The notes under the pieces are model-generated. The model had not been told where the DNA came from and ran no database searches. It saw only the letters and a program-made list of their open reading frames with translations. A DNA stretch of 64,000 nt from Deuterostichococcus epilithicus. Its lineage: Eukaryota; Chlorophyta; Trebouxiophyceae; Prasiolales; Stichococcaceae. The translations under genes and the position numbers were made by a program. The DNA lies in assembly GCA_033439295.1 (NCBI GenBank), contig JAVTLE010000011.1, positions 2,356,082 to 2,420,081 on the forward strand. The letters run 5' to 3'. How positions within the stretch are numbered: position 1 is the stretch's first letter; every line of letters begins with the position of its first letter. Below, piece by piece: positions 1 to 64,000 of this stretch.

Positions 1-17
1 TGGTTGCTGTCTGGCAG

Positions 18-1442
18 GAGTGGACACACTTCTGGCAGCGGTGCTCAACTCGTCAGAGGTGGCTACGGCGCTGGAGGAGGCTGGTATATCTGGGCGGCAG
101 CTGGCTAGTGCGGTCGAGGAGCTGCGCGGAAGCTCCGCAAAGGTACTGCCCAATCTGTGTGCCAGTTGGAACATTCCAACCGAGAATCAACTTGACTACT
201 GTCAGATCTGCATCGCGATAGCTTGCTTTGTGTGCATGATTCACACCAGCAGCATTAGGCGCGTCGGCTCGGATTGCTGCAGTGCACTTGTGCTTCGAGT
301 TTTGGGGAGAACAGGGCCTGATGCGAGGCAACATATGCTGCTTTGCAGGTCGACTCGCAGACGGGTGACGAGCAGTTCCAAGCGCTGTCCAAGTATGCCG
401 TCGACCTCACGGCAAAGGCGGCCACTCTGGACCCGGTGATCGGGCGGGACGAGGAAATTCGGCGGTGCATCCGCGTGCTGTGCCGGCGCACGAAGAACAA
501 TCCGGTGCTCATCGGCGAGCCGGGCGTCGGCAAGACTGCGATTGTGGAGGGCCTCGCGCAGCGTGTGGTGAGATATAGGGCCATCCTCCTGGCCTGTTAT
601 TCGACTTGGCTTTCTTAGCCGCCGCTTAGCTGGGCAACTTCCCTTCTCATACCACCTGGCTGCAAGGACTCCTGACACGGGTACATGAGTTGCGCGTGTC
701 CAGACCGTCCCCCCTCGTACACCCTGTAACTAAACCACAACACTTTGGTGCTAAACTGCAGGCTTTCGGCTGGCGGAGCACCATTGTGGCTCTGTAGAGC
801 AAGCGTCTGGCAGGCTTGCTCGCCCTCGCTGTCGTTTCAACTTCCACCCACCCACTGACTGGTCCTCATGTCCCGAAACAGGTGAAGGGTGACGTGCCGG
901 AGCACCTCAAACAGACGAAAGTCTTCGCGCTGGACATGGGCTCGCTCGTGGCCGGGGCCAAGTACCGTGGCGAGTTCGAGGAGCGCCTCAAGGCGGTGCT
1001 GAAGGAGGTCACCGATGCGACGGGCGAGATCATCCTGTTCATCGATGAAGTCCACCTTGTGCTAGGTGAGGCCGACCGAGCCTTGCCTCAGGAAGCATTT
1101 TGATGGCACTTGAGGCCGTCCAAGGTTTGTCCTCAGGAGCATTTGATGGCATCTGGGTTGCGGCGTGACTTGCTGCAAGCTACCAGCGATGGTACTGGTG
1201 CTGCCAGGGGGCAGCAGACCATGCCAGCAGCATCAAATGCTGGCAGCAGGTGTCAGATCCCTCCGATGCGCAGCGAGGCAAAATGCATGCTGCTTGTCGG
1301 CTGAAGTCGGCGCCGGCCTTGGTGCAGTGCAATCCGCCAAGCCTGGCACTCACTCCCAAATCCGTCAATGCTCCTCATTGCAGGTGCGGGCAAGGCCGAA
1401 GGCGCCATGGATGCCGCCAACCTGCTGAAGCCGGCGCTGGCG

Positions 1443-1477
<35 letters not shown>

Positions 1478-4400
1478 GGCGGAGTACCGCCAACACATCG
1501 AGAAGGACGCCGCCTTCGAGCGCCGCTTCCAGCAGGTGCGATGTCGTCCCTACCCGACTAGTCTGTGGACAGTGCACGCATACAACCAGCCTCAATGTGG
1601 ACTGCACGAGTACGGACTCAAATGTCATCTGCAGTGCATGCCCTGCGAGTGGTGCAGCCGTCATGCGGAGCTTGGTCTGACAAGCTCAAGGCAGCGCTCG
1701 AGGGTGCACGAGCTGTGTCAGAGCTTGGTTCTTCCCACTCGCCCAGTTGCGTCACATCCTTTCATGCTTGTCCGCAAGCAAGCTTCCAGCTTAATTTCTT
1801 CTCCGCACGAGTGCGGAAAGGGAACAGCAGCGACCCGTCCCCATCTGCACTGCTGCAGGTGATGGTGGCAGAGCCGAGCGTGAGCGACACCATCAACATC
1901 CTGCGGGGACTGTCGGAGCGCTACAGCGGCTTCCACGGCGTCCGCATCGCCGACCGGTGCGCCCGCATCTTTTGTTGCGCAGGGTTTTAGTACATGTCCT
2001 TGGTGCTGCATCGAACACACCACAGTGATGTGTGATTGCCAATGGGCACATGCCGACTGGAGCCTGGGAACGGGTGCACATCTGGTGGATGTACATCGGG
2101 CAGCCACATACACTGCCTTCCTCTTGTTCCCATGCTGACGTGAGGCACAGGAACATTCGGCAGTTTGAACCCTGTTGACATGTTTCTTTTGCCTGGTTCC
2201 TTGCTGCCCGTCAAAAGCCTCATTCTGCAGGGAGGTTGGTCTTTGCGACAGACCGGTGTGTCACTGACCGCTTGCCTGCTGGCAGGTGCAATTTTCATCG
2301 ACAGAATTTGAACAACAACGTCCGTGGTCACGCAGGGCGCTGGTCATCGCGGCTGAGCTGAGCGATCGCTACATCACCGACCGCTTCCTGCCGGACAAGG
2401 CCATCGACTTGGTGGACGAGGCCTGCTCTTCGCTGAAGGTGCAGCTGGACTCGCTGCCGGAGGACATCGACCGGCTGCAGCGCCGCGTCATCGCCCTCCA
2501 GGTGAATGCACCGGCCGATACTCTCGCTTTACCAGGCTGAAACAGCCATTTCAGACATGTCAACCTTGCGGTGCTCCTCCGCCCTGCGGTGCAGTGCGGT
2601 CCAGGCGGTGCTGTCTAGCCGCGCAAACGAAGTGGTCAGCAGGGAGGAGCGCACCTGCCCATCCCTAGCCACCAAACGGTCTGAGAACTGGCACGTCGTT
2701 GACAGTCATCGTCTCAGGTGCCGGAGGCCCCTCGTTGGGAGAAATGAGCATATCGCCAGAGACCTCCACAAGAAGGTTGCCGGGAGCTGGCAGCTCTGCA
2801 GGGCCGCGTTCAGCGGTGCCGACCATCGACATCTCTGATCAGAAGTCCCTTCCTGCTGTGCAGGTCGAGGAGGCTGCCCTCTCGAAGGAGAAGGACAAAG
2901 TGTCAGTGGAGCGGCTGGAGGAGGTGCGGCGGGAGCTGGCGGCGCTGCAGGACGAGCTGCGCCCGGTCCTGAGCCGCTACAAGGGCGAGCGGGAGCGGCT
3001 GCAGCAGCTGCAGGCGCTGCGCAAGAAGAAGGAGGAGCTGCAGGTGAGGAGTTGCTGTACAATTGCATTTCCCGTCCCTTGCAGCTACCCGCCGCAGGGA
3101 GGGCTGGCCACCCGCATTGTGGTGCTTGAAAGCATGTTGTTCTGAGACTCCCCGCACACCTTGTTGCTTGCTGGTGAGCCGCTGACGACCTGAGCAGCGG
3201 AAGCATCTCTGGATGTTCCAGCTGCTGAGTGGTGCGCTGGGCCATCGTCGTGCAGGCAAGGCAGGCAGCATGTGCAACTGGCTTGCAAAAATATTCCACT
3301 GGCAGTTGCCCAGCATCATCAAACTGCCTGAGCTGCAGCAGCAGGAGTTCACGGAGGAAACATCAGCTGAGCCTTGTGGCTGCAGCAGACATCTGCGCAG
3401 CGCTGTGACCTCCTGTAGAATCGCTCGTTGATACCTTGCAAGCAATCTGGTGTCGGTGATTTTACAATATTCGCAAGTTTCGGCAGGTGCGGCTGGAGAT
3501 GCCAGAAATCCTGTAGATTGCTCACGACAACCTTGACAGCAGCTCAGTGTCCTTGAACATGTTTCTGATCATGAACATTTCCTTTATCATGAACTTCGGC
3601 AGGTGCGGCTGGAGATGGCGGAAAACCGTTTGGACCTGGCCATGGTGGCGGACATCAAGTACGGCGCGCTGCAGGAGGTGGAGGATGCGATAAAAAAGCT
3701 GGAGCGGAAGCGCCCCGCGGACCCCATGCTGACAGAAGTCGTCACGCCTGAGGAGATCGCTAAGGTGGGGCTTCGGTTGCTGGCAACCTTCGTAGCAGAT
3801 AATATGACAGCTAACGGCAAGGGGTGCACCAGGTGCTGTGTTGCGGACCCCATGCTGACTGCGGAAGGTAGCCGCGTAGGCTGCCGATGCCTCACATCTG
3901 CTGACGCTGACACCAATGCCCTTGTCAGCATTGGGCCAGCGGGTCAGGGGCGCGAAGCCGGAGTGGGTGCTGCATTCTGACTGTGCATGGCGACGGCCTG
4001 CCGCAGTTGCCGCTGGGGCGCAGTCTCCGCAGCATCAGCAGCCTCCAGGGGGTGCTGCGGCTGTCGCTCTTCTGCCTCTGCGGCAGCACGAGCTTTGCCC
4101 TCGTGCCATGCACTGCTACCTTACTAGTGAAACATTGACTTCATTCAACCACATGTACTTCTGTCAAGAACAAGGAGGGCCGAGCCACCTGGGCTTGCCT
4201 CTACACCAGACCGAGCCATTCATGCGCACTGCTCTAGCTAGTTGTGCTCGGCTCCCATCTGTTCGGCCAGCGAGTGGCACCGCCAGTTCACAGGGCTGAA
4301 CGCTGACTGGTCAAGCAAATCAGCACCTCCACTGCTGCCGCCTCACATCGTCCTCTGGTAACCCCACACCGTGCAGGTGGTGCTCTGGACGTGCGTCTGC

Positions 4401-7400
4401 AGCAGACGTGCCGCACACCACATCAGTGTATATAATCGTTCGCTAGCGCTGGTGTGAGAAGGGCGCAGGTGGTGGCGCGCTGCACGGGCATGTGGTAACG
4501 CCTGGCTGCAGCAGGGGGAGTGCCACGTTCTACTAGGCCCGTCCCTGCTGTGTTCGCCAAATGTCCATGCTGTCTGACCCCAAAAAAACGCCGTACACAG
4601 GTGGTGGCGCGCTGGACGGGCATCCCGGTAACGCGGCTGCAGCAGACGGAGCGCGAGAAGCTGCTGGGCCTGCGGGAGGAGCTGCACAAGCGAGTGGTGG
4701 GCCAGGACAGGGCGGTGGATGTGGTTTCGGACGCGGTGCTGCGCAGCCGCGCGGGGCTGGCAGCCCGCAACCGCGGCTCCAGCTTCCTGTTCCTGGTGAG
4801 ATTGCCTTCCTGTACAATGAGTGTGCGCTGCCATTTAGCACTACAAGAGGAAGCTGCCTGGGCACTGAATCTGGCGTTCCAAGGGCATCTTCGGGACGCT
4901 AGTTGAAGTAGCTGCAGGTGTGGGTGGGAGGCATATCTGCCAGTGGGCTGTCGCTGCAGCGTGGCAAATGCGTGAACAGAGGCGCTCCACCCCTTCTAGC
5001 GATTTGTCCATAGTGCAGCTGCAGCCTTCTGAGTCCGTCCGACCTAGTAGCCACAGCGCCAGCATGCTCTCTTGCACACACAGACTTTATCCAGAAGCAG
5101 CAAGGGCAGCATGGCATTGTCAGCCGATGCTCGTGAGCGCTCCTCGATGTCGGTCGAGAGGCACAGCCAACTTTGGCACCATCGAGGCCTGCGGATGTTG
5201 GGAGTGGGATCCGACACAGCTGTGGCTGCGTGTCGGTGGCTGCTCATCCGTCCCATACGTCATTACTGCAGGACCTGACGATGGTTTCAGCGAGGTGCAA
5301 TTGAACAGGGCCTGCGGTCCTCAACGTGCTTTTGCGAATCAATATTTCCAACACAGATTGCTCCCTGTCCCTGCAGTTACTGGCAGAACGGAGCTGAGCA
5401 ATGCTCCGGCGGCGCTGCTGTGCTATCAGTGCTCCTGATAAGTGCATCGCCTGAACACTACCCGATCGCTGGCAATTCCGCAGGGCCCAACCGGCGTTGG
5501 CAAGACGGAACTTTCCAAGGCGCTGGCGGCGCTGCTGTTTGACGACGAGCGCATGATGATCCGCATTGACATGGGCGAGTACATGGAGAAGCACTCCGTG
5601 TCGCGCCTCATCGGCGCGCCGCCGGGGTATATCGGCCACGACGAGGGCGGCCAGCTGACGGAGGCTGTGCGGTGCGCTTTCATTCATCTTGGCTTGACCC
5701 CGTGCCTGTCCCTGCGTGGTCGCAGGCTGCTCGAAAGACGCGTGGCAAATTGGCACCTGTCAGGAGGATCGTTCGTGACCAAGTGACAAGCTTCTCGTTG
5801 CTCCCACTGGCAGTCAGCTGCGCAGATTGAGACTGCAGACCTCACCTGCTGTCAGCGATCTCGCTGCGCAGATTGAGGTCTGGTGCTTGGGCTGTGCAGG
5901 CTGCCGCATGCTGCATTGCATGGCCCAGCTGAAATGTGCATAGTGCGTGCGCTCTCGCCTCCATGAGCACACAGGATCCAGCATGCATGCAATGCGGATT
6001 GCGGCGGCTGCAATGCCGCCAGAGGCAGCCCCCCTCTCGTTGTGACCCACACCCGCGGTGCATGGTAGTTTCATCGACGTTCTGATTCATCGGGCCATCA
6101 GGCAGGGCTCCAAGTGCAAGTACTGGTCCGGCCACTGACTCGTTTGCTCCTTGCCTCTGCCCCGCAGGCGCCACCCGCATTCCGTCGTGCTGCTGGACGA
6201 GGTCGAGAAGGCGCACCAGGACGTGGTGCGTTCCTCAACTACACTGCAAGCGCCTGATCGTGACTTACACTGGCATGATTGCCTGATGGCCTTGCGGCGG
6301 GTACTTGCCGCCGAGCTGGTGTGGCCCTGCAGCAGCCCCCGGACTCCCTTGGATCACGGTGGCTGCTTTCTGGCAGCCTCTGTGCCGAGTGTCCCACTTG
6401 GTGTGTGCTGCAGCACGATACCAGCTGTGGCGGACGAGCTGTGGTGCACACACAGTAACGAGCCTGTCCGCTACCCACAACTGTGACGCCCAGCGTGACA
6501 AATCCCTTGTGCCCCGCAGATGAATGTACTGCTGTCGGTCATGGACGACGGGCGGCTCACAGACTCCAAGGGCCGCACCGTCAACTTCGCCAACACGCTG
6601 CTCATCATGACCTCCAACCTGGGCTCCGAGTTTCTGCTGGAGGCCGGCAACGACGAGCAGGTGAGTTCTTCGTGTTTACCTTCACAACTTTCCCGTTACC
6701 TCTGTGCGTCTAAATATGCTGTCCAACCTGGGGGCCAAACTGACACCAACAGGCAGGTGCACTCGTCCCTGCCCACTGTCTCTGAGCTATCATATCGAGC
6801 TGGTGCGATGCACACTGCACCTGGAGACTGGCGGCAATGCATCACGCGCTGGTAGCTTTCCGGCTAACAGACTGCGTTTTGACGGTTAGTTCCGCCAGTG
6901 CGCATCTGTGCATCTGCACGGTGCGCCTCTGTGCATCTGCACGGTGCACGCTGTTGAGTCGTACGGTGCGCGCCGTAGAACTGACTGTGCAGTGCAGTCG
7001 CTGCTGCCAGAGGATACCACGCCCAACTCACAATTTCTCTCCTGCTGCTGCGGGGTGCTGACCGCTGCCATGCTTGGTCGCAGCAGTCGTCTGTGCTGTG
7101 CGGCTCAATGTTGAAGCTCCAACCAAAGGCACATCAGCACAGCACGACAGCCGCCCGCACAAGCCACCCGCACAAGCCGCCCCGTCATGCAGCTGCTGTC
7201 GCCATGCCTGACAGCGTGCTGACATCCTGTGTGCAACTCGTCCCGCGCAGAGGCGGCACACGGCGGAGGCGGCGGCGCTGGCGGTGGTGCACCGCCACTT
7301 CCGCCCCGAGTTCCTGAACCGCCTGGACGAGACTGTCGTCTTCGAGGCGCTGTCGCCGCTGCAGCTGCGGGAAATTGCCCGCCTGCAGGTGCGCTGCAGC

Positions 7401-8884
7401 TGCATTGCTATGCTGCGGATTGGCCGATTCTGTTTCTGTTCCCTGTTTCTTGCGCATGGATCGCGCCTGCTCGGTTGCCTGGTCCTTGCCGAGTTGAGAC
7501 CTTGCCACGCTGAGGCCTCTGCTCGATTGGGCCTGCGCTACATATAGCACGTGCCTTGATCAGACTGACCTGCGCAGTGTGAAGCTCGACAGAATGATTC
7601 GCTACCCTGTCGTTTGCGCTCTCCGCTGAATGTTGCCGTCTTTCTGGTGGTCCGCAGGCGTCGAGCATCGCAGAGCGGCTGAAGGGGCGCAGCATTGGCT
7701 TTGCCATCTCTGACGCCGCGCTGGACCTCATCGTTCAGGTGCGTGCTCAGATGCGCACGCGCTTGCCTGGTCTCTGATTTCCCTGCTGGATGCAGCGTTT
7801 CATCTGGGCGGAATTTGCACGATGCATGATGTCCCTGCTGCTGTGTCACAGCCTGCTGCCTCGCACATCGACACTCAGCGGCGGATGCGCCTGCCAGCAG
7901 GCCGCTGCAAGACGGTCCCACCTTGCCCGCCCTGCAGAACTTCTCTCCGTGATGCCGCGCCCTCTGTCGCTAATGATTGCCGGTATCGATGGTCCTCGAA
8001 GTGCACCGTTTCGCACCTCCACTCCCGCGCAGACGGCGTACGACATCCGCTTTGGCGCGCGACCGCTGCGGCGCTGGCTGGAGCAGCACGTGGTCACGCA
8101 GCTGTCGCGGCTCATCGTGTCTGGCGAGCTGCTGGACGGCGGCGCGGTCGCCGTCGATGTGGACACGTGAGCCATCAGAACCTGACCGAAACCTTCTACG
8201 GTGGAGCTGTTGAGGCTGCAATGACGAGAGTTACTGCTTGAGGCCAACCTCCTGAGCAGCAACAGTGCAGCGTTGCTGTTGTCCGACACAGACACGCCAA
8301 CTGCTGCGCAATGGTTGCGGATAGCCATTGCTACTGCACTAAGGGTGCCAGCCTGTGCCCAAAGCACATGTGTCGCCCAAGGGAGCTGGCAGATTGGGCG
8401 TGTTCAGACTTGGTGCCATCTCGCAGCTGAACTGCAGTTGGCTGGTAAGGCTGCATCATGTGCATTCAAGAGCACCTGCGCGCGCTGCCTGCAGGGACGG
8501 GACAGTGGCCAAGAAGCGCAGGACTGGCTCGAGGTGCGCTTTGCGCCTCGCCTGTCTGCGCTGCCGCTGAGTCGCACGGTGCCTGCGCCGCAGGAGCGAG
8601 TCGGGCGGGCGCTCTGGGCACGGGATGGATCAGCCTTCAGCACCGTCTCGGCTTCACACATGTAACTTCTCAAGTTATGTTTGGCGCCGCTCTACTGACG
8701 CGCGGTGGTGTTGTGTTCACGCAGGGCGGCCGAGGCGAAGGAGGGCGCCGTCAAGCTCAAGTACGCCTGCGCGCCGCCGCCGGAGTCGGACAAGAAGGCC
8801 GGCAAGCGCAGCCGGCTGGCGGATGGCTGGGACGAGGACGAGGGGGAAGACGAGGAGGAGGTGGCGGAGGGGCTCATGGGATAA
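18..8884 (+). CDS. HSP101: HSP101/ClpB-type AAA+ disaggregase (5' end outside window)
   Basis: ATP-driven chaperone that threads aggregated proteins apart together with Hsp70/DnaJ. Exons read: 18-142, 349-567, 882-1065, 1384-1535, 1859-1956, 2336-2501, 2864-3043, 3603-3764, 4601-4795, 5484-5671, 6168-6225, 6520-6660, 7251-7388, 7658-7738, 8033-8166, 8725-8884. All phases join, giving about 793 residues. In order they show the end of the Clp-N domain, NBD1 with Walker [10 protein letters not shown] and Walker B ILFIDEVH, the M-domain coiled coil (exons 2864-3764), NBD2 with GPTGVGKTE and [11 protein letters not shown], and the sensor-2 region [11 protein letters not shown]. The tail is acidic ([10 protein letters not shown]), as in cytosolic plant HSP101, so a cytosolic or nuclear place is inferred; no targeting peptide can be judged because the start is missing. 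Introns 7 to 9 hold decayed copies of neighbouring exon edges. Confidence 0.95.
3479..3511 (+). repeat. decayed copy of HSP101 exon edge (exon starting 3603)
   Basis: About 30 bases, including the acceptor AG and the first codons of the exon at 3603, recur almost unchanged 120 bp upstream inside the intron. The copy soon runs into a stop in the exon's frame, so it is not a usable alternative exon. Confidence 0.85.
4463..4515 (+). repeat. decayed copy of HSP101 exon edge (exon starting 4601)
   Basis: This intronic stretch repeats about 53 bases around the acceptor and the first 15 or so codons of the exon at 4601 (the VVARWTGIP segment), with scattered changes and small indels. Confidence 0.85.
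5371..5427 (+). repeat. decayed copy of HSP101 Walker A exon edge
   Basis: An intronic copy, with changes, of the exon beginning at 5484 that carries the second Walker A motif. The glycine-lysine core is altered and the stretch ends in stops. It includes a CAG acceptor, so it is a potential decoy splice site. Confidence 0.8.
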
Positions 8885-10459
8885 GGTTTAGAAATTGGAT
8901 GGCATGGCACGAGGAGGTGCCTGCACATCTGGGGTGACGCGCGTGGGCGTGTAGGAGGCAGATGAGGGCATGCTGGCGACGGCATAATGTGACGCTAGAG
9001 CAGGATAGAAGGATATTTTGTGTGTAGGAGATCACATTGACGGCACAATTTCCTGCAGCCCTTTGTCGCTGCCAGGGGTAGTCGCACATTAAGGACCTTT
9101 CTCGTTTGGGAGCGAGCTGCTCAGTTCCGGGTTCCAGCAGCTCGTTGGGTCGCCGTTCCTTTGCTGCTGCTAGCGGGACGGGCGATCAACTGCAGATCGA
9201 TGATGGCTGACGACCTTTGGCCTGGGTTTCCGTTCACTTTGGTCGTCGCCCTCGTGGCATCTATGAAACCTATGTAAGCGACGCTTCCATTCGCACGGAG
9301 AAAGCATGCCAGCGAGATATGCACCGCCAAGAAAGTCGTTGGTGCCGGATGCAAGAAGCTCCTGCGGTACGGCACGCCACCTCACCTAATTCCCGGAAGC
9401 ACAGCAGCTACGCGTCTCGTTCGTCTCAGCGTTGTGCTAGCAAACATGTCTCCGACATTCAGCCCTCACCGGGCGGCTCTCCTCAGGAGCTGCCTGGATC
9501 CCTGGGCTCGCTGTGTCAACCACGTGGCACCTCGGTCTGCAGCCGGTCAGCGAACGCATGCCACATGAGTCAGGTGCAATAGCTGCAGCCGCCAGCAACA
9601 GAGCAGTCCGGCTGACAGCGAAGTGCTTTGAACCAGCTGGACACACCTTGCTATTGGACATGCGTCGACCCATGCGCGTTTCAGAGCAATTCATGACGAA
9701 ACGTGATCGGATTGAGCCTGTTCGAATTTTTCACGGGCCCACGGCCGAGGCTCCTGACCGATCGCTCCCGATCGCTCGTGATGATGCTAAACAGGCCGCC
9801 TGCACCCGAAACGCATGGGCCCACGGGACATTGGGCCACGAAGCGCACGTGGCCCCTCGTTCTCCTTTGCCAGGCACAGGCCGCTCGGACGGTACTTTCT
9901 GTCGCTGTTGCACGCCTACCAGGGGTGACGGCAGCAAAGTCGCAGATTTCCTCAGGTGCGCCTGCGGTTCTGCCTAAGCATCGCGAACTGCACATTGGCT
10001 GTCGCCTGCCAAGACTCGCAAGATTTCGGTCTCAGGCGGGTCTCGCCTCGTCAGCAGCACCTCTTCTCTTTCGAGCGCAGTCAAGCGAACCAAAGCGCAT
10101 TGTGTCACGCCTGCGCAGGGGCGTGTCGTTTGCTCATAGGAAGTGGCTGGCGCAGCAGGAAGGCGAGCAGCTCGGCAACAAGTGCGGGTACAGGTGTGGA
10201 CCTTTGGCGCGCGCCGCTCACTTGCAATCGTCGGTGAGCACGCCCCTCTGTCTGCTGAGCCATGTCGCAGCGCGCATAATCTGCTGTCGCCGATGTCTAG
10301 TCAGCAGCCAGCCAGCGAGACGACGCGACGCGATGTTGCGTCACTCCAACTATCTCCGCTTGCCCTCGCCAGTCGATTCAGTCGAGCGTTTGCACGCAGG
10401 TCGGTCGGGACGCGACCGGAGGGTAGTCGCTCGCGCAGGCACAGGCCGTTCGCGTCTTG
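8885..10459. other. intergenic region, HSP101 to Rh gene
   Basis: About 1.6 kb with no gene I can support. It should hold the HSP101 3' end and the Rh promoter. I saw no clear TATA box or poly(A) signal. A 257-codon open frame at 9703-10476 looks like chance opening in GC-rich DNA. Confidence 0.5.
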
Positions 10460-13400
10460 ATGACCGCCATGAATAAGTCCGCCGACAAGGAGAAGGTGCA
10501 GCTCTGCTTGTTCCGATTGCCCGTTTTCTTTGTAGAGACCAAGGCAATGGCTAGATCGCCAGTTCCACCGCGAGCTCGCCTTGTGGGTCGGCATCCGGCC
10601 ACAGCCCATGCGCAGCAACAGGTTGCACTCTGCGGCATGCACAATGGTATCCAACGGTTGTCAGTCAGCCTTTGGGTGCTTCAAACGAGGGATGCATCCC
10701 CGAACAGTCCGCCATCTGGAGATAGCGCCATTGCCTGGCTGCGCCGTCACTGGCGAGCTGGCGCATGCGTGTGCTCTGCTGAGGAAGGCCGCCTGCGCCT
10801 GCCAGCCTCTGCTCCCATCCCCTTTAGACCTGCAAGGCGTCCTCACTGTCAGTCTTTGGCGCCTGGCCGCCACCCGCAACTTGTCGGGAGGAACATCGTA
10901 TCTGTGGGATGCGCAGGGCCAGCGGTCACCGACGTACACCCCAGGGCTGCCCTACTTCCGCGCCGACAGCACCCACAGCCTGAACCTGCGCAGCACCTTC
11001 TCTGCCTCTGTGGCGCTGCTGGTGGTCCTCATCCTGCCGATGTACTACGTGTTCGTGCGCTACGCCAGCGGCGTGGAGTTTGAGTGCGGCCCTGTCTTTG
11101 ATTCGAGTCTTTGGTCGCTGTCCTGCGCTGCCGCACGTGGTGGCTTGGCAATTACAGGCCGAAGCCCGGGTGCTGCGCGTCTGCAGCAGCGGCGGCCAGC
11201 CTGTGTCATGCACTTTGCTGGAGGGTGGAAGCTCGCGACACTCTGCGGCTGTGCCTCCGTCTTGCAGCTGCGCAGTCTGGTGCCGCAGGCTGGCAGACGT
11301 AAGTCGACCAGTCACACCGCCCCTGACAGCAAAGTCTTTTGATCACAGGGACCAGGTTGAACGGTACTACACATACTTCCTGGCTGTGGAGGTGAGCTCC
11401 AGACAATCATGCACTGTTTCGGCATCTCTGCGCCTGACATGTCTCTAGCGCAAGTCCGTCACTTGCCTTATTGCGATACGGTGGGGGTTTTCTGACCGCC
11501 GTCACACTTGTACTGAGCTGCAGATCATGGTCTTCGTCGGCTTCGGCTGCCTGATGGTGCGATCCTGGCAGCCGTGCCATGCCCCTGCGCGCGCAGCTGC
11601 TACATGTCCTAGCACAGCGTGCCGCAGACTGGCAAGCAGAATCGCACAGCCTTGGTACCGTTAATCGTGGGCCCAAACCCCGAGCCCAACTGGCCCATAT
11701 TCTATAACATGATATGTTGTGCGATTCTGGCTAGCATCCTGCTCGGTGCAGACCTTCCTGCGGCGCTACTCGTACAGCGCCATCGCCTTCAACTTCTTCA
11801 TATCCGCCTTCGTCATCGTCTACTCGATCCTGTTCATCGGCCTGTTCCAACAGGTTATAACCCATCCCTCTGTATCGAGAACGCTTCAACCAGCAGTGCA
11901 TGCCAGGACAACGGCATGCAGTGTGTCAAATGGTGTTGTTCGCGCTCAAAAGCCATTGAGCATACAGCAATGAAACACTCCCTTGCCGGTATGCACAGAT
12001 CGTTTGGGGCAGCGAGGAGCAAAACCGTGGGGAGAACAAGATCCATGTCGACATGCCGCTGCTGATTGACGGTGGGGACTGCCGTTTCCTGCGTGATCCT
12101 GCTTGTTCCTGGGCGACGTTTGGTGTGCATGCCCAAAGCTGCTGCAAGTCTGTCGCATGCCCAGAAGTCCTGAATGCTACTCACGTTGGCTTGCCCCACG
12201 TCGCATTCGCAGCCACCTTTTGCGCCGCCTCCGCCATGATTGCATTCGGAGCCTTCATTGGCAAGGCCACCCCCACCCAGGTAGGTTTCTGCCTGGGACG
12301 TGTTGTCATACTCAGAAGGCCCAACAAGCCTGCTGAGCCACAGTGCACTGTGTGTTGTGTGTGCTGCCGGGCTTTGGTGTGTGCACCTCCAGCGGGACAT
12401 CAATTGCAGCCGCGGCAGCCTGGTCATCAGCAACTGCTGGACGCCTGCGCAGGTGCTGTGGCTGATGGTCTTCTTCGTGCCGGTGTACGCAATGAACCAG
12501 CAGCTGGTATTCACCGGCCTCAAGGTGCCCCCGCATGTCTGCCCGCTCGTCAAAGCCGCCCAGTTCCATGCGTCGTAAACCCCTTGGACGCCGTGCAGCT
12601 GCCGGTCCGCCCCGCACCTTCTGAGCTGCACAGGCTGTGCAAGAGGCAATCTGCACCGTCGCATCAGCAACAGCACCATCCACCCGTCATGCTAGACAGG
12701 CCGGGGACTGCGCCGAGCGCTGAAACTTGCGTCCCACCGAGGCTGCGGGGTTTGCAATGCTCCAGGGCCTGGACATTGGCGGCTCCATCTCCATCCATGC
12801 CTTTGGCGCCTACTTCGGCCTTGCCGCCAGCTACTTCATCTCCAAGTGCGGCGGCCCCAGATGCCTCGCTTAGGCCGGAGATGCACCCCGAGGACGATGC
12901 ACACTCGATGGGCACTCCTGCATTGTGCTGTCCGACTGCTTCATGTCACGCGCGCATGTGCAGCGTCGCACTGCACATTCGCTGCACTCTGTAGACCGAC
13001 ATAGAACGTGAAACAGTGGTGGCCACTGCACTCCGGCAGGAAGCAGGAGCACTACACGTCCATCAACACCAAGAACGCCGGCAGCTACTACACCGACGTC
13101 TTCTCCATGATCGGCACACTGGCGCTGTGGATCTTCTGGCCCAGCTTCAACGGCGCCCTGGCCTCCTACTCTGCCGAGACGGGTGCGCCCGGACTCCGAT
13201 CCAAAGAGTCGGAAGTTACGCACTGCCTGCCCGCCTCCCGATCCACTGGGACCAAGTGCACACTGGGTGCAAACAACCCCTTAAACCCTGAATGTACCCC
13301 AAGATTTCCCAGTCCTATGCCTGCTCGGCTGCATCAGAGACTGCAGGCACGCCAGCGGTGCACGCGGTGAGACAGACTGTCATCGGGCCCGGGGGCCGCA

Positions 13401-16196
13401 GCAAGCACGTGCCTGCATCCATGCCGCTGCGCATGCTTTCCCCGCTCCTGCACGCCTGCTGGATGCCGCCCTGCTAGCCGCCCTGCTGCCTGTGTTCTCG
13501 TGCTGACACTTGCTGCTTGCTTCCTGCCGCAGCCCTGGAGATCAACCCGATCCTGCGCAGCTCCCAATTCTACGTCATCATCAACACCGTGACCAGCCTG
13601 CTGGGCTCCTGCCTGTCTACCTTTGGGGTCTCCGCACTCATCAGCAACAAGTGAGAGTACATGTCCTCATTCTAACGATGGAGCTGGCTATCCCAAGGAC
13701 CTTGTAGTAGTACCTTGTAGTGACGCAGAGGTGTATGGATGCACCGTGTGTCACTGTGACGACACCTGTGACGACGCCATAGTGGGACAGTTCGAGGCGG
13801 GCCTTCGGTGTAAGCAGCCTGGACGCTTGCAGATTCCTGCTGAACCTTGCCACAGAGTTCGACGAGCACCACCATCGCTTGTGATGCCTGTCATCCACTT
13901 CCCTTGCCCAACTGCAGGTTCAACATGATGCACATCCAGAACGCCAGCCTGGCTGGCGGGGTAGCAATGGGCGCAGCATCGAATCTCTTCCTGACCCCGG
14001 GCGGTGATGCGCCACTGCGCTGGCTCTTCTCAATGCATTCTGACCTCGACAGCTGTCCTGCCCTTGCCCGTCTCATGATCTAGCAATCTTTACCCTGTTT
14101 CCGAACCCCCAGCGGTGAACATGCTTGCTGCGCCTCCAGTGCCTGCTGGGCGTGCTGCGATCTGCCACCTGCGCTGCCTCTGTTTAACACCTCAGAGGCA
14201 GTGTGTATGTTACTGTGCCTGGTCCGATGCATGTGCCTGTCGTAACCGGAGAGGCTCCTGCCTCATTAAGGTTCGTGGGATGCCCCTCTTCAACACGTGA
14301 TACGCTCTGCCTTTTGCAGGCGCACTGACGGTGGGCCTGTCGGCTGGTGCAATCTCCACCCTCGGCTTTGCTTTCCTGACGCCCTTCCTGGAGCGCACCA
14401 TCGGTCTCGGCGACACGTGCGCACCGTCGTATCCGTTCCACGTCGTTGGCCAGACCTGCAGCATGCCGCACCATAGCGCAGCTCTGCAACTTCGACGCGA
14501 ACGACCCGCAAGGCATCGCCAGGGTGCAGTGCCCGTCATGCTCTCGTCCGCTTCCCATGCTTCACGTGTGGTGGGCCTGCCGCACGACCATCCATGGCTC
14601 AGAAAGCTTGCCTGTCCGGCCGCAGGTGCGGCGTGCACAACCTGCACGGCATGCCAGGCATCATCGGCGGCCTGGTCGCCGGCCTGGCGGCCCTGGGCCA
14701 GAACGAGGCCAAGCTCTTCCTTCCGCATGGCACCCAGTTTGGCCACCAGGTCAGCAGCCAACCACGATGCAGGCCCAGTCGAGTCTGGCATGGTCTGTTC
14801 GCTTGATGTGGCAGGAGTGTCGGCAGGAATCAGTGCAGCATGTTGTCGCAGCACATTTTCGCCGAGCACTCCCTGACCCTTGGACGTCAGGGAGCGGCCT
14901 CCTGAAAACACTGCCGCTGCATCTGAGAGCCGACACCACTTGCGCAGATCGCGGCCATTGTGTCCACGGTCGCCATTGCGCTGTTCACTGGCGCCATCGC
15001 CGGCGCGATCGTCTCCTTCGTCAACCCAGCGGGTCACCGCCTCAGCGCGCAGCAGCTGTTTGACGACGGAGCATACTGGCAGGTAGGGGCTCCACAAGGA
15101 CTTGGGAAGAGTCTCATCAGATCCCCTCCTTATGTGCCGGCAGTACCCAGAGGGGTTGCCGCCGTGATCATGCATTTTGGCTCTCCTTCCGCTGCGTGTT
15201 GGCGCAGGTTGGGGCTGTCAGGCCGGAGAGGTGCAACTGGGCGGAGTCCTGCCTCGCCTGCACCTCTTCGTGGGCTTGCTGCAGGCCCGCGCAGTGGAGG
15301 ATCACAGCAGCAACCCTACACCGTAAACCAGCGGCACCCTGTGCTGCTGTCACGAACGTTTCGGGGGCAGGCGCCTCTCCATTTTCGACAGGCACACAAA
15401 CCGTCCGTGCATCAAACCTGTCGCAGGACGTGGACGTGGAAGCCCTGCCCCGCGGCTGGGACGGCGGCAGCCACGCGGGCAGCGTGCACCGCGGCGGCGC
15501 CCGCTCCTGGCGCGATGGCAGCCTGCACGGCGCCTTCGCCAACGCCTCGCACTCCAAGAGCTACAAGGGCCGCCCCGGCTCGTCAGTGCACAGCGGCTCT
15601 CGCGGGTGCGCCGGCACCGGCCTCACAGCTTCAAGTCAGGCCATGTCGTATGGCATCTCGTGTCATGTGGCTTTTGCAAGAGCAGTTCCAGGTGGCTGTG
15701 TAGCACAGCAGGCCCTTGCGCCCTGCGCCACCTTGGACGCAAGGCCATCAGACCCCTGTGTCTCCAGAGGCTTTGCCCGCCTCCAGGGGAGTTGTCCATG
15801 GCAAGGCATGCACATGGCTGCTGAGGTATCTGTGTGTGCTTTGTGTGCTGCGTTGAGTGGTGCGCTGCGCTGCGCAGCGTTCGCACGCCGCCCGGTCCAA
15901 TCAGACTCGACCCGTCCCACGACTCGTCCCACATATTGAGATCTACTTCAACCCCCTGTTTTGTTTTCATTTCCGTGAATTCGTTTCCGCGCAGGTCGAA
16001 GGACCGCACGCGAGACCCGGATGGCTCGCACCGCGGCCTGGCGCGGGACTCCGCCCGCGCCGGCGCNNGGCTGCCACAGACAGCGCCGCTGCTGGCTGGC
16101 GGCGCTCCGGCGCCGGCCGTTGCGCCAGCTGCCGCGCCGCTGCCGCCCACGGCGCTGCAGCGCGCATCGCAGAGCATGGCGCTCAATAGCGCCTGA
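10460..16196 (+). CDS. RHP: Rh-type ammonium/CO2 channel (Amt/Rh family)
   Basis: Multi-spanning channel of the Rh branch, thought to conduct NH3 or CO2 across a membrane. Exons: 10460-10495, 10917-11083, 11349-11391, 11524-11556, 11752-11853, 11999-12071, 12213-12280, 12453-12524, 12766-12845, 13040-13182, 13533-13650, 13918-14003, 14320-14416, 14626-14749, 14948-15082, 15427-15605, 15995-16196. All phases join to 585 residues. Rh hallmarks appear in order: [71 protein letters not shown] and the ending LFDDGAYWQ. The last two exons add a hydrophilic Ser/Gly/Arg then Ala/Pro-rich cytoplasmic tail. Green algae have Rh proteins (RHP1/RHP2 of Chlamydomonas); direct orthology is not shown here. 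The first 12-codon exon is the least certain part. Confidence 0.92.
16067..16068. other. two undetermined bases in the last Rh exon
   Basis: NN lies within the final coding exon of the Rh gene. The frame reads through to the stop at 16196 if the two bases stand as counted, so the gap probably reflects a base-calling problem and no missing block. Confidence 0.95.
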
Positions 16197-16750
16197 GTGC
16201 AGCCGGTGCCGAGGCGCCGGTGCCAGGGCGTGTGGGTGCGGGGTACATAGATAACATGGCGCCTGGCAATGGCAGATCGAGGCGGCCTTGCTGATCAGAA
16301 CGGCTGCAAGCGGATCGGGACAATAGCAATACTGCAGCAGGCGGCATGGTCTAGATTATCTGCACAGCACCGCACACTGCAATGAGTTTGCAAGGCGGCG
16401 AGAAGGTGCATCTGCTTGGAAGTTGGCGTGACGAGGAGAAGTAGTAGGCTTGTAGCAGTCGGGAAGGTTCAGCCATACAGAGGATGCTTCCTGCTTCCTG
16501 TCAGAACCGCAGCCGCACCTACTGCAGCACGACTGCACATTTGGTCATCATCATGCTCAACAAGCTCCGTCATCATCACTGAGGCGGCTAGTATTGGGAT
16601 GCTGCTGCGAACATCATTGTGCTGACAAAATGCGAGAGGGCCACCAGTGGTACAAGCTGCTGCGGCTCCGCAAGTGTTGCGGTAGCAGCGGCAGCAGAAC
16701 TGCGAGAGCCTTACTTGCCGGAACACAAACCTAGTACAAGTTTCGAACCC

Positions 16751-16759
16751 TATAAATAG
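16751..16759 (+). promoter_or_regulatory. TATA-like box
   Basis: TATAAATAG stands alone in a GC-rich spacer, about 235 bp before the ATG of the small open frame at 16988. The match is good but the gene it would serve is doubtful. Confidence 0.35.
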
Positions 16760-16987
16760 CCTGGAGATTCACCTACCTGCCTACGGACCCAGCACTTTTT
16801 CTTCATTGCTGTGCATAATTGCAGCCCGGCAATTACTGTGTTTGTCACCCGCTGCATGCCCGCTGCATGCCCGCTGCATGCTCTACTGCGCGCATGCAAG
16901 CCTCTAGAGTTGGACAGCGCATTCAAAAAACAGCTGGGGCTATGAACAAGAGCCTTGCATGTGACCGCAATGTAAGCAGTACTCCAG

Positions 16988-17299
16988 ATGGCAGGTTACT
17001 CATTAAGCAATCCCCCTGCGTCACTACAGCAGCCCGCACTGCCATCAAACGAGCCTGCCGCTGCCGCTGCCGCTGCCGCTGCTGCTGCCGCAGCGGCAGA
17101 GGTTCAACAGCCAGAACATAATGGTGCAGTGCCCACCAAGAAGGTCTGCAGATTCCGGCGCACCGTCTGCCACGCGCACGACCAGGCGCAGCGCCAGAGG
17201 CTGGATGGCGCCAGCCTGGCGCGGCGTGCAGCTTTCACACCTCACTCTGCGACGACCCAGTCCTCGCCAAGATTTTCCCAGTCATCATCACCGCTGTAG
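16988..17299 (+). CDS. possible small gene with Ala run (uncertain)
   Basis: A 103-codon ATG frame with a Pro/Gln-rich start, a 14-residue Ala run made by a GCC/GCT repeat, then a basic Cys/His segment (VCRFRRTVCHAHDQAQRQR). This segment, with a KRSTSAGHH-like stretch in a shifted frame about 100 bp further on, faintly recalls an SBP-box (HCxH then KRSC..LAGHN). The resemblance is too weak to name it. It could be an exon of a larger gene, a decayed SBP fragment or chance. A TATA-like box lies upstream. Confidence 0.25.
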   Translation: MAGYSLSNPPASLQQPALPSNEPAAAAAAAAAAAAAAEVQQPEHNGAVPTKKVCRFRRTVCHAHDQAQRQRLDGASLARRAAFTPHSATTQSSPRFSQSSSPL

Positions 17300-17746
17300 T
17301 CAGACGGCAGGTCCTCTACGGAAAAGAAGCACAAGTGCGGGCCACCACCGGGCCGCGGCCGGCAGCCAGCCTGCTTCAACGCAGCCTGCGAGTATAACAT
17401 CGAGGTCGACAAAGGTTGATGAAGGCATCTTACCAGTCTGAACTGCAAGTCAGGGAGTGCTGCTTGCCGCAAGAGTACTGAAGAAGCTCCCTGTGGATGT
17501 GAATACGTGCCAGCGGCAGGCTGGTTCTTCGTGATATCGTGTGCATTGAGGCTTCAGGACTGGCACAACCCCATTGACAGAGCATTGCAGCAGCAGGCCG
17601 GTTGGCGGGGTGTAGTGGCAGCTGATGGCGCTGGAGGACAGCTGCACAACGGTGCTGGTGTGCCGGTTCTGGGGCTGACTGCTCTTCATGAACGATATGC
17701 AACAAAAGCGCAGCTGCCTGGCAGCATCAGCCATGGCCACCTTATC

Positions 17747-20700
17747 CTATCTCGTGGCCAGGTCCCTCAACAGAAAGGCCCGGCGCAGTGACTGTCGTGC
17801 AGGGCATGCAGGCTACAGCCAGGACGGGGAGCTGCCGGCATCTCACCTCAAACTCGGTGGCCCACTCGGCAGTGAGCCCGGGACAGCCCCGTGCGTACCA
17901 GTCCGGCACATGCGACGCCTCCGCAGCCGCCGCCAGCAGCCCGGCGCCCGTCACGTCGCGGCAGCATGCCAGGCTCACGTAAAGCAGGTGGCTGCAGCGG
18001 GCTCCGGCGGCAAGCCCCTCGCCAGTGAAGCCCAGGCAGTGGTCCAGCTGCGTTGAGGTGCAAAAGACGACGCAACTGAGGTTGAGGAGATGCAAGAAGA
18101 TACTCGCCATGCCTTGGCCTGCTCATCATGCCTCGACCTGCACGCGCTGTCATCGTAACAATTCCTCCTCCTGAAATCTCTGGAGCAGGCGGCGGCAGCG
18201 GTTGTAGACCCTCCGGTTCCGTCTGGCCATCGGCCCCCGCTGTGATACAGATGAGATGTCGCCGCGACATGTGTGATCAAGCCTTCTGAGAGGCGTGCGC
18301 TGGGGGGTGCCGCTTGCGGCAGGTACTATGTCATCACACACGACATGATTCATAAGCATAACACACACGCACACATGCCTACCCCACAGGCATTGCCAAA
18401 GAAGATGCCTGCATGTGGTCAGGCCTGCTGAGAGGCATGCGCTGGGTTATTTGCGCCGCTCGCGACAAAAACTGTGTCACCACACACGACATCTTCCATA
18501 AGCATAAAAAGCACAGACAAACACCTCACACACATCCACAAAGGAGATGCCTGCCGCGCGCGCACCCGCAGGTACTGAAGAGCCGGCAGCACTGCCAGCC
18601 CGGCTGCCAGGTCGCCGTCCGAGATGAGCGCGTGGGTCAGCTCCAGCTCCCGTAGTGCGCTGTGTCCGCTGCCACCGCTGCTGCCGCTGCCGAGCAGCGC
18701 CAGACGCAGGCCGGTGACGGCGCCGGTCTCGCCGCCGCCGCCGCTGCTGCCCGCGGCGTCGATCTGAAGGCCGCTGCCGCTGGCTCCGCCGAGGACGAGC
18801 CTCGTGATCGACGAGAACCTGCACAGAACAGCACCAAGCTCCGCCACTGCTGCAACTCCGCAAGGCCCAGCAGAGCTGGTGCTGCGTGATGTCAGCCCTG
18901 GCTATTAAGAAAACCCTCGCCAAGGCTGCTGACAGGCAGTGCCCCAGGTGCAGCATACATTCTGGATGCACCTGCACTTCTACCGCAGCACAGCATTCAC
19001 CTCGTAGCAAACTCTCGTGGTGGCCTTTAATTTCTTGTCGGGGCGACCCACCTGGACAGGCTCATCAGGAGACCGTTGGCGAGTTGACGCAGGCCGCTGG
19101 TGGCGCCGGTCTCGCTGCTGCCGCCACCGCTGCTCGCGGCATCGATCTCGAGGCCGCTGCCGCTGGCTCCGCCGAGGACGAGCCTCGTGACCGACGAGAA
19201 CCTGCACAGGACAGCACCAGGCTCCGCCACTGCTGCAAGTCCGCAAGGCCCAGCAGAGGTGGTACTGTGCGATGCCAGCCCCGGCTGTTCAAACCGCCCT
19301 CGCCCAAGGCTGCCGACAGGCAGTGCCCCAAGTCCAGCATACATGTTGATGCACCTGCGATTCGACCGCAGCACAGGACAATTTGTGGCAAACTCCCGTG
19401 GTGGCCTTGTCAGGGCGACCCGCCTGGACAGCCTTAGCAGGAGACAGTTGGTGAGTTGCATGCCGCGCAGCGAGACCTCGCGCGGCCGCATGCCCGCCGC
19501 CGCTGCCAGCAGCCCGAGTCCAGTGGCGCCGGCCGCCGTCAAGTCAAGCGCCCGCCGCCGCCCGCCGCCGGTGAGCAGGACGCCCGCCGCCGGAGGGGGC
19601 ACCGACAGGCTGGACAGCCGCCGCAGGGCAGTCAGGTGGGCCAGCCCAGCGTCCGTGATGCGGTCGGAGCAGTTGAGCTGCAGCAGCTGCAGCGCCGTCA
19701 GGCTGGCGGCGACGGCTGCCAGGCCGCGGTCTGAGACCCTGCGGCTCTCCGGAGCGGCGTACCTGCCCTCCCAGGGCAGCCCATTCCAGGGAACCGACAG
19801 CTCCAGGGCTGTGAGGTGTTTCGCGCCGCCCAGCGCCGCCATGTCTTCATCGGTCACCTGCGCAGCGGCAGAGTTGCAGGCCTGAAAGATTGCCTCAGTC
19901 CCCTGCGTCTGTGCACCGGGTCTGTGCCATCACGACTTGGGCCATTGCAGTAGGCGCCAATATCCAGCCCACATGGCGATGGATCCTGAAATCGAGGCCT
20001 AGCAGACACGGTCTTAGCGATGTAATTGATACAGACATGGCCTGACGAGCCCCAGCATGCTTTCGACAGGGACAGGCAGCGCCGGCTTGCAATTTGCACC
20101 GGGCAGCGGCAGATTGCGGGCATGGGGACCCCGGCAACACCGCAAGCCCCCACAGCCTGCCTGACAGGCATGCATCCCTGCCCTGGGAGCAGCTCGTGAG
20201 CGAGACTCACCGCGCTGGGTGCACCCGAAAATTCGAAACTGCGCAGCGACACAGGGGCGCCTGCCAGCCCCCGCAGCCCGCAGGACATAAGGTAGCGACC
20301 CGACAGCGAGATGTGCTCGACCTGGTGCAGCGCCGCCAGTAAGCGCAACATCTGCACCGCAGGGCACCAGCACAAGTCGCGTTGGCATGGCAACATCCAC
20401 ACATGAGGAAGCTCAGTCACGCTGTCATGGTCGGCAGCGCAGCTGGCAGGCGCTCCTCGTCTGAGCTTTCTGAGGAGGCTGGCGCGGCTGTCACGGCGGC
20501 GGCGGCGGCAGCCAAACACTGCACAGACCGGCAGAGAAGGCACCATGTGAAGCACAGGAATGAAGGGTACTGCTTCGGCCGGTGTTTGGAATTCCAAGGC
20601 ACAGATGCAGCACGTCTGGGACAGGAGCAGGATGGAAGCCGAACCTGCGGCTCGTTCCCATGCTCGCTATCAATTCTGAGCTGCCGCAGCCGCGGCGCGA

Positions 20701-22954
20701 CGGGCGCCAGCCCCGCCACCACCGCATCGTCCAGGTCATGCAGGTGCAGCCGCAGCGCCGACAGCCTGGCGCAGCCGAGCCCCGCCAGCTGGCGCCAGTC
20801 GGGCCCCGGCGGCAACAGCGACAGGGAGTGCACGGCGACGAGGCTGCGCGGCAGCCGCCGCGGCGGGGCGTCCGGCGCCGTCACCTCCTCGAAGTGCGCA
20901 TTGTCAACCAGCAACAGCTCCTGCACGGGTTTGCCGATGCAGGCGCACGATACAGTCCATGGTGGAGCGTCTCACAGACAGCGGTGCCTCGCAACGGATG
21001 TGCTGAAAGACACGTGGCTGGCTGCATCTTCCACACACACAGTGACATGGAATCATGCGAGTCCCAGGCGCAGCTGGCCCTTGAAAACACGTGCTTCAGC
21101 TCGATGCTCCGGTTCAGGCCAAGGGGCATGCAGCACGGGGAAACACCTGCAGCCCTGCACTCAGTCTACCCATCAGGTGACGCACATGTGACAGGTTCCG
21201 CACCGTCACAGACGACGGGACGTGGAGATACTCCAGGTATCCAGAATCCACGGGGCTGCGAACGCTCAGGCGGCGCAGCTGTGCCAGCGCCGTGCCCAAG
21301 CCTCGCAGCGTCTCAGCATCAGCCGCCGTCAGCTCGCCCTGCGCAGGACAGGCCCACTGGTCTGGCCGCACCGTCCAACCTGAACATCCACACTGGACAT
21401 AATGTTCACGCTCGGGCCAGTTTGTGCAGGACGGTCACTGCAGTGCCATTCCTGGCCTCCAGCAGATGACCAGCGCACTGCCCGCAGGCATGCATGGCAC
21501 AGCAGTCGTCAGGCCTTTGCATTCACAGACACGGCATTTGGGCGGCACCTGTCCTGGCTCTGCGCAGGCACTGTGGTGGAAGTCCAGGTGCAGCGACGTC
21601 AGGCTCGGCAACTGCACGGCCGCCGCCGCAACCGCGCAGCCGTCCGCAGCGCCAAGATACAGTTGGCGCAGGTTCGTCAGGGCGGCGACACGCAGGACAG
21701 CCTCCGGCCGCGGCTGCCGAAGCTGTGCATTGCGACCGTACGGTCTGTACGGCCCTGCAGGGGTGCAGGTCGAGGTAATTGTGCTCTGATTGATTATGAG
21801 GCGCCCGGACTACCAGCATGTGACCGAGTCCGCGAGGCCGTGCATTTGCGGCAATCAGATCCAACTGTGCAAGCCCTTCACTCCAGCGCCCGCATGTTGC
21901 CTCAAGGAAAGAGGAGCGTCTGCTTTTCGCTCAGCAACGAGGAGAGTCACATCGTCCAGGGCAAACGCACACAACGCGCTATGCGGTAGGTTCACTCACA
22001 AAACTCGACTGCATGAGTGAGGAGTCGCACGAAGTGGCTCACCGCAACTCGCGGGGGTAGGGAACTCATCGTGGTTGGTGCGGAAGCGATTGCGCTCGCC
22101 TGCGGCGAGTGACAGCAGTCCAGTGCAGGCGGGCAGCGCCGACAGGAGCTCTTCGAGCGGGACCCTCTCGAACTCCACTACCTCCAGCTCTGTCAACGAC
22201 GTCAGGCTCCCGAGCGCCGCCCAGTCGCCTGCCGAGCCGGGACTGCAGCGCAGCACCAGCGCAAGCCCATCAGACAGCAAGCCTACTCACAGTGTCGGCG
22301 AGTAGCACTTGCTCGTTCCACACCCTGTGCTTGCCTTGGCACAGCAGAGGTTTCCCGGGAGACATGCGAGTAGAGCATCTGCAGGCACATGCAATGCATG
22401 CGCAGGAGGGGGGAGGCCACCTGAGACACAGCCGTCGAAGGCTGGGCAGGCGAGTCAGATGGGTCAGAACGCCACAGCTTCCGACGGCGCCGAGGGCGGT
22501 GGCCTTCGGCAGGTGCAAGCTCTGCAGGCCTGCATGACACCGCAGGGTCCTGAGGCCGGTGCCTCCAGAACAGCAGGTGGCGACGAGCTGGCAACTCTGG
22601 TCAAGGAGATGGCCAGGTTTCTGATGCAGGCAGACGCTGGACCGTCAGCCGAACGTGCGTGCAGCTCTGATACTCGCCTGTGAAGGCCCGGGCGCACTCC
22701 ATCTGTGAGGCGTCATGCGTGCACAGCCTCAGAGCCGTGAGGTGCGTCGCCACAACTGCCACAGCACCGCTGCATGCAAGCCGCAGCGCCGCGAGCGCCG
22801 AGCTGCCGTCTAGGCTGTCTTCCAGCAGGTAGCCGATGATCAGGGCCTGCGGGTATGGCGGAAGGGACAGCAGCCCTGGCGGCAACGCGCCATAACCATC
22901 AGCTTGCGGCTGTTCGCGTGCGCGTCTGCCTTTCCCGTGAGCTTGCTCCAACAT
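17747..22954 (-). CDS. F-box-like leucine-rich repeat protein, copy A
   Basis: LRR protein of the AMN1/F-box-LRR style, perhaps a substrate receptor; the role is inferred. Exons in transcription order: 22954-22678, 22529-22421, 22242 to about 22030, 21713 to about 21560, 21338-21204, 20920-20645, 20351-20211, 19857-19424, 19201-19052, 18818-18566, 18047-17847, 17791-17747. The start is the ATG at 22954; the first exon reads LPPGLLSLPPYPQALIIGYLLEDS, like an F-box helix. LRR units follow, for example ITDAGLAHLTALRRLSSLSV. The exons at 19201 and 18818 are tandem duplicates that keep the frame (phase 2-2). Exon 1 ends at ACAG|GCGAG and the exon ending at 19424 at CCAG|GCGGG, both apparently GC donors. 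Ends of exons 3 and 4 are unsure. The terminal exon encodes only 14 residues, against 36 in copy B. Confidence 0.75.
18276..18550. repeat. tandem duplicate inside an LRR-A intron
   Basis: The stretch 18276-18385 recurs with changes at about 18418-18550. Both hold the GAGAGGC-TGCGCTGG core, the CACACGACAT run and a CATAAGCATAA motif. Confidence 0.8.
18715..19460 (-). repeat. tandem duplication of exon plus intron in LRR copy A
   Basis: Two diverged copies with a period of 383 bp (exon starts at 18818 and 19201) hold the same LRR exon and flanking intron. Both exons keep reading frame and splice phase, so the mature protein may carry the repeat twice. Confidence 0.9.
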
Positions 22955-23574
22955 GTTGCACTGTGAGTCAAGCGCAATCAGGATAGCCGAGGGCCTGCTC
23001 GCTGGCACAGGGCTGTTTTGGTTCACTTCGCACTAAAGCAAGTGATTTTGTCGGGAGTCTGCTGCCGCGTACCTCTTGCGCGATTCACGATCGGATCTGA
23101 GAGAATTTTTGGCACATCACAGCACCACTGCAGACTGCGATGAGATGCATGCCATTCGCGCAGTGTTAGGGCTTCCCTCAAATACCCTGGCAAGCATGTC
23201 GTACTTCCGGAACTCTGTCGCCAATCTCGCAGTTTTGTGATTCGCTAAGCGCATCAGATGTGAAAGGGACGGCACGACCTGAACTCCGTGGTTTTAACGG
23301 CCGATACTGCCCCCATCGCTTCTACCCGTACTAGTGTGAAGCAAGATTGCTGTTGCTTATGGTGGGTGTAGGCAGTATTTCGGTATTTCCACCAAAAGGC
23401 AAGGACAATAAGGGTATCAACTATCAACCGGTCTACCGGTGGCATCACTTTGCTTTTGCGCTGGCTGCCCCACTTGACGTCTTGAATTCACGCATGGCCT
23501 GCACGGCGTGCACGCTGACGGGCTGTCATCTGGGACCAAGGGCTGCTGCACTCACGACAACATGACGTTCGTCA
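22955..23574. other. spacer between the two tandem LRR genes
   Basis: About 620 bp, richer in A/T than the genes. It should hold the promoter of copy A and the 3' end of copy B, which face the same way. No RNA gene or clear regulatory motif seen. Confidence 0.5.
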
Positions 23575-26500
23575 CTAGGCTGCGGCAACCACCCACGAAA
23601 TGTTTTCGCTGCTGGGTGAGTCGTCAGGCAGGAAGGTGAAGCGCACGCCTTTCCCGCGTACGGGGGCGCACCGTCTCAGCGACACCTGCAGGGCATGGCA
23701 TGTTACAGAGTTTATAGAATACATCAGCACAACCACCACAAGAGGGAACACTCAGTTCAAATGTGGACATAGCATCCCTTGACGCTTGACCCCTGACTGT
23801 GCACGTCGTGGCGGCAGAAATATCAGCAGCCAGGCTGCTCGCATACAGGACTTGCGGCCTGACGTCGAATGGAGTGCTGTCAAGAATCCCCATACCTGCA
23901 CACGCTTGATTCCTGCGGCTGTGAGCCCATGGCAGATGCGAGCGGTGAGCTGTCGCATGCTCGGCGCAGCGGCCACCCCCGTCGCCGCCGCCTGCAACCC
24001 TGCGTCCGTCAGATCGGGGCATGCCTCCAGCTGCACGATGCGCAGCCGTCTACAGCGGGCCGCGGCCGCGAGCCCCTGGCCGGTCAGGCCACTGCAGCGG
24101 CACAGCTGCAGGGCACCAGAGCAAGGCTCACAACCTCGGTTGGAAGCGAAAGCATGTCTTGGAGCATAGCTGTGTCAAAGCTGCTGTGGCACATGAAGGG
24201 ATGACCACACTGAAATTTCATCAAATCAAAGAGCGACACATGCTGCATGCGGCTTGCGGTGAACATTGCCTTTTGGCGACTGAACGATCATTCGCCCCAT
24301 TGTCCAAGTGCACACTTCCCGAAGGCTAGTGCGGCCGACGGTAGCAATGTGTTGGCCCCACATCTGACAGCCGACAGCATTTGCTGCGATATGTACTCTT
24401 ACCTGCAATGTCTGCAGCGCTGGGAAAGCCGCTAACCCGGCTGCCAGGCCGCTGTCCGTGATGTGCAAATCATATAACCAAAGCTCCTGCAGCGCGCCGC
24501 GCCCGTCATCACCGCCGCCGCCCTCGAGGAGCTTCAATTGCAGCCCACTGCTTTCTTCACCATGGCCGCTGCCGCCGCCTACCGCATTCCTTGGGCGGCG
24601 TTCGCCGAGCTCCAGCCAAGTAACCGATGCGCACCTGCAAGAGATAGGCTACAGCCGCTGTGTGCCTGTCGACAGAAGCAGCTTGGCCCAGTCAAAAGGC
24701 AGGAACAGACCAGCGACCAGGAAGAGGGTGCAGTGGCCGCTCATCGCTTGTGACTATTGCCAGACTAGTTACTAAAGGGTAGAATCGGACAACATCAGCA
24801 TAGCTTGTGCACCGCCTCGCTGTTCAAAAGCCCGCAACGCAGCCACACTCGGCGAGCCATGCAAACCAGAGCAAATGAGCTGCGGCGGCAATATCCACCG
24901 CTCATAGTACAGCTGTGAGACATTTCGAAGCAAGACCATGCCTGCCATGAGAATGCACTTTGAGACGGCCCAGAGCATACCTGCCAATGGTAAGCAGGAG
25001 GTCGTCACTCAGATGCGTGCCCGTCAGCTTTATGCAGCTTGGCCGCATGCCCGTTGTCGGTGCCAGCAGCCCCAGGCCGCTGATAGTCGTCGGCGCCGCC
25101 GGCAGCGAAATACGGGACAGCTGCTGCAGGGCCGTGAGGGCCGCCAGGCCGGCGTCTGTGATGCGATCACAGCTGTTTAATTCCAGCTCACGCAGCGCCG
25201 TGGCATGTGCAGTGATGTGCGCCAGGCCACCGTCCGAAACTCTGCGGCTCGCTAGCGAGAGATTGCTGCTCCCGCACTCCCAATGCCGACTGAGCGTTAA
25301 GCGAGTCAACTGCGTCGCTTCGCGCAGAGCGGCGACGTCCTCATCAGTCACCTGGATTGCACCAAGGGAGGATCTCCGTTTCAGGCCATAGGCGCCCCCA
25401 ACAGATGCACCCGCTGGGCCGTGACTGCTTTGCAAAATATCGAGTTCTGCGCTGCTGCTGTGGTGGGCACGTCCTGACGGCGGGCGGGCAGCAGCACCCT
25501 CCCAACAGCCCCTGACGCCGTGGCCTGCACGCCCTCATGGCGCGCTGCTCCGCACACACAAGGAAAGGACAACACCAACAGCGTACCCCGCTGTCGTCGC
25601 CGGAGAAACTGAATTCTCGCAGCAGGCACCCTTTGCCCGCCAGGCCCCGCAAGCCGCAAGACAGCAGCCGCTGCCCGTACAGCGAAACGACCTCGGCGCA
25701 GGCCAGCGCCGCCATCACCTCCGACATCTGCGAGATGTTCGACGACGGCTTAGGCAGGCGATTCAGAGGGGCAGTATGTGATGATGTGAGCACGCTGCAG
25801 CGAACGTGCTGCGGCGCTAGAGCACAGCGCTCAGAGGAGTGGAAGTGCGCACGGCAGGGACCAATCAGGCACACTGGTGGCTTCACACGGAGAACATCAG
25901 CGACCTGAGTTGAAGCGCTGCATGCATCAAGAGCTCTGAGGCGTAAACACCTGTGGCTCGTCGCCATACTCAGCATCGAGATGCAGTTCCCGCAGCCGCG
26001 GCCCGGCATGCACAAGCCCCGCCACCGCGGCGGCATCCACCCGCGGCAGGTCGAGAACCAACGACGTCAGGCCCGAGTATGCCGGGGCCGCCAGGTCCGG
26101 CCAGTGCGGCCCAGGAAGATTCAGGGAAAGGGAGCTGACGGCGGCAAGGCCAAGCGGCAGCCGCCTCCGGCTGTGTCCAGAGGACAACGACTGGCCGCTC
26201 AGCGATACTTCCTGCAGTCATTTGCAACGAGCAACTGCTTCGTCTGGTTGTCAGCAGCGCATCCCAGTGCGGCCCAAGCTGAAGCATCTTGTGCCTCCAC
26301 GTAAGTGCCGTGACTGATGAGGCCAGATCCTTGCAGATGCAACACGCGTCTGGCTGGCGAGCTGCCGCCACACAATCGGCGCCGCAGGGGCACACAGGAC
26401 TTCCCGCAGCGCTGCGCTCAGCGGTGAATCTGGGCACCCGAGTGGTACGCGCATTCGCTGTGCCGGCCTCCCACGCCAGCATGAACGCTATGCATGATAC

Positions 26501-28224
26501 CACACGACCTGTGTGCGTGATGTCATGCTTCTCCGCACTGATCTGTGCCGAGGCAGAGTAACAGCAAGCACACGCGCACGCAACGTCCTGCGGCATACCA
26601 TGATAGACGGAGGTACTCGCAAGCAGTCGAGGAGCTTGGCTTCCACGGAGCAGCGGATGTGAAGGCAGCGCAGCGCCGTCAACGTCGTCTCCACGCCCCG
26701 CAGCAGTGCCTCTGCCGCTGCGGGCACCTCCGTCTGTTCATGCTCGGTTTCCTGTTGCGAGCAGACCTCTAACCGTCATCATATTGCATGGGGATGACAC
26801 GATGGTGTTCCAATGCCAAAAAGCCACACAAAGTCCTGTGGTCGACCTCCAGACTCCTCCAAATTCAGGACTGCAATGCAGGGTGCAAGGCAGCGTGATG
26901 TGCGCTCGCCGCGGCTGGATGCTGTGGAGGACCGTGCATTATGCGTCTGAGACAGCTGTATTTCGGAGCGTCACACCAGTCTTGTTCCGCTCCAGTAGCA
27001 ATTGCGGAGGTCCAGGCGCAGGGACGTCAGGCCCGGCATGTGCGCAGCGGCCACCACGACGGCACAACCATCCGCGGCGCCCAGGTCCAGGTGGCGCAGG
27101 CGAGTCAGGGCGGCGACATTGTGAACGGCGCATGGCGGTGGGCCTTGCCTTATGCGTTTGAAGATACTGTCGCCCGTCTCCACGAATCCCCCGGCTGCAT
27201 GGTGGCACAACCCAAAAAGATCTATCGGGAGGCGCGGCATGCTTGGAGGCACACCCCAGCTCAGCAACATGATGCAGGACGATGTAACGCTGCTGCAGCT
27301 GTGCCTGGCGCATCAGCACGACACGCAACCTGCAGCCGTTGCCTACCCACGAGTGCATATCGGCAGGCTGGCAACCATTTCGGCAAGCTCGCATACACAT
27401 CTCAGTGCGGGTCAGGTGGCACACCGCGTTGCTTTGCGACGGGCGCCACTCCAGAGATGTGCATTGCCAGCGACAGCAGTCCGGTGCAGGCGGGCAGTGC
27501 CGCCAAAATGGCATCCACAGTGTCTGGGTCGCCCACTATTTGTGGACCCTCCCCGTCTGGCACCTCCAGCTTCGTCAAATGTGCCAGGCTTGCGAGGGAG
27601 GTCCAGTCGGCCAGCGGTCCCGCGCTGCGAGAGGGACAGCAGCGAAACTTTGCCAGTGTGATGCTTTTCACCATGAAGTGAAGACGCTTCGCATGAACAC
27701 AATTGCAGCTTCAAGGCAGGGGCGAGACGTCAGAGTCGGCTGGTGTGTGTCAGAAATCGTGGGAGCCCACCTGACATACAGCTCGCAGAGTTTTGGCAGG
27801 CGTCCTAGGTGGCTCAGAGCACCGCATTCACCGATACTGCCCGGCTTCATGTCAAGCTTCACCCTCTGCAGGCCTGCAGGCGGAAGCAGCCTCCATTCAA
27901 TGCCGCACAGCACCAAGCACACCGACAGCCAAGTCATGGTGCATGCGATCACCATCGTGGTGCCGACCGAGGAGGCTCGCCTGTGAATGCCGTGATGCGC
28001 CCCACTTGGGAGGCGTCATCTTTGTCCACGTAGAGTTCTGTAAGGTGCGCCGCGACAATAGCCGCAGCGCCGCTGGAGGTAAGACGCAGCGCCGCCAGCG
28101 GCGCAAAGCTGGTCTGTTGCAGGTGACCAAGGATGACAGCTTGCAGCTCTGGCGGGAGCGACAGCAGCCCGGCCGACGCTGTGCTGCGGCTGGCACCTTT
28201 GCGAGTGTGCTCGTGCTGGCTCAT
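23575..28224 (-). CDS. F-box-like leucine-rich repeat protein, copy B
   Basis: Tandem paralogue of copy A. Exons in transcription order: 28224-27981, 27873-27771, 27624-27450, about 27150-26977, about 26735-26600, 26211-25951, 25727-25587, 25351-24981, 24634-24403, 24105-23896, 23685-23575. The first exon starts at MSQHEHTRKG and has the F-box-like LSLPPELQAVILGHL. The repeats include CDRITDAGLAALTALQQL and ACPDLTDAGLQAAATGVAA. The ending SLRRCAPVRGKGVRFTF is a full LRR cap, longer than in copy A. The 141-nt exon at 25727 matches the 141-nt exon of copy A in length and phase. Exon 1 appears to end at a GC donor (ACAG|GCGAG) shared with copy A. The boundaries of the fourth and fifth exons are unsure. 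An E3-receptor role is inferred only from architecture. Confidence 0.8.
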
Positions 28225-28991
28225 CACTGCTGGGCGCGAAGCGTTCTGGCCTCACAGTTGCGAACGATCTCGCAGATCAGCGAGTTTGTCCACCGCGAGC
28301 AGACCCCGACTACTGCCGGCAGACTGAGGATTCAGGCGAGCTGGGTGAATGGTTGCCCAAGAGATGCAGTGCTGCAGCAGCGGCGGGAGGTGCTTGGCGG
28401 GAGGGACTTGACCAGTTCGTTGACTGGCAAAGAGCGAGATGATTTCGAGTGCATCGGACGATGAAACACGCGCGGTGTTGAGTGATGAACTTCCCTTTTC
28501 CTGTAAAGAGCTTCTAAAGGAAGTTTGCAAGTTTCCCTCCCACTTTGCCCTATGACGATCATAGCCCTTTTCCTCTCCCTCCTCCCTCTTCTCCTCCCTT
28601 TCTGAAAGGGAATTATTTCCCCTTTCTCGCTTTCTCCCCTTTCGTGTGGGGAGGAGATATGGGGCCCAATTTAAAAAAGAAGTCGGAATTTCCGAGAGGA
28701 GGAGGGGAAGCGGAAGAGGAAAAAGGGAAAAAGGGGGCGGGGAAAAGAAAACAAGGGAGGGGAAAGGGGAAGGGAAAGGGAAATGGAAAGGGACATTTGC
28801 TTCAACCGAAACAGACGTTTTGTAAGGGGAAAGCGGTCCAGCAGTTTTCTTCTCCACCACCAGAAGAAGTTGAAGCTCATATTGCAAGACGAGACATATG
28901 CAATGAGGTTATTCTTGTTTTCTGCTGCTGCTATCGAGGCCACTCTCAATTGATTGTTAAGTAGCAGTTTCTGCTTCAATTCGCATCCCTT
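28225..28991. other. spacer with pyrimidine/purine tracts
   Basis: Lies between the 3' end of the Ala-rich gene and the start of LRR copy B, both on the minus strand. It carries the polypyrimidine and polypurine tracts listed separately. No gene supported. Confidence 0.6.
28556..28800. repeat. polypyrimidine tract followed by polypurine tract
   Basis: About 28556-28645 is almost all C/T and about 28680-28795 almost all A/G. Because the two are roughly complementary, the region could fold back on itself or form triplex DNA. It is compositionally unlike the surrounding GC-rich coding DNA. Confidence 0.85.
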
Positions 28992-31900
28992 CTAGCGGCC
29001 GCCGCCAGTGGCCGCTGCAGCGCTGCTGCTCTTCTTCTTCGACGGCTTCTTCCATGAGGGCTTGTCGGAGCCACCGTGGCGGTGCGAGTTGTTGTTGGAG
29101 GATGACGATGGCTTCTTGTACGGCTTGCGGCTGGAGGTCGCCGTGGAGGAACTGCACAAGGAACATAAGGAGGATGACGAACAAGCCGACAGGTGAGGAA
29201 CATCAGTAGCTGATCTGAAGGAAGTCCTCTCTAATTTCACGCTGCCATCATCACCCGGATTCAGTGGTGGCTTCGGTGGCAGAAGAATCGTCTGTCGACG
29301 CGCTGGCAGAAGACCCGCCAACGGAAGCTGCTGCCGCTGTGAGAAAGAAAGCATGCTTTCAGATCAGCACTTCGCTGCAATGTTTTATGTAATACAATGA
29401 TGTACTGCACTACTTGAAGAACTTGAAAAATCCCCACTGTCAGCGTACCGGCAGCACCGTCTGCGGCAGAGGCGGCAGCAGCGGCGCCGTGGGAAGCGGC
29501 TGCTGCCGCGGCAGACCCAGGGCTGGATGCGGATGCTGCTGCGGCCGACTCACCGGCAGCGGCAGCGGCAGCAGCCGCACCCTCGGCAGCCGCGGCCGCT
29601 GCTGCTGAGTTGCCTGACACCGCAGCAGCAGCGGCAGCATCTTGGCTGGCTGCCGCGGCAGCTGCAGAGTTGGAGGCTGCAGCTGTAGCCGCGGCCGCGC
29701 CTGCACAGTCCACATTCGCTTTCCCATCAAACCTTCTCTGCTTCCCTATGTCTGGCGTGCTCATTTCCTTTTCTCCTGTTTCTCAAAATGCAAGCTCCAA
29801 CGTCGAGGTAGAGGTTGCTGAGGAGGGGTTGGACGCACCGTCCGCTGCGGAGGTCGAGGTTGACGACGAGGGGTCGGAACCAGGAGAGGCACCGCTGGCG
29901 GCAGCACTCCCTGCAGCAACAGCAGATGCGGCGCCACCATCGCCACCGGCGGCAGCGGCGGCGGCGGCGTTGCCTGCATCGGCAGTTCGTTGAGAAAGAG
30001 GTGCATTCAAGGGGGTTCAGCATTTGATGCGCGTCAAACTCGCCCCCATTTTGGCAAGACAGTAATGCCAGGTCACCTGCAGCGGCAGCAGCAGCTCCAG
30101 CGCTGGCGGCAGCCGCGGTCGCAGCAGAGGAGTCACCGGCAGCAGCAGCAGCAGCAGTAGCCGAACCGGAGGAAGCAGCTGCGGCAGCCGCCGATCCCGC
30201 AGCAGCCACCGCCGAGGCAGAATCGCCGGCGGCAGCAGCGGCGGCCGCGGCAGCGGCGTTGCCTGTAGTTGTTATGAGCAAGATCAAATTTACTTCATTC
30301 GGCCTACGCAACCCTTTTGTGGCCAAAACCCAACTGATGTCCGACTACTGGAACAGACGTGCCAAGCGCTCATCCACCAACCCAAGTCAGCTGCAGCAAG
30401 CTACATATGGCGAGGTGCAGCAGGGGGCTTGGGCAGAATGCCAAGCGGCGACATTCTGCTAAAGCTCGGCCATGAGCGCTGTGCCATGAGCAAGAACTCC
30501 CAACTCCAAGTGCCCCAACACAAGGCACTTCTCGCAGTGCATGTGGCACTTGTAGCAATGGGCCGCAGCAGTGCGCACAACTGTGTTGTGCGGCAGGAAC
30601 ATCAGGCCGGGATCTTCAAACCTTCTTTTGAAATTCGAAATTTCTACCTGCCACGGCCGCGGTTGCTGCGGCGGTACCGGCGGCAGCAGCAGAGGCAGCA
30701 CCATCGCCGGAAGCTGCTGCGGCTGCTGCGGCAGATTCAGCAGCGACAGCCGCGGCAGTAGACGCACCAGCGGCCGCTGCGGCCGCGGCGCTGCCACCAC
30801 TAGCGGAGACGGCGGAGGAGGCGGCGGCGGCGGCAGCGGAGGATGCGTTGCCAGCGGCGGCGGCGGCGGCAGATGCGTCACCTGAAGCCAGGGTCAATGC
30901 ACCGAAGGTCAGCTTGGTTGTTGAGGGCTGGACGGCAGGAAGTCGTTGCACCGAACGAGTAGACCGTTGCATCGAAAGAGTAATCTGCCACACCGAAGGT
31001 CAACACGGCTGCACAGCTTTTGAAAGGCTAAGGTTCCTATTTTGCTTTGTATGACTGAGTTTTGATCCCCGGCAAAATACTCCGCTGCCGCCTCTGCTGG
31101 CGGGCGGCAACAGCGACTACATGCCTGGCTAACCCTACGCAGGTGCCCAAACCTTCAACAACCGAATAGTAGTAGCTGGAACAACCTTTTATCGCAGTCT
31201 GGACCGACGCGTATAGGCACGTGCCTTGCTGCCAATTCTCACGGCACTTTTTCCGCATTGATGAGCGACACAGCAGCGTCCAGCACAGCGTGAGCACCTC
31301 CTAAAAGCATGTGCCGGGGCTGCCACGTTTTTCCATTGCAGTGCCACACCCAGGTTTGCGAAATGTCCTTACAGCTGCACACCCTGCGTGCTCAACTGCC
31401 TTACAGCGCGCCAAGAGCCGGGGCTTCTTCCCTTGCATAGTTTGGGCATCTCGCTAGCATGGCCGCCGCCACTAGCTGTTGGCGTGCGCAGTACCCCTTA
31501 ATGCCATGTTGGGTCAGCCCTTGACATGTCAAGCAGCAGCTCTGCGTCCTGTGACAGCCGGCACCAGTGCACGCGGCCTGGGCTGTGAGCAAGGTATACC
31601 AAGTGCAGCCTCCGGCCGGCAGCTGGCGCCAACTAACTTCGAACCAACCACCGTTCAGTTCGGTTGGCAGGCAGAGTGGGCCAAGCACGATTGGTGTGCG
31701 CTGATGGGCAGTTGGCATGCTCCGAGGACCCAAACGGAGGCCGCCCAACCGGTCCAACCGCTGGCGCAAACAGGGCAAAGTTTCGATGTGGATGCGTGAC
31801 ATGCGTACCTGATGCAGCTGCTACAGCGGCAGCAGCGCTCGATGAGGCAGCAGCAGCGGCAGCTGAGCCTGCTGCGGCGGCTGCAGCTGCCGAGCCATCG

Positions 31901-32964
31901 GATGACGATGCAGCAGCCGCGGAGGCGGCGTTCCCTGCGCTTGCAGCGGTGGCAGCCGCGCTTCCAGCTGCTGCGGCCGCTGCAGCAGCGCCTGAAGTGC
32001 CTGCACCGTCACAAGAGATGGTTGAGGTGGATAGTCACAACCTGCCTTTCACAGAGCCACACGTCAGCTCAAAGCTTGTGGCAACTGCCCTGGGCAGCAG
32101 GACTTCGTTAGCAAGGGCTAGCCAGCGAGGTGATGAGAGGCGCACCGGTTGCTGCTGCGGCCGCTGCGGCAGAGCTGGCCGCGGCCGCGGCGGCGACGGC
32201 GGCGTCAGATGCGGCAGAGGCGGCGGCGGAGGAGGCAGAGCCTGAGCATGGTCAGGGCAGAGGATCGGTGAATGCCATCTGTGCCACCGGCAAGCCAGCT
32301 ATCAGTCGCAGCGCCGGCTCACCACCGGCACGGCGGCTGAAAAACGTTCCATTCCGCCTTGCAAGCGAGTTGCTACTACGCGAAACAGCAAAATTCGAGA
32401 TGCCGGACAAGTTGATCACAGGTGCTGCTCATATTGCAGCGAAACATGCCCTGAGGGGCGACAGCCGCTCAATCAGGCGAGATACGGACAACATTGGAAA
32501 GTACAGCACACAAGCCGTTCTCCAGGCAGAGCATTTTTACCTGAGGTCACGGCTGTCGTGGCAGCTTGCTTCAGCTGGCGGGAGATGTAGAGGCCACCTG
32601 AGGGAAGCAGGACAGCAGTTGCGTTAGTGGTATGCTGCTGAGGCCTCGGTTGACAGATCCATCTGTACATGGCGAGTGTAACTCAGCACCAGCTAGTAGC
32701 TGATGTGCTGTAATTCTCCCGTGCACATGACTTCCGTGCACATGACACGAGTCATCGGCCGATATGGATGCAGCAAGCAAGACTGCTGGCTCATCCCCCA
32801 TCGCTTGGATATGCTCCTGCATCACTCAGTATGTGGCAATTACATGCTGCTGGGGATCTTGAAATCCATCAGGGCAACGTGCCTGTCGCCCGGCAGTGGA
32901 CGGCCAGCGGCGCTACCAAAAGCGCCAGCAGGACGCAGAAGACTCTCGCGGAGGAGCGCGCCAT
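28992..32964 (-). CDS. secreted Ala/Ser/Gly-rich modular protein
   Basis: Not a recognised family. Exons: 32964-32883, 32597-32541, 32241-32146, 32000-31809, 30881-30648, 30262-30077, 29973-29839, 29700-29449, 29336-29255, 29151-28992, joining to 491 residues. The start is chosen because MARSSARVFCVLLALLVAP with a following VHC reads as a classic signal peptide (basic start, hydrophobic core, small residues). Exons 2 to 8 are each a multiple of three and each begins and ends in phase 1, with a Gly codon at nearly every junction, so they can be duplicated or skipped without frame loss. They encode Ala runs broken by Ser, Gly, Asp and Asn. The last exon is basic (KPYKKPSSSS, DKPSWKKPSKKK), possibly for binding anionic wall polymers. 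Intron 1 seems to use a GC donor. A wall or matrix role is inferred. Confidence 0.75.
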
Positions 32965-34038
32965 GATGGGGAAGCCGAATGATGCAGCCTGCATTGCACC
33001 GGCGGAAATGATGGCGGCAAGTTGGCAGAAACTCGCAACGCCGAACTAGTGAATGAATTGAAAGGGCACCACCCGGAGAGTCACAAAGATATATCATGCA
33101 GGAAGGTAGCGTAACTTCGCGCCTTTAGAAGCAGCGAGCGTTTGAGCTTGCTGACCGCTCCGTAGATGGTGCTCCGCCGTTTTCTGCGCACACCTGAGGA
33201 CAAATTTCTTGCTGCGGCCAAAATGTAACTGCGACAAGGAGCTTGCCGGCGATGGGCGATGGGACATATCAATAGGACGGGCCGATGCGACGTGTGCGCT
33301 GGCAGTGAACGGGCGGACAGCTGGGATGAGCCACCAAGGAACGCCACGTGATGACACATTATTGCTCGGACGAGCCGACGATCTTCATGGGTTTGAGTTC
33401 AGCTGGGCAGTCGGTCCGTGCAGCAATACTGTCCCCGCGCTAAGGAAACCAAAACCAAAGTGCGAGCGGGTGGAATGCACTCTAGCGGGTTCGGCCAAGC
33501 AGCATGCACGCACAGAAAAGGCACCTGACTCGAGGGTCAGGCTGACAGGAAGTGTACCAGGTGCGCCAGACGGCGGCTGCAGGTCCATATGCACTAGGAT
33601 GCGTGTGCAAGAGAAGTAGGGACGTTGCATTATGCAGCAGCAGCAGCAGCAGCAGCAGCAACATCATAGCCAAGCTTGCTGTTCAGAGCAAAGTTCAGGG
33701 ACTGCTGTTTAGTTGACTCTGACATTGCTTGGTGCACTGTTACTACCTCAATGCTGGCATGCAAGTCTTTTCCTGTACCGCGTGGACGGTCAAAACAGTC
33801 TGCCATCCGCAAGAGGCGGACCCAACCAATGCACAGTGGTGTCAACAGGCAACAGCCACCACCAGCGCCCAGCAGATACTCACAGACGAAAGCTGCCTGT
33901 GTCGCGGCGTCCGCTGCCGTGACGCCCGCAAGCCGCGGCGGCCGACGCTCACCTGCCTTACATGCTGATACTTTATACCCTATTACATCCTCACAATTGC
34001 CATGCCCATCAGACCTTTCCCTCAACCCCTTCTGGCCC
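32965..34038. other. spacer between Ala-rich gene and PECT
   Basis: About 1.1 kb holding the presumed promoter of the Ala-rich gene and the 3' end of the PECT gene. It carries a CAG microsatellite. No further gene supported. Confidence 0.5.
33634..33661. repeat. CAG microsatellite
   Basis: About nine CAG units in noncoding DNA between two minus-strand genes. Confidence 0.9.
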
Positions 34039-40734
<6,696 letters not shown>

Positions 40735-41610
40735 TCTGTGTGGCAAAAGGGGGAATGCAGGTCGTCCGACATATTTGGTGCGGTAGAGGTGATTCTTTGC
40801 AGTTGCTCCCGGCAGCAGGTGGAAGGCTTGCATCTTTGCATCTTCTGCGCCAGCCTGCTCGGCGGCAGGGTCTGCACCTCACAGTGTGCCTGACTACAGC
40901 GTCCGCTACTGCCGGCGGCCGAACACTGCAGATTGCATGATGCACCTAGGTGCGGTGCCGGGCGGGCTTGCTTCTGCAGTGCAGACGATGTCCGTACGGC
41001 AGCTCTCAAGGTCCGCACCTGACTTAATCAGCGCGACGCAGCAGTGCTCACGGCGATGGCAGCATGCCCATCCGACAATCCGTGGTGGTTCCAGGAGTTG
41101 CTCGAGACTGCAGCTGACACCAGAGCTTCGCTGCGGACCACTGCAGTACAATCGGGACTGAAAGACCGACGTCTCAAAGACTGAGGCACCCGCAGCCAAA
41201 AGGTGGCAAAGTTGGATTTGCCGGCGGCAATGGCTTGTTCCGATTGCTGCTGTTCCTGCAGCGAACGGGATTGCTGTGATCAAAGGCTAGATGATTCTTG
41301 GAACCGGCAGCAAACTCAGATGCTCTCAAATTCCACAACTCTGTACAAGGCCTGACGAGCGGGAGGCTTGCCGTAACGACCAGAGGGCTTTTGAGGATCG
41401 TTCCGACAAGGTGCCTGCTGCGAGACAAAGTCAAAACGCATGGAATGGCACCCCGGAAGCTACCGGATCTGGCCGTGGGATGCTGAGAATCGTGAAATTG
41501 CGTTGCTGGCTAGGGTCCTGTCGCGCACATGCACCAAATTCTACCAGGGCCTCTGCAATCCAGCTCCTCAGCAGCAAGTCGAACAACCGATTCACCTCAA
41601 TCAATCCAAA
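40735..41610. other. shared upstream region of PECT and frataxin genes
   Basis: About 0.9 kb between two divergent starts, so it may work as a two-way promoter. No clear core motif was recognised. Confidence 0.45.
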
Positions 41611-43244
41611 ATGCTGCGTTCAATGCTGGCCGGCGGCAGGCGGGCGATCCCCGCCTCCCTGCAATCGACGTCACGCATGCGCGAGGTCTGTCGACGATGT
41701 GCAATGGTCTTTATGGGCAGTGATTTTGTTAAGAGCCGCTGCAACAAACTGCTGGGTCTGAACTCCAGTTGCGTATGCGTTTACAGCGTTATCTTGCGCC
41801 AAAAGCTGCACTGCACCTGATGCTGTGTGGCACCTGCGCTGCAGGTGCTCAACGCTGAAGACAGCTCGACAATATGTTGCCAGGTACATCAATTCGGTTT
41901 TCAGAACCGTTCAGCGAAATCAGGGGTCCTGGGGGTCCACTCCAAGGACCACTGCCTTGGAAACCCAGCTGCGCCTGTAGCACCTGCCGAGGGGGTGAGC
42001 CGATGCAAGCTGTCTCCCATATCACACATGTAGATCGATCAGGAGGTGTCATTCAATCATTGGCAGGGGTCTGGAAGCTGTCACGAGGAGGCTGCTGCAC
42101 CGTTTCACAACCCATTCCCTCGAATGGGCTGCCGCAAATTCAGTACAGACTTTCCCATGCTCGGAGTCGACCCTGACACCTTCGAGTCGACATCTGCTGG
42201 TTCGTGCTCACAAAATCTTGTTCGCCCTGCATGCTGTGTCCTTTGTGCACCACTATCGGGTCACACACAGCCTGCAATGTTGCTCTTGCGGAGCGAGGCC
42301 ATGCGCTGCGCCCCCGTAACTGTGCAACACGAACGTGTGTCTTGCTTGCAGATGGCCAGGAGCACATCAGCGAGCAACGTTTCCACCGCGCAGCGGACGT
42401 GACGCTTGGTGAGCTGCTGCAGAAACTTGACAGCTACCTGGGCGACCAGCCGCAACCGGGCACTTCGGTGGACATGACCGAGGGTGCGTCCCACTGCACC
42501 ATTGACTGGAGCGTATGCCCCGGTCCTGAGCATCCGGACAGGCACTGGCACCCGCAACTGCAAGGTCGAAAATCGAGCAAGGTCGAGGTGCAGCGCGCAG
42601 TGATGCACGGTCACTGTCCCTGTGGTAGGGTTCTGTGTGCGCCACTGGCTGAAACTGCGCATGTCCTTGCCGCAGGCAGGCTGCAGGTGCAGCTGGGGCC
42701 GGACCGGGGGCTGGTCATCAGCAAAGACCCCGAGGCACGGCAGCTGCACACCAGCGGCGTCCACGGCGACGCGTCATATGCGCTGGCGGCAGACCCGGAG
42801 GACGGCAGGTGGGCGCCTACGCTATGCTAGCGTCACCTTGTCGCACCGAACTCCTGCTGACAGATAGCGGCGAGATGCGAGCAGCTGTTGATGCCATGTG
42901 CGCCGCACGCACACTGATCCCTAGCCGGGTATATGGTGCACTCGGGCATGGCTTTGAAGATCATGCTGCATCAACCGCTGCATGCACAGGATGCACATGG
43001 TGCTGCTCAGTCTTTGAGTTGCTCGAATCAACGGAATCCCAGTCCAAGCTCGAGTTTTCGATGGTGCGAAAGTAGGAAAGGTGTTGCAAGGCGCGCAGCT
43101 ACCTTTTTGACCTGCAGGTGGGTGTCGGTGGAGGGTGGTCGCGACCTGCACGACGTGCTGGAACAAGAAATACAGGAGGCAATCGGAAACGGTGTTGACC
43201 TGGAGCCCGAGGATCGCCACGGTTATGGCCCCGACCCCACCTGA
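41611..43244 (+). CDS. FXN: divergent frataxin (mitochondrial iron-sulfur cluster assembly)
   Basis: Frataxin modulates iron-sulfur cluster assembly on the NFS1/ISCU complex in mitochondria. Three exons are firm: 42352-42483, 42676-42808 and 43118-43244. They read through helix 1 (ISEQRFHRAADVTLGELLQKL), a strand region (GRLQVQLG, GLVISKDPEARQL) and helix 2 (GGRDLHDVLEQEIQEAIG), in family order. The ATG at 41611 opens a basic, Arg/Ser-rich presequence (MLRSMLAGGRRAIPASLQ) typical of mitochondrial import. How that exon joins 42352 is not settled: a donor after the ATGGGCA at about 41721 keeps frame, but a small exon near 41843-41881 is possible. The usual strand motif with Trp before SSP is absent, so the protein is divergent or the middle exon is misread. 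Another CyaY-fold protein is the main alternative. Confidence 0.65.
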
Positions 43245-44421
43245 GGGACGGCGCGAGCCGGGCGGCAGCGGCGGAGCGGCAGAGCTCAGCGACTCTGGTT
43301 GCCAGCGGCCGGCAGCACCAGGGCGTCGGCGCCGGCCGTCACCCGCCATCGCGTGCACCTGCTGCTGCTTACAACAGAGGCTGACTTGTGGAGTTGGGGT
43401 TTAGGCCAGTCGCATTGGACATGTCTCCATTGCGTGATGACAACCATGTCTCCACACCTTGCTGGGGGGCACTCACGAGAGAGTTCTCGCGAGCTGCCGA
43501 TAGATCTCGAGCTGCCAAATTTCCACTGTACACGTTTTGCAGTCAAGCTGCGGCAATCCTTTGCACGCGCTTTCGCCGAGCATCAGGCTGAGACGGAGTC
43601 CTGAGAGCAAAGTACCCGTATCTTCGGAAGTCAAAATACCCCTGACCTCGTGCGCTGTAGTGGGTTCAGACCGCCACACGCCTCGCATAGACTGTGGGTA
43701 AGACTTTCACTCTGAGCTTCCGGCTCTCCTTCGTGAAACTTTGCCCGAACAACGGCAGACTGACACAGTCTCACTGCCAGCCTTGCACGCCAGCGCTGCA
43801 CGTGAAATGCCCCGCCGGCCTCGCTTCAGCTGTCGCTGTTGAATCTATGTGCAAGTGAGGGAGTAGGAGTGACGCCTTGGGGGTTGAGGAGTAGGAAGCG
43901 AACAACGTGATCGAGCGCAGATCATTTGTCCGGGGTCGATTGCGAATGTCTGTTGTCTTGTCACTGCTCCGCTTGACAGACCGCAGCCGTGCAATATTTG
44001 ACGCTGACTCGTCGCCACCGGACTCTGTCCACTGCCGGCAGTCTTGCCGCCGCCTTAGACACACACTGGACGGGGTTGCGGCGGCCACATGCTGGCGGGT
44101 CGATTGCGTGCAAGACTTGCATCGGGCTTTGACTGTTACAAACGACTGTCAACAGGAGTCGACGTCTCATTTCTCATCTCGGCAGGTCCCACATCTACGC
44201 TATATGGCTGGCTTGCACTGAAACTCGCCGATAGATCAGCAACTTACAGCCTGTGACGCGCGGCGCGCAACAGCTGGCGCCTGGCGTGTCGGCATCCACA
44301 CCACTGATTACACCCTCTGCGGACTGCGCCACCACCGGAACAGCTGCTGCTGCTGTCTGGCGTGGCGATCAATCAGCCTACAACCTCTCCTGGTTGGCGC
44401 CGGCCAGTACTTTCAGGCGCG
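43245..44421. other. spacer, frataxin to DnaJ
   Basis: About 1.2 kb. Only short open frames without family resemblance or consistent third-base GC were seen. It should hold the DnaJ promoter. Confidence 0.5.
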
Positions 44422-47400
44422 ATGGTGAAGGAGACTGAGTACTACGATGCGCTGGGCGTGGCGCCGGACGCCGGCCCTGCGGCAATTAAGAAGGCGTACT
44501 ACACCCAGGCCCGCAAGGTGCGACGCAATGATGCTTCAGCACTCTGTAGGTGTGCGCGGCACCAGCAGGGATGTGGCTCCCTGGCAGCAGGAGGTCCATC
44601 CATGTGCAGTATGCAGGTGCCAGGTGAGGGAGTAGCATGGTGACCAAGTCGTGCACCACACTAGCCGCATTCTGAGCGCCTGGCGTCTAGCAACCTGCCA
44701 GCGTGTGAGGTCGGGTGATGCTTGTTGGGTTTGTGAGTGGGCAGGGGTGGGTGGGGGAGTATGTGGTGGGGGGTGCAGGGTCTTTCACCTGCTCTTGATA
44801 AATTTTGGAAAACGCTTGCTGAGCAGCACTGATCCTTTCGTGAGGTCCTCTGCATTTCCGGTCGCTCTCGAGCCGAGTTATGGGTTGCTGTCCGGCGGCC
44901 CCAGGTGCATGCTGGATTGCAGCCGAGACGCGATGCAGACCACTGCAGTGCACACAGCCGACTTCTTGCGTCCTCATAGTGAACTGTGGGCTGTCACGAA
45001 TTTCCACAGGTGCACCCGGACAAGAATCCGAACAACCCGCAGGCGGCCGCCGAGTTCCAGGCCCTGGGTGAAGCCTACCAGGTCCTCAGCGACCCAGCCC
45101 AGCGCTCGGAGTGCGTCCCAGCCTGCGGCAGTCATGCGGCAGTCTGCATTTGCTGTCCTGGAAAACGCTTAGGTGCTGGCACTGGTGACCACGTCGGCTG
45201 CGTGCCGACCCAAGTGCGGCCGACTGGGAGCATGTGTTGGTTGCTGCATACCGACGCTGACTGCATACCGACACTGGTCCATTCCGACACAAGGCATGCA
45301 GCCGCCCTGTCCTTGCTGCTAATCCCAGTCGCGGCCTGGCGCTTGTGGTTGTGGCCCGCCCAGTTGAGTCGCTGCGGCACCTGTGCTAGCCGCCAAGCAG
45401 TCAGGACAGTACCCCTCGACAAATCCACTTCGAAACCATCCAAGTATGCAGGAAAGGGTGCACTTCGTCTGACTGTCGCACTGACCTGCAGGTACGACCG
45501 CCACGGCAAGCAGGCGGTGCTGGATTCTGCTGGCGCCGTCGATCCTGCCACCGTCTTCGGCATGGCCTTCGGCTCCGACGTGTTTGAGGAGTATGTCGGA
45601 CAGCTGGCGCTGGCAACACTGGCGCAGCTGGGCTACGAGGGCGGCGGAGACCCAAGCCGCGACGCCCAGTTCCATGCCAAGCTGCAGGGCCTGCAGCAGG
45701 TGGGTCCTCTTGGGAGCGATGTTGAGTGACAGTAAGGCAGGTGACCGTAGTAGCGCAGCTGGCAGAGGCGGCATGAACCGCGCAGCTCCACGCCAAGCTG
45801 CATGGCGTGCGGCAGCTGGGCTGCAGTGCCAGAACGGCGTGTGTTGGCCCAGCCGAGGGTGCATGCTCAGGCAACGGGGATGACGGTAGGTTGACCCCCT
45901 GCATCTCAGCCTATCCTTGTAACCTTGCAACAGGAAACCCCAACCCCAACTGCAGGACCGGGTTGCAAGCTGGGAAGACGACGCACTCTACTTGTGGCTG
46001 CAGCGCTGGGTGAACAGTGAACATAGCCAACCGTGCTGACTTTAGGGTTTTGAACCCTAAAGCTAACCCTCCTTACATGGCTGTAGGAGCGCGTCGCCAA
46101 GCTGGAGGCGGCGCTGAAGGCACGGCTGCAGCGCTACGTGGACGGCGACAAGGAGGGCTTCAAGGCGTGGGCGGTGTCCGAGGCGGAGGGCCTCTCTGGC
46201 GCCGCCTTTGGCGAGGCCATGCTGCACACCATCGGGTGAGAGGAACAGAAACAAGCAACGTCACAGCACAGCCAGCAGTTGAGCGGCTTTCACGACCAGG
46301 CGCTTATTTCGGTCGTTGGCTGGCTGATCAGGCCACATCAGAGACCTCTAGGCCGTGGGCTCTCTGGTAGTCGCCGCCCTCCAGCGAGGCTGTGCTGCGC
46401 ACGATCAGATGAGAAGCTGCCAGAAAGTGGATTGTCATCTTCCACTCTGGGCGCTCGTGTGAGCATGCGATCGGTGGCAAAGTGGACTCAGTGTCAGCTG
46501 CGGGGCTCTGTCGGGCGCCGCCTTCCACGAGTCCATGCTGCACACCATCAATCGCGCCGCTGGTCCCCCTAGCGCATGCATGTGGCAATCGTGTTCCCAC
46601 TGATGCGACAATCTCCCTGTGGCGCTCGGATCTGGCAGGCAGAGCGGCAGCCTATGTGGGTTGCAGGGGGGCTGAGCAGCACCACGGTCGATGGGGCAGC
46701 CGTCGGCGAGCAGCCCTGCCGCCTGCTCCGTCAGTGTGACCGCAGCCATGCGCCACCCGCAGGCTTGGTGTGCCACCATAGGGCCTGCTCGTGTTTTTTA
46801 TAAGCAGTGAATCCCGTAATTCACAGGTACGTCTATGAGCGGCGGGGTCGCATGTACGCGGGCAAGGGCCCAAGCATGGTGGTGGAATGGATGCGCGCCA
46901 AGGGGCACGGCATCAAGAGCCAGGTCACCGCCGCGTCTGGCGCCGCCGACATCATGATCATGCAGGCCAACGCCAAGAAGCAGTTCCAGGCGCGTAGTTC
47001 ACCTGAAAAATGCATCGAAGAACAACTGCTGCGCAGTAGCAAGCGGCAGCCTCCATCCCTTCACTGGTGTGTTGTGCGTCGTCAACAATGGTCAATACAG
47101 CAGTCTAGCATACAAGCTGGAAAGCGGTGTGCAAAGAACCAACTCGCATCTTGCACTGCCAGAGTTCAAGGGCTGCAGAGAGGCACAGGCGCCAGAGGCT
47201 GTCCTTGCACCGGCACTGTCGTCCGTTACCTTCTGCAGCCTCTGGACGCAGGGCCTGTTTGCATGCACACGGGCTCACAAGGTGCACCATTGCTGAGGTC
47301 ACGCATTGTCAAGTAGCGACACCAGCACCAAGTGTACTGTGCCCCTGGTCCACCAGTTTACTGGGAATGATGAACCAGTCTGCCGCGACTATGACATTGC

Positions 47401-48882
47401 GCCGATAGTACCGCCTGCACCTAGATGCTGAAACCATTGGTGTGACATCTGCGCAGCCGCAACTGCGTCACGGCAGCGAGCAGACAATGATGCGGTTGCT
47501 GTTGGTCCAATGTGCCGAGATGAGATGCCTCACGTGAAGACTACCTGCCCCATGCGGAGCTAGGTCACGAGGAACCGAGCAGGTGGCCGCGCAGCACCTC
47601 ATGGACCAATCTCACACACCACAAACACAATTTTCACATTATGGAGCCCACTGCTTTCGCGCTCAATGCAGGTCACGGGCAACGAGCAGGCGGCCGCGCA
47701 GTACCTCATGGACCAGTCCGCGGCGATGATGGAGTCGCTGTGGAAGATCAATGTGGTGGACATCGAAAACACGCTGGAGGCGGTTGTGGACCGTGTGTGC
47801 CACGAGCCGGGCGCGAAAGCCGGCGTGCTGAAGGCGAGGGCCGCGGGCCTCAAGTCCATGGGTGTCATCTTCCAGGTGCGTTTCTCCGGCGGCTGCGGCG
47901 CAAGGTTCACAGGGCTTCAGTTTCAGTGGCGCGGGTGTGGCGCGGTCCTGAAACTGAAGGCCGCGGCCTTCGAGCCCATTGGCTTCATTTCTCGGAGGGT
48001 GCACGTACCCATAGCATTCGTACTTCAGTATATGCTGAGGCGTGTATGCGCAGTGCCAATCGCCGAGCGTCATGTCACGGGTTTGCCCAGCAGCTTCTGA
48101 CGACGGGCGCCCACCTCGTTCCCTGAAGACAGGTCCCCCACCTCGTTCTACAAGAGGCTCGATTCTCTGTCTCACATTCATCCTCCGCCGCTGCAGGCTG
48201 CCAAGCCCAAGTACCAGCGCGCCAACAGCCTCCGGGTGCCAAAGGGTGAGCCCTGAGCCCTGAACCCTAAGGCTGCTTCAAAAGTGGCATTGACTGTCCT
48301 CCGCGGTGACTCTGGATTCCGGAGGCGGGTCGTTGTCACAGGCCCCAGGGCACGCTAGCGGCCCATGGGTACAGCTGCTGCCGGCACACCCACTTGAAGG
48401 CAGCGCTGTCAGATGCAAAGCAGGGCTCTGCCGTGCACCGCAGCCGCACATGCTTGCGGCCCATGCTGCACTGCGCACAGCCCTCAAGACGCGCCGTGTG
48501 TGTCATGACCGTCTGCATGCCTGGCTTTCACGCGGTAGAGCGGCGGCCCAGTCGCAAGCTCCTCCACAGGCAGTCCGCACCCTGAGCCGGCCGGCAATGC
48601 AACACCGGCCTGCGGCCTCTGTTCTCCCAACGAGCATGTCACCGCCCTCTGCCACAGATGCGAAGGCGTCGCACTGAAGCACCCCCGATGGCGCCCCCGC
48701 GCAGGCGGCGCCTTCGGCATCCACGCTGCCGGCGGCTCCGCCAGCGCGCCTGCATCGATGCACGCCGGCGGCGCCTGGGCGGCGCAGCCGCCGTTCCAGG
48801 GTGCGAGCAGCGGCCACGGCTACGCGCCGCCTCCACACCAGCGGCAGGGCTCTGGCGCCGGCAGCGGCCACGGCTACATGCC

Positions 48883-48945
<63 letters not shown>

Positions 48946-49522
48946 TCCCCAGCAGCAGGGCTACGTCGGGTTTCAGCCACAGCCGCAATATGGTGCAGGC
49001 GCCGGCGCCGCTAACGGCCAGTGGCAGGCGCCGCCGCCCTATGCGCCACCGCCGCCCAGCGGCTTCATGCCGGGGCAGTACGGTCAGCCGCCGCCGCAGG
49101 CCGGTGGCGCGCCAGGCTCGTACAATGGGTCAGGGTTCGAACCCTCAGGGGTAAATTCAGGGTTTGGGGGTCCGCCGGCATGCCGTCCGGCGGAACCGCA
49201 GTTTGGCGGCTACCCGTCGCACGGGCAGGCGCCGCCGCCGGGCGCCTACGGCCAGGCGCCGCCGAGCGCCTACGGTGCGCCGCAGCATGCACCGGCTGCT
49301 TACGGGTCGCCGCAGCAGCAGGGCGGCCTGTGGGGTGCGGCGCCGCCGCCGAGGAGTGGCGGCGCTGCTGGGTCTCCGTCAGGATTTACTGGAAGCTCGG
49401 GCAACGTGGAGGCCATGACGGACGCGCAGCTACGGGCCTTCATCCAGACGCGCAACCCGGGGGCGGACACAGAGGACATGGAGCGTACTGACATGATTGC
49501 AATCGCGCATGCGCTGGCGTAA
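44422..49522 (+). CDS. DnaJ (Hsp40) with X domain and poly-Gln, Pro/Gly-rich tail
   Basis: J-domain co-chaperone that stimulates Hsp70. Exons: 44422-44517, 45010-45110, 45492-45699, 46087-46235, 46827-46989, 47672-47875, 48197-48245, 48705-49522, joining to 595 residues. The J domain is [18 protein letters not shown], then VHPDKNPNN with an intact HPD, then [15 protein letters not shown]. The middle, with [17 protein letters not shown] and [12 protein letters not shown], matches the DnaJ-X region of plant DnaJ10-like proteins. The last exon adds about 270 residues: 20 Gln in a row, then Pro/Gly/Tyr/Gln-rich low complexity, ending in a folded-looking [15 protein letters not shown] segment. That tail resembles prion-like or condensate-forming domains; this is inference. 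Exon 5 seems to end at CAG|GCGCGT, a GC donor. Introns 4 to 6 hold exon-edge copies. Confidence 0.9.
46357..46555 (+). repeat. two decayed copies of DnaJ exon 4 end
   Basis: Stretches 46357-46413 and 46501-46555 copy the last 17 or so codons of the exon ending at 46235 (the [14 protein letters not shown] segment); the first also keeps a donor-like GATGAG. Both lie downstream in the next intron. Confidence 0.88.
47562..47613 (+). repeat. decayed copy of DnaJ exon 6 start
   Basis: Copies the acceptor and first 16 or so codons of the exon at 47672 (the [12 protein letters not shown] segment), about 108 bp upstream in the intron, including an AG at the equivalent splice position. Confidence 0.9.
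47939..48005 (+). repeat. decayed copy of DnaJ exon 6 end
   Basis: Copies the last codons and donor region of the exon ending at 47875 ([15 protein letters not shown]), about 120 bp downstream in the next intron. Confidence 0.85.
48884..48943 (+). repeat. CAG run coding for 20 Gln
   Basis: Twenty uninterrupted CAG codons in the last DnaJ exon. Pure CAG runs are usually length-variable between strains. Confidence 0.97.
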
Positions 49523-49992
49523 CGGGCAGGCAACAACTGTGTCTCAGGGATGATTTCGGAAATTTGGATTTCTCTAGGCCCTTGTGATTTCTCTGCCTCT
49601 GCATTGTTTCTGAATCTGCGAATTTGAGCTGTTCGAGGTTGTGCTCTTGTCATGCAGCCGAGCAGTCTGGCCCTGAACGTTCCGTGACAGTGTGAAGAAT
49701 GGTCATTCCCCTCCTCTCCTTTGTCTTGCCAGCGACAGCTCAGGTTTAACTGCTGTGTTTCACGCTCAAGCCCACCACTCATCACTGTGCACGCAGCCAC
49801 TTTCATATAAATATCAGCGGCGGCACACTTCACGCAGTACCTACATATTACACATGGTGTTTGCCCTGAGACTGGCAGCAGCCTTTCTGCTGTCCGCTGA
49901 AACTCCAGGCGCCCCCATCGCTTGCTGCCAGCGCCACCGCCGCAGGCTGCCGTTGCTGAGAGTGTGCCGCCCCTCTTGCCGCCGTCCGGCAT
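49523..49992. other. convergent 3' spacer, DnaJ and membrane-protein gene
   Basis: About 470 bp between two genes that end towards each other; it holds both 3' untranslated regions. No gene seen. Confidence 0.55.
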
Positions 49993-52088
49993 TCAGTGCT
50001 TGCGCTTCCCCTTTCCCTTCTTCTTACGCTGGCCGCCCTTCTGCTGCGTCGGCGCTGGCCTGTAAGCAGCCAGCTTTTCCGTGAGCCGCTCCTGCGACTT
50101 CCAGTAGTGCTGCAGCCTCTCGAACGGCATATATCAGTGGCCACACGAGGCTGGCGCAGAAGGCCGAACGGCGACCACCAGTCCGCCGCTGAGCCGCTCA
50201 TGTCAAAGGCGACCGCCCACCACCTGTTGTTAGCTTGTCATGACACCCCACTTCATTGCGACACACATGCACCTGGCGCTGCCCGTAGGCTGTGAAGGCT
50301 GCGGGGCGCCGCTCGCAGCCGGAGGAACAGCGTCCAGTAACTTCGGCGCCTGCTCGTCGCTGCTGCCTGCGCGTGGGCGCAGTCGCTCAATCGCGGTCGG
50401 CCACCCGTCCGGCAGCACAGCAGGCTTCTCCCCGGCCTCCAGGTAAAACCTGTCTCGATGCTCTGCCCGGATGTGCACTGTTAAAGGGCACATGTGTGCA
50501 CCCGTGTACCGTGTGCGCCGCACGAAACGATTGCGCTGTGCTACAGAGGGCGAGCCGCTCACCTGTAGCGGGCGCCAGGGTCCCTGTTGAATCCTCGCCT
50601 GCGGGCGGCGCTGCCACGGGGCCAGCTTCAGACCCCTGCGCCTGCGATGGGGTGAGAAGGCTTGTGTCAGGGTGGCAGCGTCCTCGACGGCGCCTCACAT
50701 GGGTGCTACTGCCTCCCCGGCTGGCAGCTGTGCAACCTCTGAAGCACACTGCCAAGGGCATGCGCCTCATCTTGCATGCTTGAGGCGGTTTCGTGAGGGT
50801 GCAAGAGCCCAATCAACTGCCTGGAGTCATCGCGGCTGTGCTGTCCTGATGGCCGCAGCATGCAGGGGACACGATCTGATCCGAGACAAAGCAGGGGAAG
50901 TGCTCCGCACCTGCTGCTGGTTGCTTGCGGCGCGGCTGAGGGCTGCGTCGCCTGCCGCCCGAGCCGCCGGCTTTGGCGCCGCCTGCACCCTGCGCTGCTT
51001 CTTCCGGCCATCGCTGTTCCCGCTGCCGCCGCGGTTGCCGCCCCGCGCCTTGTCCAGCCACTCGCCAATGCCGCTGAGCGCCTGTGCAGCGCAGATGGGG
51101 CTTGCCACACGCGGTCGCAAAACGCTTCCTCAGCAATTCCTGTAGTATCCCCTACGTCGTCTCGTTGATCTTTCTCTAGCACCAAGGCAGCTTGGGGGCG
51201 GCCGCTGCAGCGCTGCCCCTACAACGTCAGCTTTTGGCCCATCAGCCAACACCCTGTTGATGAGGCTGCAGGTGCTACTGGGCCAGCCAATTTGAAACTC
51301 TGGCCAGGTGCTGGGCGGAAACCAGGAGTTGTAAAACCTAAACTGCACCTGCAGGCGCGCCGAGACGGCGTCGCCGAGGCGTCCCAGCAGAGTCTTTGGC
51401 CGCGCCACCGTCGGACGCCGCTGCTGCCGCAGCCTGTCGCGCTTCGCCCACGCCGCCGTGCCCAGCAACGCCGCCAGGACCGCCACCGTCTTCACGCCTG
51501 CGTGCCAGGTCCCCCCTCCCTGTTTGGTCATCCTCCTTGACTTTCCCGCGCTTTGCATCGGGGCGAACAGGGGACGCATGGCGGCGACGCGCAGCAGTTG
51601 GTGCAGCGCCATAGCGAAACGATCGAGTCCAGAAGTGTGGCCTTGCAGCGGCAGAGTGTCTCTGGGTGGCTGGCTGCTGCAGCGGCATGGGCTGCTTGTG
51701 GGTCGATCTGAGCCTGCTTGCGCGCGGCAGCACTCCGGAGGGGCTGGGCCTGGCAGGCAACGCAGGACCCCACCTGCAGAGACCTCCCAGACGCCAGACT
51801 CCACAGGGCGCGGCTTGCCGCCCGGCTGCTGCTGGCGCTTGGCGCGTCGCGCCGCCGCCGCCAGACGCTGCCGCTCGTGCACCTCCACCGACCAGCCCAT
51901 ACCTGCAGTACATCGCGGCATGGTCCGTTCCCCAGTGGCAGCAGGCTCACTGGCATACCGAATTGCACACCGCCTGCCGCCAGGCTGCCGTCAGACGTGC
52001 CGCCGGCCGCCGTCAGGCTGGGTGTCAGGCGTATGATGGCCGATAGCACAGACCCGCATCCTATGAGCAGTTCTTGATGCCTGCACAT
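49993..52088 (-). CDS. unidentified protein, one membrane segment, Lys-rich tail
   Basis: Not recognised. Seven exons join in frame to 323 residues: 52088-51959, 51902-51774, 51497-51349, 51081-50911, 50641-50563, 50462-50273, 50116-49993. Third codon positions are strongly G/C throughout, which supports coding. Visible parts are a weakly hydrophobic start (LLIGCGSVLSAIIRL), an Arg/Gln-rich helix (HERQRLAAAARRAKRQQQ), one likely membrane segment (VKTVAVLAALLGTAAWAK) followed by basic residues, a Gly/Asn/Arg-rich linker, and a charged helix (LQHYWKSQERLTEKLAAY) before a very basic end (QRKKKGKGKRKH). Such a tail recalls RNA- or ribosome-contacting membrane proteins, but no family is assigned. 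The start and the acceptor before 50116 are the weakest points. Confidence 0.6.
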
Positions 52089-52992
52089 GTACCGCTTGAG
52101 GGGGACAGGCGCCAAGCAGCACTGCCCAGCTGCTGCCGCTGCGCAGGCGCTGCACAGCGGCACAGTACATGTGCTGGCTGGCACAGTCGGCAGGCAGCTT
52201 AATCTTCCCCCTTCTGAGCCAGCATGCATCAGCTCTCCATCATGGCAGGCTTCCTCCGGGACTGAGCAGCTCTGTGGTCGATGTGGACGTGCTCAAAGTT
52301 CAAACTTGAAAGCGTCTCACCTGCGCCTCTCCGCGCGCAAGTTTGAGTAGGATGCGGATTTAAGCGGTATGGGCACAATCAGCACCGATGCCGTTGCCCT
52401 GAGCGATGGCTATGCTTCTGGCTCGTCCGCCTTACTGGCAGGCAGGCGCAGTCGTGTTCGCGTGCAGCGATGCAGATCGGCGAACCGCAAGAGAATTGAG
52501 ACGTTGCCGGGCGCTCGCAAAGCTTTTGTACAACTCAAGTGGTCGCGAGTTGTGGCTGGATCTAGCATGTGGCATGTATTGGCATGTAAAGCTGGCTTTC
52601 ACGCCCTGCAGACGCCCTGTACTCATTCCTAGGACTCGCAGTCCATATCCGCCTTAGAATTTCAAGGCGGTGCCGCTCGACAGTTTTTCTGTGTTGTGTA
52701 TGGGCGGCTACCACGGTAGGAGGCGTGAGTGATCAGCGGCAGCACCGGAATCGCTTGTTGAAGGCGACAGTGCCTCGGAACACCATGAGCTCTTCGCGTC
52801 CGCCAGCCTCGAGAATGGTATCACGGCGAATTCCTCGAGGCAGAACGATGCAGAACAAGACAGCTCTTCCTGGGAGCAGGGCCGACAATCATCTCGCCAC
52901 GGGTAAGACATAGCACGAATTGCATCGCTGAGCAAGCTTAGGCACTGTCAAAACTCCAATCCGTTGTCGAGGAGCAGCGTCTGTCCCGAGGC
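52089..52992. other. divergent spacer, membrane-protein gene and U-box gene
   Basis: About 0.9 kb between two outward-facing genes. Short open frames only; the exact start of the U-box gene may lie within it. Confidence 0.4.
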
Positions 52993-55900
52993 ATGCTCCT
53001 CCTTGGCTCCTTCGGCACCAATTGCCAAGCGACGCCAATGCCCGTCAAAGCGCAGTCCTCCTTGCAGACACGAAGGAAGCAGTGCAGCCTGTGCCTCCCA
53101 CCAGCTTCTGGACCGGCAGCCAGCCGGGGCGGCACTACACCAGATGCAGAGCATCAGCCCGAGTCTGGGCCGCAGGCAGCTGTAGCCTGCTGCCCTGCTG
53201 GAGCAGCGGTGCCGTCAACTGCCGCAGCCGTTGGCGGCGCTGTTCCCGCTCACCACGGCGAGCCACTGCCGAGCTGCTCGTTCCCTGCCCTCTGTGCGGG
53301 CAACCATGAACGTTCTCAGCTGGCGGCTGCGGCTGCCGGACCAGGTGCCACCACTCTGGCAGCCGACCCGCCTGCCGAGAGCACCAACCCAGCTGCGCAG
53401 CCGAGGCGACCAGCAGACGCTGTTGTCGTGGCTGGCTGTGCCACGGCCGCGCCGTGCAGTGCAGGCGTAGCGGGCAGGTCAGCACAGGAAGATACCGCCG
53501 CAGTACTGCCGGCAGTGCAGCAGCCACGGCAGCCCGACAACGCGCCACGTCCGGACAGCACGCATACCGTGGCGGAGCCGGCGGCCGCGCCGCAGCCGGC
53601 GTCCGACCAGGCGGTCGCCTGTGCCGTGCGCACGCGCCTGCGCGGCGCTGGGACCCAAGCGCTCCCTGGCCAACAGCAGCGCCTGAGCCCTAGCGCGCAG
53701 CACGCAGCAGCAGGGAAGGCGGAGGATACGACACCGTCGGCACAGACACCACCCAGTAGCCAGCGACAGGCCCAGCAACCCCAGGCGCCCAGGAAGCAGA
53801 CAGTGCCGCCGCCGCCGCTGCCGCTGCCGCTGCCTTCAACGGTCGGTGTGTTCAGCACCAAGGGCTTGGTCACTTATGCACCGCCGCCGCCGACGCACCC
53901 CGCCTGGAACTTCACAGGAAGCCCGGTGCGCAAATGCATGGCCTGCATCTTGCGGCGCAGTTTACTTGTGCTTGTAGCAGATTGCAGTTGTTGGCAGCTA
54001 GACTGCACAATGAGCTTTACTGCGGCATGTGCAGAGGATATGCAGATAGAGAACCCGGCGCCCAATGTGCTATTGCCACACCGCTGCCCTGCTGCTGGAC
54101 CAAGCCGGATTCGGCCAGCCTGCACAGGTGACAGCAGGGAAGTTGTCGTCACAACCACATTGTGAATGAACTATCGTATGCCTGGCACCACAGGTGACGT
54201 TTGCGGTCAAGGCGCCGGAGATGCAGGAGCTTATATACTGGGGCGACTGGGGCGGCCGCTCCTGCAGGATGTGCGGCGAAGACTTCCTGTGAGTGCCCTC
54301 TGCTACATTAGTTTGAGACCTTGACATGCTACTGCCTGCTCATCTGTCTGTTAGAGACACCCACAGACTCCGCCGCCAGAGCGCTTTCAGCATGTATTGC
54401 TCGGCCGCTAGAGCATTTCCAGCAGATTTCTGCTGAACTCGTGGGCTGCTGCTGGCAGCAAACAGGCAGATGCCGCTGGGCCTTAGGCATGCATCGCTTT
54501 GGACAGCAAATGCCAATGCAGATGTGGGCCAAGAACTCAGTCTGCAGCCGTCATGCTAGTGCAGCACTGAATATTTGTGCGCACAGCCAATGCAGCTTGC
54601 AGCGCCGGTGTCTGCTTGCTCATCGCCTACACAGTGGATGCTTCGATAGCTGCTACTGGCCTTTTGTGCAGCAAGGAGTCTTCTGTATGTCATGGCTCGT
54701 GGTGATGATGCCGCAGGCAGGGGCATCTGGTGACGCGAGGTTGCCGTTGTGGCAAGACCATGTTCCCAAGGCACCTATCATCCTGTCGCGTGCAAGACAC
54801 CTGCCTCAAGTTCCATCCCGAGTGAGCAAAGCGCCACAGACTTGAATTTCCAACAACAGAGGTGTATAATGTTTAATGTTTCCAGCCAGCAAAATTGCGC
54901 TTGCCTCCGCCCCTATGCACAGTGCCTGGAGCCGCCAGGTGCATGCCAGTGCCGCCCAGCTTCGAGCCGTCACTGAGTGTACATGCTCATTTGTGCTGCG
55001 CTGCGGCGCAACTTGCTAGCTGCCATATGCAGCGAAGGCATGGTGCATGCTGCCGTGCAATTCATCACGCCTGTCCAGCAGACACTGCTGGATTATGTGA
55101 GCAGACATCATGAATCTGGCCCGCTAGCTGCGTGTGCAGCACCTGCTGCTGCAAACCAAGTTGATGTGAAGCGGCATGAAACATGCCCCACAGGTGCGCT
55201 CTGGTCTTCTTTGCATACGAGCTGCGCCGCCGTAGCAGGCTGCCGCCCCATGTGGAACGAATGGCCGCGCTGCAGGTGATCAGTGCACGGGTTGTATGTG
55301 ACACTGATTTTACCCTGACGAGCCGTGCACTGCACAATGACAGACTATGAGCAGCCTGCTGCGAACTGGCGTCCTTCCATTTAACGAGGGGCTACAATTC
55401 CCCAGCAGCATGCAGGCGTCACTTTTCTAGAAAAAATGCGTGCCAATATGCGGTCGGTATTCAGGGTGATCTCTGCTGCAGTGGGCTGCTGGGGCGCACA
55501 GTGGCATTTGGGAGGCTGCTGCTATGACCTTGGCGCAGAGTTCACTGCGCCCTGTGCTTTTTGACACGTTGACGAATTTGAGATGTCGTCGAAACTCTGC
55601 AGGAGGGCAGGGTGCTGGCGTCCGTCAAACAACACGAGGCGCCGCTCGACTCGCGAGCAGGCCAGCATGGCGCGTTGCCACCTGCTCTGCGGCGGCAGCA
55701 GGTATTTTGGCCTGCGACCACCAGAGTCGAAGCTTGCTCCATCACCTGCCTGCGCTTCACTCCCTGAAGTTTCGTGTGTGCAGGCATTGTCACGGTCTAC
55801 TCAAGCATCTCGGACGACCCAGCAGGCCTGCTGCTTGCAGTTTCAGGTCTGTCGCTCATCCGCTGAGGTGCCAGCAAGGGTTGTGGCCACCGAAACTGTC

Positions 55901-57883
55901 CGCCGGACATGCAGCAAGCTTCTTGTGCGACGCAGATGCGGCCTGCAGCCGCCGCGGCACCGGCACAAGCGCAGCACGGACAGCCACAGGGGCAGCACAG
56001 ACAGCCACAGCCAATGCAGCCAGAGCAGCGGCCAGCGCAGGTGGCCCCCGCGACGATGCAGCCGGCGTCACCTGCAGCACCGCCGCCGGTAGCCCGGCCG
56101 CCAGCGGCTGTCAATGCTGGCGCCGCCGTTCCTCTGCCAGCTGCCGCTTCTGCACAGGTGGAGGCTGCTTGTTCGTCAAATCAGGCTCCTCAGCCAGATG
56201 ACGTGCCCCTGTCCACCCCTTGCCACACAGCAGGAGCTGCACCTCGGGGCGAGCCTCTTGGGGAGCAGCCTAGCCCTGCCGCCGGCTCCGGCGGCGCAGG
56301 GCCAGCAGCCGACGTGCCGCCACAGCCACCGGCCAGGCCGCTGACCAAGTGCAGAGCGCCGCCGGGGGAAGCTCCGACAGCAGCAGATCCTGGCTCACGC
56401 GGCCAGCAGGAGGCGGCTGACAATCCCCTGTCAGCCAGGCAAGTGAGACGGCGCCTGCAGATGGAGCGGCTCGCCCCGCCGCCCGCGAATGATGCCACCG
56501 CGGCCAGATGGGCAGCGGCTGCGACTGTGTCTGCGGGCGGCAGCGGCGCTGACGAGCAGGCTGGCAGCATCACCGGCGAGGCGGCAGCTGGCGGCGCTGC
56601 CTGCGCGGTTGCGGCTGGCAGCGCTGGCAAGCAGGCTGGCGGCGCAGCCGGCGGGGCAACTGCTGATGGCCAAGCCGATGCAGCAGCATCCGCCGCGGGG
56701 CAACTGCTGCGCTGCCCCCTCTCCAGGGTGCGTGTTCCAGATACTGCAACGACTGCAAAGCTGATGCACCTGCTGCTGACTGTGCGTGTGGAAGACAGGC
56801 CACTGTGAATCGAGTTCTGAGCACATCAGGGAGTAGCAGCAGGCCTGCAGCTTTGATCAGGTGTATTTGCCGCGTGCGACAGGAGGTTATGGAGGATCCT
56901 GTGGTGGCAACAGACGGCTTCACTTATGAACGGGCTGCATTGCTGGGCCATGTAGCTGTGCGCGGCCAGGTGAGACATACTGCTTTCCTGTCAGCGCAGG
57001 ATGCAAATGATATGTACTCGGCCTGCCACGATGAAGCAGAGATGCACCAGTTCCAGCAGTTGCAGCAGCACTACAGCTGGCGTCAAAACTGGTGCAATAT
57101 CGGAAAGCAGCGTCTCAGCCTGGCATCAGCACGACGAACCTCCCAACGGGCGATTCCCATGTATGCAGGTGTCACCGAAGACAGGAAGGGAGCTGCCTGC
57201 CGATGAGCTGCGGCTGCGGCCGAACCTCGCTCTGCGGGGGGTTCTTGCCACTGTCGCTGCCACTTCGAGCAGTGCCCAGGCCTGGCAGCAGTGGCTGGCG
57301 CCCCACTTCGAATGCACCCTCACACACATGCGCAGCGGACATCTCCCCCTGATGATTGTTGAGGCAATGTTCATGCACAAGCGACCTCAGAAGCTATGGT
57401 GCCTCACATGTGTGCATCGATAGAAATTGCGGCGCAGCCCCCAGCGTTTGCAGACTGGTGCAGCATGGAAACATCTGCATGCTGCAAGACACTACCCATG
57501 GGACTCCATACAGCTGTGCAGGTTGTGCTGGCGCATGTGACTCGCACCCTCAGCTGCCGCAGATCCTTGCAGTCAGATCTCCCTTCTGGCAAACGCAGGT
57601 GAAGATGCGAGATCCTGTGGTCGACGACGCGGGCCACAGCTACGAGCGCATTGCAATCGTTGGCGCGCACATCGCGCCGGCAGATGGCAGCCCTCTGCTG
57701 CGCAACCACACCCTGCGGCACCTCATCGAGGCTGCGCACTGGATCAAGGATGGCACCAGTTGCAGCGACGATGGCGCCGGCGGTGCAGAGGCAGGGACAG
57801 AGGCAATGACGATGGCAGCGGCAGCAGGGGCAGTGGCAGCGGCAGTGGCAGGTAGCAATATGAGTACGACACCGCGCGCGTAG
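52993..57883 (+). CDS. tandem U-box protein with long Ala/Pro/Gln-rich N-terminal part
   Basis: Probable E3 ubiquitin ligase. Clear exons: up to 53925 (open frame from 52993, start unsure), 54194-54288, 55194-55275, about 55940-56727, 56883-56969, 57169 to about 57330, and 57599-57883. The first U-box reads CPLSREVMEDPVVATDGFTY then SPKTGRELPADELRLRPNLA. A second, less typical one reads MRDPVVDDAGHSYERIAI with NHTLRHLIEAAHW. The part before is low-complexity Ala/Pro/Gln with a conserved-looking island, LIYWGDWGGRSCRMCGEDF and VFFAYELRRRSRLPPHVER. The exon or exons between 55275 and 55940 and the donor after 57330 (no nearby GT) are unresolved. The 5' half could be a separate gene, but the phases from 53925 to 55275 join cleanly. 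Confidence 0.6.
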
Positions 57884-59160
57884 GCACTTGCTGCCAGTGG
57901 GGGTTGCCTCCGGCCCCTCTTCTTTCACACACATTTCCTGGTAGGACAATGTCGTGTCGATTGGATAGCATCGTAGTCCAGTGGCTCATGACGGCTAAGT
58001 TGCGCGGGGGCGGCGCCGGAGCTAGTGCAGGGCAGTGCATGATGGAAAAATAGACAGTGATATGCGTTTCGTACAAAGGGCCTGATGAGCAGTGTGAATG
58101 CGCGAAGCCAATTGATTTAAGATGTGACGTGGACATGCCCGGCCATGCTTTCACTCGGACTACTGCTTCAAGCTTGGTACCTGAGGTTTCACCGAACAGA
58201 GATTTCACAGAGGAACCTTGCGAATGGAATCGTTACAACTTCCCATCACGCAGAGCAAATGCCTGGGCGTTTTTCAGAGAGAAATCAGATGGTCACAGCC
58301 TCTGCAAATTCTCTACCAAGCAAGCGTAAGCACGCAACAGACCATGTCTGCTGCGTGTGTATGATTGCATGTGGGTGGTCCAGATTGACGTTCTCGCTGC
58401 TGACTTTCAGCCCCTTGTAAACAAAACGCTAAACCAGCTGGCAGCACCTGCGAACGACGGCGCTGCTGCCGGTGTGCTCTGATGTGATGACAGCGGCGCG
58501 CTGCCGGTACGCTTTGACGCCATTCGGGCATCGCCAAGTGATTGAGGTGCTCCATCTGCGCCAACGCCACCTCGCCAACGTTCGTGGCGTTCATACATCT
58601 CCTGCGCACTATGGCACACTTGGGCAAACCCACATGGGGCGGAGGACGCTGTAGATTATCCACCGGATGAAGAGCTCGAGAGGCAGCTTCAACATTAACG
58701 TGAGCAGGTTGGACAGGGCTGAGCCAGTGCTTCACGAATCCTCACGCGGACAGGCGCCAGGTCGACCACATGTCGTTCCCAAAGGAGGCAAGCCTGTACA
58801 ACATGGACTGAAATTGGTCCCCCTCAATTCACGAGTGCAGATCTGACATTTGAACTCAATTTGTTCGTCTCCCGAGGCTGCTTTCTGCACAGCTGCGCCT
58901 GTTGCTCGGGAATGACATTGGACCTTCCGAGAGGGTTGATTGATGCAAAAGGACTGAATCGTTCAACCCGAGATCAACTTTAGCGGAACGCGCAAACACG
59001 TTTTCACGCCATTGCATTGACTTCCAGTCGGTGCAAAGTGTTTCAAGCAAGCTGTGCCTGTGCCCATGACGCCACGGTGCTGACTGCAAGCTGACACAGC
59101 GCTCGGTGGTCTGTCCTCCAGCCTGAGCTCCACGATCTTCGAGATTGAGCACCACCTAGG
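57884..59160. other. spacer, U-box gene to LRR copy C
   Basis: About 1.3 kb; no family-like open frame or RNA gene seen on either strand. Confidence 0.5.
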
Positions 59161-62100
59161 ATGCGCAGTCAGCTGCTGTCGCTGCCGGCAGAGCTGTTCC
59201 AGCGCGTGCTGGACTGCGCCCTGTGTGGAGATGAGGATCGTAGTGCAGGGCTTGCCGGGCTGGCGAATCTGGCAGCGTGCTCGAAAGGGGCGAGTGCAGC
59301 CGTTTCAGACGCGCTGGTCAAGTGGGGAGGACGACTGCCGTGCGACAATATGGATCCCCACGAGGTCGCCACCATTCTGCGCACTTGTGCCGGCGGTACG
59401 CACTTGCCCCTGTCAGCATGTATGGCATGGCACCCTGCAGCACGCTTGCTGCCGAGCACTCATTGCTCTGGAGTCATGTTAAATTGATTCTGACAAAGGT
59501 ATCATCTGCTTACAGGCTTTGGCAGCCTAAAGCTGGGGCCAGGCTACGGCATGCGCCTCGACTTTCTGGAAAGCCTCAGCGACTCTGCAGCGCTGCAAAG
59601 CCTTTCGCTCACGTGAGACAGCAGCAGCCTGCGTATTGACGGCATCGACATGCCTGTGTTCTGGCACGAGACCGCTTATGCGCCATGAAGCCAATGGAGT
59701 TGAATCGATTGCATGCAGGGTCCCGCCGGGACAAAACTTGACGGTGGTCAGCGGTCTGACTCAGCTCACAGCGCTGGCGCTGACGCGTCAATTCTTCTGC
59801 ATAAAGCAGACGATGCCTCCGCTGGCATTAGGGCTCCTGACCAAGCTGTGCTCCCTTTCCTTCTGGAAACAGCCCCGGCCCACACTAGGCTGTGGGGTTT
59901 GCCCGACACCGCCATTCAGCAAAGGCCGCGGCGCAGCTCAAGGCGAGCAGTGCAGGCCTGCAGCAGCAATGATCATGGCAACCGTCATCGATTAATCAGC
60001 GCTCCTCGGCCCTGCATTGTTCCCCCATCTTCTGTATCAGCACCGTTCTGCACACAATGGGCTGACAAACGCGTGCCATGCCGTGCCATCTGCCATGCCA
60101 TGCAGTGCAGGAGTTGAGGGCCTCTGCTGCCTCACAGCGCTGACCAAGCTGGATTGGAGAGACAACCTGGACTCCAGGCAACTTGGGTCGGCCCTGGAGC
60201 AGATGCCCCGCCTGGCTGAGCTAGCGTTTCAGCTGAAGCGAGAGGTGATCGCTTTTGGCGCCCCTTCACCTCCTGGCTCAGCATATGTCTCTGATGCGCT
60301 TCAGCTTGCATGAGTTGTCCGTGTGGGTGAAGTCCATGAGCTTTCTTCATTCGCGTTGTTGCAGACACCGTGCACAGCGTACATGGCCAATCAGACTGTG
60401 TCGCTGGCGATGCCACTGCTTCAGGTCAAAACGCATTTGTCTGTGAAACCCACAGGCATTGTTCATTGGCGCTCGGCTGTTGCAGGCACCATACACGCCG
60501 TGCATGGAAAATCCGGCAGTGTCGCTACCGACGTCAATGGGACAGCGAGTGGCAGGTCTGGACACGCTGACAAGCCGCACCGCGCTCACTTCGCTGCGCT
60601 TGAAGGCTGATGGAGAGACGTTGTGCATGCTGGTTGGTAAGCTGCCACGCACGCTACAGGTGAGCAAACTGCATGCCAAACATTGCCGATACGCGATTCG
60701 GCACTTCTCGCGGGCCATGCCCATGCTCAGTCAGAAACCCTTGTTGGGCTGGCTGCACCTGCAGACCTGCACTTTCGTCGAGCCGAGGGGTGCCAGAAGA
60801 AGTTCCTTCGGGCACCAGGTAACTGTTTTGCCGCCTCGCTGTTGTAGCAGTTGCAGTAGGTTCGCAGCAGCCAATGTAGCGCTAGTCTGTCCGCAGCCGC
60901 GGCCACCGTCAACAATTGCCTGTTCTCCCTGCACGCCAGACCACCGAAGCCTCGATGCTGACACCTTCTAGGCCGCTCCCTTGTGCTACGCCATTGTCTG
61001 AGCACCATCTCCACTGTGCCAGCGACATCGCGGGGGGCACAACACTCAGCCCTGCCTGTCGTGCAGGAGGCTGGGTTGGGCGCCCTGCGAGGGCTCGCGA
61101 GCTACTCTGGAGCGCTGTACCTGAAGCGGCATTCAGACAGGCACACACTCATGGCACAAAGTGATGCCTGTGGCGGCGTTCTGAAGTCCCTGGATCTCTA
61201 CACCTTCACCCTCCACGAGCTGCAACCCAACATGGGTGCGCTGGCCGCATGGCATCAGGCTTGCTGCGTAGTCAGTCCTGCAGTGCATAGTTGGCCTGCG
61301 ACACCGCACTGCATGCCGCCATTCAATTGACCGAGCTTCGTCCCGAGAATCATCATCAGCGAGTAGGGGTCAAGTCGCTTCCTGCTTTCCAGCTCTCAGC
61401 TCCTGCACTCACAGCGTCGCTCTGAAACATGCACCTGGCACTTCGTGGCTGGACTGATGGCTGTGCGCCTGCTATGCGGACGCAGACGGGCTGCTGGCGG
61501 GTGTCACACGGCTGAGGCTCGATGAGGTGCACATGTACACCACAGTCGGCAGCACAGCGGAAGTCAAGCTGGCAGCGCTGCTGACGAAAGCGACCGCCTG
61601 CCGTGAGCTGGAGCTGACTTCGATCTCCTGCGACACACCTGCACTGCGTGTTGCGGTGCGCCTGCCAAGCATAGTAGCCGAGGTTCCCTAATGACTTGCA
61701 ATCGCTCAAAAGTTTCCCAGACGCATGGTTTGCCTGCATGCAGCTACGTTGTGTTTGACAGCCATTAGCACGGATGCTGCTACCACTGAAGGATCTGTGG
61801 GGTGAGAGCAGCCACGCCGCTTGCAGGCTGCTGTACTTTTGGTCGTTTCTAGCCTCTCTCAGGGCTCGATCTCGTCCTGTGTAGGGACTGGCTCTTGTGG
61901 GTGTCAGCACCACGCGCGACTTGCAGAGCTTCGTGTGGGGGGACATGGGACAGGTGGGTCATTGGAAGACTGGTCTCACTGCCAAATACCTTGCACTCAG
62001 GTCCGCAACTCTGCGAGCCTCAGGGCTTGTGCATCGTTGTGCACAAGCGGTCTGTTTGCCGCATTTGAGTGTTCCTTGGAGGCGCGCCGGTGTGCCATCA

Positions 62101-64000
62101 GCGGTGATGACCACATCCATGGCAGCTGCCCGATGACGGCCATGCGCTGATGCACGAGCCTGACGACTCCCTACCTGGCGCGTAGATTGAGGACGAGGAT
62201 GTGGCGCACCTGTCAGCTCTGACAGCTCTGACACGCATCAGCATTGGCGGCATCCGCATACGCGAGGTAGGGCGGACAGCTGCTGGAATGCTGGGCTTGT
62301 CGATGCTTTGTGACAGCCTGAATCACAGAATAACCTTCTGAGCTGAGTCGTTCACGCACATGGCATGCCGTGTTCGCCAGACACTGTCAAAATATGTGTG
62401 GTACACACGCTGGAAGGGCATTATATGCAACAGGCAATGGGAGGCGACGGAGCCTGTTGCCTGCCCCAAGCAGTCCAGCTGACAACAGCATGCTGGTAAT
62501 AGCATGCATGCACTCATAAGATTTTAGGCTGCGCATGCGCAGGACGTTGGGAGAGTGCGGCTGAGCGATGCGGCATTCCGCAACACATTTGCGCACCTGC
62601 CGGCCCTGCAAGATCTGCAGGCGCGCAGTTGTGTAGCGTGCACCCTGTCACCTCCTGACACTCCCTCTGCAGCCTGATGCTGCTGATGCATTGTTCCGAC
62701 TCTGAGCGAGCTTTGCTGACTCTTCGCCACCACATCATTGTGCAATACCCAGCAAGAGCTGGCGCCACTCTGCGATAATGCTGACCCTCCCTACCCTCTG
62801 AAAGCACGGTGCAGCACAGGAGAAAATCGAGGAGATGTGCTTGCCACAGGTCGCAAGGTGCATGTTGGCCACAGATGCCGGGATCGCGGCGCTGGCGCCG
62901 CTGCGGCATCTCACCTGCCTGGCGGTGCCAGGCTGGGCTCACGACGGCGGCTTCACGGGCGCAGGCGTCGGAGCATTGCCGCACTCAAGGACCTCCCTAC
63001 TGCGGCTGGACCTCCGATCTGAGAGCGTCACAAATGCAGGTTGGGATTACGGTCTGCTGCAAGGCATGGCTAGGAACGATCGACTGGCTCTACTTGGTGG
63101 TGAAAGTCGATCTTGCCTAGCGGGGCTATACTGGCGCGGCAGGGACATTCTGCAAATCATTTCAGGGTTGCCGGCATGTGTGAGTGGCTGCACGCAGTGC
63201 CAATATCGCGGCAAAAGGTGAAGGCGGTGACAGTAGTATGACGAACAACGGAAATGACGCTGCTGCCGCGCCTTGTGGCCGCTCTGATAACTCAGGCACT
63301 CCTTGACCTGATGTCCGGATGATGGCAATCCTTGACTTGCGGTCCGCGCTCCACAGGCCTGGCGGCTGTCGCTACACTGACAGCGCTGATGCAGCTGTGG
63401 CTGGGCCAGCTGCTGCCAAAGCACGACCCCATGTCGCCGGAGTGGAAAGGCGCAGACGCTTGGGACCTGTCGCTTCTGGGCCTGGGAGGGCCCTTTGGCG
63501 GCGGCAGTGGCGGCTCGCCGCTGCGGGAGCTCGTGCTGGCGTCATCGATCGTAACTGACGCTTCGCTGGCGGCCGGGCTGGCGGTGCTGCCGCGCCTGCG
63601 CGAGCTCACGCTGCAGCACTGCAAGTGCGACTGCATGTGTATGTGGTGCAGCACGAGCGTGGATTGGAGTTCAGGGCGCAGGGCGGTGTGCCTGAGGTGT
63701 TTCCCAAATTGTTGCTTGGCCTAGCAGCGAGATCTGTGCAGCTGCTCACATGTCAGTCCTGCGACACAGCCATGAGCATATGCGCAGGATATGGGATGGA
63801 AGCACAGCACCAGGCGCTTTCTGGATATTCAGCGATATGTTGTGCCGCCGCAGCCTGTATGATCACGATACCGGCCTTGCGGCTATGCGATTCTGCCCGC
63901 ACCTCTGGCGGGTGAAGCTCATCGGATGCCACGAGCTCGGGCACGCGGCCCTGAAGTGCCTCGTGGACGCGCCGCGAGTGCGGGAGGTGGAGATCGCCGA
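59161..64000 (+). CDS. F-box-like leucine-rich repeat protein, copy C (3' end outside window)
   Basis: Same architecture as copies A and B. The ATG at 59161 opens MRSQLLSLPAELFQRVLDCA, an F-box-like start. Exons read with some confidence: 59161-59395, 59516-59612, 59719 to about 59880, 60111-60244, about 60485-60659, about 60722-60819, then LRR blocks near 61067-61250, 61485-61660, 61895-61950, 62187-62270, 62530-62630, 62850-63040, 63356-63620 and 63854 to the window edge. LRR units include LRHLTCLAVPG and LWRVKLIGCHELGHAALKCL. The block at 63356-63620 (GLGGPFGGGSGGSPLRELVLAS and SLAAGLAVLPRLREL) parallels SGHSALRELELTHALISDGD with LAAGLAVLPALQYL in copy A, which ties the three genes to one family. 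Many middle exon ends are unsure. Confidence 0.7.
60361..60420 (+). repeat. decayed copy of an LRR-C exon start
   Basis: A stretch with an acceptor-like TTGCAG and about 55 following bases recurs, with changes, at 60481-60540, where the true exon seems to begin. Confidence 0.7.

What the first reader, a model, noticed from the sequence alone, without database searches (positions are those of the whole stretch)
3479..5427. Exon edges of HSP101 are echoed outward into the flanking introns
At least three exon starts (3603, 4601, 5484) have decayed copies, acceptor AG included, 110-140 bp upstream in the preceding intron. A downstream echo of sequence near 3714-3745 lies at 3838-3866. Copies of starts lie upstream and copies of ends lie downstream. 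That is the reverse of what intron birth by tandem duplication of an AGGT site predicts, which would place the downstream exon's start just after the donor. It suggests introns that grow by repeated duplication of their own splice junctions, leaving decoy splice sites.
Basis: partly seen in the sequence, partly recalled or inferred. Interest (0 to 1): 0.85.

Follow-up and report, generated by a model that had tools for sequence, protein, structure and literature searches.

The report
Introns grown by local tandem duplications
In this eukaryotic genome, stretches of about 80 to 170 bases were often copied side by side, and where a copy crossed the edge of an exon it left a fading duplicate of that edge, sometimes with its splice site, stranded inside the neighbouring intron.

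Summary
The echoes are real: all four named ones are present, part of a wider pattern. In 252 kb of this genome, exon edges match their own neighbouring intron in 45 of 792 tests at score 18 or more, against 1.0 expected from shuffled pairs; 45 of 396 introns carry an echo at score 16 or more. At score 18, starts lie in the preceding intron (22 of 232), not the following (0 of 227); ends in the following (16 of 227), not the preceding (0 of 232). 37 of 47 offsets are 80-175 bp, median 124.

Best explanation: local tandem duplication across splice junctions. The exon-derived half stays recognisable because selection holds the real exon; the intronic half drifts in both copies. Direction is then forced by geometry. 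One young array keeps the whole unit (149/162 identical). In most echoes the intronic half is not visible (31 of 36 not significant). Simulated young duplications predict otherwise; old ones, tried afterwards, fit most measures but not all. It is not confined to splice junctions, on few clear cases. Use of the decoy sites is untested.

The parts
3479..3511 (+). Echo of the start of exon 3603-3764, CAG included, offset 116
   Evidence: 30/33 identical in the ungapped scan; banded alignment 3375-3511 / 3488-3627, 90/133
3603..3764 (+). HSP101/ClpB exon whose start and inner end are echoed
   Evidence: unbroken ClpB1 frame; found again by the gene finder
3717..3733 (+). Source of the downstream echo, 31 bases inside the exon end
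   Evidence: 17/17 match at 3843-3859, offset 126
3843..3859 (+). Downstream echo in the following intron, no donor copied
4466..4539 (+). Echo of the start of exon 4601-4795, CAG included, offset 132
   Evidence: 56/69 identical over the exon part 4469-4539; 25/26 over the first 26 bases
4601..4795 (+). HSP101/ClpB exon, real copy
5381..5421 (+). Echo of exon 5484-5671 from its 15th base, offset 117; a CAG lies at 5374-5376
   Evidence: 32/41 identical; CAG read
5484..5671 (+). HSP101/ClpB exon, real copy
1276..1317 (+). Weaker echo of exon 1384-1535, offset 124
   Evidence: 30/42 identical, score 18
2781..2802 (+). Echo of 2930-2951 inside exon 2864-3043, offset 149
   Evidence: ungapped scan; not among the 47
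18272..18554 (.). Intron-only tandem duplication, two copies about 142 bases apart, whole unit preserved
   Evidence: 107/137 identical; lies between predicted minus-strand exons
47564..47611 (+). Echo of the start of predicted exon 47672-47875, AG included, offset 108
   Evidence: 42/47 identical; AG shown
45779..45815 (+). Echo of the end of predicted exon 45492-45699 in the following intron, offset 116
   Evidence: 31/37 identical

Best explanation
Local tandem duplications with a unit of roughly 80-175 bp struck this genome at many places, mostly long ago. Where the unit crossed an acceptor the result is intron-[i e][i e]-exon; where it crossed a donor, exon-[e i][e i]-intron. Splicing settled on the copy next to the exon, so the protein did not change and the intron grew by one unit. 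The spare exon edge, with its AG or GT, is left in the intron and decays as non-coding DNA. The half derived from the exon stays recognisable because its partner is held by selection, whereas the intronic half drifts in both copies and fades first. Shown: the echoes, their excess, direction, size class, direct orientation, non-coding decay, repeated rounds and one young full-unit array. Inferred: which splice site is used, the old age of most copies, and that the units arose by repair of staggered breaks or a replication error.
For: Same-strand local repeats peak at offsets 100-159 (35 of the 73 hits kept from 276 after a low-complexity filter; one hit in all beyond 400), with no such peak for inverted repeats (8 kept of 29, two of them at 120-139). 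Excess over shuffled pairs and directional asymmetry. Offsets are not intron lengths (1 of 47 within 15 bp); 37 of 47 lie at 80-175, median 124, and their remainders mod 3 are even (13/11/13). Mismatch by codon position is 0.17/0.20/0.24 and 24 of 47 echoes carry a frame-shifting gap, so the echo drifts freely. The young array L026 9175-9336 / 9307-9469 holds intronic and exonic halves alike, 149/162. Intron-side continuation exceeds chance (6 of 31 at p<=0.05, 3 at p<=0.01; 8 of 46 at p<=0.05), while continuation as spliced exon-exon does not (1 of 31). A simulation with divergence 0.25-0.5 per copy gives mean identity 0.806, 27% at or above 0.84 and codon mismatch 0.19/0.19/0.24, close to the observed 0.81, 27% and 0.17/0.20/0.24.
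Against: Intronic-half homology is weak: 5 of 36 echoes at p<=0.05, and 1 of 10 of those at or above 0.84 identity, while simulations with a broad, younger age range predict about 17-22 of 36 (my sums over the bins). The old-age setting that fits best was one of five tried after those failures; it predicts 22% (25% for the similar ones) against the observed 14% and 10%, has more gaps per base (0.035 against 0.018), and yields too few long, similar echoes (id >=0.88 over >=40 bases: 1.9% against 4 of 37). Uneven rates raise that last figure to 13% but spoil the others (mean identity 0.834, 46% at or above 0.84, intronic half visible in 32%). So either the copies are mostly old with uneven rates, or some copies never included the intron side.
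Confidence: 0.72

Rival explanations
1. Exon-limited local copying: short blocks of exon (17-98 bases) were copied to a point about 115 bases away without the neighbouring intron, for example by template switching or repair copied from RNA.
For: In echoes at or above 0.84 identity the match usually stops within a few bases of the splice junction; intron-side signal is below most simulated expectations.
Against: Echoes do not continue into the neighbouring exon as a spliced template would (1 of 31). A subset clearly continues into the intron (L026, L028, L018). The offset is similar for acceptors and donors, which a tandem unit explains simply.
Confidence: 0.14
2. The echoes are real alternative exons (tandem exon duplication with mutually exclusive splicing).
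For: AG is kept in 11 of 16 edge-anchored upstream echoes, and GT in 6 of 15 downstream ones.
Against: 24 of 47 echoes have frame-shifting gaps; mismatches are nearly even over codon positions; most copy only part of an exon; AG retention (0.69) is near what simulated neutral decay gives (0.55-0.63 at identity 0.78-0.90).
Confidence: 0.06
3. Intron birth by tandem duplication of an exonic AGGT segment.
For: Same kind of event; one candidate intron (L015 4557-4657, 101 bases, offset 115) has this geometry.
Against: 46 of 47 echoes do not have an offset near the intron length; 45 of 47 lie in introns of 217-836 bases.
Confidence: 0.03
4. A mobile intron family (introner) or other repeat carries the pattern.
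For: None found.
Against: A whole-genome search with window 3479-5427 gives two other matches, both inside the coding part shared with ClpB paralogues; that search skips very common words, and other introns were not searched. Each echo is a copy of its own neighbouring exon.
Confidence: 0.02
5. Chance or low-complexity similarity.
For: At lower scores the excess shrinks (for starts at score 10, 186 against 147).
Against: 45 of 792 against 1.0 (shuffled), 3 (reverse complement), 2.0 (other introns of the same gene) at score 18 or more.
Confidence: 0.01

Closest known systems
Small tandem duplications from error-prone break repair (CST-Pol alpha-primase fill-in plus end-joining; PMC8355091, passages seen)
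   Same: Direct, adjacent, small duplications without a mobile element
   Different: That paper speaks of short insertions under 100 bp in human DNA and studies new mutations; here the unit is mainly 80-175 bp, apparently old, and seen as intron growth across splice junctions. The enzymes are not tested here.
Intron gain by tandem genomic duplication of an AGGT segment (review PMC3443670, passages seen; PMC4974935, search listing with start of abstract only)
   Same: Tandem duplication supplies the extra splice sites
   Different: That creates a new intron inside an exon, made of the sequence between the two AGGT copies. Here existing introns are lengthened and the spare site lies inside the intron.
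Direct repeats near intron borders (Rogers and Bendich 2025, PMC11782384, abstract and passages seen)
   Same: Repeats at exon-intron borders
   Different: Those are 4-30 bp repeats pairing the two ends of an intron; here mostly longer copies of a single exon edge lie within one adjacent intron.
Tandem exon duplication and mutually exclusive exons (recalled, no call)
   Same: A second copy of exon sequence in a neighbouring intron
   Different: Echoes are mostly partial, about half are frame-broken, and they decay like non-coding DNA.

Membership tests
Local tandem duplication | Direct orientation, copies on the same strand | tested here: met
   Peak for direct repeats, none for inverted
Local tandem duplication | Homology over the whole unit, not only the exon half | tested here: inconclusive
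   Met in a young array and several others; not visible in most echoes (5 of 36 at p<=0.05); simulated old age accounts for much of the loss
Local tandem duplication | Independent of gene structure (also outside exons) | tested here: met
   Among 37 local pairs, 7 are intron-intron and 1 intergenic (only windows passing a complexity filter); at least 4 of the 7 are copies of exon-derived echoes (L015 5775, L024 4387, L028 3683, window 46357), so the clear cases are few: window 18272, L015 4904, L022 9039, perhaps window 60272
Small tandem duplication by CST-Pol alpha fill-in | Dependence on Pol alpha-primase, CST, end-joining | not testable with these tools
   Needs mutants
Intron gain by tandem genomic duplication | Offset between copies close to intron length; copies flank a new intron | tested here: not met
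   1 of 47 echoes within 15 bp of intron length
Introner / mobile intron family | The same element at many places in the genome | tested here: not met
   Window 3479-5427 matches elsewhere only in coding sequence; tested for this stretch alone
Mutually exclusive exons | Both copies intact coding exons | tested here: not met
   24 of 47 with frame-shifting gaps, nearly even codon-position mismatch
Decoy splice sites in use | RNA evidence of use | not testable with these tools
   No transcript data held

The most novel reading that the evidence does not exclude
Much of the intron DNA of this genome was built by a past wave of tandem duplications of nearly one size, about 115-125 bp. Visible echoes are only the tip: if 13-29% of junction-crossing events remain detectable (two settings, upstream echoes only), the 37 seen at offsets 80-175 would mean roughly 130-280 in 396 introns, that is, introns lengthened unit by unit, each step leaving a decoy splice site.
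Probability: 0.33. Interest if true: 0.75.

Novelty: new variant of a known kind. Interest (0 to 1): 0.56.

Why it matters
How introns come to be long is usually put down to transposons and slippage (recalled, no call). Here a plain mutational process with a preferred unit size lengthens introns across their own splice sites, with visible traces in about one intron in nine of those tested, and supplies spare splice sites that could seed alternative splicing. The direction rule (starts upstream, ends downstream) gives a simple genome-wide test for the process in any annotated genome. The size class asks for a mechanism.

Tried and rejected
Simulations with young or broad ages seemed to rule out junction-spanning duplication (three settings, two of three). 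With old ages (divergence 0.3-0.6, 0.25-0.5) the same model fits most measures; that setting was chosen after the failures, one of five. I report both. RNA-templated copying: tested by asking whether echoes continue into the neighbouring exon; an unanchored count looked positive (8 against 1.1) but so did continuation into the intron (9 against 0.55 at acceptors, 5 against 0.6 at donors), and with anchored controls only the intron side stayed above chance. Lost intronic halves displaced further along the intron: not found (3 of 45 at p<=0.05). Unit wholly inside the exon: the rest of the unit on the exon side shows no homology (2 of 46 at p<=0.05). The first two runs of my gene finder over-called exons or ignored strand and were replaced. 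One search used gap costs that let alignments run into unrelated sequence. One search aligned sequences to themselves by mistake and was replaced. One search crashed and was repeated. Eight paper searches listed no paper that, by title and the start of its abstract, describes exon-edge echoes from junction-spanning duplications; the library holds open-licence papers only, and four papers were opened, none in full.
Full report
What was checked. The window is 64 kb of a 46.8 Mb genome in 21 contigs. Its first gene is HSP101/ClpB: 13 exons set by hand give an unbroken frame, and the product of the first twelve matches ClpB1 over all 627 residues (PDB 9ip0, E 4.2e-268).

The four named echoes exist. 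Offsets are 116, 126, 132 and 117. Two keep the acceptor CAG in register. The third has a CAG 10 bases out of register. The downstream echo is an exact 17-base copy that stops 31 bases before the exon end, so it carries no donor. The HSP101 gene has at least two more, weaker ones.

The pattern is general. I added 17 stretches of 10 kb, one from each of 17 contigs and all at the same contig coordinate, and the two ClpB paralogue loci (188 kb). A scan for ungapped local repeats kept 73 of 276 hits after a low-complexity filter; 35 of the 73 lie at offsets 100-159, and one beyond 400. Inverted repeats show no such peak (8 of 29 kept, two of them at 120-139). I wrote a gene finder, trained first on HSP101, so that its return of all 13 hand-set exons is not an independent test. 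Of 17 models printed I gave five to Pfam, and all five carry clear domains (XAP5, glycosyl hydrolase 1, protein kinase, AAA_2, E1_dh). It has faults: it fuses genes and appears to swallow an echo as an exon in the XAP5 model on L018 and in L026, which hides some echoes.

With these models, 396 introns were tested against the last 80 bases of the exon before and the first 80 of the exon after. At score 18 or more there are 23 starts and 22 ends, against 0.62 and 0.38 from shuffled pairs, and 1 and 2 for reverse complements. Other introns of the same gene give 2.0 per 792 tests. The 47 echoes at score 16 or more fall in 45 introns; 13 lie in the window (5 of them in HSP101) and 34 in 13 of the 19 added loci. 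37 have offsets of 80-175, median 124; the other 10 lie at 208-317, of which one at least is two steps (L024: 221 = 115 + 106).

Direction. For exons of 120 bases or more, counting score 18 or more: start in preceding intron 22 of 232, start in following 0 of 227, end in following 16 of 227, end in preceding 0 of 232 (at score 16 the counts are 22, 1, 19, 0). It also separates the pattern from intron birth: only 1 of 47 echoes has an offset near the intron length.

State of the copies. Mismatches by codon position are 0.17, 0.20, 0.24; 24 of 47 have frame-shifting gaps and 4 have in-frame stops. AG is kept in 11 of 16 edge-anchored upstream echoes and GT in 6 of 15 downstream ones. The echoes therefore look like non-coding relics, not spare exons.

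Whole unit or exon only. This was the hardest point. The best-preserved array, L026 9175-9336 / 9307-9469, is a whole unit of about 132 bases with both halves present (149/162; sequence). Two duplications inside introns (window 18272-18554; L015 4904-5074) also show a whole unit. In most echoes, however, the match seems to stop at the junction: with offsets up to 175, only 5 of 36 show the intronic half at p<=0.05; a different scoring over all 46 testable echoes gave 8. Simulations with young or broad ages predicted 17-22 of 36 (my sums over the identity bins). With older ages the intronic half, which drifts in both copies, is expected to vanish: divergence 0.25-0.5 gives 22%, with mean identity, identity spread and codon pattern as observed. 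That setting was one of five in that call, tried after the failures. It gives more gaps than the data and too few long, similar echoes; allowing uneven rates mends the last point and spoils others. A spliced-template origin is not supported (1 of 31 continue into the next exon), while continuation into the intron exceeds chance (6 of 31).

Amount. 45 of 396 introns (11%) carry a visible echo. If the simulated detection rates of 13-29% hold (586 of 4440 and 1282 of 4431; upstream echoes only, rough), junction-crossing events would number about 130-280 in these introns. This is inference.

Mechanism. Small tandem duplications are known products of repair of breaks with complementary overhangs (PMC8355091, passages seen). 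The unit size here is larger than the under-100-bp class that paper names. Whether staggered breaks, flap errors or nucleosome-scale spacing set the size is open.

Limits. 252 kb is about 0.5% of the genome; two of the 19 added loci were chosen as paralogues and the other 17 share one contig coordinate; no relative, no RNA data and no second annotated genome were available for comparison.

Noticed in passing
L015:4438-4803: The 101-base intron 4557-4657 begins with a copy of the following exon (offset 115): a candidate for intron birth by the same kind of duplication. The frame history was not resolved.
   Followed up: partly
L026:9140-9469: Youngest array seen: a unit of about 132 bases in two copies 149/162 identical plus an older third one; the gene finder appears to have taken one echo as an exon.
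   Followed up: partly
L024:4271-4527 and L015:5618-5952: Triple echoes of one exon end, steps of 115 and 106 bases, and of 151 and about 114 bases.
   Followed up: partly
L018:4209-4433: In the XAP5 gene model a copy at offset 116 (78/101 identical) seems to have been read as an extra exon; such echoes can mislead gene annotation.
   Followed up: partly
window 37149-37458: Three copies of one stretch (about 37149, 37296, 37413) at a minus-strand predicted exon; by eye the exon end may use a GC donor.
   Followed up: no
window 3714-3734 and 3923-3943: Inverted pair, 86% complementary over 21 bases, near the exon end that is also directly echoed; inverted repeats show no general excess.
   Followed up: partly
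window 1384 and L032:2590: What appears to be the same intron in HSP101 and a ClpB paralogue carries an upstream echo in each (offsets 124 and 131); whether these are independent events was not tested.
   Followed up: no
upstream echoes: All 16 edge-anchored upstream echoes have a G in the base before the exon start, while 5 of 16 lack the AG.
   Followed up: no
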